Shown here in pieces: positions 1 through 64,000 of a stretch of 64,000 nt of DNA. Position numbers and translations under genes: made by a program. Numbering within the stretch: position 1 is the stretch's first letter; every line of letters starts with the position of its first letter. Source of the DNA: Bacteroidaceae bacterium (lineage in GTDB: Bacteria > Bacteroidota > Bacteroidia > Bacteroidales > Bacteroidaceae); NCBI GenBank assembly GCA_017962495.1, contig JAGCVH010000010.1, positions 1-64,000 on the forward strand, read 5' to 3'. The notes beneath the pieces were generated by a model that worked only from the letters and a program-made list of their open reading frames with translations, was not told the DNA's origin and did no database searches.

Positions 1-9
1 ATTTATTTG

Positions 10-17
10 TACCTTTG
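10..17 (+). promoter_or_regulatory. -7 promoter box of the GH43-like gene
   Basis: TACCTTTG matches the Bacteroidota -7 consensus TAnnTTTG. It lies about 24 nt before the ATG at 42, so the 5' leader would be under 20 nt. The -33 box would lie outside the window. Confidence 0.65.
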
Positions 18-41
18 TCCACAAACACTAATAATTTTGCT

Positions 42-1805
42 ATGAAACGGTGCTATTCTTTCATGCTTACGTTGTTGGTTTCTATGGCTATGATGGCTCA
101 GGAACCCATGACCAATTATCTGTTCGTCTATTTTCCTTCGAACACGGAAGAGACCATTTATTATGCCATATCGGATAATGGTTTCGACTATACACCCATG
201 AATGGCGGGAATCGTGTGCTAGCTAACGATACGATATCCATAAAGAAAGGCCTTCGCGACCCACACATCTTGCGCGCACATGATGGATGGTTCTTTATGG
301 TGTGTACGGACATGAAGTCGGTTGAAGGATGGAACTCGAACCGAGGTATTGTGCTCATGAAGTCGAAAGACCTCATCCACTGGCAACATTCAACAGTGCA
401 CTTCCCTGATAAATACAAGGGTACGACTTTTGCCAATGTCATACGAGTGTGGGCACCAGAGACCATCTACGACCCTGTTGCCGGCAAGTATATGATATAT
501 TATTCCATTTTGACCAACGATGGTGTCGTCCGTTATGACAAAGTATTCTATAACTACGCCAATGACGACTTTACCGACCTTGAAGGCGAACCTACATTGC
601 TGTTCGATCGTGGTGCTTCGACCATCGACATGGACATTGTCTTTCACGATGGGGTGTATCACGGCTTCTATAAGAATGAGAACGATGGAGGTATCAGTAA
701 GGTTACGGCAACTCAGCTGACAGCGCCTGCTGGGCAGGAGGGTAGTCAATGGAGTAAGCCTTCGGGCAAATTGCAACAAACCGATGTGGCGGTTGAGGGT
801 GCAGGAGTGTTCCAACTTATCGATGGGAAGACATGGGTGCTTATGTACGACTGTTATACAAGCGGATACTATCAGTTCTGCACCAGCACGGACTTGGAGC
901 ATTTCACCTTCAAGCAAAACACCGTTACCAGTGGAGCCTTCACTCCCAGACACGGAACCGTTATCCCTCTTACGAGAACTGAGGTATCTCGCCTTGAGGC
1001 GGTATTCGAACAAAAACATCGGCGGGAAGTGTTTAATGAAATGATGCGCGAAGTTGATTACGCAATACAGTTGGGTGTGGATGTTTCCAGTTTTAAGGAA
1101 CTTATAGACTCCAGTCACCAAATGACCATAAGTGAGATGGAACAGACCATAGCGAACCTGAAAGTGGCCGAATACGAACATGTTACCAGTTGTTATACCG
1201 ATGACCAAACCACGCTGTTGGGAACATGGACTACAAGTAATCAAACTAGTAGGAGTGGACAACATTACGACGGCTCTTCCACCTCTTCTTATTGGGAACA
1301 GCGTGATGGATGGGCTAATACATCGTGGAGTATGAGCATGAAACAGTCTGTGACTTTGCCTGCAGGCAATTATATGCTTAAGTGTGCCGGACGCAGTGCT
1401 TCCTCATCCGTCGATGCAAAAATGACCGTTGATGACGCCAGCGTTCGTTTTCCCACAAAGGGAGATGGGGGTTATGGTATTGATACAAGTGGACGAGCCA
1501 ATTTCTCTTCTTCGGGTCAGTATGCCAACGGAGGGAAAGGTCGCGGATGGGAATGGCGTTATCTGCCCTTCACCCTTGAAGAGAGTCGTGAAGTAACCAT
1601 CACCTTGTCGGCTTCCGTAGATAATGCATCGGCACAATGGGTAAGCATGACCTCACTTTCTCTCTTGCGTCTTCCTGATACAGATGATGTCCAAGCAATC
1701 TCAAACGCATTGACGCCTACTCAAACCTATGACTTGTCAGGACGCCCAATGACAAAGAAACGTGGTCTGCATGTAAGTAAAGGAAGGAAATTCCTGAAAA
1801 GATAA
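42..1805 (+). CDS. Secreted GH43-like glycosidase with C-terminal accessory domain
   Basis: A 587-aa protein predicted to cleave arabinose- or xylose-containing polysaccharide outside the cytoplasm. An N-terminal signal peptide (MKRCYSF... ending at AMMAQ) precedes a five-bladed propeller of GH43 type. Family landmarks in order are LRDPH (likely the general-base Asp), VWAPETIY, IDMDIVFHDG (likely the pKa-modulating Asp) and VEGAGVF (likely the acid Glu). From about residue 375 a Ser/Thr-rich beta domain follows that could bind carbohydrate. The C-terminus (YDLSGRP..KRGLHVSKGRKFLK) resembles the short type IX secretion tail common in Prevotella. I chose the ATG at 42 rather than an upstream in-frame TTG because that TTG lies inside the promoter box. 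The exact substrate cannot be read from the sequence. Confidence 0.8.
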   Translation: MKRCYSFMLTLLVSMAMMAQEPMTNYLFVYFPSNTEETIYYAISDNGFDYTPMNGGNRVLANDTISIKKGLRDPHILRAHDGWFFMVCTDMKSVEGWNSNRGIVLMKSKDLIHWQHSTVHFPDKYKGTTFANVIRVWAPETIYDPVAGKYMIYYSILTNDGVVRYDKVFYNYANDDFTDLEGEPTLLFDRGASTIDMDIVFHDGVYHGFYKNENDGGISKVTATQLTAPAGQEGSQWSKPSGKLQQTDVAVEGAGVFQLIDGKTWVLMYDCYTSGYYQFCTSTDLEHFTFKQNTVTSGAFTPRHGTVIPLTRTEVSRLEAVFEQKHRREVFNEMMREVDYAIQLGVDVSSFKELIDSSHQMTISEMEQTIANLKVAEYEHVTSCYTDDQTTLLGTWTTSNQTSRSGQHYDGSSTSSYWEQRDGWANTSWSMSMKQSVTLPAGNYMLKCAGRSASSSVDAKMTVDDASVRFPTKGDGGYGIDTSGRANFSSSGQYANGGKGRGWEWRYLPFTLEESREVTITLSASVDNASAQWVSMTSLSLLRLPDTDDVQAISNALTPTQTYDLSGRPMTKKRGLHVSKGRKFLKR

Positions 1806-1825
1806 TAGTTCTTGATAAAAATGAG

Positions 1826-1851
1826 AAAGAGAGGCATTAACCTCTCTTTTT
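1826..1851 (+). terminator. Intrinsic terminator after the GH43-like gene
   Basis: A perfect 9-bp stem AAAGAGAGG / CCTCTCTTT with a 6-nt loop is followed by T residues on the + strand and, with the flanking A residues, may also stop minus-strand transcription coming from the tRNA. Confidence 0.75.
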
Positions 1852-1854
1852 CTG

Positions 1855-1929
1855 TGATTCGGAAGGGGCTCGAACCCTTGACCCGCAGCTTAGAAGGCTG
1901 CTGCTCTAATCCAACTGAGCTACCGAACC
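1855..1929 (-). tRNA. tRNA-Arg (anticodon TCT)
   Basis: A 75-nt cloverleaf on the minus strand: acceptor GGTTCGG/CCGAATC (one G-T pair), D arm GCTC..GAGC, anticodon stem GCAGC/GCTGC around loop CTTCTAA, and T arm AAGGG-TTCGAGC-CCCTT. Anticodon TCT reads AGA. The 3' CCA is not encoded and would be added enzymatically. Confidence 0.97.
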
Positions 1930-1945
1930 ATCCTTAAAGCGCCTG

Positions 1946-1977
1946 CAAAGTTAGTGAAAAACGGCGAACGAAGCAAA
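1946..1977 (-). promoter_or_regulatory. Promoter of tRNA-Arg
   Basis: On the minus strand TTTG (1977-1974) and TAACTTTG (1953-1946) are separated by 20 nt, the standard Bacteroidota -33/-7 arrangement. The -7 box lies 16 nt before the tRNA 5' end. The spacer resembles that of the promoter cassettes described at 44485-44730. Confidence 0.75.
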
Positions 1978-1990
1978 TATAATATAAAAT

Positions 1991-4849
1991 TTATTCATTT
2001 GTCCTCCCACACAAGCGGCGGAAGTCACAATATTGACAATTGTCCTTCTTGTGTGCAGTAGGCAGGAAAGGAAGTTCTGGATTATAGATTTCTTCCAACA
2101 CCCGTTGCAGAACTGCTGTGTATTCGTCGGCTATATCACGAATGTCGTTGATGGGGCGTGTTCCCAAAGAGAGTTGAGGATTGTATTGGTCGGCGTCTGT
2201 AGCCGAGAGCACATAGAAGAGGCAGGGGACAACAGGAAGTTGTTGCTCTCGGCTCATGATGAGTGAGTAAAGCAGGGTTTGCATGTAATAGGCGTGGCTA
2301 TTCTTTGGATTGTCGACGAAAACGTTTTCCATAGTTGTCGGCTTGTCTTTTTCGCGTCCAGTCTTGTAATCTACAACACGCAATGCCTCTTGGCCGTTGA
2401 CGTGCATGATGTCCATCCTGTCAATGCGCCCTCCTATACTTATCTTTATGTTCTTCTCGCCAGAGGGAATAGTGAATTGTATATAGTGGCTATGCTCCAT
2501 TTCATACATCGTGAAGGGCGTGTGTTCCATATCCCAACGAAGCGTCTTCCTGACAAGTTGCAAGATGACATCTCGAATAATCATGTTCACACCTGTGAAG
2601 TGGCTTTCGACATTTCCATCATAAAGCATACTCACTTTTCTGCCCAATTCCTCTCGGCTTGAACATTGCTCGAAGGGAGTCATAAAGGCTTCACGTTCCT
2701 TTGGATGGTTGTAGCTGTCATATTCCACACCTTGGAAGTAATCGACCCAGAAGATGAGGTCGAGATAGGCATTAAGCAATGGAGTGAACAGTTGGTCGAA
2801 GTCGCTTCGGAGTACTTGCTTGCGTCCTGTCAGATGTCGAAGATGTTTATATATGATTTCGCATGTGTCGTGGAAGATTGTACCAAGGCGAGCATTGTCT
2901 ATCCCGTCCTGGGGACGGTCAGGCATACGCAGATTTGCCACTTGCTGATAGTAGAAGCGAAGCGGACAAGTGATGTACTGGTTGATGGCGGTAGGCGATA
3001 GCGAGCGCTTGGCTTGTAATATCTCCATAGTGCGCTCATCTTTCTCGATGGAAGCCAATGGAGTGGGGAAGGTTGGTGTCCCATTCTCCGAAACCATCTG
3101 CTTGATGTGTAACGGGGTCTCCACCAACAGTTGACGCAAGAATCGGCTTTGTTCTCGTTGTGACGTTCCACTACTATTAGCGTTATACACAAGTGTGATG
3201 TCTTGTGCGCGTTGAAGCAGTCGATAGAATGAATAGGCGTAGACGGCATCTTGTCGTTCTGTCGTGTCGAGACCGAAGTGTGCACGAAGGATGTAAGGAA
3301 TAAGTGAGGCGTCGTTGGAGCGTCGTGGAATGATTCCTTCGCCTACGGAAAGCATGATGAGGTGTGTGAAGTCGAGGTTACGAGCCTCAAGAAGTCCCAT
3401 GATTTGTACACCTTCGTCCATCTCTCCGTGGAAGGGAATGCTGGCAGAGGACATCGATTGCCGGATGAGTCGTCTCAATGTCTCTGGTTGCACGTTCAGG
3501 GTACCATCCGTCACGAGCCAACGGAATTGGTTGAGGATTCGATAAAGTTGGAATGCTGCCTCGATGTAGAGCGGTTCTTCCAGTGTAGCGGCAAGTGCCT
3601 CAATGGCTTGTATGAGCCAATCGATGAGAGGAAGATTCTCATCGTAATGTTGCAAGGGTAGCAACGCTTGTGGGAAGTGGGCAAAGAAAGGATTCTTCTG
3701 CAATCGTTCCAAAGGCGTGGGGCGGAAGCGTTTCAGTCCTTGGTCGTATCCGTCAACTTGCAAGTCGATGAGTGCGGAGAAATAGCCTTGAATGGCTGTG
3801 TCGTTCAGAGGAAATCCCATCGTGACATTATTCTCTATCCCTTCAGGAATGGCGTGCAAGACCGCTCTCGTCATCGTCTCGTCACATAGGATGATGGCTG
3901 TGTTAAAGTCTAATTGCTCCTTACGCTTCTCTAACCATTGTGGCAGGAATCGTGTCTGTGCGTTATCGGAGTTAGTGGAAAGGAATGTGATTTCCTTATC
4001 TTTGTCGAGCAAGTTATCGAAAATGTCGTCACTAAGTGCCTGCGGAAACTCTTTCAAGTTTTGTCGGATGAAGTATCCTGCCTCATGACAGCTCTCTTGT
4101 GAAGCGTAGAACTTGTCGTAATCCCAATAGTAAAGCGCTTTGTCTGCATCGCGAAGGGCTGAGAACAGAGCCTTCTCCACTTCGTCGAGTACGTTGAAGC
4201 CTACGAAGCAGTAAACGTCATCTTTAAATTCTATTTCTTTATTATTAATCCTCTCCGCCACCTCACGATAAAGTCCGCCGTTATACATCAGGCCTTCCTT
4301 TCGCAATTCATCTTTAAGACGGCTATACATTTGTGGCATAATCTTCCACATAGCCATGAATCGACGTTTAATTTCGGTTTGGCGTTCGGGCTCGAAGTTT
4401 GAGAAGAAGTGCTTGAGAGCCTCTATTTGTTCCTTCGTCAGGTATCGTAGGTCGTCAAGTTCTGCAAGATCGGCCACATTGGTGAATAGTTGTTCGGCAG
4501 ACACCATGTGCTTGTCGATGTCATTGAAGTCGTTTATCAGTATTTCGCCCCAACCGTAGAACTTATCCAGTGAATCGGGCTCTGGTGTGAGTTCGGCGTA
4601 TATCTTGTAGAGGCGACATACATTGATAATGTTGTCGCTTGGTGTCAGGTTGGAGAACTGCTGAAAGAGTTCGCTGATGGTTGTGAAACGTGGAGCCCAC
4701 ACTGGTCCCTGTGCGATGTGCGACAGGAACGAGTTCATGTACAACTGTGCGCGCTTACCAGGAAAGACGATAGTGACGTTCGACAGGTTGTAGCCGTATC
4801 GTGTAATCAAGTCTTTGGCGACGTAATATAAAAATGGTTTTGTTCTCAT
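1991..4849 (-). CDS. addB: AddB-type PD-(D/E)XK nuclease / inactive helicase subunit
   Basis: A 952-aa partner subunit of an AddAB (RexAB)-type helicase-nuclease that processes double-strand breaks for recombination. The N-terminus has a degenerate Walker-like stretch (IVFPGKRAQ), as expected for the non-motor helicase-like half. The C-terminal third carries the RecB-type nuclease: GGRIDRMD, then VVDYKTGRE. A cysteine in ITCPLRFYY and three in CQYCDFRRLC match the four iron-sulfur ligands of AddB nucleases. Its ATG overlaps the addA stop by 4 nt (ATGA), which indicates translational coupling. It is transcribed after addA. The family is divergent in Bacteroidota, so annotation pipelines often call it only 'PD-(D/E)XK nuclease family protein'. 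Confidence 0.85.
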   Translation of the reverse strand: MRTKPFLYYVAKDLITRYGYNLSNVTIVFPGKRAQLYMNSFLSHIAQGPVWAPRFTTISELFQQFSNLTPSDNIINVCRLYKIYAELTPEPDSLDKFYGWGEILINDFNDIDKHMVSAEQLFTNVADLAELDDLRYLTKEQIEALKHFFSNFEPERQTEIKRRFMAMWKIMPQMYSRLKDELRKEGLMYNGGLYREVAERINNKEIEFKDDVYCFVGFNVLDEVEKALFSALRDADKALYYWDYDKFYASQESCHEAGYFIRQNLKEFPQALSDDIFDNLLDKDKEITFLSTNSDNAQTRFLPQWLEKRKEQLDFNTAIILCDETMTRAVLHAIPEGIENNVTMGFPLNDTAIQGYFSALIDLQVDGYDQGLKRFRPTPLERLQKNPFFAHFPQALLPLQHYDENLPLIDWLIQAIEALAATLEEPLYIEAAFQLYRILNQFRWLVTDGTLNVQPETLRRLIRQSMSSASIPFHGEMDEGVQIMGLLEARNLDFTHLIMLSVGEGIIPRRSNDASLIPYILRAHFGLDTTERQDAVYAYSFYRLLQRAQDITLVYNANSSGTSQREQSRFLRQLLVETPLHIKQMVSENGTPTFPTPLASIEKDERTMEILQAKRSLSPTAINQYITCPLRFYYQQVANLRMPDRPQDGIDNARLGTIFHDTCEIIYKHLRHLTGRKQVLRSDFDQLFTPLLNAYLDLIFWVDYFQGVEYDSYNHPKEREAFMTPFEQCSSREELGRKVSMLYDGNVESHFTGVNMIIRDVILQLVRKTLRWDMEHTPFTMYEMEHSHYIQFTIPSGEKNIKISIGGRIDRMDIMHVNGQEALRVVDYKTGREKDKPTTMENVFVDNPKNSHAYYMQTLLYSLIMSREQQLPVVPCLFYVLSATDADQYNPQLSLGTRPINDIRDIADEYTAVLQRVLEEIYNPELPFLPTAHKKDNCQYCDFRRLCGRTNE

Positions 4850-7800
4850 GCTTTCACCCTCACAACTTTGTTTTTATAGACATACCACAACCAGCCTTCG
4901 ACAATCCTATTAGGGTGCATTGTTTGAAGGATGTTCATGTATTCCTCAACTTGCGTTATGTAATCTTCGTTCTCTTTTCCAAACTTAAAGTCCACAACGA
5001 TGATGCGTTGGTCATCCATCATCACACGGTCGGGTCTTTTTTTCTTGATTTTTCCTGTTTCCTCGTCTGGCACCAATATGCTTCGTTCGTTGAAGAGGCG
5101 ATAGCGACCCGAGAACCAATCTTGTACCCTTTCGTGTCTGAGTCCGTTGCTGGCGAGTTTGCGTACGTGCTGAAGTTGTTGTTCTGACTTCAGCAATCCT
5201 TGTCTTGCAAACTGACTTGTGATGTAGTCGATGTCGTCGGCTGTCTCTATCTTGCTGAAGATGTAGTGCAGAAGCTTTCCTTGTTCGATGTAGTCGAGTT
5301 GCTGAGTGTCAATTTCCTCTCCGTCAACCCGAGTTTGTTTACGCACGAATGCTTCCGCTTCATTGCTTTGCCGGAAGGAAAGATTCCCATCGTAGGAGTG
5401 CATCCCAATTCTCAATGCCTCTTCCTTCCCAATCTCGTCAGTCTTGTCTCCAATGTTGACGGAGGGTTTGCCTTCTTCGTAGCTTTCTTTTTGGAGAACT
5501 GCATATATGAGGTCGGCGATGGTGAGGCCGTCTTTTCCCTTCGTCAGTTCCTCTTTACTTAGTCCCCACACGAAGAGGTTTGCCTTCGGACGTGTAAAGG
5601 CCACGTAGAGTGCATTCAGTTCGTCGGCTCGCAGGTTGGCGTGTTCGTGGAAGTAATCTACGTCAAAGGCTGAATCCTTGACTTTCGAACTAAACTTGAT
5701 GGGCAATGTACCTATGTTGCAGAGGGGAGGTTCTGTGGCCTTGCACCAAACGGGATCTTTGCGGAAGTGGTCTTTCTCAATCGTCCATTCAGCAAAGGGC
5801 ATCAGCACGGTGTGGAAGGCCAGTCCTTTTGCCATGTGTATGGTGTAGATGCGTATGCCGTCGGCTTCGCTTTTGGGGATAGCCACAGTTTGCATCTGAT
5901 CGTTCCAGTGTTGCAGGAAGGTAGGGATGTCTGAAGGGTTGTCGCGTAGGTATGTGGCGAGTTCGTCGAAGAAGGTGAAGATGTAAGCGTCTTGTCCTTC
6001 TATCTCGTTGATGGAGAGTATGCGATAGAGCGCTTCGCAAAGTTCGTATAAGGGTAATTCCCGCAAACTATTGAGTTGCTCGAGGAATGTTGCTGGCAGT
6101 ATGTTGAGATAGTCGGCTTGACAATAGTCGCTTTCCGTTGTCCTCTGTTTCATCACGTCGCTGAGGTAGTGCTTCATCAGATAGCGCATAGCAACGGGGT
6201 CGCGTTCGATGTCGTCGACTAGCTGCAGGGCGCAGACAATCATGTTCACGGCCACAGATGCATTTAGCAGGAAAGCCTCGCCACTCACTAGTTGCACGCC
6301 TTTCATGTGTTCGGCAAAATAGTTGATCAGGGGCTCGATGTAAATGCGTTTGCGAAGTAAGATGGTCATTTCGCTGTATGGCAGTCCCTGCGTGTGCAAG
6401 TTGGTCACTTGCTGACAAAGGTCGGCCAGCATCTCCTCTTCCCACGCGTCCGTGACTTCCTTATCCTTGGAATGTTTCAGGCAGATGCGTACATAACCTT
6501 CATTGGCATGCTTCATAACGTGCTGCTTTACTACGTCTTTGTTGTAGAAGTCGATGAGGTGTATATCGTCGTCGTTGGAGAGGGTGTCGAGTTGCTCTGC
6601 CGCCATAGGGAAGAAATTGTTATTGAAGTCGACGATGTTTCCCATACTACGCCAGTTGTCGTTAAGGGGGTGGGGTATGAGCTTTATGCCGTTGTGTCCT
6701 TGTTGTTCCAAGTCGGCCAGTATGCGCCAATCGCCGTTCCTCCATCGGTAGATGCTTTGTTTGATGTCGCCCACCACCATGCTCAGCCCGCCTGAAGCGA
6801 GGTTGTCGAGCAAGAGCACACGGAAGTTTTCCCATTGCAGTCGGCTGGTGTCTTGGAACTCGTCGATCATGATGTTTTGATAGCGAGTGCCTATGCGTTC
6901 AAAGATGAATGAGGAGTCGTTGCCGTCGATCATTCGTTTCAGCATGATGGGTGTTCGTGCCAGCATGAAGCGGTTTCGTTCGTTCGACAGTCGGCTTACC
7001 TCCTTGTCGATGGTCTCCAACAGTCCCATAGGTGCCAGGTTTTCCAAAGCCAGATCAATGCCGTTGGCAAGTCTTTTTACCTTTATATGCTGTTCTCTCA
7101 GTTTGGCAAGTTGTTGAGAAAGTTCTTGGATTACGGGCAGCATAGAGGCATCCTTGCGCAGTTTGCCGTTCAGCATACTAAGGGGGCTTGTTGTCATTTT
7201 CTCAAGCGTAGCGTTGAAATTAACCTCCCATTTGCCTGCTTTCAGATTCTCAACATAACCCCTTACAAATCTTCCATTACTAATGAGCTCTTCGTATTCC
7301 AAGCCCGTGTTCTTTACCTTCTGTTCTATCAGTTCCAGGCTTTGGTTCAGGGGTTTCAGTATTTCCTCTCTTGCCTCGTCGAGCTCTTTCTTGTATTGTG
7401 TGATGTTTTCGATGGTGAAGGGCTTGTTTGTGGCTTCGAGCGAGCGTTTCAGATACTTCTCATGGAAGAGCATTTTCGCCACTCGTTTCAGTTCGCGCCG
7501 CACGTCCCACGAGTATCCTTCATCGAGTTTTTGTTCGATGTATTGTTTCAGGTAAGGCAACACGTCCTTGTCGTCGCGGTTCAGATTTTCAATAAGGGTC
7601 TCAACGGCTATGTCCACCACCTCTTTGTCGTTCAAGTCCACTTGCAAACGCGCGTTTAATCCCAATTCATGGGCCATGTTCCGTAACACGGTTTGGAAGA
7701 AGGCATCGATGGTGGAGATGCTGAAACGGCTGTAGTCGTGCAGGATAGCACTCAGGGCCTTGTGACACCGTTCGCGCACGTCCTCGTCGGGCAGGGTAGT

Positions 7801-8052
7801 ACCGTAGTCCTCCTTCAGCGTGTCTTTCAGGGCTTCGAAGTCTTTAGGCTTCCGTCCTTGCCAGAAGTTGAAGAGGAACTCCAGTATGCGGTTTTTCATT
7901 TCCGCAGTCGCGTCGTTGGTGAAAGTCACTGCTAATGTACGCTTGAACTCATGCTCGCCCTTAACGACTAAAAGGGCGATGTATTGCAGTGCCAGGTTGA
8001 ATGTCTTTCCACTGCCTGCCGATGCTTTAAAAAGAAGAAAACGTGAATCCAT
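4846..8052 (-). CDS. addA: AddA-type UvrD/RecB helicase-nuclease
   Basis: A 1068-aa ATP-dependent helicase-nuclease, the motor subunit paired with addB for DNA end resection. Superfamily 1 motifs are clear: Walker A ASAGSGKT at residues 10-17, the TFTNDA motif, Walker B MIDEFQDTS, GDIKQSIYRWR, and YVAFTRPKANL near motif VI. The C-terminus has the nuclease signature PDRVMMD...VVDFKFGKE. I chose the ATG at 8052, giving MDSRFLLFKAS, because Walker A starts about 10 residues in, as in relatives. The upstream in-frame extension crosses the promoter and the panB promoter and looks non-coding. It forms a two-gene operon with addB. Confidence 0.93.
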   Translation of the reverse strand: MDSRFLLFKASAGSGKTFNLALQYIALLVVKGEHEFKRTLAVTFTNDATAEMKNRILEFLFNFWQGRKPKDFEALKDTLKEDYGTTLPDEDVRERCHKALSAILHDYSRFSISTIDAFFQTVLRNMAHELGLNARLQVDLNDKEVVDIAVETLIENLNRDDKDVLPYLKQYIEQKLDEGYSWDVRRELKRVAKMLFHEKYLKRSLEATNKPFTIENITQYKKELDEAREEILKPLNQSLELIEQKVKNTGLEYEELISNGRFVRGYVENLKAGKWEVNFNATLEKMTTSPLSMLNGKLRKDASMLPVIQELSQQLAKLREQHIKVKRLANGIDLALENLAPMGLLETIDKEVSRLSNERNRFMLARTPIMLKRMIDGNDSSFIFERIGTRYQNIMIDEFQDTSRLQWENFRVLLLDNLASGGLSMVVGDIKQSIYRWRNGDWRILADLEQQGHNGIKLIPHPLNDNWRSMGNIVDFNNNFFPMAAEQLDTLSNDDDIHLIDFYNKDVVKQHVMKHANEGYVRICLKHSKDKEVTDAWEEEMLADLCQQVTNLHTQGLPYSEMTILLRKRIYIEPLINYFAEHMKGVQLVSGEAFLLNASVAVNMIVCALQLVDDIERDPVAMRYLMKHYLSDVMKQRTTESDYCQADYLNILPATFLEQLNSLRELPLYELCEALYRILSINEIEGQDAYIFTFFDELATYLRDNPSDIPTFLQHWNDQMQTVAIPKSEADGIRIYTIHMAKGLAFHTVLMPFAEWTIEKDHFRKDPVWCKATEPPLCNIGTLPIKFSSKVKDSAFDVDYFHEHANLRADELNALYVAFTRPKANLFVWGLSKEELTKGKDGLTIADLIYAVLQKESYEEGKPSVNIGDKTDEIGKEEALRIGMHSYDGNLSFRQSNEAEAFVRKQTRVDGEEIDTQQLDYIEQGKLLHYIFSKIETADDIDYITSQFARQGLLKSEQQLQHVRKLASNGLRHERVQDWFSGRYRLFNERSILVPDEETGKIKKKRPDRVMMDDQRIIVVDFKFGKENEDYITQVEEYMNILQTMHPNRIVEGWLWYVYKNKVVRVKA

Positions 8053-8057
8053 ATGCA

Positions 8058-8089
8058 CAAAGATACGAAATAGTGAGCGATTTCCCAAA
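8058..8089 (-). promoter_or_regulatory. Promoter of addA-addB (partial hairpin-promoter cassette)
   Basis: Minus strand TTTG (8089-8086), 20-nt spacer, TATCTTTG (8065-8058). The spacer contains GCTCA exactly 8 nt before the -7 box, the RCTCR-N8 pattern shared with other promoters here. The -7 box ends 5 nt before the ATG, so the mRNA is probably leaderless or nearly so. Confidence 0.75.
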
Positions 8090-8117
8090 TATATTTTTAT
8101 TATTCTTAATTTATTTG

Positions 8118-8125
8118 TACCTTTG
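8118..8125 (+). promoter_or_regulatory. -7 box of panB promoter
   Basis: TACCTTTG, 66 nt before the panB ATG. No good -33 TTTG is seen at the usual distance, only a T-rich stretch. It is back-to-back with the addA promoter. Confidence 0.6.
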
Positions 8126-8191
8126 CACTCGATTAACGAAAAAGAGATAAAAACTCTCAACTCTAAACTTTCAACTTTCAACTGAATTACG

Positions 8192-9010
8192 ATGCCTGGA
8201 TATTTAGTAGAAGACACACGCAAGGTGACCACCAGTCGCCTGATGGAGATGAAACAGCAAGGCAAGAAGATAGCCATGCTCACGGCTTATGACTACACTA
8301 TGGCTCAGATTGTGGACGGTGCAGGAGTCGATGTCATACTCATTGGTGACTCGGCCAGCAACGTGATGGCAGGAAACTGGACTACCTTGCCCATTACCAT
8401 CGATCAGATGATTTATCACGCTAAGAGTGTCGTGCGCGGTGTGAAGCGTGCTCTTGTCGTTTGCGACATGCCATTTGGAACTTATCAGGTGAACAAGACC
8501 GAAGGCGTGGAGAATGCTGTGCGCATCATGAAAGAGGCCCATTGTGACGCCCTGAAGCTTGAAGGCGGAGAGGAGATCATAGAGACCGTTCGTGCCATCC
8601 TTGCTGCAGGAATCCCCGTCTGTGGGCATTTGGGACTTACTCCCCAGAGCATTAATAAATTTGGAACGTACGCAGTGCGCGCACGCGAGGAAGCCGAAGC
8701 CGAGAAACTGGTTCGCGATGCTCATTTGCTCTCCGAAGCAGGTTGCTTTGCCATCGTGCTTGAGAAGATACCTGCCGAACTTACTGCACGCGTATGCAGC
8801 GAGGTGAAGACTCCTATCATCGGCATTGGTGGTGGACCTGCCGACGGTCAGGTGCTCGTGCTTCACGATATGCTGGGTATGAACAAGAACTTTTCCCCAA
8901 AGTTCCTGCGTCGCTATGCCGACCTGCACACAGTGATGACTGACGCCATCGGGCAGTATGTCACAGACGTCAAGTCGGGCGATTTCCCCAATGCCGAGGA
9001 ACAATATTAA
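8192..9010 (+). CDS. panB: 3-methyl-2-oxobutanoate hydroxymethyltransferase
   Basis: A 272-aa cytoplasmic enzyme that adds a hydroxymethyl group from methylene-tetrahydrofolate to 2-oxoisovalerate, giving ketopantoate, the first step of pantothenate and coenzyme A synthesis. Family hallmarks are [14 protein letters not shown] at the start of the TIM barrel, [11 protein letters not shown] (metal-binding Asp), [17 protein letters not shown], and GHLGLTPQS. Length matches the usual 260-280 aa. It stands alone: panC and panD are not adjacent. It is followed by an intergenic palindrome array rather than a gene. Confidence 0.96.
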
Positions 9011-9082
9011 GCACAGTTGATTGGGCGTTTGATGTCGGGCGTTTAAAGTTACGGCCAGACCCAATAACCAACACTCTCTTAC

Positions 9083-9225
9083 AAGCCTTAGGCCTTATGC
9101 ATTTAAGCCTAAGGCTTTTTCTTTTGAACCTAAGTTCAATCATAATCGAACCTATGTTCATTCGACCTCGAACCTAAGTTTAATCAACCTCGAACCTAAG
9201 GCCTTATTTCTTCGAGCCTAAGCCT
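9083..9225. repeat. 22-bp phased palindrome array A (7 units)
   Basis: The 460-bp gap after panB holds seven 12-bp near-palindromes starting at 9083, 9105, 9126, 9148, 9170, 9192 and 9214 (spacing 22, 21, 22, 22, 22, 22). Units include AAGCCTAAGGCT, GAACCTAAGTTC, GAACCTATGTTC and GAACCTAAGGCC. The rest of the gap carries the promoter of the next gene, with no other feature seen. Confidence 0.85.
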
Positions 9226-9391
9226 TCATCGCTTTATGTATTTCATCACAAGGATAGAACAAGTCACTGTTCACCTTTTAGAAGTCATTTTTATCCCCGT
9301 GGACATTTTTTGAAGTGTAGGGATGTGTGACAAAAACGTATAAAAATGGCGATTTTCCTTGTAATTCGTAGCATTTTTAGAATATAATTGC

Positions 9392-9399
9392 TAACTTTG
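9392..9399 (+). promoter_or_regulatory. -7 box upstream of the MABP-like gene
   Basis: TAACTTTG, 72 nt before the ATG at 9471. No clear TTTG -33 box. Confidence 0.55.
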
Positions 9400-9470
9400 T
9401 AATCGAATTCCAACGCGGGTTCAGATTATTTAATAAGGTAAAAAGAGAATCAACATTAAACATAATTAAT

Positions 9471-10892
9471 ATGAAACAGATTCTACGCAAAACTTTTATG
9501 GCGAGGCTGGCTATGACCTTGTGCCTTGCAGTGTTATCCACTACCGCTTGGGCTCAAGACCAACAAAATTTTGTTACCGACGTGCTTCTTGTCGGTTGTG
9601 AAGGTTCTAATGCCAGGGAGTACTTCGTGAACTATTATATGCAGAAAGGTTGGACAATGGTCGACTATGACTTGAACAAGGGCTGTGGCTCGAGTAGCGA
9701 CTACATCTATCTGTTCTACAAGTCAAAGACGGACACTGACGGACAAAATCATGGTTACATCTCCCGATTCTTAATTTATTTGGGCAAGAACTATCCAAGC
9801 CAGTTTGTCAGTGGAGGCCTTACCTACTACCTTGCACCTTATGACGGAACCGACCATTTCATTGATTTGAAAGGTGACCTCAACAGCAGCGCAGGAGGCA
9901 GTGACATCCATCTTTATTACACCAAGGATGAACCGGCGGACGGTCACTTTGTGAATTCAATATGGTTCGATGACAACTCACAATACACTGTCGGAACAAC
10001 CAGCACCTGGGACAATCCAGGCACAGACCTGAACAAGGGTTGTGGTTCGAAAACACCATATATCTATATGCACGTAAGCACAGCGAAACCCACAGCACCT
10101 GTTACCCCTCCTCACCGTCCCACGTATTATAATCTGAACGATGTGACATCCGACCTTGTGTTGATGGAGGGTGACATAGTCATGGGCATGTTGACGAGCA
10201 CCGCGAAAATTACTATTGCCGACGGGGCATTAGTGAAATTAAAGGATGTGGAAATTCAACACGCCGTGAGCGGTGTCACCAAGTGGGCAGGCATCACTTG
10301 TGAGGGAGATGCTACAATATTGTATGATGGTAAGAATATGGTAATGGGTCTCGCCCCCGAATATCCTGCCATCTATGTGCCGCAGGGTAAGACACTCACT
10401 GTCCAGAGTAGTGGTAAAGGTCGCAGTTTCAAGGCTTATTCCGGAGGATTCTTTGGCAAAAGCAGTACTTCTGCAGCCATTGGCGCAGGCAACGGAATGA
10501 ATTGTGGCAACATCATCATTGACGGCGGTCAGGTAGAGGCACATGCATATCAGGGGGCAATGGCCATCGGTAGTGGGTCAAACACCACTAGCGGATACGT
10601 TGAACTACGGTGGATCTATGATGATGACTATATCTACCTCGACGGCGGTATGGAAGCTTCCAAAGTGCGCTTCGATAGTGAACACAAGTTCTACCTTGAG
10701 GGCACTAGCACCGTGGCCACGCCTAACAATATTGCTGGTAAGACTATTGTTCCCACACCCACAGACGGCATTGCCGACCTCATTGCCAACCCCAATACGA
10801 ACCAATCCATTTACACCCTTAGCGGTCAGCGTGTGAGCAATCCCAAGCGCGGGCTCTACATCGTGAACGGGAAAAAGGTGCTTGTCAAATAA
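9471..10892 (+). CDS. Secreted protein with threefold MABP-like repeats and beta-helix region
   Basis: A 473-aa exported protein of unknown role. A signal peptide ends near AWA-QD (residue 28). The next part has three repeats of a DLNKGxG..YIYLxY motif, DLNKGCG at 67-73, DLNSSAGG at 136-143 and DLNKGCG at 186-192, each followed by an aromatic beta strand. This resembles the threefold beta-prism of the MABP domain. From about residue 225 a Gly-rich right-handed beta-helix-like region follows (AAIGAGNG..NCGNIIIDGGQVEAHAYQGAMAIGSG), similar to Cthe_2159-type carbohydrate-binding proteins. The C-terminus (IYTLSGQRV..KRGLYIVNGKKVL) is the short Prevotella tail linked to type IX export. It stands alone between its own promoter and terminator. 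The domain calls are from motif reading and are moderate in certainty. Confidence 0.7.
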   Translation: MKQILRKTFMARLAMTLCLAVLSTTAWAQDQQNFVTDVLLVGCEGSNAREYFVNYYMQKGWTMVDYDLNKGCGSSSDYIYLFYKSKTDTDGQNHGYISRFLIYLGKNYPSQFVSGGLTYYLAPYDGTDHFIDLKGDLNSSAGGSDIHLYYTKDEPADGHFVNSIWFDDNSQYTVGTTSTWDNPGTDLNKGCGSKTPYIYMHVSTAKPTAPVTPPHRPTYYNLNDVTSDLVLMEGDIVMGMLTSTAKITIADGALVKLKDVEIQHAVSGVTKWAGITCEGDATILYDGKNMVMGLAPEYPAIYVPQGKTLTVQSSGKGRSFKAYSGGFFGKSSTSAAIGAGNGMNCGNIIIDGGQVEAHAYQGAMAIGSGSNTTSGYVELRWIYDDDYIYLDGGMEASKVRFDSEHKFYLEGTSTVATPNNIAGKTIVPTPTDGIADLIANPNTNQSIYTLSGQRVSNPKRGLYIVNGKKVLVK

Positions 10893-10950
10893 TAGTTAAG
10901 GCATATTAGACGATTAACGCTTCGTTTGCGAGCGATAAGCGTGTTTTAAT

Positions 10951-10985
10951 TCTCTTCCTCCCTTTGGGAGGGAGAGTTTTTTGTT
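10951..10985 (+). terminator. Intrinsic terminator
   Basis: Hairpin TCTC-TT-CCTCCC / GGGAGG-GA-GAGA with TTT loop, followed by a run of T. Just upstream, ACGCTT (10916-10921) and AAGCGT (10937-10942) form a second inverted repeat. The rest of this 280-bp gap is AT-rich leader and promoter of the next operon. Confidence 0.75.
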
Positions 10986-11075
10986 TTCTCAGTTTCCCAC
11001 TTACCCAATCTCTCATGCTCTTTTAATTATTCTTAACCAATTTTGCGGTTTTTGTTTAAAAATATTAACATTTAC

Positions 11076-11106
11076 TTTGCCGTCTCGCAGAAAACCTCTA
11101 TATTTG
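11076..11106 (+). promoter_or_regulatory. Promoter of the FAS1/SusCD operon
   Basis: TTTG (11076-11079), 19-nt spacer, TATATTTG (11099-11106): a full Bacteroidota consensus promoter 66 nt upstream of the first gene of the seven-gene operon. No anti-sigma or hybrid two-component regulator gene is nearby. Confidence 0.75.
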
Positions 11107-11172
11107 GGGGATAAAAGGTCGTAAAAAGCCAAAATCGCAACTGAAATCTAACCTAACTAACTATAATTTTCA

Positions 11173-14043
11173 ATGAAAAACAGTATGCTAAAGCGAAGAA
11201 TTGCCCGCATGGCCGTTCCTGCTTGTGCTGCTTTCCTGCTTGGTGGGACATTCGTCTCTTGTAGCGACGACTTGCTCACCGGTCAGCCATCATGGTTGGG
11301 AGAAAGCATCTACGAAGAACTGGAATCGGGTAGGCATGGCAATTTCAATGAGACATTGAAACTCATCAATGCTCAAGACGAAGACTACGCTTCCGTGCTG
11401 CGGAAGACTGGTTCGAAGACGCTGTTCGTTGCTGATGATGCGGCATGGGCTGAGTTCTACAGGAACAATCCGTGGGGCGTGAAGAGCATCGAAGACATGA
11501 CGGATGCCCAGAAGAAACTTCTCTTCAAGGCAAACATGATCAACAGCGCCTATCTGGTGGAACTGCTCGGAAACGTTCCTAGCTCTACCGCCGACGAGCC
11601 TGTCGAGGGAAGCTGTATGCGTCGTGCCACATCAGTGAACATCATGGACTCCGTGCCCGTGGTCACTCGTGACAAGTATCCCGTGGTGAATGCTGCTCGC
11701 GTGAACATGGAAACGGGCAAGCAGATCGACTACTGGTCGGCAGTGCGCAACAAGGAGAAGGTGAATATGTTGCAGGACGACGGTGTGCAGAGTATGATTC
11801 ACTTCATGCCCAAATTCATGCTGAACAACAACATCACCAGCGACGACGTTTCGTTCCTGACCAACGGAGAGATTAACTCCAATGAGGGTGCTTTCGTCAA
11901 TGGTAAGGTCATTACAGAGAAGGACATTACCTGCCAGAACGGTTACATCCATGTGCTGGAGGGTGTGGCTATTCCACTTGACAATATGGCCAACGTGATT
12001 GCCAACAACCCGCAGTTCACCATCTATAGCCGTCTGCTCGACCGCTTCTCGTATCCACACTACGATGCTACCATCAATCGTGAGTATCATCGCCAATATG
12101 GTGGAGAGGACCAGGACACCAGCGTCTATGTGCGCAAGTACTTCAACAATCATAGCAATGTGCCATTCGAGCGTATGGATGACAATACGCAAGTGGCCAC
12201 CGTGTTGCCCTATGATCCAGGATGGAATCTCTATCGCCTGAGCAGCACCAGTGGCATTACATTCCAGAACGATGCTGCTGCCATGCTGGTTCCAACAGAT
12301 GCTGCACTCAAGAAATATCTGGAAACCGATGGTGCTGACTTGAATGAGCGTTATAGCAAGGCCGGTGATGGCGAGACGGCATGGGACAATGCTCCCGACG
12401 CCGTAGTCCTGCCTCTGTTGCAGAACACCATGCTTACCAGTCTTAAGTCGGCTGTTCCCAGCCAGTTCCCCAGCATCAACAATACTGCTGGCGAGCGCAT
12501 GGGCGTGGTCAAGGCCGATATTGATTCTGTGCTTTGGGCTTGCAACGGTGTCATCTATCAGACCAACAAGGTGTATGTGGCACCTGAATACGTGAGTGTC
12601 TATTATCCTTGCGTAATCCGTGCCAATGACGACTTACACATCGTTTACTCCGTAGTACAGCGAGATAGCCGTACCAGCAGTGATAACACCGACGCCGAAG
12701 GTTACTATGCCTACCTTAATAATATGGGTAGCAAACTGAGCTTCATCATTCCCACCGACAATGCTTTGCAGACCTACTACGATCCCGTGAGCTACAAGCG
12801 TACTAACACGAGAGACGAGTCAACGTCTCTGGCATACAAGTTCAAGATGGATGGTGTGAGAGTGACTGCCGACCTGTATCCCGTGGATTGGACAACACTT
12901 GATGACCTCGGGCGTGGTACCATTTCAGAAGAACCCACACGTGATTTTACGGTAGGTAGCGCTGAGAAGAATGATGCATTCTTCCATTTCAAGGATATTC
13001 TGAACAACTCACTGGCTGTGGGTACTTTCGTTCCTGGACAGAAATTCTATCAGAGTAAGAGCGGTTCTCCCATCGTGGTAGAGTGGGATGGTAACACTAT
13101 CAAGGGCGTAGCAGGTTCGTTCCAGTACGAACGTGGTTATTACATTCCCGTCACAGAGAAGTATGAGAAGGAATCGGGTAACGGACAGAGCTATATTGTA
13201 GACTCCGAGCCTTTGATGAGTACATTCACAAGTCCCTATGCTGCCATCACCGATTCATTGATGACCGACCGCTTCGGTTCGTTTGCAAACTTGCTGGAGA
13301 GTATGGTTAATACCACCGATGGTGCCAATCACGCCACTATGGACAAGTGCCTGCCGACACTGAACAACTACCACTATACAATCTACGTACCTACGAATGA
13401 GTCAGTGGATGCGCTTGTGGAAGCTCACAAACTCCCAACTTGGGACGACATTGACGCCGTGCATTCGTGCATCGAAATCATCGACGACAAGATTGCCAAG
13501 GAAGAGGAAACTGCTGGCGACGAGGTGACCGAACTTATCGCTCAACTCACCGAACAACGCAACTATCTAGAAAAGCAGGAAGAAGCAATGGCTATCGTCA
13601 TCAACAACTTCGTGAACTATCACATTCAGGATAACTCGGTGTTCGTGGAAGGACAAGAGCATAGCAACGACGTTTATGAAAGTTCTTGCCTCGACACCCT
13701 GACCAACCGTTTCGTGAAACTCTATGTCAACTATCAGCAAGGCGGCGACCTGACCGTGACTGACAACATGGGTAAGTCTCATCGCGTTGATAAGGGATGC
13801 TGCAACATCCTGACCCGTCAGTATTATTTCAACGGTTCGTCATTGCTGAAGAGCAACAGCTGTACGAGAATCTTCTCATCGGCTTATGCTGTTGTACATC
13901 AGATCGACTCTCCACTGGTTCCCTTCGAGAACTGCTACTACGATCCCGCCGAGTATGACAAGGTGCAGGCAGTGCTGGCAGAACATCCCGTGGTAACTCC
14001 TGACGTTAATCCAACTCCTAACCCCATCAAGCGCAGAAGATGA
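11173..14043 (+). CDS. Large multi-FAS1 (fasciclin) lipoprotein
   Basis: A 956-aa surface or periplasmic lipoprotein. The signal ends in lipobox FVSC (followed by SDD). About four regions look like fasciclin FAS1 domains, judged from the recurring pattern of a predicted helix followed by TLFVADDAAWAEF, AAMLVPTDAALKKY, LSFIIPTDNALQTY and YTIYVPTNESVDAL, near residues 55-140, 290-420, 480-560 and 690-860. A charged helix (EEETAGDEVTELIAQLTEQ) sits in the last one. FAS1 domains mediate adhesion and polymer binding in other organisms. Here the gene heads a SusCD operon and overlaps the SusC start by 4 nt, so it may be an accessory binding protein of that transporter. The ligand is unknown. Confidence 0.85.
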   Translation: MKNSMLKRRIARMAVPACAAFLLGGTFVSCSDDLLTGQPSWLGESIYEELESGRHGNFNETLKLINAQDEDYASVLRKTGSKTLFVADDAAWAEFYRNNPWGVKSIEDMTDAQKKLLFKANMINSAYLVELLGNVPSSTADEPVEGSCMRRATSVNIMDSVPVVTRDKYPVVNAARVNMETGKQIDYWSAVRNKEKVNMLQDDGVQSMIHFMPKFMLNNNITSDDVSFLTNGEINSNEGAFVNGKVITEKDITCQNGYIHVLEGVAIPLDNMANVIANNPQFTIYSRLLDRFSYPHYDATINREYHRQYGGEDQDTSVYVRKYFNNHSNVPFERMDDNTQVATVLPYDPGWNLYRLSSTSGITFQNDAAAMLVPTDAALKKYLETDGADLNERYSKAGDGETAWDNAPDAVVLPLLQNTMLTSLKSAVPSQFPSINNTAGERMGVVKADIDSVLWACNGVIYQTNKVYVAPEYVSVYYPCVIRANDDLHIVYSVVQRDSRTSSDNTDAEGYYAYLNNMGSKLSFIIPTDNALQTYYDPVSYKRTNTRDESTSLAYKFKMDGVRVTADLYPVDWTTLDDLGRGTISEEPTRDFTVGSAEKNDAFFHFKDILNNSLAVGTFVPGQKFYQSKSGSPIVVEWDGNTIKGVAGSFQYERGYYIPVTEKYEKESGNGQSYIVDSEPLMSTFTSPYAAITDSLMTDRFGSFANLLESMVNTTDGANHATMDKCLPTLNNYHYTIYVPTNESVDALVEAHKLPTWDDIDAVHSCIEIIDDKIAKEEETAGDEVTELIAQLTEQRNYLEKQEEAMAIVINNFVNYHIQDNSVFVEGQEHSNDVYESSCLDTLTNRFVKLYVNYQQGGDLTVTDNMGKSHRVDKGCCNILTRQYYFNGSSLLKSNSCTRIFSSAYAVVHQIDSPLVPFENCYYDPAEYDKVQAVLAEHPVVTPDVNPTPNPIKRRR

Positions 14044-17000
14044 AAACACTAAAATATACCTTATTAATAATAATGTGTCTGACATCTACGCTTGTCAGTG
14101 CACAGATTACCCGCGTCAGTGGTACGGTCTCCGACGAGTTCGGTGAACTACCTGGCGTAGCGGTTAAGGAAATCGACCCCTCAAACCGTACGGTCAGCGC
14201 TACAGTGACTGATGGTAACGGTAACTTTACGATGACACTGAAGGACAGCAAGAAGAACCGACTCGTCTTCTCCTGCGTCGGCATGAAACAGCAGGTTATC
14301 AAGCCTATCACTAAGCAAGTCTATAAAATCAGCATGGCTGCCGACGTGAAGGTAATGAAGGAAGCTGTGGTCGAAGCTAAGAAGATGGCGAAGTCAAGCG
14401 GTCTTGCCATTCCTGAACGAGAAGTCAGCTATGCAGCCCAAGGCCTCGATGCTAAGGAGTTTGAGGGACTGGGTATCACCTCTGTCGATGAAGCTCTACA
14501 GGGACGTATCGCTGGTCTTGACATTATCGCTTCTTCTGGTAATGTGGGCGCTGGTTCGCAGATGCGTCTGCGTGGTGTCTCCACCGTGTCAACCCTTACC
14601 AGTAACGAACCTCTGATTGTGGTGAACGGCGATATTGCTACCGACCTCGACCTTTCGGACTTCGATGTGGCAACGGCTACTGATGAAAAGTTTGCCGAGT
14701 TGCTGAAGGTAAACACTGAGGATATCTTGGACATCCGAGTATTGAAAGACGCCTCTGCAACAGCCATCTGGGGTAAGAACGGTGCCAATGGTGTTATCGA
14801 AATTACCACAAAGCGTGGTCAGCGTGGTCCTGTTCGTGTGGGCTACTCTGGTAAAGTGACCATTCACGATAAGAACCGCCCCATTAAGTTGCTCAATGGT
14901 GACCAATACACCATGATGCTGAAAGAGGCCTACTTCAATCCTCGCCTTTCTGATACCGATGGAAACATCCCCGAGTTGAACTACGACTATGAAGGATTCT
15001 CCGAGGCATACATGTATGACAATAACACAGAGTGGACGAAGCTTGTTTCCAAGTATGGTATCTTGCAACAGCATTACATCAATGTACAAGGTGGTGACGA
15101 AAAGACACTGTTCCGCATCAGTGGTGGTTACGACCGCGAGACAGGTAACATCATCAAACAGAAGATGGACCGCTTCTCGACTCGTATGGCATTGGACTAC
15201 TATGTGAATGACCGTATCAGAATTAACTCCGACTTCTCACTGACCTACACCGATCGTGACTTGAACTACGATGGTCTTTGGGGTATCGCTATGGTGAAGA
15301 TGCCTAACCTCTCGCCTTATTACGAGTATGAAAATGGCGTGCAGAGCAACGATTATTACTATATGTTGCAAACTGCTGCTGGTGGTAGCAACCGCCTCGA
15401 CGACCAGAAGGGACTCGCCAATCCATTGGCAAGTGCCAACCTGGCAAAATACAACCAGCGCACCTATAACCTTGCTCCAAAACTTGAATTGCAATATAAG
15501 CTGTTGGGTCTTGATAACGATCATCATCAGTTGAATTATAGTGGTGTGGTTTATATCAACGTGTCGAATCAATATGACGACAAGGACTATCCCCGTGAAT
15601 TGAGTACTGCTAACTTCCTGAATACGCATACTGCATACTCGCACAGTGGTAAGAGCCTTTCGTTCACCACACGTCACGAACTCACCTACATTCCTTATAT
15701 AAAGAATCGTGACCACTCTATCCGTACGTTGGGACGCGTCGAACTGAATAGCGGTAGCAGCAGTGCACAGAGCACCAATGCCAACCGTCTGCCCAGCGGT
15801 GTTAGTTCGCCCTCTGCAGGTGGTATGATAACCAGCATGAGTTCAGACTTCGGACAGTGGAAGAGTTTGAACTACCTCTTCTCGGGTCACTACTCCTATA
15901 AGAGTAAGTATTCGGTGAGTGGTAACCTGCGTATGGACGGAACCACTCGTTTCGGTCCCAGCAAGCGCTGGCTCACTTCCTACTCTATATCAGGACGTTG
16001 GAACATCATCGACGAGAACTTCATGAACTGGGCAAGAGAGTCGGTCAAGATGAGCATGTTGGCTGTCAGTGCCGGTTGGGGTGTCGTTGGTAACCAACCT
16101 GGTTCTGACTATCTATATATGAATAAGTATAGCACAGGTGATTCCTATCTGGGTCGCATCTCTATGAACCCCAGTGGACTGAAGCTGACAGGCTTCGGAC
16201 CTGAGAAGGTTTCATCATGGAACGTTGGTGTTAACCTGAACTTCTTTGACGACCGTCTTTCTTTCCGCTTGGACGTTTATTCTCGTCTGACCACAGGCAT
16301 GTTGATGGGTGGTGCAGGTATCACCAGCACTTCAGGTTATAGCACCCTTTCGACTAAGAACGTGGGCAACATGAAGAACAATGGTTGGGAGTTCAACATC
16401 AATGGTAACCGACTCCTGAAGAAAGGCAAGTTTTCACTCGACTTATATGTAAACTTTGCCAACAACCACAACATCATCACAAAGATGGACGAGAACGTGC
16501 TTGAGGGATTGAACACAGAGTTTGCCAAGAAGAATGCTTCGCTTCTGCAACGTGTTCAAATCAACAATCCCTTTGGTGCTATCTATGGCTTCCGCTGTCA
16601 TGGAACCTACCAATACAACTTCACTACGGCACAGCGTATAGCCAAAGGCAAGATGCCCGAAGTGTTGGCGGCACAAGGATTCAACTCTTTGCAGGATTGC
16701 ATAGACGCAGGTATCACGTTCCCCATCGCTTTGAATGCCAACAACCAGGTAATCTACAACGAAAAGGGTGAGCCTCTGCAGATGATGTTCTGCTACACCG
16801 ATGGTTCTCCTCTGGGTAGATTCAATGGTGGTGATGCTATGTACGAAGACGTGAACCACGATGGTCAGATCAATGAGCTCGACCTCGTTTATCTGGGTAA
16901 TTCACTTCCCAAATTGACTGGTGGTTTTGGTTTCACTTTGAACTACGGCCACTGGCGTCTTTCTACTCAGTTCAACTATCGTGTTGACTATGACGTGTTC

Positions 17001-17417
17001 AACATGGCTCGCCTGAATGTTGAGTCGATGAACAACAACAACAACCAGAGTGAGGCTGTCAACTATCGTTGGCGTAAAGAAGGAGATGGTGGTTTCAACC
17101 AGTTCATCCCTCGTGCTTTGAGTGGTTCCTTCATGACCAACTACAACACACTTGTTAGCGATCGCTTTGTAGAGGATGCTTCATTCCTGCGCCTCAACTA
17201 TCTGCAGTTGACCTACTCTTTCGACTCGAAACTCATTAAGAAATGGCACCTCAATCAGCTGAAGCTTTCCGCCAGTGCACGTAACCTGTTCTGCCTGACG
17301 AAGTATAGCGGTGTTGACCCAGAGGTGGGGTATGGTGGCTATAGTGTATCTACGGATAACGCCAACACACCAGGTCATGCAAGAGCTTATACGTTTAGTT
17401 TGAATATCGAATTCTAA
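14040..17417 (+). CDS. SusC/RagA-type TonB-dependent outer membrane transporter (first copy)
   Basis: A 1125-aa outer membrane beta-barrel that imports a bound glycan or peptide using TonB energy. A signal peptide ending VSA-Q is followed by a carboxypeptidase-regulatory-like domain (residues ~25-105), the plug domain (~125-260) with the SusC signatures MRLRGVSTV, PLIVVNGDI and LKDASATAIWGKNGANGVIEITTKRG, then the barrel ending in an aromatic strand (AYTFSLNIEF). It is translationally coupled to the preceding FAS1 gene (ATGA overlap) and followed 18 nt later by its SusD partner. The substrate cannot be inferred because no glycoside hydrolase or peptidase is in the operon. Confidence 0.95.
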   Translation: MKTLKYTLLIIMCLTSTLVSAQITRVSGTVSDEFGELPGVAVKEIDPSNRTVSATVTDGNGNFTMTLKDSKKNRLVFSCVGMKQQVIKPITKQVYKISMAADVKVMKEAVVEAKKMAKSSGLAIPEREVSYAAQGLDAKEFEGLGITSVDEALQGRIAGLDIIASSGNVGAGSQMRLRGVSTVSTLTSNEPLIVVNGDIATDLDLSDFDVATATDEKFAELLKVNTEDILDIRVLKDASATAIWGKNGANGVIEITTKRGQRGPVRVGYSGKVTIHDKNRPIKLLNGDQYTMMLKEAYFNPRLSDTDGNIPELNYDYEGFSEAYMYDNNTEWTKLVSKYGILQQHYINVQGGDEKTLFRISGGYDRETGNIIKQKMDRFSTRMALDYYVNDRIRINSDFSLTYTDRDLNYDGLWGIAMVKMPNLSPYYEYENGVQSNDYYYMLQTAAGGSNRLDDQKGLANPLASANLAKYNQRTYNLAPKLELQYKLLGLDNDHHQLNYSGVVYINVSNQYDDKDYPRELSTANFLNTHTAYSHSGKSLSFTTRHELTYIPYIKNRDHSIRTLGRVELNSGSSSAQSTNANRLPSGVSSPSAGGMITSMSSDFGQWKSLNYLFSGHYSYKSKYSVSGNLRMDGTTRFGPSKRWLTSYSISGRWNIIDENFMNWARESVKMSMLAVSAGWGVVGNQPGSDYLYMNKYSTGDSYLGRISMNPSGLKLTGFGPEKVSSWNVGVNLNFFDDRLSFRLDVYSRLTTGMLMGGAGITSTSGYSTLSTKNVGNMKNNGWEFNINGNRLLKKGKFSLDLYVNFANNHNIITKMDENVLEGLNTEFAKKNASLLQRVQINNPFGAIYGFRCHGTYQYNFTTAQRIAKGKMPEVLAAQGFNSLQDCIDAGITFPIALNANNQVIYNEKGEPLQMMFCYTDGSPLGRFNGGDAMYEDVNHDGQINELDLVYLGNSLPKLTGGFGFTLNYGHWRLSTQFNYRVDYDVFNMARLNVESMNNNNNQSEAVNYRWRKEGDGGFNQFIPRALSGSFMTNYNTLVSDRFVEDASFLRLNYLQLTYSFDSKLIKKWHLNQLKLSASARNLFCLTKYSGVDPEVGYGGYSVSTDNANTPGHARAYTFSLNIEF

Positions 17418-17435
17418 AGAAAGGAGGACATCGAC

Positions 17436-19289
17436 ATGAAAAACTATAATATCAAATCCATTCTCTTGGCAGGCATTGCTTGTCTGACTTTGGCCAGTTG
17501 TGGCGACTTCCTGACAATAGAACCAAAGAATTTCGTATCAGAAGACAATTTCTGGAATGAAAAGACGGATATCGACCAAATGGTCACTGGTACTTATACC
17601 AAGATGCAGAGTGCTGCCTTCATTCAGCGTTTGATAATGTGGGGTGAGACTCGTAGTGACAACATTACGGATGGACTGAACTGCCAGGGTCAGCTTGACA
17701 TCTATCGTACTTTGCAGGAGCAGCTGCTATCAACTAACCAGTTTGCCGATTGGACAAGCTTTTACGCTGTCATAAATCAGTGCAACATTATTATTCAACG
17801 CGCACCCGAGGTAAGTGAGAAAGATCCAGTCTTTACACATTCCGACGTATTGGCAACTCAGGCCGAGATGACGTATCTGCGTGCACTCAGCTACTTCTAT
17901 CTCGTTCGTGCTTTCAAGGATGTGCCTTACTACACTTATGCCATTCAGAGCGACGAGGACGTTGTGCCTATTGCTGCCACTAATGGTGACGAGATTGTCC
18001 GCAACCTCATTGCCGACCTCGAAAGTGTTGTAAGCAACGCTCTCAAGGCTTATCCTAAAGACGACAACGAACGATATAACAGCAATTGCAACCGCGTTAC
18101 ACAGAATGCCATCTATGCATTGTTGGCCGACCTCTGTCTGTGGGATAACCAGTACCAGAAATGTATTCAGTACTGCCAACGTGTACTTGATGCCAAGTTG
18201 CAGGAATATTACGACGACTACTCCTATAACTCTGGAGATGGTGCAATGGTTAATGTGAATGGTCGTTCAGTCTCTCGCAACGTGCAACTCTTCAAGTGGG
18301 CTGATGATGATGGGGTAGGCTATCCCCTCATCCCCTGTTATAGCGAAAACACGTATGGTGCTGACTTCAATGCCATCTTTGGTAATAATGGTAATAGCTT
18401 TGAAAGCATCTTCGAACTTGCATTTACCAAGCAGAGCGATGGCGATGGCTATGTCAATAATTCTGCAGTGGCCTCGCTGTATGGCAACTACTATAGTGGC
18501 ACAGCTGCTAATTCTCGCGGTAAGGGTTATCTGGCCGCAAGCGATGAGCTACTCAACGACTTGAACAACAACCTGAATCGTATTTTCTCTCATAAGAATG
18601 ACTGCCGATATTATACAAGTATGGACATCGATGAGGACTACACCTTTGCCTATGTAGCTAAGGGCGTGGTTGAACAACGTACCATTCAGACGGCAACGAG
18701 CTCTAATTTCCCATACGCTGCAAGCAGAAGTGACATGGTTGCAAGTTACCACACTCGCAACTGGATATTCTATCGCCTGACCGACATCATGCTGATGCAG
18801 GCTGAGGCTTTGATAGAACTTGCGTCAAACGACACTTATGCTATTCAGAACGAAGATGGTTCGATCGCTACAGACGAAGAAGGCAATCGTCTTTATGACC
18901 AGAATATGAAAAAAGCCTTTGGCTTGATTTATGCAGTCAATCGTCGTAGCATCATGACCAACACCACTGCCACTAATCCCGTAGTTAATACGAATGCATT
19001 GAAGATACAGGCTTCGACTACGAAGGGTGAGTTGCGTACAATGTGCCAGCAAGAGCGTCGGCGTGAGTTCTTGTTCGAGGGCAAGCGCTGGTTCGACCTC
19101 CTGCGCTATTGCCGTCGTGAAAACACGCTCAGTTACATCCCCTCAAAGAAGGGTGCCACAAAGATTGTGAACACAGAGGCGTTGTACTGGCCCTATTTCA
19201 AGAATGAGTTGAAGAATAACCCGCTTCTGGAGCAGAAGCCATTCTATGGTAACAGCGACGAAGAAGGTAATTACTCCAGTACCAAATAA
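17436..19289 (+). CDS. SusD/RagB-type surface lipoprotein (first copy)
   Basis: A 617-aa substrate-binding lid for the adjacent SusC. Lipobox LASC (residues ~20-23) is followed by the classic SusD start GDFLTIEPKNFVSEDNFW. TPR-like helices (EMTYLRALSYFYLVRAFKDVPYY) and the C-terminal RREFLFEGKRWFDLLRY signature of the RagB/SusD family are present. It lies 18 nt after SusC and 14 nt before the next FAS1 gene. A GGAGG-containing sequence precedes its start (AAAGGAGGAC), which is unusual in this phylum. Confidence 0.95.
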   Translation: MKNYNIKSILLAGIACLTLASCGDFLTIEPKNFVSEDNFWNEKTDIDQMVTGTYTKMQSAAFIQRLIMWGETRSDNITDGLNCQGQLDIYRTLQEQLLSTNQFADWTSFYAVINQCNIIIQRAPEVSEKDPVFTHSDVLATQAEMTYLRALSYFYLVRAFKDVPYYTYAIQSDEDVVPIAATNGDEIVRNLIADLESVVSNALKAYPKDDNERYNSNCNRVTQNAIYALLADLCLWDNQYQKCIQYCQRVLDAKLQEYYDDYSYNSGDGAMVNVNGRSVSRNVQLFKWADDDGVGYPLIPCYSENTYGADFNAIFGNNGNSFESIFELAFTKQSDGDGYVNNSAVASLYGNYYSGTAANSRGKGYLAASDELLNDLNNNLNRIFSHKNDCRYYTSMDIDEDYTFAYVAKGVVEQRTIQTATSSNFPYAASRSDMVASYHTRNWIFYRLTDIMLMQAEALIELASNDTYAIQNEDGSIATDEEGNRLYDQNMKKAFGLIYAVNRRSIMTNTTATNPVVNTNALKIQASTTKGELRTMCQQERRREFLFEGKRWFDLLRYCRRENTLSYIPSKKGATKIVNTEALYWPYFKNELKNNPLLEQKPFYGNSDEEGNYSSTK

Positions 19290-19303
19290 AAACACAGAAT
19301 ATA

Positions 19304-21421
19304 ATGAAACGTACAATGAAGAATATCCGTACATTGCTCATCACAGCATTGATGGGCATTGGAGCCATGTGTGTAGTTTCTTGTAGTGACGATATGCATG
19401 AGGAAAACTACTACACATTCACTGGCGAAATGATGAGCGACTATCTTCAGAGTCATGAAGACTTCAGTGAGTTTGCTGCTATTGTGACAAAGGCCACAGG
19501 CAGTACTCGCGGAACCAACATCATGGATTTGCTTTCCGTTCGCGGTCAGTTCACCTGCTTTGCTCCAACCAATGAAGCTGTCAACAAGTTCATGGCAGCT
19601 AACGGTTACAAGAGTGTTGATGATATTCCCAATGATATCTGCGACACTATTGCTCGTACCCATCTGATTAACGGACGTGTTTATAATACCGCTGACTTCT
19701 CCGAGTTGCTAGGCGACTTCACTTCTGCTGATGTCAACAAGGTGAATATGAACGACCGTTATCTTTCACTTGAGTGGGCTTATGATATCAATGAAGACGG
19801 CGATACTTTGGTAGCCACCTATCGATTACAGGGTACTGGTGAGATTATTGCCTCCCTCGCCAATGACTCGGTGGAGAATGGTATCGTTCATCCTGTTGAT
19901 GCTGTGCTTTCCTCGTCCAACCTTGCCATCCCCGACCTCATCGCACAGAACGAGAAGATTAAACTCTTCTCCGAGGCTCTCACACTTACGGGTCTTGCCA
20001 ACTATATGGCTACGAAGTTTGAGGATGAGACATGGAACTATGATGCAGAGGAATACGAAGCCTATCATGGTAAGGTTATATATTCTGGTGCTCAGGACGA
20101 CTGGTGCGACGTTCCGGAGAAACGCCGTTTCAAGTTCACCATATTCGCTTGTCCTGACGAGATACTGGAGCGTGATTATGGCATCACAGATGTCGAGAGC
20201 ATGTACAATTATGCTCGTGGCATCTATGGCGGACCTGCCTATTCCGCAGATATGGATTTCACAGACATTACCAATCCACTCCATCGTTTAGTGTCTTATC
20301 ACTGCTTGCCTTTTGCACAGTCTTATGACCACTATACCAGCATCTGTACCATCGTTACCAATGCTACAAAGGTGTATGTAAATCCCACCGAGTGGTATTC
20401 TACAATGGACACATTGACTACAATGAAGGTTACTCGTCTGACTTCCGCTCGTGAGATTAGTACCTACGGAGGCATTTCTGGCGACATGTATCTGAATCGT
20501 AGTGACAACAATCGCTCGTTGGTTCACAACCCAGGTGTACATGTTAATCGCCCGACTGGTGAGTACGTTCAGGAAGCACGTAATGGCGTTTACTTCCTTG
20601 TCGATGGTCTGATAGATTATGGAGAGGAGACGAAGAACGATATCTTCAACACCCGCATCCGTTTCGATATCATGGACTGCTTCCCTGAAATGATTAGCAA
20701 CGATCTTCGTAACTACGACGAGACCCACGATGGTACTTCTTCAAAGTTACCAGAGGCTCCTGCACGCAACTATATCCTGCCTAACGGATATTTGGATGGT
20801 GTGAAGGTAAACTCTGACGGTATCTTTATGTATCAGGGTGCTCGCAACTGGTATTGGAGTTACGAAGGCGATGAGTTCAACGTATACTCCGATGTCAACC
20901 ACTACGACATTGAGTTCTACCTGCCCAGTGTTCCTTCAGGCACTTATCAGCTTCGTTTGGGACTGGCCGCTATGGCTTCACGAGGTATTTGTCAATTCTA
21001 CCTTGACGGTGAGCCTAAAGGCACTCCTTTCGACGAGCGTAATAATGGAATCGAGGATCGCATCGGTTGGGTAAATATTGAATCGAGTAACTATACCGAC
21101 GAACAGAAGGAAGCCTATAAGAAGAACATGCACAACCTCGGTTGGTATCATGGTCCTGGTGGAATCTTTAATACTACTGGTCCTGGCTACAAGGATGGTC
21201 GTGATGCTCTTGGTCATTCTGGCGGTTCGTTCCGTTCCCACACTACCACGTTGCGCTACGTGCTCTGCACCGAGCCTCTTGATGAGAAGGTTCGTCACAA
21301 AGTGCGCATCAAGTCCGTTTGGGCTGTAGGTTCGGCTTTGGTCATGCTTGACTATCTTGAACTTGTTCCGAAGAGCGTCTATGGCGTCGAGGGCGAAGGA
21401 AAGGCCGAAGACGAGTTTTAA
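19304..21421 (+). CDS. FAS1 lipoprotein with C-terminal beta domain
   Basis: A 705-aa lipoprotein (lipobox VVSC-SDD). The N-terminal half holds two FAS1 domains: residues ~35-200 (GQFTCFAPTNEAVNKFM) and ~210-420. The C-terminal third (GARNWYWSYEGDEFNVYS...YDIEFYLPSVPSGTYQLRLGL) looks like a jelly-roll beta domain. The same architecture and several shared sequence blocks occur in the protein at 48783-50912, which makes the two paralogues. Within the operon it follows SusD by 14 nt. The role is inferred as ligand capture or surface assembly with the SusCD pairs. An alternative start is the second ATG (MKNIRTLL) 12 nt in. Confidence 0.85.
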   Translation: MKRTMKNIRTLLITALMGIGAMCVVSCSDDMHEENYYTFTGEMMSDYLQSHEDFSEFAAIVTKATGSTRGTNIMDLLSVRGQFTCFAPTNEAVNKFMAANGYKSVDDIPNDICDTIARTHLINGRVYNTADFSELLGDFTSADVNKVNMNDRYLSLEWAYDINEDGDTLVATYRLQGTGEIIASLANDSVENGIVHPVDAVLSSSNLAIPDLIAQNEKIKLFSEALTLTGLANYMATKFEDETWNYDAEEYEAYHGKVIYSGAQDDWCDVPEKRRFKFTIFACPDEILERDYGITDVESMYNYARGIYGGPAYSADMDFTDITNPLHRLVSYHCLPFAQSYDHYTSICTIVTNATKVYVNPTEWYSTMDTLTTMKVTRLTSAREISTYGGISGDMYLNRSDNNRSLVHNPGVHVNRPTGEYVQEARNGVYFLVDGLIDYGEETKNDIFNTRIRFDIMDCFPEMISNDLRNYDETHDGTSSKLPEAPARNYILPNGYLDGVKVNSDGIFMYQGARNWYWSYEGDEFNVYSDVNHYDIEFYLPSVPSGTYQLRLGLAAMASRGICQFYLDGEPKGTPFDERNNGIEDRIGWVNIESSNYTDEQKEAYKKNMHNLGWYHGPGGIFNTTGPGYKDGRDALGHSGGSFRSHTTTLRYVLCTEPLDEKVRHKVRIKSVWAVGSALVMLDYLELVPKSVYGVEGEGKAEDEF

Positions 21422-21445
21422 CCTTAACATGAAAATTTGGACGTT

Positions 21446-23260
21446 ATGAATACAAAGAGATTTTCAAAGATTATAGCCGCCGTAATGCTGGCCGGAGCAC
21501 CTATGTTTTGGTCGGCATGTACGGATGCGTGGGATGAGCATTACGATGTGACAGAGGGAGGAATGGCCGACCAGCCTACCTTGCTTGAGAGCATTAAGGC
21601 CGATGCCAACCTCAGCAACTTTATGCGCGTCATTGAGGCCATCAATGCAGGTAATACGCTAGACTCTCCCGAACAGCTCACTGTCTGGGCTCCCAAGGGG
21701 CTCACATCAGCTCAGGCCGATAGTGTTATTGCTGTTTATCAGGCTGATGCGGCTGCGGGTTTGAAGTGGGAGGATAATAAAGCTGTCACCCAGTTCTTCC
21801 AGAACCATGTAGCCCTGTATGCTCGCACAATTTCGTCGCTTACTAATGACACCATAGCAATGCTCAACAAGAAGTACATGCACCTTATTGGTACCAGTGC
21901 TTCTTCAGGCTCCCTTGACAGTAACCCCTTTAACGAGGCTGTAATTTGCAGCAATGGCATCCTGTATAAGACACAGAATGTGCAGTCCTTCTTCCCCAAT
22001 GTTCGTGAGTACTTGGAGAAGACCGCTATGCTCGACAGTCTTGCTAAAATGATTAAGTCTTACGACGAGTACGAGCTCGACGAGAACTCTTCAGTTGCAG
22101 GAGGTATTGAGGATGGTAAGACGGTATACCTTGATTCCGTAACCATGCTTTCCAATATGTTGCTTTCCAGATATGGTTTCATCCAACGTGAGGATAGTGT
22201 ATATTCGCTGGTGGCTCCTACCAACGAGGTTTGGGACAAGCTTTACCAGAGTTATAAGAGGTATTACGTTTATGACCCCACCGTAGCTCATGCCGACTCC
22301 CTCACTGATGCCAATACTAAGACTTCCATCATTCGTGGTCGATTCTTCAATACCAGCTCGGAGAACAAGTACAACCGTCATCCTGAGGATTCGCTGACAA
22401 ACACGAACTACAACGAGCGCCAGCAGCACAATCCCCGCATGAATGTCTATTATAAGCCTTTCGACTCCGATGGCATTCTTAATGGCTTGGAACGTGTTGA
22501 ATGCTCTAATGGTTTTGTTTACATTGACAATCGTGGAGTTATTGACCCCCGTACTACATTCTTGAGTCGCACTGACTATGAAGCCTATCAGGCTCGTTAT
22601 TATGAGATTCCTAAGAACGAAACCAATGAAGACAAGATGAATGTTTCAGTAGGTCAGCATATCATTTATGACACAGATAGCACCTACAACATCCTGAAGA
22701 GTTACTATTATGCTCAGGTCATTGCAAAGACGGCTTCGGCTCATACCGAGCTCACCTACACGCTACCTAACACTCTTTCGGGCGTATACTATAATATATA
22801 TATAGTATCCATTCCCGACAGATATTATAACTTGCCTTGCTGGTTCCAGGTGAAGCACAGCGAAATCAACGACCGCGGTAACTTCCCCACTGCCCAGAAC
22901 TGGGTTAATCCCAATCCTGTGGTAGAAGATGAATCCCTTGAGTGGACTTCAGTCCTGACCAAGCAGAGCAATTATAATCGTTGCTATGTAGCCACTGCAG
23001 AGAAGGTTGACACGATTCTGATTCAGTCTGCTGTTCAGTTCAACTACTCTGGCGCAGGTTTGCACGATGGTGTTGTGAAACTCAACATTAGTTCATTCGG
23101 TCCGTCAAGTGCCAGCTATCGTGAAAAGATTTACACGCGTACTCTCCGCCTCAACGAGATTATCCTTGTTCCATTTGAGACTAAGGAGGAGGCAGAGGCA
23201 GCAGCAAATGATCTGGATGCGTTCAATGATGAATTACTGGAAGCTAATAAGGAAAACTAA
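21446..23260 (+). CDS. FAS1-domain lipoprotein
   Basis: A 604-aa lipoprotein with lipobox WSAC-TDAWDEHY. One FAS1 domain is clear at the N-terminus (TLLESIKADANLSNFMRVIEAI...LTVWAPKGLTSAQADSVI) and a second lies around residues 200-360 (SVYSLVAPTNEVWDKLY). A C-terminal beta-rich part follows (TLPNTLSGVYYNIYIVSIPDRYYN). I chose the ATG at 21446 rather than an in-frame TTG nine bases upstream. The C-terminus is acidic and helical (FETKEEAEAAANDLDAFNDELLEANKEN). It is separated by 6 nt from the second SusC. Confidence 0.83.
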   Translation: MNTKRFSKIIAAVMLAGAPMFWSACTDAWDEHYDVTEGGMADQPTLLESIKADANLSNFMRVIEAINAGNTLDSPEQLTVWAPKGLTSAQADSVIAVYQADAAAGLKWEDNKAVTQFFQNHVALYARTISSLTNDTIAMLNKKYMHLIGTSASSGSLDSNPFNEAVICSNGILYKTQNVQSFFPNVREYLEKTAMLDSLAKMIKSYDEYELDENSSVAGGIEDGKTVYLDSVTMLSNMLLSRYGFIQREDSVYSLVAPTNEVWDKLYQSYKRYYVYDPTVAHADSLTDANTKTSIIRGRFFNTSSENKYNRHPEDSLTNTNYNERQQHNPRMNVYYKPFDSDGILNGLERVECSNGFVYIDNRGVIDPRTTFLSRTDYEAYQARYYEIPKNETNEDKMNVSVGQHIIYDTDSTYNILKSYYYAQVIAKTASAHTELTYTLPNTLSGVYYNIYIVSIPDRYYNLPCWFQVKHSEINDRGNFPTAQNWVNPNPVVEDESLEWTSVLTKQSNYNRCYVATAEKVDTILIQSAVQFNYSGAGLHDGVVKLNISSFGPSSASYREKIYTRTLRLNEIILVPFETKEEAEAAANDLDAFNDELLEANKEN

Positions 23261-23266
23261 ATTGCT

Positions 23267-26200
23267 ATGAAAAAGTTCAATATATTCTGTCTTGCTCTCT
23301 TTATGGTAGCCCCTTTGAGTCTGTCTGCACAGACCGATGAAGAGGAAGCCGTGGAAGAAGAGCCCGCGACTGTAATTCACATTCGTAAGACAAGGAAGCA
23401 GGAACCCACTCGTACCATCAGCGGTCGCGTTATCAGCCAGGTTGGCCACACGCCTTTGGTGGGTGTGTTGGTACAGTCCATTGCTGGTGATGGTTATTCT
23501 ACGCTTACCGAAGAAGATGGAACCTTCTCGATGGAGGTTCCCCTGTACAGCAGTGCAGTAACGGTTACCATTCCCGGTTACAATATGGTTCGTGTGGGTT
23601 TGAACAAATCGGGTCAGTTGCGTGACATAGTGATGCAGAGCGATGCAGCTCGTGCTCTTTATGGTGCCGATGATAACATACTGAACAATGTGAAGACGTC
23701 TTCGCTTGAGTTCAGTGCTGCTCGCAATGTTACTTCAGAAGTAGGCAATCAACTGGCAGCCAATGTCCACACCATTGCTCGCAGTGGTGCCATAGCCGTT
23801 GGTAATTACATGAACATTGGAGGTGTCAACTCCTTGCAGAGCAACTCACAGCCATTGGTTGTCATCGACGGCGTCATCATCGACCAGCAGTATGGTCGTG
23901 AAATGATTCACTCTGGTTACTACAACGACGTCCTCACCAACATCAACCCCAATGATGTCGAGAGTGTGGAGGTTATGAGCAATGGTACATCGCTCTATGG
24001 TGCCAAGGGTGCTAATGGTGTTATCTTCATTAAGACGAAGCGTAACACCTCTCAGGCCACTCGTATTGAGGCCATTGTGAACATGGGTATCGAGTTGTTG
24101 CCCAAGATGTATGACGTCATGAACGGCAGCCAGTACAAGACCTATGCTTCGGGCTTGCTTGAGAGCACAGGCACTCGTGCTACTACGTTCAAGTTCCTCA
24201 ATGCCGATCCTTCTTATTATTGGTACAATAAGTACAACAATAATACGAACTGGGCCGACCACCTTTATTCAGAGGCACTCACTCAGAACTATGCTTTGTC
24301 AGTTCAGGGTGGTGGCGACATCGCCAACTACATGCTCTCTGTTGGTTATACCAAGGACAACAGTGTGCTTGACGAGAACAACTTCAATCGTCTGAACATT
24401 CGCTTCAACACTGACATCGAGATTACTCGTGCTTTGTCGATGCGTTTTGATGCCACCTATACCAATCAGACTCGCAAACTGATGGATACGGGTGCTCCTG
24501 AGACCTACGACGAGAAGTCCATCACCAGCACCTCTTTCCTGGCTATGGCTAAGAGCCCCATGCTGAGTCCTTATTCATTCGTAGGAGATTGGGCAAACCG
24601 TCGAGGCTACATCAACTCCAACCACCTCGACATCAACGATGAGGATTACCTCAATGAGGTGTCCACGCTTAGTCGTGCCAACTATCGTTTGGCCAACCCA
24701 GTAGCCATCAATCACTATGGTAAGGCTGAGAACAAGAACTACTTCGACAACTCTTATGTCAACCTTGTTGTAACACCCAAATATCAGTTCAACAAGCATC
24801 TCTATTTGAGTTCCATGTTCAGTTACACGTCAGTCAACACTAACGAGAAGTACTATGTGCCCCTCAATGGTGTGCCCAGCTATTATGTTGCCTCTTTACA
24901 GAACATAATGGAGAATGAGATTGGTTCGCAATATGGTAAACAGAATACAGTAAATAGCGACACCAAGCTCGATTGGCGTAACTCTTACAAGGCTCATAAC
25001 ATCCATTTGCAGGGTGGCTTCCGCTACATCAATGAGAGCTATTCTCTCAACACGCAGCATGGTTACAACACAGGTAACGACAAGACACCTTTCATCAACA
25101 ACACCTCTAATAAGACTTCTGGTGGTACCAACAACAAGTGGGCAACCATCACTTGGTATGGTCAGGCACAGTACAATTATGCCAACCGTTATTATTTGGA
25201 GGGCGACTTGGCCATTGAGTCCAACTCTCAGTTCGGTCGTGATGCAAAGGGTGGCTTCAAACTTGGCGGTGTCGTATGGGGCGTATTCCCAAGCTTGCAG
25301 GCAGGTTGGGTTGTTACCAACGAGAAGTTCTTCGACGTGAAGGGCATCGATTACCTCAAGCTCACAGCTGGCTTTGGCATGAGCGGTAACGACAACTTCT
25401 CTTATGACTCCTCGCGCAGTTACTTCACAAGTAAGCTCTTCCTCAACAAGGTTTCGGGTATCGTCTTGGGTAACATCGGTAACACCGAGCTTCAGTGGGA
25501 GACCACTAAGCGCTTCAATGCCGGTATAGAGTTCCGTGGCATCAACAACCGCCTGGGCATCAACTTCAATTATTTCCACTCTTGGACCGACCATCTCCTC
25601 ACCTTGCAGGAGCTTGGTTTCGTCAGTGGTCTTGATTACAACTGGAGCAATGGCGGTTCACTGAAGAACCAAGGCTTTGATGTTACCATCAACGCTCACC
25701 TCCTTACACGCAAGAACTGGAACTGGACAGTTGGTGCTTCACTTGGTCATTATGTCAATGAACTTACTTCGTTGCCCGACAACCAGCAGTACCTTGACAC
25801 TCAGGTGCTCGGAGCCACTGTTCGTAGTCAGATTGGCGGAAGCATCAACTCGTTCTATGGCTATCGCACCAACGGAGTCTTCTCTACCAGTGAAGAGGCT
25901 GCCGCTTCGGGTCTCTACATTCAGGACGAGACGGGAGCAAATACTTACTTTGGTGCAGGCGATATGCGATTTATCGACCTGAATGCCGATGGCATGATTT
26001 CAGATGCTGATCGCACTGTCATTGGCGATGCCACTCCCGACATCTACGGAAATCTCTTTACTTCCCTTTCTTGGAAGCGTCTGACACTCGATGTCAATTT
26101 CAATTACAGTTTGGGCAATGACGTTTACAACTACATGCGTCAGCAGCTCGAGAGTGGAAGCCGCTTTATGAACCAGACCACCGCAGTCCTCAACCGTTGG

Positions 26201-26524
26201 ACCAACGAAGGTCAGCATACCAATGTTCCTAAGGCCACCTATGGCGACCCCATGGGCAACAGCCGTTTCAGCGACCGTTGGATTGAGGACGGCAGTTACC
26301 TGCGTCTGAAGAGTCTTACCCTCAGTTACAAGTTGCCCATTAATAACATTTACATTCAGGGCATCACCATCTGGGGTCAGGCAAATAACCTGTGGACCAT
26401 TACCAATTACTTGGGCACCGATCCCGAGTTCTCTATGGGCAACAGTGTGCTTATGCAGGGCATAGACCGTGGTTTGCTCTCTCAGGGACGTAACTTCCAC
26501 CTCGGCGTAAAGATTAACTTGTAA
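23267..26524 (+). CDS. SusC/RagA-type TonB-dependent transporter (second copy)
   Basis: A 1085-aa outer membrane importer. The signal peptide ends LSA-Q and is followed directly by an acidic stretch (TDEEEAVEEEP, residues ~23-33) not seen in the first copy. Then come a carboxypeptidase-regulatory-like domain (TISGRVISQVGHTPLVGVLV) and the plug with MSNGTSLYGAKGANGVIFIKTKR. The barrel ends in NFHLGVKINL. The usual SusC plug motif is altered: LKDASATAIWGKN of the first copy is VMSNGTSLYGAKG here. Its SusD partner starts 11 nt later. The two SusC copies are clearly diverged, so they are not a recent duplication. Confidence 0.94.
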   Translation: MKKFNIFCLALFMVAPLSLSAQTDEEEAVEEEPATVIHIRKTRKQEPTRTISGRVISQVGHTPLVGVLVQSIAGDGYSTLTEEDGTFSMEVPLYSSAVTVTIPGYNMVRVGLNKSGQLRDIVMQSDAARALYGADDNILNNVKTSSLEFSAARNVTSEVGNQLAANVHTIARSGAIAVGNYMNIGGVNSLQSNSQPLVVIDGVIIDQQYGREMIHSGYYNDVLTNINPNDVESVEVMSNGTSLYGAKGANGVIFIKTKRNTSQATRIEAIVNMGIELLPKMYDVMNGSQYKTYASGLLESTGTRATTFKFLNADPSYYWYNKYNNNTNWADHLYSEALTQNYALSVQGGGDIANYMLSVGYTKDNSVLDENNFNRLNIRFNTDIEITRALSMRFDATYTNQTRKLMDTGAPETYDEKSITSTSFLAMAKSPMLSPYSFVGDWANRRGYINSNHLDINDEDYLNEVSTLSRANYRLANPVAINHYGKAENKNYFDNSYVNLVVTPKYQFNKHLYLSSMFSYTSVNTNEKYYVPLNGVPSYYVASLQNIMENEIGSQYGKQNTVNSDTKLDWRNSYKAHNIHLQGGFRYINESYSLNTQHGYNTGNDKTPFINNTSNKTSGGTNNKWATITWYGQAQYNYANRYYLEGDLAIESNSQFGRDAKGGFKLGGVVWGVFPSLQAGWVVTNEKFFDVKGIDYLKLTAGFGMSGNDNFSYDSSRSYFTSKLFLNKVSGIVLGNIGNTELQWETTKRFNAGIEFRGINNRLGINFNYFHSWTDHLLTLQELGFVSGLDYNWSNGGSLKNQGFDVTINAHLLTRKNWNWTVGASLGHYVNELTSLPDNQQYLDTQVLGATVRSQIGGSINSFYGYRTNGVFSTSEEAAASGLYIQDETGANTYFGAGDMRFIDLNADGMISDADRTVIGDATPDIYGNLFTSLSWKRLTLDVNFNYSLGNDVYNYMRQQLESGSRFMNQTTAVLNRWTNEGQHTNVPKATYGDPMGNSRFSDRWIEDGSYLRLKSLTLSYKLPINNIYIQGITIWGQANNLWTITNYLGTDPEFSMGNSVLMQGIDRGLLSQGRNFHLGVKINL

Positions 26525-26535
26525 TATTGATAATT

Positions 26536-28770
26536 ATGAACACATTCAAATGTATATACAATAAGGCATACGGCTTCCTTTGCGCCCTCTGCCTTCTCTG
26601 TGCGCTCTGTGCTACATCCTCGTGCGAGGATATGTTAGAAAAGGGTAACGAATATGTCATATATGCCGACGACCATTTGATTTCCGACCCTGCCGACACC
26701 GTTACCTCTGTCATTGGCATACTCAACAAGCTGCAGGGCATAGCCATCCGCAACAATCTGTTTGGTGAGTTGCGTGCCGACCTTGTCAATGTACGCACTA
26801 ATGCCACCACGGACCTGAAGGCAATTGCCGACAATGATGTGGACGACGACAATGCCTACAACGTGCCTCGCGACTACTATGCTATCATTAACAACTGCAA
26901 CTATTTCATTGCCAATGCCGACTCGCTTGCTGGTAACTCAGGGCGCAACGAGCGCTATTTTGCAGCTGAGATAGCACAGGTTCACAGCATTCGTGCCTGG
27001 ACCTACTTACAGCTCGTTCTACTCTATGGTCGTGTGCCATTTGTTACCGAACCTGTACTTACCAAACTCGAGTCGGAAGCACAGTATCCTATGTACGACA
27101 TCCAGCAAGTCTGCGACTACTTCATTCAAGACCTGAAGCCATACTATGGTCGCTACTATCCCGACTATCAGTCTTTCGAGAGCATCGACCCGCAGATGTG
27201 CTTCTTCCCCACACAGGTTGTTATGGGTGACCTCTACCTTTGGCTTGCCGCAACTCGTCACGATCAGGAGGCAGCCCGTCAGGCAGCCAAGTCCTACTAC
27301 GACTATATTGTTTGGGACCTCAGTGGTAAGAAGAAGTTGTACACGAGCTCGCAGCGTGCTTATTGGGATGAGCAATCGCTCTATTCCAAGACCTTCAATC
27401 GTCCCAATGGTAACCTTTCTTACAACCCTGCACAGTCATGGGGAGCTGAGAACAGCACTGCCATTACTTCGATACCCATGGACTCGGCTGCAGCCGACGG
27501 TTACTTCAACCAGTTGCGCTATCTCTACAACACCCAGCATAACAATGACTTTATTGAAGCCAGCATTGAGCCTTCCGATGCTCTTCGTGAACTGTCTCAG
27601 TCACAGACCTATGTGGGTTACGACTCACAGAATCAGGTAGTCAGCGTTACTGCCGATTTGTTCACCGACGAACAACTTAAGGAGGGTTATTTAGGTGATT
27701 TGCGTTACCAGGAAAACTATTCAGAGTCCACCATGAAGTGGAATGCTCAGGAGGTTTATTCCCAAAGCATCTCGAAGCATAACTTCCAGCACATAGGCGT
27801 CTATCGTGCTTCGCAGCTCTACCTGCGTTTGGCCGAAGCCCTCAACTATGCTGGCTATCCTCGTTTCGCACGACAGATTCTCACCATGGGACTCTCCAAT
27901 TATGTCATCCAGTATGAGGTGCAGCCTTACTATCTTGCTCCGTCGGACAGCACATTCCTGGCATACTTCGACTTTAACACCACCGACTTTAAACCCTACG
28001 CACAGAACTATTCTCCCACGCGTAATGCCATGGGCATCGTAGTTGGTTATGTTCCTCAGCCTCGCTCCATACAGGAAATCAATATGTGGGGCATCCATGC
28101 ACGTGGTTGTGGTCTGCCTTTCCTCGACGACGACTATGTTCCTCTCTCGGAGATCGACAGCACGGCATATCCTCATGAACTTGAGGAGAACATTGGCACG
28201 CGTCCCGTTAAGTCTTCCTACGACTATCCCGTTGCACCCAAGGTTGTTACTAAGCCCTCTACATGGGACCTCTATCCCAACGTGGTTGTCGATATGGAAA
28301 CCTACAAGAGCATCCATCCTTCGCTCAAGACCATCGATGCCGTCTATAGCCGTTATGTCAAGAACGACTCTGTGGCCAAGTATAATACCTACATCACTGA
28401 GACGCTCCCCATCTATGAGGCACAAGTCGATTCAGTCGATGCCGTATTTAATGCCGACAGCGAGGCCTATCAGGCACGTTACGACGAGTTCATAGAAGCC
28501 TTCAACGAATGGCGTCAGAGCGTCTATGGTGCTTCGTCCTTCGTCGAAGGAGAACAAGCCGTTGTTGACAAGGCCATCCTCGACGAGCAAGCTCTTGAAC
28601 TCGTCTATGAAGGCAATCGCTTCTACGACCTCATGCGTCATGCTTATTGGAACAACGACAACTCCATCATGTCCGATGCTGTCAGCAAGCGCGATGCCTC
28701 TGTTGGTTCCAAGCTTGCAGACCGCAACAATTGGTTCATCTCCTGGAAGGGTAAAATCGGAGTAAAGTAA
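26536..28770 (+). CDS. SusD/RagB-like lipoprotein (second copy, long)
   Basis: A 744-aa outer membrane lipoprotein, longer than usual SusD (~500-650 aa). The lipobox is SSC-EDML after a Cys-rich hydrophobic segment. SusD features are the N-terminal helices (RYFAAEIAQVHSIRAWTYLQLVLLYGRVPFV) and the C-terminal LDEQALELVYEGNRFYDLMRHAYW. An inserted C-terminal part around residues 590-680 is rich in Tyr, Asp and Ala (SVDAVFNADSEAYQARYDEF). The ATG at 26536 was chosen over an upstream in-frame TTG. It is the last gene of the operon and is followed by a strong terminator. Confidence 0.9.
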   Translation: MNTFKCIYNKAYGFLCALCLLCALCATSSCEDMLEKGNEYVIYADDHLISDPADTVTSVIGILNKLQGIAIRNNLFGELRADLVNVRTNATTDLKAIADNDVDDDNAYNVPRDYYAIINNCNYFIANADSLAGNSGRNERYFAAEIAQVHSIRAWTYLQLVLLYGRVPFVTEPVLTKLESEAQYPMYDIQQVCDYFIQDLKPYYGRYYPDYQSFESIDPQMCFFPTQVVMGDLYLWLAATRHDQEAARQAAKSYYDYIVWDLSGKKKLYTSSQRAYWDEQSLYSKTFNRPNGNLSYNPAQSWGAENSTAITSIPMDSAAADGYFNQLRYLYNTQHNNDFIEASIEPSDALRELSQSQTYVGYDSQNQVVSVTADLFTDEQLKEGYLGDLRYQENYSESTMKWNAQEVYSQSISKHNFQHIGVYRASQLYLRLAEALNYAGYPRFARQILTMGLSNYVIQYEVQPYYLAPSDSTFLAYFDFNTTDFKPYAQNYSPTRNAMGIVVGYVPQPRSIQEINMWGIHARGCGLPFLDDDYVPLSEIDSTAYPHELEENIGTRPVKSSYDYPVAPKVVTKPSTWDLYPNVVVDMETYKSIHPSLKTIDAVYSRYVKNDSVAKYNTYITETLPIYEAQVDSVDAVFNADSEAYQARYDEFIEAFNEWRQSVYGASSFVEGEQAVVDKAILDEQALELVYEGNRFYDLMRHAYWNNDNSIMSDAVSKRDASVGSKLADRNNWFISWKGKIGVK

Positions 28771-28792
28771 TTTAACGATTACATATAAACAG

Positions 28793-28818
28793 AAAAGCGG
28801 CCTCGTGCCGCTTTTTTG
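28793..28818 (+). terminator. Terminator of the FAS1/SusCD operon
   Basis: Perfect 9-bp stem AAAAGCGGC / GCCGCTTTT, 5-nt loop, then T-run. It marks the end of the seven-gene transcription unit. Confidence 0.9.
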
Positions 28819-28881
28819 TTTTAATCACGTTCGATAGATGTCGCATGTTATGTCGTGGGGATGACAAGGCATACCCCGCCT

Positions 28882-29091
28882 CGTGCATAGGCCTTCCAGA
28901 ATTAGACCTTAGGTGCTCGGCGTTTGCGCCTTAGGCCTTCTTTCGTAACACCTCAGGTCCTCCGCTGGAACGCCTCAGGTCCTCCGCCTGAACGCCTAAG
29001 TGTTCTTCAATGAAGACTTAAGTCTTACAGTCGAAAGACCTAAGTCTTACAAGCATAGGACCTATGTCTTTTATTGGAAACGCCTAAGCGA
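28882..29091. repeat. 22-bp phased palindrome array B (10 units)
   Basis: Ten 12-bp near-palindromes start at 28882, 28904, 28926, 28948, 28970, 28992, 29014, 29036, 29058 and 29080, every step exactly 22 bp. Unit sequences differ but stay largely self-complementary: GCGCCTTAGGCC, ACACCTCAGGTC, AGACTTAAGTCT, AGACCTAAGTCT and GGACCTATGTCT. The array lies in the 521-bp gap between two convergent transcription units. Nothing else was found there. Confidence 0.92.
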
Positions 29092-29291
29092 TTCTGTAGA
29101 AGCGCAATGGAGTATGTGCCTTAGCTTATAGGAGCAAGGGTCCAAGGTTATACAAGCATCGAACTGGGATTGTATATATTATGATGACATGATTGTATAA
29201 TACAACGATTTTTACTTGACACAAATTACCAAAGCATTTCAGAAGTACCAGCAAGGACATACAAGATAGGATGTTGTCAGTAATATAACAA

Positions 29292-30416
29292 CTATTCACC
29301 AAAAATCTCTGCAAGCTTCGTTTTCAGTATCTCGCCCTCCAAATCTGTAGAAAGAACTTTGCCGTTGGGAGCAATGAGGACAAGAGTCGGAACTGCTGTT
29401 ATTCTATAGAGGTCTGAAGCTGCAGATCTGTTGGTCTTTGATGCTGCGGTTTCGTGTACTTGTAACCACGGGAGATTATGCTTCTCTACTGCTTTGCGCC
29501 AACTGGCACCATCTTCGTCTATGGATATGCCGATGATGCGTAGCCCCCGATTTGCATACGACTCATGCAGTTGTTTCATCATAGGAAAGGCGGCAATACA
29601 TGGGCCGCACCACGATGCCCAAAAGTCGAGAAGGACATACTTACCCCGACCTGCATATTCAGAGAGAAAATGCAAGACACTGTCAGTTGTTTCAGCCTCA
29701 AAATCACGGAAAATATTACCTGTTATTTTGTGTTTTTCTTGTAACCCCCAGTACTGTTTCCAAACATGACTCATAGCAGGATGGTGGGCATACGGGGCAT
29801 CTTCGTGCATATACGCTCCAAACTCTTCTAAAGGGATGTGCATGTGATTGACAAATAGATAATATGCGGGCAGATAGTTGTCGAGGTTTTCACGATAACG
29901 CTGTGCCCTAAGTACGTAGATGGAATCCCATGCCGCATCATAACGACGCACCCACATACTGTCATTAGTTGTAGTCATTGGAACTTCGCCAGAACACATC
30001 TGCATGACCCTCATTTGTTCATCGTCTGTGAGCTCGCCCCACATTGCCTTTTCTATCTTCTGTTCCTCCTTCTGGATTTGGAGAAAGCGACGTTGCATGT
30101 CGCTCCCCGTCGCGTCGCAAGTTTCGAGATTGACATGCGTCGGTGTTTCTTCGATGATGAAATGGAGGTCTTCTATTTGAATGAATGTATGGCGCGGAAG
30201 GTAACCTGCGACACGAAACTGCCCATTCTCAACGGGAACAAGGTGGTCGCTACCCCACGGAGCGCATGGCCACCATGTGATGCTGTCAGCCTCCGTGGCC
30301 GTTGTGCCTGTAATTACGAAATCGATGCTGTCTTCCACGATGGGAGTGAATGTCTGTCCCTGCCCCGCCATTGCGACGAGGGCGAGCAGTGCGATGATGA
30401 TGGTTTTCCTGTTCAT
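29292..30416 (-). CDS. Secreted TlpA-type thiol-disulfide oxidoreductase
   Basis: A 374-aa exported thioredoxin-fold protein. The signal peptide (ALLALVAMAGQGQ) is followed by a DUF4369-like beta domain (residues ~30-110), a helical linker, and a C-terminal TlpA/AhpC-TSA domain with catalytic WCGPC (CGPC at residues 270-273) and the cis-Pro loop (TAVPTLVLI). It probably acts in the periplasm, reducing or exchanging disulfides. It lies 37 nt downstream of a related gene in the same direction, so the two probably form an operon. The substrate is not evident. Confidence 0.88.
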   Translation of the reverse strand: MNRKTIIIALLALVAMAGQGQTFTPIVEDSIDFVITGTTATEADSITWWPCAPWGSDHLVPVENGQFRVAGYLPRHTFIQIEDLHFIIEETPTHVNLETCDATGSDMQRRFLQIQKEEQKIEKAMWGELTDDEQMRVMQMCSGEVPMTTTNDSMWVRRYDAAWDSIYVLRAQRYRENLDNYLPAYYLFVNHMHIPLEEFGAYMHEDAPYAHHPAMSHVWKQYWGLQEKHKITGNIFRDFEAETTDSVLHFLSEYAGRGKYVLLDFWASWCGPCIAAFPMMKQLHESYANRGLRIIGISIDEDGASWRKAVEKHNLPWLQVHETAASKTNRSAASDLYRITAVPTLVLIAPNGKVLSTDLEGEILKTKLAEIFGE

Positions 30417-30453
30417 TTGTTTCTATTTGTCTTTGAAGATTTCTTCAAGTAAT

Positions 30454-31989
30454 TCACTTTAGCACTGGCGATATTTCTTCCATCATCTGGCTAAGACTGC
30501 CCCAACCCTTGAAAGCGTGATGGATGGTGCCATCGGAGTTTACCACCACCCACACGGGAACTCCGTTTGTGTCGCATGGAATTTGCCGATGCAATGCTTG
30601 GAGTTGCTGCTTGGTCAGGCGGTAGTTGTCGCCGATGTAGTTGGGGATGAGTCGCTGCCACGTGGCAAGGTCGGAGTTTTCGCTGGCAACACAGACGAAA
30701 TGCATACGGTCAGCAAGTTCTTTCTTCTTTTCATGCATTTCCTTGAAGGCGAATCGGCATGGGCCACAGGTGGTTTCCCAGAGGTCTAACAATACGGGGC
30801 GTCCGCGATATGGTTTAAGGATAGCCGAAAGGAGGTCATCAGATTCTTTTGTGCTGTCAGGCAAAGTGCAAATGCGAGACATACCCTGCTCACTCACAAA
30901 TGACAGTTCCCGCTCCATTCGGGAGTTATAGTCTAACACATCCCGCCCCAGAACTGGCAAGAATGTCCGTACACTGTCTTTCTGCTCTTCTGTGAGCAAG
31001 AGTTTCTGCGCCCCCATTTGCTCCAGAAACTTTGAGGCCAGATGGCACTGCTGATAGTCTGTAGGTAACTTTACTGGCTTGCTGACATACGACGTGACGA
31101 AAGTTTCAGGCATTCCCCACATGACATAGCTGAGCATGGGATTTGCCCAAGGGTCGTCCTGCATATAATTATAAAGACGCTGCCGCAGCCGTGCTTCGAA
31201 AGCATCATACTCATCGTCTGTGCTGATGCCCTCATATTGGATGGACTGGCCGCAGAATGGCATCATCGCCCCAAGTTCATAACGGTTTACGGCCTTTGCA
31301 AAATCGCGATAGGCTGTGCCAATCTTTCGGTCATTGTCTATAAGCTCATTGATACGCTGGTAAGTGGAATCCAGATAGTGGAAGTAGCCCGCTTCGTTTT
31401 TCTCGGGCAGTTCGGCTGCCAGTTGTCCCATGTTACGTTTAGCTTCTATGTCACGATAGACGGTCTCAGGGTCAAAGCCCTGTTCTGTAGCATATACCAA
31501 ATCATGATTGAAGTCGGCCAACTGTCCGCTGAATGTCAGTGCCTTCGACAGCCCCTGCGTTTTCTGCTTTTCAAGATTGAGCGTAAACGAAACCGTCTGT
31601 CCTGGCACTACGTAGCAGGTGAAGCGACAATTGCCCACTGTTACGTGGCAACTCACCGTCGTACCTGTAGGCAGATTCAGACAAAAATGTCCATCGGCAT
31701 CCACTAGTGTGCTTTCTTGCCTTAGAGCATCTCCCATCCCCGATGTATAACTCAATAAATAGCGTATTCCCACGCTATTTGGTCTCTGCGAGGCATCCCC
31801 AATAATCATTCCGTCTAATACGGCAGGTTCCTTGGAGTACTGAAATGCTGGCAGATGCTTTTGAGCTTGTCCCGCTAATGTGACGAGGGTGAGCATTGCG
31901 GTGATGATAGTTTTCTTGTTACATAAAATGCTCACGCTCGGCCATCTGCAAACAAGCTTGCATGGCTCTCTCTTAATCGCATTTTTCAT
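30454..31989 (-). CDS. Secreted TlpA-like thioredoxin-fold protein, start region disturbed
   Basis: A 511-aa paralogue of the downstream protein, with a hydrophobic export segment (IITAMLTLVTLAGQAQ), a beta domain (~residues 50-135), a long helical middle and a C-terminal thioredoxin fold with TCGPC near residues 406-410 and GVPVWVVV at the cis-Pro position. The first ATG gives a 24-residue Arg/Cys-containing extension before the export segment. Comparison with the paralogue (MNRKTIIIAL) suggests the original start was ATG at 31924-31922, now put out of frame by one extra base (minus strand ATGTAACAAGAAAAC instead of ATGAACAGGAAAAC). The reading frame is otherwise intact. Confidence 0.78.
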   Translation of the reverse strand: MKNAIKREPCKLVCRWPSVSILCNKKTIITAMLTLVTLAGQAQKHLPAFQYSKEPAVLDGMIIGDASQRPNSVGIRYLLSYTSGMGDALRQESTLVDADGHFCLNLPTGTTVSCHVTVGNCRFTCYVVPGQTVSFTLNLEKQKTQGLSKALTFSGQLADFNHDLVYATEQGFDPETVYRDIEAKRNMGQLAAELPEKNEAGYFHYLDSTYQRINELIDNDRKIGTAYRDFAKAVNRYELGAMMPFCGQSIQYEGISTDDEYDAFEARLRQRLYNYMQDDPWANPMLSYVMWGMPETFVTSYVSKPVKLPTDYQQCHLASKFLEQMGAQKLLLTEEQKDSVRTFLPVLGRDVLDYNSRMERELSFVSEQGMSRICTLPDSTKESDDLLSAILKPYRGRPVLLDLWETTCGPCRFAFKEMHEKKKELADRMHFVCVASENSDLATWQRLIPNYIGDNYRLTKQQLQALHRQIPCDTNGVPVWVVVNSDGTIHHAFKGWGSLSQMMEEISPVLK

Positions 31990-32135
31990 TATTCTTTTCG
32001 TTTATTATTTGTCCTTTCTACTATTATATACACCGTTCACGCGGAAATATGTCGGTCACTGGAGTTAATTCTTCTTAATCGGGCATAAAATCGGCGTGAG
32101 GCTATGCGCTTGCTTCTTCCTTACATTTTTCTTCG

Positions 32136-32171
32136 AAAGCCCTTTCTCCATGATGGCGGAGAAAGGGCTTT
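32136..32171 (-). terminator. Long stem-loop between convergent-spaced genes
   Basis: Perfect 14-bp inverted repeat AAAGCCCTTTCTCC / GGAGAAAGGGCTTT with an 8-nt loop, downstream of the GlsB-like gene. The T-run is short on both strands, so it may act as a terminator only in part. Confidence 0.6.
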
Positions 32172-32215
32172 GTCTTGTTTCTCGGTGTTACGCAAGCGTA
32201 GGAACTTGGTCGCCT

Positions 32216-32461
32216 TTACTTGCTCATCTTCTTGAAGAGCCAGAGGACGAGGATAGCACCTATGGCTGCGGTGACGATGGCACCAATCCAACCACCACCG
32301 GCATCAATGCCGAGCAGCCCAAAGAGCCAGCCGCCTACGACGCCACCAATGACGCCAAGGAAAAGATCGACAAGGCAGCCCTTGCCAGCACCATCAGTCA
32401 ACTTGGAGGCAATGAAGCCTGCCAGAACGCCTACTATGAGGCCTGCAATGATTCCGTTCAT
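32216..32461 (-). CDS. GlsB/YeaQ/YmgE-family small membrane protein
   Basis: An 81-aa inner membrane protein with three Gly-rich hydrophobic segments (GIIAGLIVGVLAGFIASKL, VDLFLGVIGGVVGGWLFGLLG, IGAIVTAAIGAILVLWLF) and a basic tail (KKMSK). This is the transglycosylase-associated / stress-response family, in which members are induced in stationary phase or envelope stress. The molecular role is not established. It is monocistronic, transcribed away from sprA's 3' end region. Confidence 0.9.
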   Translation of the reverse strand: MNGIIAGLIVGVLAGFIASKLTDGAGKGCLVDLFLGVIGGVVGGWLFGLLGIDAGGGWIGAIVTAAIGAILVLWLFKKMSK

Positions 32462-32499
32462 ATTTTATAAAAGTTTAAAAGTTTAATCGGCTTTTCGAG

Positions 32500-32645
32500 C
32501 CTGTTTAAAGGCTAAGGGCTAAGGACAAAGGGCTTAGGTCGTCTTAGCCTTATGCCTTTCGTCTTTTGCCAGCGCGAGGTGCACGGCCCGAGCGGTAATA
32601 TGTAAATAAATTGTAAATCGTAAATCGTCAAATTGTAAATTTGTA
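32500..32645. repeat. Irregular repeats between sprA and the GlsB-like gene
   Basis: Contains GGCTAAGG, GGCTTAGG and CTTAGCC elements that resemble units of the palindrome arrays but without 22-bp phasing, then tandem GTAAAT copies (32600-32641) just after the sprA stop. No gene is seen in the 184-bp gap. Confidence 0.5.
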
Positions 32646-35600
32646 TTAACGTGTTAGCGATACTTTCATGTTGAGACCGAAGTCTTGGGTAATGGTGGGA
32701 TAGGCCGACGAGGAGAGCAATGGGGCGTTGCGCTGACGGTCGTAGTAGAGACTGAGGGTGACCATGCGGCTGACGGCATAGGAAGCTTGGAACGAGGTCT
32801 TAATGGCCTTGTTGCCTGAGGTGGCTTCCGTGAGACCTGTCTGAATGTCGCGACGCAAAGCATCCTGATTGCGGAATGAGAAGTCGAAGGAGAGGTTGAG
32901 GGCATGGGCAAAGTTGCTACGCGTAGAGCGTGTGTCGCGGGTGCTCTGTTGCGATTTGCTATCTTCGTCGTCCTGGTTGTTCTTACTATTCTTGCTGCCC
33001 TTGCTTCCTTTGCCTCCGCTCTTTCTCTTCCCGACGATGCTGCTTATCTTGAAGTCATCTATCTTGTAACCCCAACCGAAGACGATGTCCTTGGAGGAGG
33101 CTTCGTTAATCTGAGCCGATGTCATACTGAGGGTAGCCACGCGGGTGGTGCGATACTCGAGTTTGAGTGTCATGTTGTTGTTGAGTGTGGCGTTGAGTCC
33201 TACCAGCGGGGCAAAGGATTCGTTGATGCTCACGGTTGAGATGTCGTACATCGATGAGGGGACATAACTGCCCGTAGTGGTATTCTCCACAAAGCCAAGG
33301 TCGGAGCCTGTCATGGCAGAGAGGAAGGACGCATAGGTGTTGTAGGAACCAATGCTATAGACCGACTTGTATCCGTGTGTGATGTTGACGGACTTGAAGT
33401 GGTCGCGGAAGAAGGGCAGGGTAGAGAGTCCGCGATAGGTAAGTGTCCAATTAGGCAGCATCTTCTTGAGGCCTGGGAACAGGTCGAGGCTGGTTTTGCG
33501 TGGGTTGCCTCCTGTGTAAGCGGCGAGGAAGGCGGGAATCATGACGTCGGCAGAGTAGGGATCAACAGTACCGTTCTCAGGGTTAAAGGTGCCTTCCTGA
33601 CCAGTCCCGCGCGGATACTGAACGCCATGGTAGCGCTGTTCGACGCGTTGCTGCAGGATGCTCAGATAGCTGCGGAAGTTCTCGAATGTCTTGCTATGGT
33701 AACCATTATGAGCATTGCCTCTGCTGGCGAAGGCAGACTTCAGCGAGATTGTGGTCATGTTGAATGAACCCGTCTCGGTGGTGGGGTTGCCTTGATACAT
33801 ATATTGAATGCTCTGGCTCTTGTTGCGTGTGCGAGACATGGAGACATCAATCTTCAAGTCAGTGAAGGGTTCGAGCGATGCTTTCACTTGCAGGTCTTCG
33901 GTGCCGCTGGTGGTGGCAGGCGTTGCTACGCTGTCGGCACAGAGAAGCCATCCGCGTTGCTTGGCCTCTTCGATATAGCCGTCACCGACAAGTCCGAATG
34001 CATATTTAAGACCGGGCTGGAAGGCATTACCGCTCCTGCGCTGTCCGAGCATGCTACCCACGTTGGGCATGAATCCGGGAAGGGCGAGGTTGTAGGTGTT
34101 GCGATAGGAGACACTAACGTTGCGCACCATCATGGCGAAGCGTGCCATAGCTTGAGCCATGGTGTACCATTTCTCATCCTCCAGTTTGGGTTTGGCTACA
34201 ACATTGACGCGTATCTTCACGGAGTCGAGATTGTTGATGACAATCTTGTTGTCATCGAGTTTCTTGTACTTCAGCTTATAGGTGTGTCCAGCCTCGTCGC
34301 GTGCGGTAACTATCAGTCGCTTTGACTTTTGGTTGTGGTTTACTGTCGTAGTGGTATCGGTATGTAACTGCACCTCTTGTGCGAAGCCTTTCTGTTTTTG
34401 GTTATTCTTTTGCTGACTCACTCCCTTGGCATTGCTCTGCTTAGCCATCTCTTGCTGGGCAAGGATGGAATCGACAGGCACACCTTTCTGCTTGGCTTCT
34501 TCTTCGGCACGCTGCCTGGCTTCCTTCTTGGCATCGGATTCTTTCTTCTTGGTATCGGCTTTCTTCTTCGATGCACTCTTCGCCTTGGATGCGGTGAAGC
34601 GCTTGTTGGCTTCCTTCAGGAAATTGGAGTGGTTGTAAAGAGTCTCCATGGCAAGCTTGACGTCACCATTAAGTGTGCGTTGAGTGTTGATGGTGTTGCC
34701 TAACGTGCTTCCGTCCTCCATCTCGGCACCACGCTTCCATGAGTAGGTGGAATTGTATGATGCATCGGCAGTAATCCAGTCGAACATGGGTATCTTGTTG
34801 ATGGGGAGCTTGTAAGACAACTGTGCCGACTGGCTATAGTCGAGTGGACGTCCGAAGTGGCGAAGGCTATAGCGCACGGAGTCTTTCCATGCATCGTATT
34901 GGTCGGGATATAGGTCTTTGTTGACGGGCGTATAAGGTTCTTCCACCTCTGCGTGTGTACCGCTTTGGAAAGAGAAATGGAGGGCTTTGAAGATATCCCA
35001 CTTAAGTGAGAATTCGCGGTTCCAGAGATAACTCTGTGAGAATATTACGGGGATGGCATCGTGATTGTCGAGGTTCTCCACGTCGCGGCTTTGCTCTTCG
35101 TTGTAAGTACGGTTGAGTTCGGTGGTGAAGGTAAGGCTTTGGGGTGCAAATGCCAAGTTCTGCTCCTTGAGAAGGTCGAGCCACTTCGATTTCGACTTAA
35201 TGAGGTCTTTGAAGGGCTCCCACACTTTCCAGTTGGGGCTCCAAGCATAGTTCATGCCTGCACGCCACGAACGATCGTATTCGTAAACGGTGGTCACGCC
35301 TTCGCGCGTGGTGCTTCGACGCGAATAGTTGAATGTAAAGTTTGCGGGATCGTAAGGCATTGGGTGGTTGCGACTGCTGATGTTTACCTTCACGCCTGAT
35401 AGCGAGAGGTTACGCTGCGTCTCCTTGATGGTGGTGAGTGCCTTGAGCGAGTCTTTCTCCTCCTTAGTCTGCAAGGCATCGAGAGCATCGTTGAGCAACA
35501 TGTCAGTATCCAGAGGATTGTACTTGGGCTTAACGGTTTCCTTACTGAAGCTGTAGTATAGTGGTGCATTAACCTTAGCCTTCTCTGGGAACACCTTGCC

Positions 35601-38600
35601 GAGGTCGAACTGTGTGGTAATGGAGTAGTTGATGTTGTCCTCATCCCTGCGCTCGGCAACGGTCTGCTCGATACCTCCGAAACCTGCCTTCTGAATGTGT
35701 CCGGTAGCGTTCACACTGCCCAAATCGGAGAGTTGGATGTTGAGTGAACCCTGTGCAGCCCACCCTCCTTCGTTGGTGAACTCCTGTAAGCGAAGCTCAT
35801 TGGCCCATACCTCTACGCTCTTGACCGTGCGTCCATTGTTGCGTACACCAATCATGATGGTCTTCACTTCACCCAACGTCGGGTTACCCATGATGGATAT
35901 GCGGTTGCTTGGGAAGTTCTCGTCGTATGAATAGAAGAGTTGGTTGAAAGTGATGAGGCCCAGACTCTTTTGTTTGTTGCGTTCCTTCTTCAGGTTAGTG
36001 AGGATGTCCATGTCGATGTTAATCATATTCTCGGCAGGCCATACGGCACGACAATCGGCGGCTGAGTAAGTATCATAAGCCTTTCCAGGGCGCTCAGGTG
36101 TAATGGTGAGGGGAACCTCATACTCGTAGAAGTTGCTCTTGTAGTCACTTCCCAAGCGCAGGAAGACGCTCGTTTCACCATCTTGCAGGTCGGTGATGTC
36201 GTTCATCAGTGCATTGGCATGGACGAAGAGTTGCAGGTGCTTATACTGGCGCATGTCGTAGTTACAGTTCTTATACACTGCTTTTGCGTCACCCGGTGAA
36301 AGGTTCTCTACAACAAGACACAGGCTCTGTTCGTTTTCCTCCACTAATTGACTTTGGTTGGGGTCGGTGACACGACTGATGCCAGGAGGCAGCACGTAGT
36401 TGACGGGTTGCTTGCTACCATTCTCCTCGATGCTGACAGTGCTTACCGTCATTGTGGCACTGCTGGAGGGTGCTTCGCCCGTGTAGAGCGCTTGTTCATA
36501 GCTACGCCAGTCTCCATGAACGAGGTCGAGGGTGGCCAGACGCATTACGATGGGTTCTTCGAAGCCCGTCAGGAACATACGCATGAAGCGAATGCTGGTG
36601 AAGTCACTAATGTTGCCCACCTTCGACTCGTAGCTGTAAAGAGGAACGCGGAACAGATACCAGTTGACTTCTTCCTTGTTTCCGTTTCTGAGTGTGGCGG
36701 TATAGACGCGCTTGTCCACAATATGGTTGCGACCAACGGTCAGGTCTTCAGGACGTACGGAGATGTGGTATTGGAAATACTTCTCGTATTCATTAAGTGT
36801 GTAGTCGAGGTTCAAATCTTCCACGTCTGGTGTTGTCTTGTATGCCGTCTCGTAACTCTCGGGCGAATTGTTGGAATCAGGCGAGTTGCCTTCGGGCATG
36901 TTGATGCGCTTGTAGCGGTCGAGGATGGACTTCTTGTCGCGGTCATAGTCGGAACCACGATAGTAGTGATAGTCATCGCCGGCAGGGTCGTTGTAGAGTG
37001 AATCGTATACCTGAGCGTTTACCTTGCCTTGCATCTCCTGCAGGAATGTGGCATATGGGGCAAAGGTGCGCTCTTGCTCAGATGTCAAACCATTGAGACC
37101 AATGTCTTGTGACGAACGTGCTCCGCCTTCGTTGTTGAAGGCATAAGTGACACTGGTGGTTGTGGGCACGCGTCCCCATATTGTCTCTGTATAGTACGAC
37201 TGGTCGCCATCAATGGGCATTCCACTTTCGAAGTATTTCTTGCCGTCCTTCAGTATGTCTTCCGAGATCTCTCCTAAATTGATGTAGAAGTCACCACCGT
37301 GGTTACCGGGTTTGTCACGGGTGTAAATGAAGGGGTCAAGTAACCAGAACTCTATGTATTCAACGTTCATGGTCTCGAAGTCCGTATTGTCCATCTTACG
37401 CATCATTCCGCCCCATTTCTCGCTTGGATGCAGGAACTTGCCGTTTTGGTCAACATCGGTTGAGAGGTTGTAAGCACCGCGTTCCTGAGGATAGAAGGCA
37501 AGGTTCAGAACATTAAGCGAGGTGGCCGAGTTGTAACTGTTCTGCGCTTTCTGGGGATATAATTCGCGTTCGTAGACTTCGCGCACATAATGGTTCGACA
37601 ACTGCTCCATGTCACTCTTGATGTGACTGGGTGTCAGTGTGCTGGAGCGACGGGTAAAGAGCGGGTCGACATAGTACCAGGCCAGCAATGCACGATTGTA
37701 ACCATAGCGGACATCGTTGGTCATCTTGCTTTCGGGGAACATCGAAGGCGTGCTCGCCTGCGTCCAGTATTGCGGAGTAGCAAGTGACTCCTTGAATGAA
37801 GAGTTTTCAAAGTCGTCGAGATATGAGGCGCTACCCTGAATGCGCTTGTTCTGTCCGGCCATCAGCTGGGCAAACTCGGCATTGAACGATATATGGCTGG
37901 GTTGCGTGGCTCTAATGAGTGGCAATTTGTCGAGCATATTGGTGAGCCACTGGCTCTCGCGCTTCCATGAGAGGTGTGCCCCCCAAAGTGTGTTGCGCAA
38001 AGGTTCATTGCCCATCGAGACCTTGGTGGTCAAGGGTTGTTCGTTGAGGAACATGAGTGTACCTCCTACGGTGAAGTTCTTGTTTAGTTCGTAGTCCATG
38101 TTCACACCCAACATCGTCTTGCGCTGCATACCATAGTTATCGTTCGACTCCACTGAGGCGCTGATGTTCGTACCTGCGTCAATGATACTCTGGTTGATAA
38201 TTGTCACGATACCCATGTTATAGTCCACGGTGTAATCTGTGTTCTCAGTCAGTGTCACACCTCCTGCTGTTACGATTACCGAACCTTCGGCTATATTGGT
38301 GGCTCCCAGGTCAATTTGACTACCATTTGTTCCCTTGTACTGACCAGTCAGCAGGAACTTGTCGTGTTCGGCTATCTGCTTGGCTACCGTCTTTGTACTG
38401 TCATAAAGCTCGGGGAAACAATATTTGTCGGCGGTTTGGTCGTTGCCAATCCACTTGCGCAAATGCTCTCCGAATGGTTCGGCCACAGGGAAGTATATGC
38501 GGCCTTTGCGGATGGTATAGCCTTCCACGAAGTCGAACTGGCCGTTGGAGTTGGATTTGTTGTTGTTGTCCAAGCGGTCAAGATTCATGGCCTTCAGCAA

Positions 38601-40469
38601 GGTGGTGTTCTTCAGTCCGGCTTCGGGCAGATAGGTTACATAGACACCGCTTGAATCGCTTTGGTATTTGATGTCGAGTCGGAATTTCTCCTGCGACACG
38701 CTTGTAGCTCCCAAATTATAGACGTTCTTCATCATCAGTCGCCATGTGGTCAGTTGGGGGCTTCCGCTTGATGGCTTTAACAATTTCACGAACAGGGCTT
38801 TGGCATTCTCTGTCATGTCGCCACTGAACTCACCCACTTGATAGGTCACACCACCGTAAGTGTATTCGTATGCTATACCCAGCACATCGTCAGTCTGCAG
38901 ATTGCTGTTAAGTGAGATGTATCCTAAAGCAGTGTTAACGAAGTATTCCGAACTGTTGAGCAGGCGTGCACTTTGCAGTTTCTCATAGTCCTCGCCACCC
39001 ACCAGTCCATAACCGTCAAGCACTTGTGTGGCCTGACTGATGTCGCGAGCATTTGCCAGTTCGCCCACCATGGTGGAATATTCAGAGTTCGACTTGTTAG
39101 AGGGTACGATGACCGAGGTGCTTCCCCAGAGTCCTCTGTTTCCGATTACTTCGTTCTCGCCCAAGTCAGCCAAGGCTATGATGTTTCGGTTGTTTGCGGC
39201 GTTCGAAGTCTTATTCGTTACCCACACTTCCACACGCTTGATGGTGATGCCGCTGGCAATGGTGGGCAGGGTCTTCATGCTCTTATCATACTGCTGACGG
39301 AAGTAGTGGGAGAGGTAGAAGTGGCGGTTCTCCTCATAGTTCGTAGCAGAGAATTCAAAGGTGTTTGTAGAACCTCCGCCCTTTGACGATACGCTCTTTG
39401 TGGCACTCTTCTTCTGGCTGACTACGGTTTGCAGCTTTAGTCGGCCAAACTGAACGTCGGTGCGTAATCCGAACAAACTGCTAACACCAGGGATGAGGCT
39501 ATTGTTGGAGGGCATGGAGATATTACCAGCCTCCACTAGTTTTATGATTTCGTCCTCCTTACCGTCATACTTCAACTTCATACTCTGCGAGTCAAAGTCG
39601 AACGACGCATCGGTGTTGTAGTTCAACTTCATGTTGATCTTGTCGCCGACGCTTCCAGTAAGGTTCATGTTTATCTTTTCGTCGAAGTCGAAGCCTGTGG
39701 TCTTTCGACGGTTAGCGGCAAGGGAGGGGTTATCCACCTTTTTGGTATTCATGCCCAGCTTAAGTTCTGCCGAACCTTGTGTCTTAATCTGTACACCACC
39801 AGGTCCGAATATTTTCTCGGCAGGACCAAGGTCGAAGTGCATGTCCGTAAAGTCGAATTTCGATTTTCCCTTTGATTCAAACAACTCAGCATTCCTGTCG
39901 CGGAAGTATTTCGACATGCTCTGGCGCAAGGTCCAATCCTTGTACTCATCGGGAGTCATGAGCAATGGAGCGTCGAGATAATTGTGTGTCAGGTCGAGTT
40001 GCGTGCGCTGGCTTGCGGTGTAGCCAAGTCCTGTTGCCGTGCCCGTACTTGTTACGTTTGTGGCATTTCGGCTCTGGTTGGTGTTGCCAGACCTTCTTGA
40101 ACTACTTCCGGTTTGGTTGTTTGTCCTTGATGTTTGATTTGTGTTAGTCGTCCGGCTTGTAGTTGTTTTCTGTCCTTTACCATCTCCAAGTGTTGTTCCC
40201 ACTTGGTAGGTATTCGTCTTCTCGTCATACGAGACCTCGGTCTGCAAGTTGTCCGGGTCGCGTAAGTCCGTTGATTTATGTTCGGCTTCTTTCTGGTTTT
40301 CAGCAGTGGTCTTGCGTACTGAATATCGAGGCTTTTTCTGCTTGGTGGTGTCCTTAGGTGCAGCCATTTCCATAGCCCCAGTGAGGGGGGCTGTATTAGA
40401 ATTGGCAAAGGCCATGACACTCAATGTCACAGCCATCAATACACCTAATATGACCTTTTTACCGTCCAA
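32646..40469 (-). CDS. sprA: Type IX secretion outer membrane translocon SprA (Sov)
   Basis: A 2607-aa giant beta-barrel, the size expected of SprA/Sov, which forms the outer membrane pore through which T9SS cargo exits. A signal peptide (VLMAVTLSVMAFA) is followed by a Ser/Thr/Asn/Gln/Arg-rich linker (residues ~98-146), the conserved LDLTHNYLDAPLLMTPDEYKDW start, and long barrel repeats with family blocks such as FDFDEKINMNLTGSVGDKI and VEAGNISMPSNNSLIPGVSSLFG. Two unusual polar inserts are visible: a Lys/Ala/Gln-rich one at ~1956-2030 and a Lys/Ser/Asp-rich one at ~2475-2515. It starts 4 nt after ruvA, a linkage seen in other Bacteroidota. Likely cargo in this window includes the proteins at 42-1805 and 9471-10892. 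Confidence 0.96.
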   Translation of the reverse strand: MDGKKVILGVLMAVTLSVMAFANSNTAPLTGAMEMAAPKDTTKQKKPRYSVRKTTAENQKEAEHKSTDLRDPDNLQTEVSYDEKTNTYQVGTTLGDGKGQKTTTSRTTNTNQTSRTNNQTGSSSRRSGNTNQSRNATNVTSTGTATGLGYTASQRTQLDLTHNYLDAPLLMTPDEYKDWTLRQSMSKYFRDRNAELFESKGKSKFDFTDMHFDLGPAEKIFGPGGVQIKTQGSAELKLGMNTKKVDNPSLAANRRKTTGFDFDEKINMNLTGSVGDKINMKLNYNTDASFDFDSQSMKLKYDGKEDEIIKLVEAGNISMPSNNSLIPGVSSLFGLRTDVQFGRLKLQTVVSQKKSATKSVSSKGGGSTNTFEFSATNYEENRHFYLSHYFRQQYDKSMKTLPTIASGITIKRVEVWVTNKTSNAANNRNIIALADLGENEVIGNRGLWGSTSVIVPSNKSNSEYSTMVGELANARDISQATQVLDGYGLVGGEDYEKLQSARLLNSSEYFVNTALGYISLNSNLQTDDVLGIAYEYTYGGVTYQVGEFSGDMTENAKALFVKLLKPSSGSPQLTTWRLMMKNVYNLGATSVSQEKFRLDIKYQSDSSGVYVTYLPEAGLKNTTLLKAMNLDRLDNNNKSNSNGQFDFVEGYTIRKGRIYFPVAEPFGEHLRKWIGNDQTADKYCFPELYDSTKTVAKQIAEHDKFLLTGQYKGTNGSQIDLGATNIAEGSVIVTAGGVTLTENTDYTVDYNMGIVTIINQSIIDAGTNISASVESNDNYGMQRKTMLGVNMDYELNKNFTVGGTLMFLNEQPLTTKVSMGNEPLRNTLWGAHLSWKRESQWLTNMLDKLPLIRATQPSHISFNAEFAQLMAGQNKRIQGSASYLDDFENSSFKESLATPQYWTQASTPSMFPESKMTNDVRYGYNRALLAWYYVDPLFTRRSSTLTPSHIKSDMEQLSNHYVREVYERELYPQKAQNSYNSATSLNVLNLAFYPQERGAYNLSTDVDQNGKFLHPSEKWGGMMRKMDNTDFETMNVEYIEFWLLDPFIYTRDKPGNHGGDFYINLGEISEDILKDGKKYFESGMPIDGDQSYYTETIWGRVPTTTSVTYAFNNEGGARSSQDIGLNGLTSEQERTFAPYATFLQEMQGKVNAQVYDSLYNDPAGDDYHYYRGSDYDRDKKSILDRYKRINMPEGNSPDSNNSPESYETAYKTTPDVEDLNLDYTLNEYEKYFQYHISVRPEDLTVGRNHIVDKRVYTATLRNGNKEEVNWYLFRVPLYSYESKVGNISDFTSIRFMRMFLTGFEEPIVMRLATLDLVHGDWRSYEQALYTGEAPSSSATMTVSTVSIEENGSKQPVNYVLPPGISRVTDPNQSQLVEENEQSLCLVVENLSPGDAKAVYKNCNYDMRQYKHLQLFVHANALMNDITDLQDGETSVFLRLGSDYKSNFYEYEVPLTITPERPGKAYDTYSAADCRAVWPAENMINIDMDILTNLKKERNKQKSLGLITFNQLFYSYDENFPSNRISIMGNPTLGEVKTIMIGVRNNGRTVKSVEVWANELRLQEFTNEGGWAAQGSLNIQLSDLGSVNATGHIQKAGFGGIEQTVAERRDEDNINYSITTQFDLGKVFPEKAKVNAPLYYSFSKETVKPKYNPLDTDMLLNDALDALQTKEEKDSLKALTTIKETQRNLSLSGVKVNISSRNHPMPYDPANFTFNYSRRSTTREGVTTVYEYDRSWRAGMNYAWSPNWKVWEPFKDLIKSKSKWLDLLKEQNLAFAPQSLTFTTELNRTYNEEQSRDVENLDNHDAIPVIFSQSYLWNREFSLKWDIFKALHFSFQSGTHAEVEEPYTPVNKDLYPDQYDAWKDSVRYSLRHFGRPLDYSQSAQLSYKLPINKIPMFDWITADASYNSTYSWKRGAEMEDGSTLGNTINTQRTLNGDVKLAMETLYNHSNFLKEANKRFTASKAKSASKKKADTKKKESDAKKEARQRAEEEAKQKGVPVDSILAQQEMAKQSNAKGVSQQKNNQKQKGFAQEVQLHTDTTTTVNHNQKSKRLIVTARDEAGHTYKLKYKKLDDNKIVINNLDSVKIRVNVVAKPKLEDEKWYTMAQAMARFAMMVRNVSVSYRNTYNLALPGFMPNVGSMLGQRRSGNAFQPGLKYAFGLVGDGYIEEAKQRGWLLCADSVATPATTSGTEDLQVKASLEPFTDLKIDVSMSRTRNKSQSIQYMYQGNPTTETGSFNMTTISLKSAFASRGNAHNGYHSKTFENFRSYLSILQQRVEQRYHGVQYPRGTGQEGTFNPENGTVDPYSADVMIPAFLAAYTGGNPRKTSLDLFPGLKKMLPNWTLTYRGLSTLPFFRDHFKSVNITHGYKSVYSIGSYNTYASFLSAMTGSDLGFVENTTTGSYVPSSMYDISTVSINESFAPLVGLNATLNNNMTLKLEYRTTRVATLSMTSAQINEASSKDIVFGWGYKIDDFKISSIVGKRKSGGKGSKGSKNSKNNQDDEDSKSQQSTRDTRSTRSNFAHALNLSFDFSFRNQDALRRDIQTGLTEATSGNKAIKTSFQASYAVSRMVTLSLYYDRQRNAPLLSSSAYPTITQDFGLNMKVSLTR

Positions 40470-40473
40470 TTTT

Positions 40474-41067
40474 CTAAAGTAGCTTTAATGCTTGTTTGAT
40501 GATTTGTTCTACGGGTATGTCGGGCTGTTCCGTAAGTAGTTTGTTCACTACTTTGGCGGAAGGAGCAGGACTGAAGCCAAGCATTGTAAGTGCAGCAACG
40601 GCTTCTTGTTGTTTTTCGCTGTTGACATTGGAGACGGTGCATGCCGAACCTGACGGGGTGATGTCGAGGCCCAGAATCTTGTCTCTCAGGTCAACGATGA
40701 TGCGTTGTGCGGCTTTTGGGCCGATGCCCTTTACTCCCTTCAGCGCTCGGTCGTTGCCTTGACTAATGATGTCAACAAGTTCGTTGGGTGTGAAGGCAGA
40801 TAGTATCATACGAGCCATGGAGGCACCAATGCCACTTACGCTGGTAAGCTGCAAGAACAGCTCCCGTTCGCTTTTCGTGGCGAACCCCCACAAGGAGTAT
40901 GCATCTTCCCGGATGGCCTCCACAACAAAAAGCTTCACGTCTTTTTTGCCTTGAATGGCAGAGAAGGTTCCCAAACTGATGTTAAGCCCATAACCCACGC
41001 CATTGCAGTCGATTACGGCAAGGGCAGGAGTCAGTTCCTCAAGGGTTCCTCGGATATATTCAATCAT
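40474..41067 (-). CDS. ruvA: Holliday junction branch migration protein RuvA
   Basis: A 197-aa protein that forms tetramers holding Holliday junctions for the RuvB motor. It has an N-terminal OB fold ([28 protein letters not shown], written in parts: [22 protein letters not shown]), two helix-hairpin-helix motifs ([13 protein letters not shown] at ~78-90 and [13 protein letters not shown] at ~113-125) and the C-terminal domain III ([12 protein letters not shown]) that contacts RuvB. Length is normal. ruvB and ruvC are not adjacent. It is upstream of, and probably co-transcribed with, sprA. Confidence 0.97.
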
Positions 41068-41254
41068 ATTCTTTTGCGCAGTAATATTTCATTTACCTTT
41101 ATATATAACGCGCGCGACCATAGTTTATTGTGTATTCCTGAAAAAAAGCCTATTCTATGACGCTTTTATCAGTATGTCCCTTCGTGACCATGACTTTTGC
41201 AAGCAAAGAGTTCAATTAATTCAAGAATCAAAAACGTAAATCAAAAATTATTCC

Positions 41255-41262
41255 TATCTTTG
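41255..41262 (+). promoter_or_regulatory. -7 box of cysQ promoter
   Basis: TATCTTTG, 20 nt before the cysQ ATG, giving a leader of about 12-15 nt. No TTTG at -33. The rest of the 214-bp divergent gap is AT-rich. Confidence 0.65.
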
Positions 41263-41281
41263 TGCTCAGAAAGTTAGACTA

Positions 41282-42103
41282 ATGGAGCAAAACAACCTAA
41301 AGGCCGCACTCAGTGTGGCCATCCGTGCGGCTTTAGCAGCCGGACGCGATATAATGGAGATTTATAATGACCCGAGTCAGGACTTCGGCATAGAACGGAA
41401 GGCCGACAATTCCCCTCTTACCTTGGCCGACAAGGCTGCACACAGGCGTATTGCCAACATGATGAAGGAGACGGGATTGCCTATGCTGAGTGAGGAAGGT
41501 GCCCATGAAAGCTATCAGAAGCGTAAGGATTGGGTGGCCTTTTGGTTGGTCGATCCTTTGGACGGAACAAAGGAATTCATTAAGCGCAACGGAGAGTTTA
41601 CCGTCAACATCGCCCTTGTAATGGACACTCATCCTCATGTTGGTGTCATCTATGTACCTGCTCGCAAGGAACTTTATTTTGGCGAGCCTTTGCTGGGGGC
41701 TTATAAGGTTACCGACATCACCGAATGGGACGAACTGGAAAAGCTTCCCGCCCTGCTCGATCGAGCCCAGCGCTTACCCATACCGCAACCCGAGAACCGA
41801 CCATTCACAATTGTGGCAAGTCGTAGCCACCTCACTCCTGAAACCGAACAGTTTATAGAAGAGGCTCGACGTGAATATGGCGAGGTGGAGACCATCTCGA
41901 GTGGTAGTAGCCTGAAGATATGCTTGGTTGCCGAAGGGCGAGCAGATGCTTATCCACGCTATGCTCCTACAATGGAGTGGGACACAGCAGCAGGACATGC
42001 TATTGCAGCCTGTGCCGGGCGATGGGTCTATCAGGCTGGAACGAACATACCTCTAAAGTACAACAAAGAAGACTTGCACAACCCTTGGTTCGTGGTTGTC
42101 TGA
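41282..42103 (+). CDS. cysQ: 3'(2'),5'-bisphosphate nucleotidase CysQ
   Basis: A 273-aa Mg2+-dependent, Li+-sensitive phosphatase of the inositol monophosphatase fold that converts PAP to AMP. Metal-binding motifs are visible: LSEEGA with Glu 71/72, and VDPLDGTKEF with DPLDGT at residues 91-96, plus the C-terminal EWDTAAGHAIA. No sulfate-assimilation genes are adjacent, so its role here may be PAP recycling from carrier-protein phosphopantetheine transfer (inference). It is monocistronic. Confidence 0.93.
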   Translation: MEQNNLKAALSVAIRAALAAGRDIMEIYNDPSQDFGIERKADNSPLTLADKAAHRRIANMMKETGLPMLSEEGAHESYQKRKDWVAFWLVDPLDGTKEFIKRNGEFTVNIALVMDTHPHVGVIYVPARKELYFGEPLLGAYKVTDITEWDELEKLPALLDRAQRLPIPQPENRPFTIVASRSHLTPETEQFIEEARREYGEVETISSGSSLKICLVAEGRADAYPRYAPTMEWDTAAGHAIAACAGRWVYQAGTNIPLKYNKEDLHNPWFVVV

Positions 42104-42148
42104 CTTAAAGACACTCTTGAATCTCCCATTTAGAGGTAAGCCCTCACC

Positions 42149-42670
42149 TTATGCCATTTCCTCAAGGGAATGAAGGGTTGGCAATGGAATCTCTATGATT
42201 TCCAAGTCACTGAATATGCCCTTGTCTGCCGTAAAGCGGACAAGGGTTCTTACTTGTTGCCACCCTTGTATTCCTGCGGCTCCGGGATTGATGTGCAATA
42301 GGTCGAGTTTAGGATCAAACTGGACTTTCAAGATATGGCTATGGCCTGAGATGAATAGCTTAGGCGGACGTGCATAAAGTTGTTGCCTGATTCGTGGATC
42401 GTAACGTCCAGGATACCCTCCAATGTGTGTCATGAGCACATCGGCTCCTTCGCAGTTCCACCGTAACACTTCGGGATAAAGCTTTCGCAGGTCACCTCCG
42501 TCGCAGTTGCCACATACAGCCCTTAGTGGACGGAAGTCGGCCAGTCGCTGAGCCAGTTCCATAGAACCTATATCGCCTGCATGCCATATCTCGTCGCAGT
42601 CCTCGAAATATTGCAGGTATCGATCATCCCAATAGGAGTGAGTATCACTTAAAAGGCCAATGCGTTTCAT
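42149..42670 (-). CDS. yfcE: YfcE/MJ0936-type metallophosphoesterase
   Basis: A 173-aa calcineurin-fold phosphodiesterase. All metal-ligand motifs are present: LLSDTHS (Asp9, His11), HAGDIG, GNCDGG, MTHIGG and SGHSH. Relatives hydrolyse phosphodiesters in vitro and their physiological substrates are poorly known. Its ATG overlaps the stop of the upstream MATE gene by 4 nt, so it is the second gene of a coupled pair. Confidence 0.92.
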   Translation of the reverse strand: MKRIGLLSDTHSYWDDRYLQYFEDCDEIWHAGDIGSMELAQRLADFRPLRAVCGNCDGGDLRKLYPEVLRWNCEGADVLMTHIGGYPGRYDPRIRQQLYARPPKLFISGHSHILKVQFDPKLDLLHINPGAAGIQGWQQVRTLVRFTADKGIFSDLEIIEIPLPTLHSLEEMA

Positions 42671-44061
42671 CTCTTTACTTCTACGCCTTTCACTTCTTCA
42701 TGTCTCACTTTCATTACCAGCCACCACAGCATGCCCATAGAGACAAAGAAACTGAAGACATCGCTTACGGGAATGGCCATCCATACGCCATCGAGACCAA
42801 ACTTAGGAGGCAGGAAGATGAGGCCTGGGATGAGGAAGAGCATCTGCCTTGTGAGGCTCTGGAAGATAGATTTTCCGGCGTGACCGATGCTCTGGAAGAA
42901 GTTGCCAATCACCATTTGTGCACCAACGATGGGGAATACCATCACGTCGATGCGGAAACCTCGGTCGGCCATAGCAACAATAGGAGCATTGTCGGTGAAT
43001 AAATGGGTGAGGGTGTTGGGAAATAGTTCGCCCATAATAAAACCTGTAATTACCACGACCTCAGCGCATAGGATGGTGAGCTTGAGCGTTTGCCAAACGC
43101 GTGCGTTTTGTCGGGCTCCCCAGTTGTAGCCCACGATGGGTTGCATGCCTTGGTTCAAGCCCATAACCATCATAAGGAATAGGAACACTACGCGGTTTAC
43201 AATACCATAGGCCGCGATGGCCATATCACCCCCGTACTCCTTCATTCCTTTATTGATGAGGAGAACCACTAGACAGGCACACAGATTCATGAGGAACGGG
43301 CTCATGCCAACGGCGATAATCTGGCGGATGATATGGGGCTTAAGACGGTAGATTCCACTATGCAAGTGCAACATCTCCTGCTTGTTACTCAATAGCTTGA
43401 ATTGCCAGATGAGAGAGATTAATTGGGAGAGGATGGTGGCAGTGGCGGCTCCTTTGATGCCCATCCCAAGCCAGAAGATAAAGATGGGGTCGAGTATGGC
43501 ATTCACAACAACGGTGAGGATGGTGCAATACATGGCTTTCTGCGGGTGACCTGCCGAGCGCAGTACGGCATTTAATCCGAAATAGCTGTGTGAGATGATA
43601 TTGCCCAGCAGTATCACCACCATATAGTCGCGAGCATAGGGTAGGGTGGCATCTGAGGCTCCGAATATGCGTAGGATGGGGTCGATGTAGGCAAGGCAAG
43701 CCACCATAAAGACGGCTCCAAGCAAAATGTTTAGGACCACCGTGTTGCCCAACACTTGTTGTGCCGTCTTATATTCCCGTTGTCCAAGTCGCACACTGAT
43801 AACCGTTGAGGCACCAACGCCGACCATAGCGCCAAGTGCTATAGAGATGTTCATCAACGGGAAAGTAAGGGCTAAGCCTGAGATAGCCATTCCGTCGCTG
43901 TTGCCCCAGCCTCCGTCAGGGCCTATGTGCCCAATGAAGATGCTGTCCACAATGTTGTACAGCGAAGCTGCCGTCATAGCAATGATGGCAGGCACGGCAT
44001 ACTGAAACAGCAGTCGCGGGATGCTTCTCGTACCGAGTTCGGTGGGAATGTATTGGGCCAT
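42667..44061 (-). CDS. MATE-family multidrug/cation antiporter
   Basis: A 464-aa inner membrane transporter with about 12 hydrophobic helices in two halves, starting AQYIPTELGTRSIPRLLFQYAVPAIIAM (read as PRLLFQYAVPAI then YNIVDSIFIG). VGVGASTVISVRLGQ and GLNQGMQPIVGYNWGA are family hallmarks. It is expected to export drugs or metabolites using Na+ or H+. I chose ATG 44061 because the earlier in-frame TTG lies within the -7 box. The C-terminus is basic (MKVRHEEVKGVEVKR) and the stop overlaps the next gene. Confidence 0.92.
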   Translation of the reverse strand: MAQYIPTELGTRSIPRLLFQYAVPAIIAMTAASLYNIVDSIFIGHIGPDGGWGNSDGMAISGLALTFPLMNISIALGAMVGVGASTVISVRLGQREYKTAQQVLGNTVVLNILLGAVFMVACLAYIDPILRIFGASDATLPYARDYMVVILLGNIISHSYFGLNAVLRSAGHPQKAMYCTILTVVVNAILDPIFIFWLGMGIKGAATATILSQLISLIWQFKLLSNKQEMLHLHSGIYRLKPHIIRQIIAVGMSPFLMNLCACLVVLLINKGMKEYGGDMAIAAYGIVNRVVFLFLMMVMGLNQGMQPIVGYNWGARQNARVWQTLKLTILCAEVVVITGFIMGELFPNTLTHLFTDNAPIVAMADRGFRIDVMVFPIVGAQMVIGNFFQSIGHAGKSIFQSLTRQMLFLIPGLIFLPPKFGLDGVWMAIPVSDVFSFFVSMGMLWWLVMKVRHEEVKGVEVKR

Positions 44062-44079
44062 AGATAAGTTGTTCTGCTG

Positions 44080-44131
44080 CAAAGATACGAAGAAGCGAGC
44101 GGAATACCAAATAAGTTTGTGGTTTTCCGAG
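44080..44131 (-). promoter_or_regulatory. Hairpin-promoter cassette of the MATE operon
   Basis: Minus strand, from 44131: CTCGG, inverted-repeat arms GGAAAACCACAAA and TTTGGTATTCC, then GCTCG, 8 nt, TATCTTTG (44087-44080). The -33 TTTG (44111-44108) lies in the 3' arm, 20 nt before the -7 box. The leader to the ATG is only about 12-15 nt. Confidence 0.75.
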
Positions 44132-44260
44132 TGAAAGAGTAATAGAATGATGTATTCTTGCTTCGATAAAATCTTCCTGCGTGATGCTGCGCAAGCATCC
44201 CAAAGGCAATCTTCGTAATCGTCCTAAAGAAGACAGAATTGTAGATGGGAAGGAGGCGTT

Positions 44261-44354
44261 AGACATAAGTCTAATCGAACCCTTGTTCGAAGGCGATTGA
44301 ACCTAGGTTCGAAGCGCCTCGAATGCTTGTTCGATGGCAATCGAACCTAGGCTC
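44261..44354. repeat. 22-bp phased palindrome array C (4-5 units)
   Basis: Units at 44277 (GAACCCTTGTTC), 44299 (GAACCTAGGTTC, perfect palindrome), 44321 (GAATGCTTGTTC) and 44343 (GAACCTAGGCTC), all 22 bp apart, with an extra perfect unit AGACATAAGTCT-like at 44261 that is 16 bp away. It lies in the 713-bp divergent gap between the MATE and decarboxylase operons, which otherwise holds stacked promoters. Confidence 0.85.
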
Positions 44355-44422
44355 GGTTATAACTGTACCATATTACGATGTCCTTCGGAACTTTTTTTGG
44401 TTCTTCTGTATAAAATATGGTT

Positions 44423-44453
44423 TTTGCTCAGTCATTGCTTAATCTTATCTTTG
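44423..44453 (+). promoter_or_regulatory. Distal promoter P1 of the decarboxylase operon
   Basis: TTTG (44423-44426), 19-nt spacer, TATCTTTG (44446-44453). A tight hairpin GAGTTTC-GTT-GAAACTC (44453-44469) starts at the predicted transcript start. It would give a ~310-nt structured leader, or a separate small RNA. Confidence 0.6.
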
Positions 44454-44484
44454 AGTTTCGTTGAAACTCTTAGGTAGGATGCAC

Positions 44485-44644
44485 CTCGGCAACACCAAAT
44501 TTAAAGCGCCGTCGCTTTGCGACTTGACCTGTCCGTCTCATGCACACAACAAATCAAAAATGCATACTGGTCTGCCCTTTTGATTTTTTGTATGCATTAT
44601 GCCGCTTTAAATTTTGGTGTTTCGCTCAGTTTTCACTATCTCTG
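44485..44644 (+). promoter_or_regulatory. Hairpin-promoter cassette P2 with long inverted repeat
   Basis: CTCGG (44485-44489) is followed by arm AACACCAAATTTAAAGCG (44491-44508). The matching arm at 44603-44621 contains the -33 TTTG (44613-44616). Next come GCTCA, 8 nt, and a one-mismatch -7 box TATCTCTG (44637-44644). The 94-nt loop includes a second hairpin, ATGCATAC...GTATGCAT. Confidence 0.6.
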
Positions 44645-44673
44645 AGTCTATGGCAAGGCTCGAAGATACTCAT

Positions 44674-44730
44674 GCTCGGAAATAAAAATGAGGAATCATT
44701 TTGTATTTCGCTCACTAAATCGTATCTTTG
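44674..44730 (+). promoter_or_regulatory. Hairpin-promoter cassette P3, proximal promoter of the decarboxylase operon
   Basis: GCTCGG, arm GAAATAAAAATGA (44679-44691), tetraloop GGAA, arm TCATTTT-G-TATTTC (44696-44709) containing TTTG at 44700-44703, then GCTCA, 8 nt, TATCTTTG (44723-44730). The spacer from TTTG to the -7 box is 19 nt. The transcript would begin about 38 nt before the ATG at 44775. Confidence 0.8.
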
Positions 44731-44774
44731 TACGCGAATTTAGACAATACATTATTTATAATTCATTTTACAAG

Positions 44775-46346
44775 ATGAGCAAACAACAAGAGAAAATCGG
44801 AGAACTTATCGAACTCCGTGCCAAAGCTCGTGTGGGTGGCGGCGAGAAAGCGATTGAGAAGCAGCACCAAAAGGGTAAGTATACTGCCCGTGAGCGTATA
44901 GCTATGCTGCTTGACGAGGGGTCGTTCGAAGAAATGGACATGTTTGTCCAGCACCGTTGCACTAACTTCGGTATGGACAAGAAACACTATCTGGGCGACG
45001 GCGTGGTTACTGGTTGCGGTACTATCGGCGGACGTCTGGTTTACGTGTTTGCCCAGGACTTCACCGTATCTGCAGGCTCCCTGTCTGAGATGCTTGCCTC
45101 GAAGATTTGCAAGGTGATGGACATCGCCATGAAGGTAGGTGCGCCTGTGATTGGTCTTAACGACTCAGGTGGTGCCCGTCTGCAGGAAGGCATCAACGCC
45201 TTGGCTGGCTATTCAGAAATCTTCCAGCGCAACATCATGGCTTCGGGTGTCGTTCCTCAGATATCGGCCATCATGGGTCCTTGCGCTGGTGGTGCTGTTT
45301 ATAGCCCTGCTTTGACCGACTTCACCCTGATGATGGAGAACACCTCTTACATGTTCCTTACAGGTCCCGCCGTAGTTAAGACCGTGTTGGGCGAGGATGT
45401 GACTCAGGAGCAATTGGGTGGTGCAAGCGTGCACTCTACAAAGTCTGGCGTGACTCACTTCACGGCAAAGACCGAGGAAGAGGCTATGGCTATGATTAAG
45501 CAGCTTGTGTCATACATTCCACAGAACAATCTGGAGAAGACTCCACGCGTAGAATGTACCGACCCCATCGATCGTAAGGAAGACTTCCTGAACGAGATTA
45601 TCCCTGAGGACACGAACAAGGCCTACGACATGTATCAGGTTATCGCTGGTATCGTCGATAATGGTGAGTTCTTCGAGGTTCAGCCCAATTTCGCCAAGAA
45701 CATTATCGTGGGCTTTGCCCGTTTCAATGGCGAAAGCGTCGGCATCGTGGCTAATCAGCCTATGGTTATGGCTGGTGTTCTGGATAGCAACTCAAGCCGT
45801 AAGGGCGCACGTTTCGTGCGTTTCTGCGACGCCTTCAATATCCCCATCGTCACTCTCGTTGACGTTCCCGGTTTCCTCCCAGGTACCGGTCAGGAGTACA
45901 ACGCCGTGATTCTGCATGGTGCAAAATTGCTTTACGCCTTTGGCGAGTGCACAGTGCCCAAGGTTACCGTTACTTTGCGTAAGTCTTACGGCGGTTCTCA
46001 TATCGTGATGAGCTGTAAGCAATTGCGTGGTGATATGAACTATGCATGGCCCTCAGCCGAAATTGCCGTTATGGGTGCTGCAGGTGCAGCCTCTGTCCTC
46101 TATGCGAAGGAAGCCAAGGCCCTGAAGGACGAGGGTAAGGTGGACGAGGCTAAGGCATTCATCAAGGAGAAGGAGGAGGAGTACAACAAACTCTTTGCCA
46201 ACCCCTACAATGCTGCCCGCTACGGTTACATCGACGATGTTATCGAGCCTCGCAATACTCGCTTCCGCATCATCCGCGCTTTGACTCAGCTGGAGAATAA
46301 GAAGTTGCACAATCCTGCGAAGAAGCACGGTAATATACCTTTGTAA
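44775..46346 (+). CDS. mmdA: Methylmalonyl-CoA decarboxylase / acyl-CoA carboxylase carboxyltransferase subunit
   Basis: A 523-aa carboxyltransferase with the two crotonase-like halves of the acyl-CoA carboxylase beta family: [19 protein letters not shown] and [18 protein letters not shown] in the first half, [30 protein letters not shown] and [14 protein letters not shown] in the second. With the three following genes it would form a Na+-translocating methylmalonyl-CoA decarboxylase that makes propionyl-CoA and pumps Na+ in the succinate-propionate pathway. A carboxylase role is the alternative. I chose the ATG at 44775 ([11 protein letters not shown]) because the longer frame runs back through the promoter. 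Confidence 0.9.
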
Positions 46347-46380
46347 TAGATTGACAATCGATAATTGAAAATTGACAATT

Positions 46381-46707
46381 ATGATTATATTAACAACCGA
46401 TTGGGGACAAGCATGGACAATGGCCGGTATAGGTCCGGGTGTGGTATTCCTCATCCTTTTGCTGCTCGTCTGCATACTTTCTGTATTCAGTATTGTGGCA
46501 CGGGGTAAAAAGGAAGAGCCTGTCGTTGCTAAGGTTGCAGAAACCGGTTCCCACAAGTCTGAACAAGTTTCTCAGTCAGACGAGGCAGCTGTTGCAATGG
46601 CAGTGTACCTTTACATGAATGGTCGTCACGACGAGGAAAGCGGTATCATAACCATTCAGGTCAACGAGCATTCGCTTTGGCATGAGGAACTGAACGAGAG
46701 ACTGTAA
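46381..46707 (+). CDS. mmdD: Decarboxylase small membrane subunit (OadG/MmdD-like)
   Basis: A 108-aa protein with one N-terminal transmembrane helix (GPGVVFLILLLLVCILSVFSIVA), a charged linker and a C-terminal soluble part (DEAAVAMAVYLYMNG). This is the size and layout of the sodium-pump decarboxylase gamma/delta subunit that anchors and stabilises the complex. The short conserved stretch after the helix (ARGKKEEP) fits. The ATG at 46381 was chosen over an in-frame TTG 9 nt upstream. It lies between the carboxyltransferase and biotin-carrier genes. Confidence 0.82.
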   Translation: MIILTTDWGQAWTMAGIGPGVVFLILLLLVCILSVFSIVARGKKEEPVVAKVAETGSHKSEQVSQSDEAAVAMAVYLYMNGRHDEESGIITIQVNEHSLWHEELNERL

Positions 46708-46721
46708 GACCTCACTCCCTT

Positions 46722-46745
46722 CCCCTCTCCGAAGGCGAGGGGAGT
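46722..46745 (+). repeat. Intra-operon GC-rich hairpin
   Basis: CCCCTC / GAGGGG stem around TCCGAAGGC, with outer pairing ACT/AGT. It lies 15 nt after the OadG-like stop and resembles the CT-rich hairpins at 47310 and 47405. It could set mRNA stability or subunit ratio. Confidence 0.5.
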
Positions 46746-46810
46746 GGTAACGATTTAAATGTAGATTATTAACCTATAACAAAATCCTCCGAACCCAACT
46801 GATATTACGC

Positions 46811-46840
46811 CCTCTCTTCGGAGAGGAATGGAAAGGAGGT
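46811..46840 (+). promoter_or_regulatory. UUCG-tetraloop hairpin followed by strong Shine-Dalgarno
   Basis: CCTCTC-TTCG-GAGAGG is a perfect 6-bp stem with a cUUCGg tetraloop. It is followed by AAAGGAGGT (46832-46840), 11 nt before the ATG at 46852. A full-length Shine-Dalgarno site is rare in this phylum and supports the ATG at 46852. Confidence 0.6.
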
Positions 46841-46851
46841 CTTTAAATAAG

Positions 46852-47295
46852 ATGAATGAGTTTAAGTTTAAAATAGACGGCACAGAGTATACGGCTAACG
46901 TAGAAGAAAAGGAAGACGGTAAGCTGGCTGTGACTGTTAATGGTAAGGCCTACGAGGTGGAAATTCCCGGACACGTAGCTGCCGCTCCTAAGGTTCAACC
47001 CATCAAGCCTGCAGTTGCTGCTGCTCCTGCTGCCGCTGCTCCTGCCGCCTCTCCTGCTGCTCCCAAGCAGGCAAGTGGTGCAGGTACAGCCATCACGGCT
47101 CCTCTGCCTGGTACTATCACCAGCATCGAGGTGAAGGAAGGCGATGCTGTTAAGACTGGTCAGACCGTTATCGTAATGGAAGCCATGAAGATGGCAAACA
47201 ATATTACAGCCGAGTGCGACGGTACGGTTAAGGCTATCCTCGTGCAGCAAGGTGCCCAAGTTCAGTCAGGTGATGCTCTGATTGAAATAGGCTAA
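46852..47295 (+). CDS. mmdC: Biotin carboxyl carrier subunit of the decarboxylase
   Basis: A 147-aa biotinyl carrier. An N-terminal beta region (FKFKIDGTEYTANV) is joined by an Ala/Pro-rich flexible linker (residues ~42-75, PAAAAPAASPAAPKQ) to a biotinyl domain with VIVMEAMKMANN, so biotin attaches to Lys113. It shuttles CO2 from the carboxyltransferase to the membrane subunit. Start chosen at 46852 behind a strong Shine-Dalgarno, rather than an upstream in-frame ATG inside the hairpin region. Confidence 0.93.
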   Translation: MNEFKFKIDGTEYTANVEEKEDGKLAVTVNGKAYEVEIPGHVAAAPKVQPIKPAVAAAPAAAAPAASPAAPKQASGAGTAITAPLPGTITSIEVKEGDAVKTGQTVIVMEAMKMANNITAECDGTVKAILVQQGAQVQSGDALIEIG

Positions 47296-47309
47296 GGTAG
47301 GACCCTCCC

Positions 47310-47332
47310 CCTTTCCCTCCCTTCAGGGCGGG
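47310..47332 (+). repeat. CT-rich hairpin between carrier and membrane subunit genes
   Basis: CCTCCCTTCAGGGCGGGG can fold as a short stem (CCC/GGG) and belongs to the same CT-rich family as the elements at 46722 and 47405. Confidence 0.4.
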
Positions 47333-47369
47333 GTGAGGATTCGTTGAATTAATAATAATATCAAAAACA

Positions 47370-48686
47370 ATGAATAAAGTATTTAATATACTGCAAAGTT
47401 GTATCCTTCCCTTTAAGGGGAGGCTTGGAGCGGTCCTGCTTATGCTTTTGGTGGCAACTCCAGTTTTGGCAGGCGACTTCAACATGCAGTCGGCGATGGC
47501 CAAGTTTTGGAGCGAAATGGGCTTTACCTCATTCTTCGTAGGTGAGGGTTGGAAGAATGCCGTCATGCTTGCCATTGGTTGTTTCTTGCTTTACCTGGCT
47601 ATTAAGAAGGAGTACGAGCCTCTGTTGCTCTTGCCCATCGCTTTCGGAATGATTCTCACGAACATCCCAGGTGCAGGCATGTTCCATACGTCGATGTGGA
47701 ACGATGAGTTTCTGAACCCTGATAGTCCTTACTTCCACAGCTATCGTCATGTGATGGCAGAGGGTGGATTGCTCGATGTGCTGTACATTGGTGTTAAGTC
47801 CGGTGTGTATCCCTGTCTCATCTTCCTTGGTGTGGGTGCAATGACAGACTTCGGTCCCCTTATTGCTAATCCCAAGAGCCTGCTTCTTGGTGCTGCAGCA
47901 CAGATAGGTATTTTTGCTACCTTCCTGGTAACCCAGATGGACATATTTGGCTTTAATGCTCAGGAGGCCGCTTCTATTGGCATCATCGGTGGCGCTGACG
48001 GCCCCACAGCCATTTTCCTTACCACCAAGTTGGCTCCTCACTTGCTCGGTCCTATTGCCGTTGCTGCCTATTCGTATATGGCTCTTGTTCCCGTTATTCA
48101 ACCGCCTATCATGCGTGCTCTCACAACCAAGAAGGAACGCATGATCCGTATGGAACAACTGCGTACAGTATCAAAGAAGGAGAAGATACTCTTCCCCATC
48201 ATTGTGGCCATCTTGGTTAGTCTGATTCTTCCCTCTGCTGCCACGCTTATCGGTTGCCTTATGCTTGGTAACCTGATGAAGGAGAGTGGGGTGGTGGAAC
48301 GCCTGTCGAAGGCTGCCCAAAATGAATTGAATAATATTGTTGTCATTTTCTTGGGTACAACGGTTGGTGCTACGGCTACAGCCGAGGCATTCCTCAATTT
48401 CCGCACTATCAGCATCCTTTGCGTGGGCATCGTTGCCTTCGGTGTTGGTACTGCAGGTGGCGTGCTGTTGGCTAAGTTGATGAATCTCTTCCTGAAGAAG
48501 AAGATTAATCCGCTCATCGGTTCTGCTGGTGTTAGCGCCGTTCCTATGGCAGCTCGTGTTAGTCAGGCCGAGGGACAGAAAGCCGATCCACGCAACTTCC
48601 TGCTCATGCACGCTATGGGTCCCAATGTGGCAGGCGTCATCGGTTCGGCAGTTGCTGCAGGTATCTTGCTCAGTTTCCTTGGGTAA
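47370..48686 (+). CDS. mmdB: Na+-translocating decarboxylase membrane subunit (OadB/MmdB family)
   Basis: A 438-aa inner membrane Na+ pump with 9-11 hydrophobic segments. It decarboxylates carboxybiotin and exports Na+. Family blocks are [40 protein letters not shown], the conserved second-half [22 protein letters not shown] and [16 protein letters not shown]. Residues 1-35 form an extra segment ([28 protein letters not shown]) not usual at the family's N-terminus. Its coding DNA contains a CT-rich palindrome (see findings). It is the last gene of the operon and ends at a strong terminator. Confidence 0.93.
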
Positions 48687-48709
48687 AACAAACACTAATA
48701 TTTAGTAAG

Positions 48710-48736
48710 GCACGGAGAAATCCGTGCTTTTTTTTT
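48710..48736 (+). terminator. Terminator of the decarboxylase operon
   Basis: Perfect 7-bp stem GCACGGA / TCCGTGC with GAAA tetraloop and nine T residues. Confidence 0.93.
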
Positions 48737-48764
48737 GTATTCTCCATACTTATTTGTATATTTG
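48734..48764 (+). promoter_or_regulatory. Promoter of the distal FAS1 gene, overlapping the terminator
   Basis: TTTG (48734-48737, the end of the terminator T-run), 19-nt spacer, TATATTTG (48757-48764). The ATG is 18 nt further, giving a very short leader. Confidence 0.75.
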
Positions 48765-48782
48765 TCGCCAAATACTAATAAT

Positions 48783-50912
48783 ATGAAGAACCTGAAACCT
48801 CATTTCTTTGCATTGATTGCCTCTGTATTGTTGTTTGCTTCTTGTACTGAGAACATTGACATGTCAGACCGTTACACCTTCAAGGAGGAGACAATTACCA
48901 GCTATTTGGAGAAGCATGAACAATACAGCGAGTATCTGCGTATCTTGAGCATCGTTAAAGTGAGCCGTCGTTCGGAAAGTACCCTTCGCCAGTTGCTTTC
49001 AGCCCGTGGCAACTACACCGTGTTTGCTCCTGACAATGATGCCATTCAGGCATACCTCGATACGCTCGTGGCCCGCAACATCATTTCCGAGCCTTCATGG
49101 GACAGTTTCACTAATCCCGTCAAGTTGGATTCCATTTACAAGGTTATTGTCTTCAACAGCATCATTGATGGTGGCGATGACGTGGTTCCTTATCAAACTT
49201 CTTCCTTCCCCAATGAGAACGATGAGTTTGGTTTGGCCAATATGAACGAACGTAAGTTGCGTGTCAATTATGGAAAAGTCGAGCCCGATAGCATCTTCAT
49301 CAATGGTATTAACTTGATGTCGATGAAGAATCGTGACATTCCTGCCATAAATGGATTCATTCATGGCATGCACAATGTTATAGCTCCCAGTAATGAAACG
49401 TTGGGCGATATCTTCCATGGCATGATTGACAGTCAGAAGGAAGGCTTCTTGGTTACCGCCCGCTTGTTGCAAGCCTGTGGTTTACTTGATACACTTAGTA
49501 GGGAAAAGGACGAAGTGTATGAAGAACTGTATCAGACCGAGCAGCTAGTTCCCAGTGTGTCGGGTGTTCCCACTGAGAATTGCCCCAGCTATACGCCGGA
49601 ACATCGCAAGTATGGTTTTACCATTTTCGCCGAAACCGATGAGTTCTGGTCAAATACCATTGGAAAGCCCGCAAAGGATATTACCATTCAGGATGTGCGT
49701 GATTACATTCAGAAGGAGAATCTATGCCCAGGTGCTGTGGATGATGAGAACTTTAATGATATAAACAATGCTCTTAATCAGTTCATCACATACCACATTC
49801 TACCTATGCGCTTGCCCAAGAACAAACTTACCATTCACTTTACTGAGAAGAATTGGTATTGGGCAAATCCAGGTGCCTATACTATTCCTGTATGGGAGAT
49901 ATATACAACCATGGGAAAGCGCCGCCTGTTGAAGATTTACGAGGCAGGTCCCAGTGGTCCAGATGGATTCTACTTGAATCGTTTCCCACGCTTGAACAAT
50001 AGCCGACACGGGAACTATAAGGAGAATGGATGTGACCCAGGTAAGGAAGGCATAGCCATCGATATCCCTGAGAACATGGAGGACCTCTCTTTGGTGAACG
50101 GCATTATCTATCCCATCAATAGCGTATTGGCTTATGACGACAACACTCGCGACAACTTCCTTCGCACGCGAATGCGTTTCGACATAACCAGTATCTTCCC
50201 TGAGTTTATGAACAATGACCTCAGGCCCGACTTGGTGGGTACACAGAAGACGAAGCACATCTATATCCCCACAAGCGAGGAGTATTCCTATCTGGAAGAT
50301 GTGGAGATAGGTTCAGAAAGTATGTTCAACTACCTATCGGGTCGTGGCTCAAACTGGGCTAACTATCAGGGCGACGAGTTGAATGTCATAGGAGCATACG
50401 AGCTTACCTTCCGCCTCCCGCCAGTTCCTCGTCGTACGACCTATGAGGTTCGCTATCTCGTGGGCGCAGGTTCAAGCTACCGAAGCATGTGTCAGGTTTA
50501 CTTCGGCACGGACAAGAATAACTTGCCGGCACAGGGCATTCCCCTTGACCTTCGCATGGGTGGACTATGGCGCCATACTGGTGCTGGTGACCTGCCCAGT
50601 ATTGTAGGATGGGAAGAGGACATTGAAGACGATGACTACAATGCCGAGGTAGATAAGAAGATGCGTGCCAATGGTTTCATGAAGGGTCCGGCTTACTACA
50701 ATCTGCTTACGAACCGTTCGTGGACAGCCCGCGACTGCGAGTACACCACCCGACGCATCATTGTTACTGCCACCATGGATCCCGACGAGGTATATTACGT
50801 GCGCTTCAAGAATGTGCTTGATGATAAGTCTAAACAATTCTATATGGACTTCATCGAACTATGTCCCAAGGAAGTTTACGACAATCCTTACGAACCTGAG
50901 GACATTTGGTAA
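48783..50912 (+). CDS. FAS1 lipoprotein, paralogue of the operon member at 19304
   Basis: A 709-aa lipoprotein (lipobox FASC-TENID). It has an N-terminal FAS1 domain (YTFKEETITSYLEKHEQY...GNYTVFAPDNDAIQAYL), a second FAS1 region around residues 260-440, and a C-terminal beta domain (SGRGSNWANYQGDELNVIG..YELTFRLPPVPRRTTYEVR). The order, length and several blocks match the 705-aa protein at 19304-21421, but there is no SusCD pair here. It has its own promoter. An inverted repeat follows at 50962-50992. Ligand unknown. Confidence 0.85.
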   Translation: MKNLKPHFFALIASVLLFASCTENIDMSDRYTFKEETITSYLEKHEQYSEYLRILSIVKVSRRSESTLRQLLSARGNYTVFAPDNDAIQAYLDTLVARNIISEPSWDSFTNPVKLDSIYKVIVFNSIIDGGDDVVPYQTSSFPNENDEFGLANMNERKLRVNYGKVEPDSIFINGINLMSMKNRDIPAINGFIHGMHNVIAPSNETLGDIFHGMIDSQKEGFLVTARLLQACGLLDTLSREKDEVYEELYQTEQLVPSVSGVPTENCPSYTPEHRKYGFTIFAETDEFWSNTIGKPAKDITIQDVRDYIQKENLCPGAVDDENFNDINNALNQFITYHILPMRLPKNKLTIHFTEKNWYWANPGAYTIPVWEIYTTMGKRRLLKIYEAGPSGPDGFYLNRFPRLNNSRHGNYKENGCDPGKEGIAIDIPENMEDLSLVNGIIYPINSVLAYDDNTRDNFLRTRMRFDITSIFPEFMNNDLRPDLVGTQKTKHIYIPTSEEYSYLEDVEIGSESMFNYLSGRGSNWANYQGDELNVIGAYELTFRLPPVPRRTTYEVRYLVGAGSSYRSMCQVYFGTDKNNLPAQGIPLDLRMGGLWRHTGAGDLPSIVGWEEDIEDDDYNAEVDKKMRANGFMKGPAYYNLLTNRSWTARDCEYTTRRIIVTATMDPDEVYYVRFKNVLDDKSKQFYMDFIELCPKEVYDNPYEPEDIW

Positions 50913-50961
50913 GGCATATTTGCAATGATAAACGTAATTATAAATGAATTATAGAATAATC

Positions 50962-50992
50962 TTAGCGACGGCATTCCTCATGTCGTCGCTAA
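50962..50992 (+). terminator. Inverted repeat after the FAS1 gene
   Basis: Perfect 9-bp stem TTAGCGACG / CGTCGCTAA, 13-nt loop. There is no clear T-run, so termination is uncertain. It may instead lie in a leader of the next two genes. Confidence 0.45.
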
Positions 50993-51093
50993 TGGTTTAG
51001 GTCAACAGGACTGGACGAAGGCTCGTCAAGAGATTCATGAAAACCATATCTTCTCTCAGCGAGCAACTTCCTAACGAAACTCTCCGCCGGCAG

Positions 51094-52536
51094 ATGAGAA
51101 AGCTATTGCTCCTATTATCCTTAGTGATGTTCTTGGCTTGTACTCAACGACAAGCAAAGGATGTGGTGGACGAACTCCCGCCAATCTTTCCCGACTATAT
51201 TGGGGTAACCGTTCCTTGTAATATAGCCCCCCTTAACTTTGGCATCGACGAGGCCACCCACATACAAGCAGTCTTGCGCAATGGAACCGATGTTTGTGTG
51301 GAGGTGTCAGGAAAGGATTACATCGACATAAGCCTTCGCGACTGGCGGAAGCTAACGGCAAAGGGTGGCGACATTGAGGTTACAACCTCCGTATGGAATG
51401 AGGAACATCCCGATGGAGTCACTTACAAGCCATTCCTTATTCATGTATCTGCCGACTCCATCGACCCGTGGATCATCTATCGCCTCCTGCCTCCTGGCTA
51501 TGAAGGCTGGAATCGTATGGGCATCTACGAAAGGAATCTGAGTTCGTGGGAAGAGCGTACACTTATGGAAAACTCGCAGGTAAATGGAGGATGCATCAAT
51601 TGCCACGCTTTTGCCAATTATAGTCCCAAGAACTTCATGATTCATGTTCGTGGTGAAGGGGGAGGAACCATTGTCTATCATAATGGTAATCTCGAGAAGG
51701 TGGACATTAAGAGCATGGAGCCTCACAAACATGGTTCGTACAACATGTGGCACCCTTCCGGCCGATATATTGCCTTCACCAGCAATGCCACGCACCAAAG
51801 TTTCTATGGTCAGAGCCGCGATAAGATAGAGGTTTATGACCTATGGTCCGACCTCATCATCTATGACGTGGAGCAGCATCGCGTTATTTACGACGAACGA
51901 TTTATGAATGAAGACAGCCAGGAGATATTCCCAGCCTTCTCACCCGATGGCAAGTGGCTTTACTTCAGCACGGCAAAGCCTGTGGTTATGCCTAAGGAAT
52001 TCAATAAGATGCACTATAGCATCATCCGCGTTCCCTTCGATGAGCGTGATGCCTCGCTTGGGGAGGTTGATACGCTGTATAGTGCTCATGTGCTTGGAGG
52101 AACGGCACTCATGCCTCGCATATCCCCCGACGGACGATATATGATATATACCGTTGCCGATTGCGGTGCCTTTAATCTTTATCACAACGAAAGCGACTTC
52201 CAGATGATGGACCTTGAGACACGCGACACCATTGACATGCGTCCTCTCAATAGCGACCAGATGGAGAGCTATCATGCATGGAGCAGCAATGGCCATTGGC
52301 TATTGTTTGCTTCGAAGCGCATCGATGACCGGTACACCCGTCTCTTTATGGCTCACTGGGATGGACAAAAGTGGTCGCGTCCTTTCCTCCTGCCTCAAAG
52401 GTGTCCGGAACAGAATACCCTGCTCTTAATGGCTTATAATATACCCGAATTCATCCTTGAGCCCATCGAGTTCCCTCGAGACGAGATGGCAAACATGTTT
52501 AGAAGTGATGGAGTGAATAATAGAAATCTGAATTGA
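51094..52536 (+). CDS. TolB-like beta-propeller lipoprotein with CxxCH motif
   Basis: A 480-aa exported lipoprotein (lipobox FLAC). An N-terminal beta domain is followed by CINCH (residues 167-171), a typical covalent heme c attachment motif. Then come several TolB/PD40-type propeller blades (MWHPSGRYIAFTS, AFSPDGKWLYFSTA, RISPDGRYMIYTV, WSSNGHWLLFAS). It starts 4 nt upstream of a DUF6057 membrane gene, with which it is probably coupled. The start at 51094 (MRKLLLLLSLVMFLAC) gives a proper lipoprotein signal; an in-frame ATG at 51037 would add 19 residues. The function is unknown. A redox or surface-sensing role is inference. Confidence 0.75.
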   Translation: MRKLLLLLSLVMFLACTQRQAKDVVDELPPIFPDYIGVTVPCNIAPLNFGIDEATHIQAVLRNGTDVCVEVSGKDYIDISLRDWRKLTAKGGDIEVTTSVWNEEHPDGVTYKPFLIHVSADSIDPWIIYRLLPPGYEGWNRMGIYERNLSSWEERTLMENSQVNGGCINCHAFANYSPKNFMIHVRGEGGGTIVYHNGNLEKVDIKSMEPHKHGSYNMWHPSGRYIAFTSNATHQSFYGQSRDKIEVYDLWSDLIIYDVEQHRVIYDERFMNEDSQEIFPAFSPDGKWLYFSTAKPVVMPKEFNKMHYSIIRVPFDERDASLGEVDTLYSAHVLGGTALMPRISPDGRYMIYTVADCGAFNLYHNESDFQMMDLETRDTIDMRPLNSDQMESYHAWSSNGHWLLFASKRIDDRYTRLFMAHWDGQKWSRPFLLPQRCPEQNTLLLMAYNIPEFILEPIEFPRDEMANMFRSDGVNNRNLN

Positions 52537-52540
52537 CGAA

Positions 52541-54043
52541 ATGAAGAAGATACTCTTTATAGCCTTGCTCTTTGTGCCAGCCTATCTGGCACTGGCGTTC
52601 TGGCTTCCTGAGACTTATCGCTTGTTGCAGTTTGATAGTTTCTTCTTGTTCACTGCCGACTATTTCAGCATCAAGTTATCCCAACCGCCAGCACTTACGG
52701 CCTGGTTTACCAGTCTCCTGTTTCAGTTGTTCCGTTGGCCTTGGGTGGCAGCACTCGTTCAAGGGCTTATTGCTTTTCTCACCATTGTTTGCCTGGCTTT
52801 GCTCCTGAGGGGAGGGTGGAAGAGATGGCTTTCCCTGATTCCGTCCTTGCTTTTGTTCCTCTTTTGGCCCTTCTCTCTCAATTTGCAGTTGCAGGTTCTC
52901 GTGATGTCGTTCCTATTATTATCCTACTGCAAACTCCCATCTTGGTGGGCCAGATTGGTATTTGCCATTGTGCTCATCCCGCTTGGCTATCTGTTGTTAA
53001 GTATGCCATTGTTGGTAGCACTCTTCCTTCTCTTTGCCGTTGTCGAATGGTTTGTTTATAAAGGACGCGTTCATACTCTCGTTTTGGCTTTGCTTGGCTT
53101 GTCCACATTCATCATGCCGTACATCTATAGCCAAAGGGTTGCCTTCATTCCCTTCGAGAAGCGTTATACGTCGATTCCTGAAGGCAGTCCTGTTGCGCTT
53201 TGGGACAATGTCCTCCAAGACCAGGAAGTCTATCTCAAAGTCCTGCGTGCGGCAGAGGAAGAACGCTGGAACGATGTGCGTTCCATTATTTATGAAAACA
53301 AAGCAAGCCGCCTGAAGCTGATGCAAAGCTATTTGCTCTTGGCTGAGGCAGCACAGGGAACATTGCCCGACAACCTATTCAATTACAACATAAACACTCC
53401 GGAGGATTTCTTCTATCGGCATGTGCGCAACCATTATACCTGTCAGTTCAACCGCTTGTTCTATCGCAATCTCGGTTTGTACGATGAGTGCTTCCATCAG
53501 GCACAAGAGTACTATCTGCTGTGCTACGATGCATGTTGCTTCGGTTCCCTGACCCAGATGGTCGACTACTCCATACGCGAAGGCGAGTATGCCATTGCCG
53601 AGAAGTATCTTTCCATCCTCAGTCATGCCCCCTTCTATGGGCGTTTTGTCAAGGAACAACGCGAACGCATTGCCAAGCAAAAGAGTGAGGTTACTATCGA
53701 ACGACCGCTTCGTGCCGACAACTTTGTGGGTGGATATCCCTTCAACTCCGAGATGGTGCGCCTTGTGGAATATACCGATAAGGACCATGATCTTGCCCAC
53801 GACTATCTCCTCTGTGGTCTTCTCCTGCAGAAGAATCTGCCCCACTTCAATGTCGTTATTCATCACTTCCCTTACCATCGTGCCGATAGTCTTCCTGTTC
53901 CTTATGCTCAGGCCTTAAGGCTATTGCAGACGGAAGGTCAGGTGCCCGATGAGGAGTGTGTACCCGGTTCTTACTATTACTTTTTCCGATATATTTCCAT
54001 ACCTGATCCCAACGAGCAAATGATACGAAGTACAGGTCACTGA
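52541..54043 (+). CDS. DUF6057-family polytopic membrane protein
   Basis: A 500-aa protein with roughly 6-7 hydrophobic helices in the first 210 residues (FIALLFVPAYLALAFWL, FLTIVCLALLL, VLVMSFLLLSYC, VFAIVLIPLGYLLL) and a C-terminal soluble, TPR-like half (residues ~220-500; DNVLQDQEVYLKVLRAAEEERW, YDECFHQAQEYYLLCYDACC). This layout matches the DUF6057 family of Bacteroidota. It is 4 nt downstream of the CxxCH propeller lipoprotein, so the two may work in one envelope complex. No function is known to me. Confidence 0.78.
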   Translation: MKKILFIALLFVPAYLALAFWLPETYRLLQFDSFFLFTADYFSIKLSQPPALTAWFTSLLFQLFRWPWVAALVQGLIAFLTIVCLALLLRGGWKRWLSLIPSLLLFLFWPFSLNLQLQVLVMSFLLLSYCKLPSWWARLVFAIVLIPLGYLLLSMPLLVALFLLFAVVEWFVYKGRVHTLVLALLGLSTFIMPYIYSQRVAFIPFEKRYTSIPEGSPVALWDNVLQDQEVYLKVLRAAEEERWNDVRSIIYENKASRLKLMQSYLLLAEAAQGTLPDNLFNYNINTPEDFFYRHVRNHYTCQFNRLFYRNLGLYDECFHQAQEYYLLCYDACCFGSLTQMVDYSIREGEYAIAEKYLSILSHAPFYGRFVKEQRERIAKQKSEVTIERPLRADNFVGGYPFNSEMVRLVEYTDKDHDLAHDYLLCGLLLQKNLPHFNVVIHHFPYHRADSLPVPYAQALRLLQTEGQVPDEECVPGSYYYFFRYISIPDPNEQMIRSTGH

Positions 54044-54049
54044 AGCAGA

Positions 54050-54149
54050 GGGCTTAGGCTCGATTGCCATCGAACATAGGTTCGATCGTCCTCGAATATA
54101 GGTTCGATTGTCTTTGAACATAGGTTCGATTGCCGGAAGGCCTAAGGCT
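54050..54149. repeat. 22-bp phased palindrome array D (5 units)
   Basis: Units at 54050 (GGGCTTAGGCTC), 54072 (GAACATAGGTTC), 54094 (GAATATAGGTTC), 54116 (GAACATAGGTTC) and 54138 (AGGCCTAAGGCT), every step exactly 22 bp. The 10-nt spacers are similar (GATTGCCATC, GATCGTCCTC, GATTGTCTTT). It starts 7 nt after the DUF6057 stop. Confidence 0.88.
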
Positions 54150-54182
54150 CAAGATTGACGCTTGCAAATACAATAATAACTG

Positions 54183-55430
54183 ATGAAACCTCTATCCCTC
54201 TACGAACTGAATGCCTTGGTGCGCGACGCCATTGCTCAGGAACTCCCCGACTCTTATTGGGTGCAGGGCGAACTTAGCGAAGGCAGAGTGGGCGCGGGCG
54301 GTCATTTCTATGGCGAATTGGTGCAAAGGGACGAGGACAGTGGAGAGATTATTGCGAAAGCACGCATCAATTGCTGGGCATCTTCATACGCTTCGGTAAG
54401 CCGTAAGTTTGAAAGCCTGACGGACGAGCATCTGCGGGCAGGCTTGGCCGTATTGCTCGAGGTTCGAGTAACCTTTCATCCCCAATATGGATACAGCCTT
54501 TCCGTTCAGGACATCGACCCTTCCTACACGTTGGGCGATGCCGTGCGTCGGCGTATGCAAATACTTGCCCAACTTGAAGCCGATGGAATCCTGCACGACA
54601 ACCAGATGCTTTCGATGCCCATACTTCCTCGTTGTGTCGCTGTCATAAGCAGTGCACAAGCGGCAGGCTATGGCGACTTCTGCAAGCAGGTTCAGGACAA
54701 CGACTATGGCTATTATTTCCAACTCAAACTCTTCCCCGCTCTCATGCAGGGACGTGGGTTGGAGGAGTCCATCATTAGCGCGCTCGGGCAGATTGCAGAT
54801 GAGGCAGACCAGTGGGATGTCGTAGTTATCATTCGAGGCGGAGGAGCAACCAGCGACCTGAGCGATTTCGATTCTTATCCCTTGGCCGCTTGCATAGCGC
54901 AAATGCCTCTTCCTGTTATTACGGGCATAGGTCACGAACGCGATGAGACGGTTCTCGACCATGTTGCCCACACACATCTTAAGACGCCTACCGCAGTGGG
55001 TGCTTTCCTCATAGATTGTATGGTTGAGGCAGAGGCTCGAGTGGAGGACTTAGCTCAACGTATTGCTCGTGCGACATCGGATAAACTTGCGAGTGAGAAG
55101 CAACGAATGTTACGCCTGACGACAACCTTGCCTATGGCTTTCCGCATGGATTCCTCGCGTCGCGAGCGCGGGCTCGAGGCTTTGATGCATCGCCTTAGTA
55201 TGGCCATTCGTGAGGTGATGCAGGGACAAGTCCATCGAATCGACCTCTTGGAACAACGCCTACATGGACTCGACCCCGATGTGATGCTCAAACGAGGCTA
55301 TAGCATAAGCCTGGTCGATGGGCATCTGGTAACCGACCTTTCTTCGCTTGTCGCAGGGCAGGAACTCATCACTCGCACTTACAACGGAGAAATAACATCA
55401 ACGATAAAGACATGCAAAAGAAGAAAATGA
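54183..55430 (+). CDS. xseA: Exodeoxyribonuclease VII large subunit
   Basis: A 415-aa catalytic subunit that degrades single-stranded DNA with XseB. N-terminal OB fold (SYWVQGELSEGRV..GGHFYGELVQ, residues ~20-110), catalytic domain with CVAVISSAQAAGYGDF, VVIIRGGGATSDLSDFD and ITGIGHERDETVLDHVAH, and coiled C-terminal region. It is a little shorter than E. coli XseA (456 aa). The xseB start overlaps its end. Confidence 0.95.
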   Translation: MKPLSLYELNALVRDAIAQELPDSYWVQGELSEGRVGAGGHFYGELVQRDEDSGEIIAKARINCWASSYASVSRKFESLTDEHLRAGLAVLLEVRVTFHPQYGYSLSVQDIDPSYTLGDAVRRRMQILAQLEADGILHDNQMLSMPILPRCVAVISSAQAAGYGDFCKQVQDNDYGYYFQLKLFPALMQGRGLEESIISALGQIADEADQWDVVVIIRGGGATSDLSDFDSYPLAACIAQMPLPVITGIGHERDETVLDHVAHTHLKTPTAVGAFLIDCMVEAEARVEDLAQRIARATSDKLASEKQRMLRLTTTLPMAFRMDSSRRERGLEALMHRLSMAIREVMQGQVHRIDLLEQRLHGLDPDVMLKRGYSISLVDGHLVTDLSSLVAGQELITRTYNGEITSTIKTCKRRK

Positions 55431-55612
55431 CCTACGAACAAGCTGTCAACCGACTGGAACAGCTTGCCCAACAAATGGAACAAGGCGAAGTGCCCATCGA
55501 CGAAATGGTGACTCGCCTGCGTGAGGCGCAAGCCCTGATAAAACAATGTCGCCAACAACTCACCAAAGCAGATGAGCAAGTGCGACAGATACTCGATGCT
55601 CCATCGGCTTAA
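55412..55612 (+). CDS. xseB: Exodeoxyribonuclease VII small subunit
   Basis: A 66-aa all-helical small subunit (MTYEQAVNRLEQLAQQMEQG..VDEMVTRLREAQALIKQC pattern; residues DEMVTRL follow PI). It overlaps xseA by 19 nt. The alternative ATG at 55427 forms an ATGA overlap with the xseA stop and would give 61 aa. The family usually has a short KKK-type N-terminus, so I kept the longer one. Confidence 0.92.
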   Translation: MQKKKMTYEQAVNRLEQLAQQMEQGEVPIDEMVTRLREAQALIKQCRQQLTKADEQVRQILDAPSA

Positions 55613-55655
55613 AGCCTTTTTTTATTATTAATTTTTATTTTTGAATATATTATCG

Positions 55656-55663
55656 TACCTTTG
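55656..55663 (+). promoter_or_regulatory. -7 box of the DUF3791/DUF3990 unit
   Basis: TACCTTTG, 23 nt before the ATG at 55686, preceded by an AT-rich stretch. Confidence 0.65.
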
Positions 55664-55685
55664 TACGCAGAATAGATAAGAAACT

Positions 55686-55913
55686 ATGAGCCAGCAAGAG
55701 CAAAGTAATAGGATAGCCTACTTCAATTGTTGCATACAGGCATTCGCTGAACGGTTCCGTTTATCGGCAACAGAGGCGTATCGCTATCTGAAGAATTTCC
55801 TTGGCATGGATTTCTTGTATCGCTTCTATGAGGCCGAGCACACCCAGTCTATTGACGACGCGGTGGCAGACCTCGTGATGATTTGTGGACGAAACGGTGG
55901 TCAACTGCAATGA
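55686..55913 (+). CDS. DUF3791-family protein, putative antitoxin
   Basis: A 75-aa helical protein (RIAYFNCCIQAFAERFRLSATEAYRYLKNFLGMDFLYRFYEAEHTQ) with the DUF3791 pattern, including the ending IDDAVADLVMICGRNGG. These proteins are commonly encoded next to DUF3990 proteins, as here, where its stop overlaps the next start by 4 nt (ATGA). It is probably an antitoxin or regulator, but this has not been shown. Confidence 0.85.
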   Translation: MSQQEQSNRIAYFNCCIQAFAERFRLSATEAYRYLKNFLGMDFLYRFYEAEHTQSIDDAVADLVMICGRNGGQLQ

Positions 55914-56386
55914 AACTCTATCACGGTTCAAATATGTCAATTGTCGACATCGACCTGTCAAAGGGACGTTGTGGCAAGGACTTTGGACAGGGCTTTTATC
56001 TGAGTGCCGATGAAGCGCAGGCTCGTCAGATGGCAGAAATAACTACATTCAAATTGTCATCGGGAAGTCCAACAGTAACTGCTTTTGAGATAGACGATGC
56101 GGTCTTATACTCTGGTGAACTTCGCGTGAAAGTATTTGAGGGGTATTCTGAGGAATGGGCAGAGTTTGTTTTGATGAATCGCAAGAATGCATCGCATACT
56201 CCCATGCATGACTATGACATCGTGATTGGTCCGATTGCCGATGACAAGGTTGGAGTGCAGATGCGCCTTTTTACAGAGAACTATATCAACCTTGCCGAAC
56301 TGGTAAAGCGTTTAACATACATACGACCTACCATTCAGTATTTCTTTGCCACGCCAGCGGCCATTAAACATCTTCATCGCGTATGA
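55910..56386 (+). CDS. DUF3990-family protein, putative ADP-ribosyltransferase toxin
   Basis: A 158-aa protein starting MKLYHGSNMSIVDIDLSKG, then CGKDFGQGFYLSADEAQA. The YHGS and GFYLS pair resembles the NAD-binding H..Y motifs of ADP-ribosyltransferases, and EWAEFVLMNRK could supply the catalytic Glu region. DUF3990 sits in the same fold group as known ART-type toxins. It overlaps DUF3791 upstream and a third small gene downstream by 4 nt each, so three genes are coupled. Start chosen at 55910 over an upstream in-frame ATG inside DUF3791. Confidence 0.82.
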   Translation: MKLYHGSNMSIVDIDLSKGRCGKDFGQGFYLSADEAQARQMAEITTFKLSSGSPTVTAFEIDDAVLYSGELRVKVFEGYSEEWAEFVLMNRKNASHTPMHDYDIVIGPIADDKVGVQMRLFTENYINLAELVKRLTYIRPTIQYFFATPAAIKHLHRV

Positions 56387-56604
56387 CTAAAGATGAGCGT
56401 TTCCTTGTAGAACTTTTGTCCAACGAATTGGTTGAGCAACTGATGAAGGACTATGCCTGGGACATACAGAAGGCGATGGATGTATTGTATAATTCCGAAA
56501 CATTCTCCAAACTCGAAGACCCTCGTTCCGGTTTGTATTATCAAGGTCTTCCTTATGTCTATTCCTACTTGAAAAGTGAAATAGAGACAGGCCAAATGGC
56601 GTAA
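56383..56604 (+). CDS. Small third gene of the DUF3990 unit, putative second antitoxin
   Basis: A 73-aa predicted mostly helical protein (MTKDERFLVELLSNELVEQLMKDY...AMDVLYNSETFSKLEDPRSGLYYQGLPYVYSYLKSE). I recognise the pattern as one that often follows DUF3990 genes but know no function. Coupled by an ATGA overlap and ended by a strong terminator. It could be an antitoxin, chaperone or a second DUF3791-like member. Confidence 0.75.
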   Translation: MTKDERFLVELLSNELVEQLMKDYAWDIQKAMDVLYNSETFSKLEDPRSGLYYQGLPYVYSYLKSEIETGQMA

Positions 56605-56647
56605 TGCCTAATTTTGCTTTGCAATAAGTAATTTGTTCAACAAATAA

Positions 56648-56688
56648 AATCCCCCAGCCGTTTTAAATAAATGGTTGGGGGATTGTTG
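56648..56688 (+). terminator. Terminator of the DUF3990 unit
   Basis: 12-bp stem AATCCCCCAGCC / GGTTGGGGGATT (one G-T pair), 13-nt loop, then GTTGTGG. Convergent with the minus-strand cluster that follows and likely bidirectional. Confidence 0.75.
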
Positions 56689-56707
56689 TGGATAATTGTA
56701 AAATGAT

Positions 56708-56977
56708 TCAATGAACCATTGAAAGTTCATCATTAATCATATCAGTAGGAGTGTCGTCATAATGTATGGATTTACTTTCCAATAACATTCTTAATTCATC
56801 ACCTTGGCCATTCTCTTCTATTTTAGAAATTATTTCTATAACTCTTTTATCATCATACCCCGCAAGAGCACTATATGATAAAACATATGGTACAAGAACA
56901 TCAACAAACAAATTTTTATCATCGTTTGTTAAATTTGCCTTCTCCATTATTTCTTCAATCTTAATTCTGAATTCCAT
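56708..56977 (-). CDS. Hypothetical small helical protein
   Basis: An 89-aa protein (FRIKIEEIMEKANLTNDDKNLFVDVLVPYVLSYSALAGYDDKRVIEIISKIE) with no recognised domain, predicted helical and acidic at the C-terminus. It is the last gene of the four-gene minus-strand cluster, 23 nt after the zinc-ribbon gene. AT-rich compared with its neighbours. Confidence 0.65.
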   Translation of the reverse strand: MEFRIKIEEIMEKANLTNDDKNLFVDVLVPYVLSYSALAGYDDKRVIEIISKIEENGQGDELRMLLESKSIHYDDTPTDMINDELSMVH

Positions 56978-57000
56978 AGTAATTAATTTTTATTTAATCT

Positions 57001-57639
57001 TTACGAGCATGCCTTGATGAGGAGGAAGAGGATAACACCGCCAACAGCCCATACCCAGTTGGGAATGCCATCTCCTTCATTATCCCCATTGTTTTCATTC
57101 CAAGGTTCATAAGTGGTTCGCATCTCGATAGAGTCAAAATGAAATGCACCTTTATTTAATAGTTCGGAAACAAGACGTGCAGCGCCTTCTGCGTCATTCC
57201 CAAAGTTAATACAATATTCTGCCCAATTATGTTCCAAAGCCTTGCGTGTGAAAAGAGGATAACTTTCAAGTTTACTGAAAACATTCCATCCTTCCCCGTA
57301 TTCTGGTATTACTAAGTCAAAATGTAACCCCTGTTGATCAGGGAAATTACTAATCTGTATCACCTTCTCACATGAAAGAGTTCCTTTTTCATCAATACCA
57401 TTAGGGTCATATATCTCTGTACTTACATTTTCATTGGGATATTCCTTCTGGCATTCAAGATTCCCCGTCAATTCCTCGATGAGTCCTGGAATCACTTCAT
57501 CATTGGTTAAGTAACAGGTTTGGGACAGGTCAATACCTTTATCCACAAAACGGACGAGCAGACTGCCGCAGTATTCGCAGTTCTGGTGGTTGGTTGCATT
57601 GGCACCGCAATTAGGGCACTTTAAAAGTTTTTCTTCCAT
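57001..57639 (-). CDS. Zinc-ribbon membrane protein of the SPFH cluster
   Basis: A 212-aa protein with an N-terminal zinc ribbon (CPNCGANATNHQNCEYCG, residues ~8-25), a soluble middle and one C-terminal transmembrane helix (WVWAVGGVILFLLIKAC), so a tail-anchored layout. It resembles in layout the YdjG-type proteins that accompany SPFH proteins in Bacillus, but sequence homology is not established. It lies 26 nt before the membrane gene next upstream in the cluster. Confidence 0.75.
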   Translation of the reverse strand: MEEKLLKCPNCGANATNHQNCEYCGSLLVRFVDKGIDLSQTCYLTNDEVIPGLIEELTGNLECQKEYPNENVSTEIYDPNGIDEKGTLSCEKVIQISNFPDQQGLHFDLVIPEYGEGWNVFSKLESYPLFTRKALEHNWAEYCINFGNDAEGAARLVSELLNKGAFHFDSIEMRTTYEPWNENNGDNEGDGIPNWVWAVGGVILFLLIKACS

Positions 57640-57665
57640 AATAATGATTATTAGTTAATAAAAGG

Positions 57666-58010
57666 TTATTGGATTGTTTTTGACACATGGTTTGCTCCCA
57701 TGAGGAGTATGACCTGGAGCAGAATGGCCATCAGTACGAAGATGACTGCGCCATTATCCTCCATCTGAGGACGGCTGAATGCAATGCTTAGGAACTCCAC
57801 GACGGCAAAGAGGGGGAACAGGACATTCATGGAAATGCGGAAGCCATCCTTCAACTGCACCACACCCAAGAGCCAGATGAGCAGGACATTGATGAGGATG
57901 ACGCCACAGTTCACACATACATTAAAGGTATGATAACCAGAAAGCATGAGGCCGAACACCACATTGAGCACAAGCAGCATGAGGCCGACGATGAATGTTA
58001 GATTCTTCAT
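57666..58010 (-). CDS. Small polytopic membrane protein of the SPFH cluster
   Basis: A 114-aa protein with four hydrophobic segments (TFIVGLMLLVLNVVFGLML, VCVNCGVILINVLLIWLLGV, SMNVLFPLFAVVEFLSIAF, AVIFVLMAILLQVILLMG). No family recognised. Its position between SPFH and zinc-ribbon genes suggests a shared envelope role. Confidence 0.7.
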   Translation of the reverse strand: MKNLTFIVGLMLLVLNVVFGLMLSGYHTFNVCVNCGVILINVLLIWLLGVVQLKDGFRISMNVLFPLFAVVEFLSIAFSRPQMEDNGAVIFVLMAILLQVILLMGANHVSKTIQ

Positions 58011-58035
58011 AGTAATACATCTTTATATTAATTAG

Positions 58036-59145
58036 TTATTGTACAGATGGAAGGGGAGGAGGTGTGACACCGAACTTGTCGATAAACTCTGTCAGTGTGG
58101 AGATAGCAACCCAAGTGGGTAATCCCTGCTTCCATGCAAGGGTGTCGGGTCTTATCTGTCCTTGAGTGATGTAATTGCAAACGGTAGTAAAGTCGAGCGG
58201 GCCTTGCTGTTGACCATTCGGGGCAATATAATAAGTGGCAGGCTGTGGTATGGGAGGAGGTCCTGCTTGTGTATTCAGTTGTTGTCCAACAATGCCAGCC
58301 ATTTGGCCACCCACACCCATGCCAGCATTCATGCCCATGCCGATGCCGATGGCACCGCCCATGGCACCTTCGTTGCCGGCGGCCTTTTCCATGACGCCGA
58401 AGCTACGGTCGGCTTGATAGAATTCACGTCCCATAACTCTCAACTTTGCTACCTGTTCCTTTGCCTCCTTCAGTTTGATGAAACTGGGGTCGTCCTCAGG
58501 CACATTGATGGACATGATGTAGAAGTTTTCCAACCCAATGCCATATTTGTTAAACTCAGATTGCAGGGTTTGCTGTGCAAACTCTGAGATGTCGTTAAGG
58601 TGGGAGTTAAGGTTCAGGATGGAGATGCCGTCTTTGTTCATCTTGTCGGACAAAATGTTGTTAAAACGCGACATCATCATGCCCTTGAAGTACGACTCAA
58701 TCTTGCCGATAGTGAAGGACGACATGTTGCCTGCTAAGTTCTCGATAAGCACCTTCGGATCACTTACACGCAAGCCATATTGTCCAAAAGCGCGGACGGG
58801 AACGATAATCTCGTACTTCGGGTCTTCAAGTTGGATTGGGGTAGGAGTGCCCCATTTGGAATCGAGAACGGCCAGATGATTGATAAACCACACTTCGGCT
58901 TGGAAGGGCGAATCGCCTCCAAAGGGAATGTTAATGATTTTGCTTAGTAGAGGGATGTTCTCGGTCTTGATAGTATATGTGCCTGGTTCGGAGAATACAT
59001 CGAGAACTTTGCCTCCTTTTACAAAATAGGCCGACTGGCCAGTATAGACAACCAGTTGTGTACCCAGACGCAAATCGTTGGACGGGAACTTGTAAATCAG
59101 TTCACGGGAATTGGCTTCCCATTTTACTACATCAATAAGTGTCAT
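58036..59145 (-). CDS. SPFH-domain protein with C-terminal GYF_2 domain
   Basis: A 369-aa cytoplasmic or membrane-associated scaffold. Residues ~25-250 match the YdjI / 'virion core protein'-like SPFH group (GDSPFQAEVWFINHLAVLDSKWGTP, VPVRAFGQYGLRVSDPKVLIENL). A Gly/Met-rich stretch (MGGAIGIGMGMNAGMGVGG, ~265-285) follows, then a GYF_2 domain (YYIAPNGQQQGPLDFTTVC..WKQGLPTWVAI, ~305-355). It is the first gene of the cluster. In Bacillus subtilis, YdjI works with YdjG and YdjH in membrane-stress responses. The parallel is inference. Confidence 0.9.
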   Translation of the reverse strand: MTLIDVVKWEANSRELIYKFPSNDLRLGTQLVVYTGQSAYFVKGGKVLDVFSEPGTYTIKTENIPLLSKIINIPFGGDSPFQAEVWFINHLAVLDSKWGTPTPIQLEDPKYEIIVPVRAFGQYGLRVSDPKVLIENLAGNMSSFTIGKIESYFKGMMMSRFNNILSDKMNKDGISILNLNSHLNDISEFAQQTLQSEFNKYGIGLENFYIMSINVPEDDPSFIKLKEAKEQVAKLRVMGREFYQADRSFGVMEKAAGNEGAMGGAIGIGMGMNAGMGVGGQMAGIVGQQLNTQAGPPPIPQPATYYIAPNGQQQGPLDFTTVCNYITQGQIRPDTLAWKQGLPTWVAISTLTEFIDKFGVTPPPLPSVQ

Positions 59146-59254
59146 AATTCGTTTCTATGGTTTGTTTAACAATTATCAAATGGCACAAGAGAAGCGGGGG
59201 TAATGTCCTCACCCATCTTATGACTGGTATCGCCAAACACCATCCGAGAAATGA

Positions 59255-59459
59255 ATAAAAACAATGTACCCACCGCCGTTTATGCAGTTACACAACGGCG
59301 GTGGCCGTATGTGTATGAACTACATACACGCAAGGGCATTGTTTCGACATTCATCCTTCTCGTTATGAAATTGGCGATTTCGTCATAAAGGATGAAAGCG
59401 TAGAACGCTCTCTTGGTCCCGTGGCTGTCTATCCACTCAAAGGCAGAATGGTCCGCAAG
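59255..59459 (-). ncRNA. Candidate structured small RNA, ~205 nt
   Basis: A minus-strand unit bounded by a consensus promoter (59496-59466) and a strong terminator hairpin (AACGGCGGTGG 59304-59294 with CCACCGCCGTT 59280-59270, then a T-rich tail). Between them are four more hairpins: GTGG/CCAC (59421-59436), AAAGCGT/ACGCTCT (59395-59411), TTCATCCTT/AAGGATGAA (59350-59396, sharing two bases with the previous) and GTGTATG/CATACAC (59311-59329). Nearly the whole transcript is paired. An open frame crosses it but lacks a convincing start. The RNA family is not recognised; 6S RNA size is similar but the fold differs. Confidence 0.6.
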
Positions 59460-59465
59460 ACAAGG

Positions 59466-59496
59466 CAAAGATACAAAACTTTTATGATAGCACAAA
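59466..59496 (-). promoter_or_regulatory. Promoter of the candidate small RNA
   Basis: Minus strand TTTG (59496-59493), 19-nt spacer, TATCTTTG (59473-59466). Confidence 0.7.
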
Positions 59497-59576
59497 GCAA
59501 TGAAGAAAAAACTGCTGAAATATATTGGCATATACTTGCATATTCGTACTTTGGCTTTGCCGAAGGTAAACTTCAC

Positions 59577-59736
59577 CTCGGAAATACCTAATTATATATC
59601 AGCGTGGCTTTGCCATTCGGTCTGTCGACCTTATGCAATCAACAAAATAAAACCAAGATGCAAGCATCTCTTTTCCTTTGCCGATAGCATTTACTGCTAT
59701 AAAATTTGGTAATTCACTCGGTTTGCAGTACCTTTG
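59577..59736 (+). promoter_or_regulatory. Hairpin-promoter cassette of ilvE
   Basis: CTCGG (59577-59581) with GAAATACC, then after a ~115-nt loop GGTAATTC containing-end arm with TTTG (59705-59708), ACTCG, 8 nt, TACCTTTG (59729-59736). TTTG to -7 spacing is 20 nt. The 5' arm pairs imperfectly. The remainder of the 622-bp gap between SPFH and ilvE holds the small RNA; nothing else was seen. Confidence 0.6.
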
Positions 59737-59767
59737 CAAAGATTTTTGATTGAATAGGTATAAGTTT

Positions 59768-60787
59768 ATGGAAAAGATTGATTGGAAAAACCTTTCGTTC
59801 GGTTACATCAAGACGGATTATAATGTGCGTTGCTACTACCGTAATGGCAAGTGGGGCGAGGTGGAAGTGTGCAGTGAAGAAACCATACCCATGCACATGG
59901 CAGCAGTGTGCCTTCACTACGGTCAGGAAGCCTTCGAGGGCATGAAGGCATATCGTTGTCCAGACGGACATGTACGAGTGTTCCGCACCGATGAGAATGC
60001 CGCTCGCATGCAGGCTACCGCCCAAGGACTGGTTATGCCAGAAGTGCCGACAGAGATGTTTAATTCGATGATTGATCAGGTCGTTCGCCTCAACGAACGC
60101 TTCATTCCTCCTTACGAGAGTGGAGCCACGCTTTACATTCGTCCTTTGCTTATTGGCATATCGGCTCAGGTAGGCGTTCATCCTTCTGATGAATATCTTT
60201 TCATGATATTTGTGACTCCCGTTGGACCTTACTTCAAGGGAGGCTTTGCCACCAATCCTTACGTTATCACACGCCAGTATGACCGTTCTGCCCCTCTTGG
60301 CACTGGATGTTACAAGGTGGGTGGCAACTATGCCGCTTCCTTGCGTGCCAATCAGTGGGCTCACGAGCAAGGTTACTCGTGTGAGTTCTATCTTGATGCC
60401 CGCGAAAAGAAGTATATCGATGAGTGCGGCGCGGCCAACTTCTTTGGCATCAAGGACAATACATACATCACGCCTAAGAGCACCAGCATCCTGCCTTCCG
60501 TAACGAATAAGAGCCTCATGCAATTGGCTGAAGACCTTGGCATGAAGGTGGAACGCCGACAGATTCCTTTGGAGGAACTGTCCACGTTTGAAGAGGCTGG
60601 AGCATGTGGTACTGCCGCTGTCATCTCTCCGATTGAGCGTATCGATGACCCCGATACAGGTCATAGTTACGTCTTCAGCAAGGACGGCAAGCCAGGACCT
60701 GTTAGCACGAAGCTTTATAATAAACTTATCGCCATCCAATATGGTATCGAACCCGACGTGCATGGATGGACGAGGGTAATCATTTGA
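59768..60787 (+). CDS. ilvE: Branched-chain amino acid aminotransferase
   Basis: A 339-aa fold-type IV PLP enzyme that makes valine, leucine and isoleucine from their 2-oxo acids with glutamate. Landmarks are LHYGQEAFEGMKAYR, LYIRPLLIG, the PLP-binding Lys183 in GTGCYKVGGNYA, ECGAANFFGI and EAGACGTAAVISPI. Start chosen at the ATG 59768 (MEKIDWKNL); a TTG 18 nt upstream is non-standard. No other branched-chain genes are next to it. Confidence 0.95.
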   Translation: MEKIDWKNLSFGYIKTDYNVRCYYRNGKWGEVEVCSEETIPMHMAAVCLHYGQEAFEGMKAYRCPDGHVRVFRTDENAARMQATAQGLVMPEVPTEMFNSMIDQVVRLNERFIPPYESGATLYIRPLLIGISAQVGVHPSDEYLFMIFVTPVGPYFKGGFATNPYVITRQYDRSAPLGTGCYKVGGNYAASLRANQWAHEQGYSCEFYLDAREKKYIDECGAANFFGIKDNTYITPKSTSILPSVTNKSLMQLAEDLGMKVERRQIPLEELSTFEEAGACGTAAVISPIERIDDPDTGHSYVFSKDGKPGPVSTKLYNKLIAIQYGIEPDVHGWTRVII

Positions 60788-60821
60788 CCTATTGTCCAAT
60801 AGGTAATAGGTAATTGATAAC

Positions 60822-60856
60822 ACAAAGCCGAGCAATTCATTTGCTCGGCTTTGTCT
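60822..60856 (+). terminator. Terminator after ilvE
   Basis: Perfect 13-bp stem CAAAGCCGAGCAA / TTGCTCGGCTTTG with a 5-nt loop, followed by TCTTTAG repeats. Confidence 0.85.
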
Positions 60857-60957
60857 TTAGTCTTTAGTCTTTAGCCTTTAACCTTTAACCTTTAACCCGT
60901 TAACCTGTTCGCTCGGCCCGCAGGGACGCTTGCGTAGCAGAGTGGAGCAAGAACCTG
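60853..60957. repeat. Tandem TTTAG/TTTAAC repeat with GTTCGCTC core, 3' side of mrp
   Basis: TCTTTAG copies then CCTTTAA copies, then CTGTTCGCTC, a GCTTGCGTAGC stretch and AGCAAGAACCTGTTAACC. A related element is on the other side of mrp (62062-62162), in the same orientation. Confidence 0.6.
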
Positions 60958-62058
60958 TTAACCCTTTACCCCCACTATCGTCGTCTTGGGTAATTCTTGA
61001 TTCCGCTTGTCCGTCTGCGTAACCACGCGAGCGGCCAATTGCATGAAGGCATTACCTTGAGGCGTACTTGGGTCAAGAGCAACAGGCGTCCCTTGGTCGC
61101 CTTGTTCGCAAATGTCCTGAACCACGGGTATCTGTCCCAGAAGTGGAACGTTCATCTCTTCTGCCAACTGCTTAACACCTTCCTTGCCGAATATATAATA
61201 CTTCTCTTCGGGATGCTGGGCAGGCGTGAACCACGACATATTTTCCACAAGGCCGAGGATGGGCACGCCCACCTTCTCGTTCTGGTACATATTTATTCCC
61301 TTGCGTGCATCTGCGAGTGCCACCTGTTGGGGTGTCGAGACGATGACTGCTCCTGTTATGGGCAAAGTCTGCACAAGTGTTAGGTGTATGTCCGATGTTC
61401 CTGGAGGTGTGTCAAGAATGAAATAGTCAAGGTCTCCCCAGTTGCTATCGCCAATTAGTTGCTTCAAGGCATTACAAGCCATTCCTCCACGCCAGAGTGT
61501 TGCCTGTTCAGGCGAGACAAAGAACCCAATCGAGAGCACCTTCACGCCGTATTGCTCCACTGGGACGATAAGGTCTCGCCCCTCTATGCGTTCGCTATAA
61601 GGTCGGGCATCTTCTATTTGGAACATCTTGGGAATGGAAGGACCGAATATGTCGCAATCGAGCAAACCCACACGATGTCCGAGTCGAGCCAAGGCAACAG
61701 CAAGGTTGGCGGCAACGGTGCTCTTGCCCACGCCTCCCTTTCCACTACTTACGGCAATGATGTTCCTCACGCCAGGCAATAGTTCAGGCAACTCCGGGCG
61801 AGGGGATTGTAGGGTCTTTGTCTTTATCTCCACCGTTACGTCCTTCGACACATAAGCATGTATGGCTGCTTCGCATGCCTTCACGATGCTCTTCAGGAAA
61901 GGATTCGTCGGCTTGTCAAATATAAGGGAGAACTCGACGTGCATACCGCTGATGCGCAGGTCGTCCTCCACCATCTCCATCTCCACCACGTTCTTGCCCG
62001 TGCCAGGGTATCGCACTGTAGCCAGTGCATCCATTATCAGTTTGGGGTATAATTCCAT
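60958..62058 (-). CDS. mrp: Mrp/ApbC-family Fe-S carrier ATPase
   Basis: A 366-aa cytoplasmic P-loop ATPase that delivers Fe-S clusters to apo-proteins. An N-terminal DUF59/MIP18-type domain (residues ~1-80) is followed by deviant Walker A SSGKGGVGKST (residues 104-114), DCDIFGPSIPKM and DYFILDTPPGTSDIHLTL. The usual C-terminal CxxC cluster ligands (after VENMS) are replaced by WFTPAQHPEEKYYIFG, a form I associate with Bacteroidota Mrp. Length is normal. No neighbours in an operon. Confidence 0.93.
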   Translation of the reverse strand: MELYPKLIMDALATVRYPGTGKNVVEMEMVEDDLRISGMHVEFSLIFDKPTNPFLKSIVKACEAAIHAYVSKDVTVEIKTKTLQSPRPELPELLPGVRNIIAVSSGKGGVGKSTVAANLAVALARLGHRVGLLDCDIFGPSIPKMFQIEDARPYSERIEGRDLIVPVEQYGVKVLSIGFFVSPEQATLWRGGMACNALKQLIGDSNWGDLDYFILDTPPGTSDIHLTLVQTLPITGAVIVSTPQQVALADARKGINMYQNEKVGVPILGLVENMSWFTPAQHPEEKYYIFGKEGVKQLAEEMNVPLLGQIPVVQDICEQGDQGTPVALDPSTPQGNAFMQLAARVVTQTDKRNQELPKTTIVGVKG

Positions 62059-62061
62059 ATA

Positions 62062-62162
62062 AGAGTTTAAAAGTTTAACGGTTTAACGGTTTAATTGTTC
62101 GCTCTGCATCTCGTTTAGGCGTGATGCTCGCGTAGCGTAGATAAGCAAGAATGGTTTAACGT
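62062..62162. repeat. GTTTAACG tandem repeat with GTTCGCTC core, 5' side of mrp
   Basis: AGTTTAAAAGTTTAACGGTT-type tandem copies, then TTGTTCGCTC, GCTCGCGTAGCG and AAGCAAGAATGGTTTAACG. Same layout as 60853-60957, giving repeats on both sides of mrp. Confidence 0.6.
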
Positions 62163-62203
62163 TCAATAGTGTTTGGACTCAATCACCTAATACCTTCGTG
62201 GAC

Positions 62204-62287
62204 TGCCATAGTATGGCACTCACTTCTGCCACAATATGGCAGTTACCTCTGCCACAATATGGCAGTCATTACTGCCATAGTATGGCA
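62204..62287. repeat. 23-bp phased palindrome array E (4 units)
   Basis: Four 15-bp palindromes at 62204, 62227, 62250 and 62273, each 23 bp apart: TGCCATAGTATGGCA (perfect, first and last) and TGCCACAATATGGCA (middle two). The unit sequence differs from arrays A-D but the architecture is the same. Confidence 0.9.
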
Positions 62288-62301
62288 GTCGGCGTGACTC
62301 C

Positions 62302-62814
62302 CTATTGACGTTCACTAAGCTTCTTGTTGGTGCGCCTACTTGTATTGGCATGGTATGACCCAAATCCAGGCACATCGAAGTAGTAGGCCAGTTTCGTATG
62401 GTCATATTGTCGCTCAGCCGTGTAGCCATACTTGCGGAAGATGTCTGCCACGCGACTTTGTTGTTCGGGAGTGATAAGGAACTCGCCCCGACGATACCGG
62501 AAGTATGTTCTTTCAGAACTAAATAGCCGCATCAGATCGTGCCGTATGACAGTGGCTTGCCACTTTGGCACGTCCTGGAACAGACGACTCATTCCCCATA
62601 CCAAGCGCACGGGCCGTGCCTCGGCAAACTGCCTGCACTCGTTGCCCTGCCAAGCTTGTGGCAGCACACAGAGCTTCACTTCTTCCTCCTTGGGCAGCAC
62701 CGTGTACGCCAGGTGGCGCAGGCACTCCCCAGCCCTGGGGCACTCGTGATTATAGCAGACGGCATACTGCTTAGGCACGTCGCCAGCCCTCAGCGTAATG
62801 TCAGACTTCTCCAT
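62302..62814 (-). CDS. DUF6078-family protein
   Basis: A 170-aa protein matching the DUF6078 pattern: a Cys-rich N-terminus (CYNHECPRAGECLRHL, C at three positions) followed by VKLCVLPQAWQGNECRQF, then a basic helical part (KWQATVIRHDLMRLF, YFRYRRGEFLITPEQQSRVADIFRKYGY) and a basic tail (TSRRTNKKLSERQ). The Cys pattern could bind a metal and the basic part DNA, but no function is known. It is driven by a hairpin-promoter cassette. Confidence 0.8.
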   Translation of the reverse strand: MEKSDITLRAGDVPKQYAVCYNHECPRAGECLRHLAYTVLPKEEEVKLCVLPQAWQGNECRQFAEARPVRLVWGMSRLFQDVPKWQATVIRHDLMRLFSSERTYFRYRRGEFLITPEQQSRVADIFRKYGYTAERQYDHTKLAYYFDVPGFGSYHANTSRRTNKKLSERQ

Positions 62815-62845
62815 CTTTGCAAATCCTTTTCTTTATTTTTCTGTG

Positions 62846-62897
62846 CAAAGATACGAATAAACGAGTGAAATGCCAAATTCATTTGAGCATTTCCGAG
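62846..62897 (-). promoter_or_regulatory. Hairpin-promoter cassette of the DUF6078 gene
   Basis: Minus strand: CTCGG (from 62897), arms GAAATGC-T-CAAAT and ATTTG-GCATTTC, with TTTG at 62877-62874 in the 3' arm, then ACTCG, 8 nt, TATCTTTG (62853-62846). TTTG to -7 spacing is 20 nt. Confidence 0.78.
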
Positions 62898-62992
62898 TGT
62901 AAGTAAGTTAGCGGCAAAGCCGCAGAGTTACGATTAAAAGAGCGAAAAAGCAAACATCTCTGTCAATATAACTCGCATTCACTCTTTCTCTC

Positions 62993-63035
62993 TTTGCCAC
63001 GCCAACGGATATAAAACATCTTCATCGCCTATGAC
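62993..63035 (+). pseudogene. Remnant of the DUF3990 gene end and following start
   Basis: 43 bp matching 56345-56387 with about six mismatches: TTTGCCACGCCA-CGG...AAACATCTTCATCGC-TATGAC. It spans the last codons of the DUF3990 gene and the ATG of the third gene of that unit, but no longer reads as a gene. The rest of the 335-bp gap between the two minus-strand genes is AT-rich and empty apart from the promoter cassette and a terminator. Confidence 0.6.
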
Positions 63036-63065
63036 GCAAAGGTATGCTTATTTGGGAACAATTAA

Positions 63066-63103
63066 CCCACTGACCTTTGGCATAGCTGCTGAAAGTCAGT
63101 GGG
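63066..63103 (-). terminator. Stem-loop after the truncated gene
   Basis: 9-bp stem CCCACTGAC / GTCAGTGGG with a 20-nt loop, 47 nt after the stop of the gene at 63150. No strong T-run. Confidence 0.55.
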
Positions 63104-63149
63104 CTTGCTTGTCCTATTATCAATCTTGATAAGATGATTTCTAAGACTG

Positions 63150-64000
63150 TTATATTTCAACATAGCAATTTGAATCATGTGGAATCGCGGCTCCTTTTGC
63201 TCGAGGATGAGTCTGAATAATTCTTCTTAAAACGTTTAATGCGTTAAACACTTTACCTGATATGTCAAATTGTTCAGTATAAAAATCTTTTGAGTATTGA
63301 GGTCTCAAAAGATTATGTGCCCGCCCTTTGCTTCTTGTTGCTCTTACCTCATTTAATACCCCATGTATTTCCTTCACACATTCAGGCTTTACTATTTGCA
63401 ACCATTCCTTTAATAATAGCAATGTTCCTTTTGCAGTTTTTATTTGATAATCACCATCCTGGGTGTATAAAAATAACTCAAGTCCAAATTCGTCCAAACT
63501 AAAAAAATCTTTATTCAGATTCCCTACTGTAATGATTTCTAATTGACTGTAAAAATCGTCCAGATTCTTTTTAGTTGGAAGCAAAAGCATCTCAAATTCT
63601 CTTAATCTATCATCGTCACGAAGAAAGCAATTTGACACAATTGACTTCCCCCATATATAGTTTGTCAAAACATATAAATTCTCAATTTCCTCGACTATTG
63701 CTCTAAATACAGTTCTTGGAAAGCACCAACTTCCCAGCAATTGATTATCAATAAAGTTTCTTAAAACCAAACATTTAGATGAATCAACTATCATTTTGGA
63801 ATACCATTTTTGTTGAGCAACAGCAGGTAAAAAATTTAGATCTCTCAGAAAAACAGCTACAACATAATCGTCCCCATTGCGTCCTATACTAAAGTTGCTC
63901 AAGTAAATAGCCTCAGAATCTTCGACAGTATTATAAGAGTAAATTGAACCAAAATAATCTCTAAAACTATAATCATAACGTGGGTCAGCTGCATAATGAT
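63150..64000 (-). CDS. Unrecognised protein, N-terminus cut by the window edge
   Basis: 283 codons are in the window and the frame is open to the edge, so the start lies beyond 64000. Internal TTG at 63902 is not a convincing start because in-frame codons upstream read as protein (YDYSFRDYFGSIYSYN). No domain recognised. It is a mixed alpha/beta sequence with a charged C-terminal part (LLRPQYSKDFYTEQFDISGKVFNALNVLRRIIQ). The DNA is clearly more AT-rich than most neighbours, which suggests recent acquisition. It could be a capsule, phage or defence-related protein, but nothing in view decides this. Confidence 0.6.
   Translation of the reverse strand, partial: HYAADPRYDYSFRDYFGSIYSYNTVEDSEAIYLSNFSIGRNGDDYVVAVFLRDLNFLPAVAQQKWYSKMIVDSSKCLVLRNFIDNQLLGSWCFPRTVFRAIVEEIENLYVLTNYIWGKSIVSNCFLRDDDRLREFEMLLLPTKKNLDDFYSQLEIITVGNLNKDFFSLDEFGLELFLYTQDGDYQIKTAKGTLLLLKEWLQIVKPECVKEIHGVLNEVRATRSKGRAHNLLRPQYSKDFYTEQFDISGKVFNALNVLRRIIQTHPRAKGAAIPHDSNCYVEI

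Follow-up and report, generated by a model that had tools for sequence, protein, structure and literature searches.

The ten-unit array at positions 28882..29091 (array B) belongs to a genome-wide family of arrays in which a short core with dyad symmetry, CCTNAGG, recurs at exactly 22 bp. Within the genome the core is conserved relative to the spacers, and related species carry arrays of the same period built on cores of their own. Phased dyads are also associated with the upstream regions of genes for HU-HIG proteins. Judging from these patterns in the DNA, we favor, with modest confidence, the view that the arrays are cooperative sites for dimeric DNA-binding proteins, most likely HU-HIG proteins. 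The window analyzed here is a 64,000-nt stretch of a genome (G000) of 2.95 Mb in 104 contigs, estimated as 85% complete.

A scan of the window places array B as ten 12-bp units with starts at 28882 + 22i, without deviation from phase. A sequence-only reading of the window had described ten near-palindromes at exactly this spacing; the ten units and their phase stand, but two types of palindrome are present and the first unit fits neither. Unit 1 (CGTGCATAGGCC) is a poor dyad, with 2 of 6 pairs. Units 2–5 (28904..28981) carry the odd-centered 7-bp core CCTNAGG at 28907, 28929, 28951 and 28973, between differing flank words; they form 4, 4, 4 and 3 of 5 pairs about this center and just 1–2 of 6 about the center assumed in the earlier reading. 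Units 6–10 (28992..29091) have even-centered cores (CCTAAG, CTTAAG and CCTATG) with 4, 6, 5, 4 and 4 of 6 pairs, and include the 14-bp palindromes or near-palindromes AAGACTTAAGTCTT and AAGACCTAAGTCTT. Summed over ten units at 22 bp, the dyad score of 38 is the window maximum for periods of 17–27 (next best 34). In the shuffled controls that the earlier reading had called for, applied to the whole window with dinucleotides preserved, none of 200 shuffles reached it (mean 32.3, maximum 36). A simpler test is weak: the longest even-centered dyad run at 22 bp is 5, a length also found at period 25 and reached by 1 of 100 shuffles.

Array B, which like the other arrays has no assigned strand, lies where two genes converge. 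A SusD/RagB-family gene (26527..28770, + strand) points at it from upstream, and a thioredoxin-like (AhpC/TSA) gene (29292..30416, − strand) converges on it from the other side. Directly after the SusD-like gene, an inverted repeat forming a hairpin with a T run (28787..28821, + strand) looks like an ordinary intrinsic terminator distinct from the array. Three further arrays occur in the window: array A (9082..9235, 22 bp), with CCTNAGG units followed by GAACCTAAGTTC units; array C (54056..54143, 22 bp), with GAACATAGGTTC-type units; and array D (62203..62290, 23 bp), with four longer CTGCCATAGTATGGCAG-type palindromes of a different core.

Across G000, three CCTNAGG cores in 22-bp phase are matched 73 times per strand, compared with 0 for the reversed pattern, and the looser pattern of three CCTNNG at 22 bp gives 130 + 118 matches against 1 + 1 for its reversed control. 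The latter matches fall on 16 contigs at no fewer than 32 places, one of which repeats another, leaving at least 31 distinct; the genome may hold several dozen arrays, perhaps about a hundred. Pairs of CCTNAGG in 830 kb drawn from G000 and from its sister species G078 (rumen bacterium RUG14659) number 66, 42, 23, 12, 5 and 3 at 22, 44, 66, 88, 110 and 132 bp. No other distance from 8 to 139 bp reaches 3, and six control cores show no recurring distance in the same DNA. Between 14 and 30 bp, exact core pairs in the two genomes occur 66 times at 22 bp, twice at 21 bp and nowhere else; allowing one mismatch in one core yields 90 pairs at 22 bp, with 13 at 15 bp, 11 at 21 bp, 10 at 30 bp and 7 at 20 bp. 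For G060, a congener with a different core, allowing two mismatches in one core gives 62 pairs at 22 bp and none elsewhere from 14 to 30. Several core words coexist in G000, with TTGTACAA-type 22-bp repeats at L193:4141, L194:6768 and L189:16359.

The 24 arrays in the 830 kb of G000 and G078 occupy 9 convergent, 10 tandem and 3 divergent gene gaps, with 2 undetermined, while gaps of at least 200 bp in the same stretches comprise 26 convergent, 65 tandem and 22 divergent ones. Convergent gene ends are therefore modestly favored. In G060, 20 arrays are divided among 7 convergent, 9 tandem and 1 divergent gaps, with 3 undetermined. The density in the stretches of G000 and G078, one array per 35 kb, leaves six-base-core arrays out of the count and is biased upward because these stretches were picked on contigs with hits. 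We also considered regulation specific to each locus: ten flanking or neighboring proteins have no common theme, and such a role is not indicated because array positions are not conserved between non-sister genomes, only 1 of 59 orthologue pairs beyond the sisters having arrays on both sides.

We then compared units with one another within each genome, taking units whose two neighbors match the core, disregarding each unit's own core, and aligning each with its left neighbor. Among 78 such units from G000 and G078, neighbors differ at 3 of 468 core positions (0.6%) versus 426 of 1170 spacer positions (36%), and the center base N of CCTNAGG varies like the spacer. Among 27 units from G060, the differences are 14 of 270 in the core, mostly at the two center bases, versus 119 of 324 in the spacer. 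Core and phase are conserved; long palindromes are not. The 7-bp cores are separated by 15-bp spacers of a shared vocabulary, and the words beside the core are drawn from a small set (CCTT 60, TCTT 47, TTCG 37, TGCA 37, GCTT 19 and others). CRISPR loci have long identical repeats and unique spacers of about 30 bp, and on this comparison of repeat layout we agree with the sequence-only reading that array B is not one.

The arms flanking the cores do not preserve self-complementarity. Equal 4-letter words on both sides of the core occur in 2 of 151 units, compared with 11.6 expected, and arm complementarity across the spacer (2% of 133) is not beyond chance; in G060, equal words occur across the core in 1 of 71 cases and across the spacer in 0 of 46. 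These counts argue against hairpins, and they overturn the earlier suggestion that the units drift in sequence while staying self-complementary, the core being nearly invariant. Six-base cores carry equal flanking words more often than seven-base cores (23/132 versus 4/130), and the G060 core has an asymmetric AC/GT center in 68 of 71 units. We do not claim selection against palindromes, because an asymmetric ancestral unit can explain the lack of equal arms.

Four orthologous arrays could be compared between G000 and G078. Their lengths differ by about 66, 22, 0 and 22 bp, that is, by whole units; one alignment also has a gap of 1 bp within an edge unit, and in another, 43 bp have been inserted next to a unit. 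Substitutions between the sisters affect 15 of 139 core and 35 of 240 spacer positions, a difference that is not significant (P = 0.35), with 111 of 692 in intergenic flanks. The evidence for constraint is thus the comparison within genomes.

Of 139 genomes of the genus, 10 have CCTNAGG arrays, two of them at a single place; of 301 genomes sampled from the family, 5 do, three of them at a single place. Both tallies include G000. A sample of 59 other genomes from the phylum has none. Similar 22-bp arrays are nonetheless present in related genomes, as the sequence-only reading would have it. Those of congeners use other cores, each nearly confined to one of 18 genomes: 22-bp pairs of CAACRYGTTG number 255 per strand in G060, 1 in G010 and 0 in the other 16; pairs of ACTTAAGT number 19 in G208, 3 in G000 and 0 in 16; and pairs of GARCRYGCTCC number 46 + 30 in G010 and 0 in 17. 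G010 also has pairs of 18-bp TTTATCACGCGTGATAAA-type palindromes at 22 bp, in slightly changed copies (L223:481, L226:767 and L231:3772).

A scan free of any chosen word, which counts clusters of similar dyads at fixed lags, has 22 bp as its top lag in G000 (26 clusters), in G010 (9) and in 20 congeners (9). It is not the top lag in G078 (11 clusters at 22 bp, 20 at 14 bp and 13 at 21 bp) or in G324 (2 at 22 bp), and 20 other genera give 8 clusters at 21 bp versus 6 at 22 bp. Lags of 14, 21 and 28 are raised partly by 7-bp microsatellites, and the counts of one such scan include runs of N from the loci L261 and L279. Heptamer microsatellites (CTTTAGT and TAACCAT, for example) lie at 60849–60906 of the window and in several intergenic stretches of congeners, with lag peaks at 14, 21 and 28. 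Thirteen genomes of other families, 8 of the same class (2 clusters) and 5 of other classes (0 clusters), show no 22-bp excess in about 31 kb of intergenic DNA, a sample of low power. Beyond the phylum, 22-bp arrays of the CCCTAAGGG type are seen in Candidatus Spyradenecus and in a Kiritimatiellota genome; having been found by searching for that pattern, they offer no independent evidence on the core. In Candidatus Spyradenecus (L051–L127), a dispersed element consists of a constant head of the AATAAGTCC...CATTTCCGAAACCCTTAAGGGTTT type and then 22-bp CCCTTAGGG units, 3–5 in total, and looks as if head and units had been copied as a whole.

HU-HIG proteins form a branch of the HU/IHF proteins that is expanded in Bacteroidetes, which prompted us to search for the corresponding Pfam family, PF18291. 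Members have an HU domain fused to a winged helix-turn-helix, an Ig domain or a glycine-rich motif. We know of no target site for them; the description line of PF18291 names none, and our literature search found no paper joining HU-HIG and Bacteroidetes. Matches to PF18291 number 3–21 per genome among 14 from the family and 0–3 among 10 from outside it, an excess confounded with phylogeny, and the counts include ordinary HU because the model also matches HU proteins (in 9 of 14 control genomes, E. coli among them). Among array-bearing genomes, G000, G078, G060, G010, G208 and Candidatus Spyradenecus all have matches, and 3 of the 15 genomes reached through pattern loci have none (G489, G479 and G483). 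The first of these, RUG12190, has several CCTNAGG 22-bp arrays (L079, L086, L114, L126 and L129), and is either a counterexample or an incomplete genome. The HU-HIG domain was confirmed with Pfam in nine proteins, one of them from Spyradenecus (31.0 bits, cut-off 26.2).

Phased dyads are more frequent upstream of HU-HIG genes than of other genes. The set consists of 40 genes, a part of the total (9 of 13 matches in G000, 6 of 21 in G078, 7 of 12 in G060 and those returned elsewhere), and was reduced to 38 by dropping L358 and L359, whose contigs stop no more than 20 nt beyond the match; two Spyradenecus genes (L374 and L386) were kept apart from it. Within 420 nt upstream, dyads phased at 22 or 23 bp occur at 15 of the 38 (12 at 22 bp), and 8 of these 15 have three or more dyad pairs; the remaining 23 regions have none. 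The same holds for 58 of 1306 other genes (P = 1.4e-10), controls that come partly from stretches picked for arrays, and for 39 of 318 genes whose upstream gap is 200 nt or more (P = 9e-5). Downstream of HU-HIG genes, phased dyads are found in 0 of 36 cases. Each other lag is seen in 0–4 of the 38 regions, lags of 16, 17 and 20 in 3 each, versus 17, 11 and 14 of the 1306 controls. At five genes (L222, L342, L343, L346 and L360), the upstream signal is weak or is accompanied by scores at other lags. G000, G078, G324 and G488 all show the excess, with differing cores, as do, by eye, G010 and G060; this upstream association makes HU-HIG proteins the leading candidate binder.

Individual genes illustrate the pattern. 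Upstream of L350 in G000, three CCTAAGG units at 22 bp are followed by eight AAGACGTACATCTT units in phase to within half a base; the latter word recurs in four units upstream of its orthologue L367 and five upstream of its paralogue L184, with one base changed in one unit. L352 is preceded by four 23-bp AAGTATACTATACTT-type units, L340 (G324) by four CGAACCAYGGTTC units, and L355 (G000:C101) by CTCCTAGGCGTT units at 22 bp. By eye, L357, L362, L363 and L347 (G060 and G010) are preceded by two or three copies of the word typical of their species; of these four genes the scorer caught L363 alone. In Spyradenecus, a genome of a different phylum, a CCTNAGG array of four units lies about 240 bp ahead of one of two HU-HIG-like genes, the one that encodes the protein confirmed with Pfam; the locus L374 in that genome contains two dyad pairs at 22 bp and others at 23, 25 and 26. 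The L355 protein has a C-terminal helix-turn-helix-like segment, with weak DeoR/MarR matches below the Pfam cut-offs. In G060, HU-HIG genes of very similar score lie on C3, C12, C41, C56, C57 and C68 (L358–L363), several at contig ends, and the L362 and L363 proteins are nearly identical over their shared part, as if these genes had recently multiplied and broken the assembly.

Conserved dyad cores, an exact two-turn phase, varying spacers and non-complementary arms together fit dimers placed side by side on one face of the DNA, and two traits of an array of dimer sites, a fixed helical phase and a core conserved over its spacer within the genome, are both observed. The sequence-only reading had proposed same-face binding of a dimeric protein, and the exact phase and the conserved core support it; the binding itself we infer. 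Each 22-bp unit would offer its dyad core (CCTNAGG or the 6-bp forms) to a dimeric protein, and successive dimers, two turns apart on the same helix face, would bind cooperatively, forming a short nucleoprotein filament on a platform of double-stranded DNA between genes. The binder would most likely be one or more HU-HIG proteins, from this expanded branch of the HU/IHF superfamily. HU-HIG genes with upstream arrays would regulate themselves, core sequence and protein specificity would change together between species, and the arrays may insulate or limit transcriptional read-through at gene ends.

The same platform could instead serve a dimeric protein of another family, with an indirect link to HU-HIG, whose genes would be among its targets, a reading we consider somewhat unlikely. 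Phase and core fit it equally well, the phased dyads upstream of 58 of 1306 non-HU-HIG genes and the RUG12190 arrays without a PF18291 match speak for it, and the excess at HU-HIG genes (15/38), repeated with different cores across genomes, speaks against it. A different origin is offered by dispersed repeats: REP elements are biased to gene ends, and the arrays are mostly placed after gene ends. REP families are described in PMC3733652 as short, extragenic and palindromic, present in many copies and differing between lineages, and in these respects the arrays resemble REP/BIME sequences with their RAYT enzymes. The arrays could then have been spread by a mobilizing enzyme, their phase and core being relics of copying; many dispersed copies, a common word vocabulary, positions not kept beyond sisters, the Spyradenecus copies with a constant head that look wholly copied, and Y1_Tnp matches in G010, G166, G208 and G324 would suit this account. 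We judge it improbable, however. Unlike REP/BIME sequences, the arrays have an exact 22-bp period, a core of 7–10 bp and divergent spacers, a GTAG/CGTC tag is missing from the cores found, and their arms lack complementarity. The Y1/RAYT family (PF01797), matched in 4 of 12 genomes, has 0 matches in G000, G078 and G060, the genomes with the largest numbers of arrays found; neighboring units diverge very unequally in core and spacer, and the four arrays compared between G000 and G078 were inherited in place.

Transcribed stem-loops or terminators at gene ends, a reading we regard as very improbable, would account for the folding of array B, which beats shuffles (z of −4.0 and −5.6), although we discount these scores because tandem near-palindromes are expected to fold well. 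According to PMC8040213, Bacteroidetes have palindromic candidate RNAs, most of them predicted terminators. As for intrinsic terminators, outward A or T runs flank the G060 arrays at 14 of 40 sides versus 3 of 40 in the control direction, an excess confined to that genome; T runs at G000 and G078 arrays (4 of 48 versus 4 of 48) show none. Neither core (2/151) nor spacer (2% of 133) is flanked by arms complementary beyond chance, a distinct hairpin with a T run already lies ahead of array B, an Rfam search of the window matches one tRNA only, and an RNA has no need of an exact 22-bp phase. Least credible of all are neutral 22-bp satellites arising by slippage. Arrays grow and shrink by 22 bp at a time, neighbors on the same strand resemble each other, and core and spacer substitution rates between the sisters do not differ significantly, as such satellites would predict; against them stand the uneven decay along the unit (0.6% of core versus 36% of spacer positions differing between neighbors) and the recurrence of one period with unrelated cores in several species.

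Among known systems, phased binding sites of the kind we favor for the arrays have precedents in the met boxes of MetJ and the plasmid centromeres of ParR and TubR, where short dyads at a fixed period are bound side by side at one or a few loci. The arrays are likewise short dyads at a fixed period, but they occupy at least 31 distinct places in one genome and their core differs between species. ParB/parS systems have few sites per chromosome, unlike arrays at 32 or more places on 16 contigs; the partition role raised in the sequence-only reading is not borne out, the dozens of arrays being spread over many contigs and mostly downstream of at least one gene. The DNA uptake sequence dialects of Neisseriaceae and Pasteurellaceae are clade-wide and species-specific, built of single dispersed words. 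The arrays too are clade-wide with species-specific words, but these sit in phased intergenic arrays, and lone CCTNAGG occurs in the window scarcely more often than expected (20 times versus 14). To our knowledge, no known system unites exact phasing with species-specific words at dozens of loci, and a search of titles and abstract openings, with few subscription papers, found no account of species-specific palindrome arrays phased at 22 bp.

A broader and more tentative possibility is that HU-HIG proteins mark chromosomes throughout the family, coating species-specific arrays at gene ends as insulator-like filaments. Word and specificity would co-evolve quickly, giving each species its own dialect and possibly telling its chromosome from incoming DNA, and the system may have entered gut Lentisphaerota and Kiritimatiellota. 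If so, many gut and rumen Bacteroidales would have an unrecognized layer of chromosome organization whose recognition word varies by species, the expanded HU-HIG proteins would gain a concrete and directly testable target, and the arrays would provide a natural series for studying joint specificity change in a DNA-binding protein and in the dozens of sites it binds.

Many of the contig-scan matches listed, from Streptomyces and other distant taxa, may be unrelated tandem repeats. Fourteen stretches from a viral collection (L155–L168) also match the pattern of three phased CCTNAGG cores.
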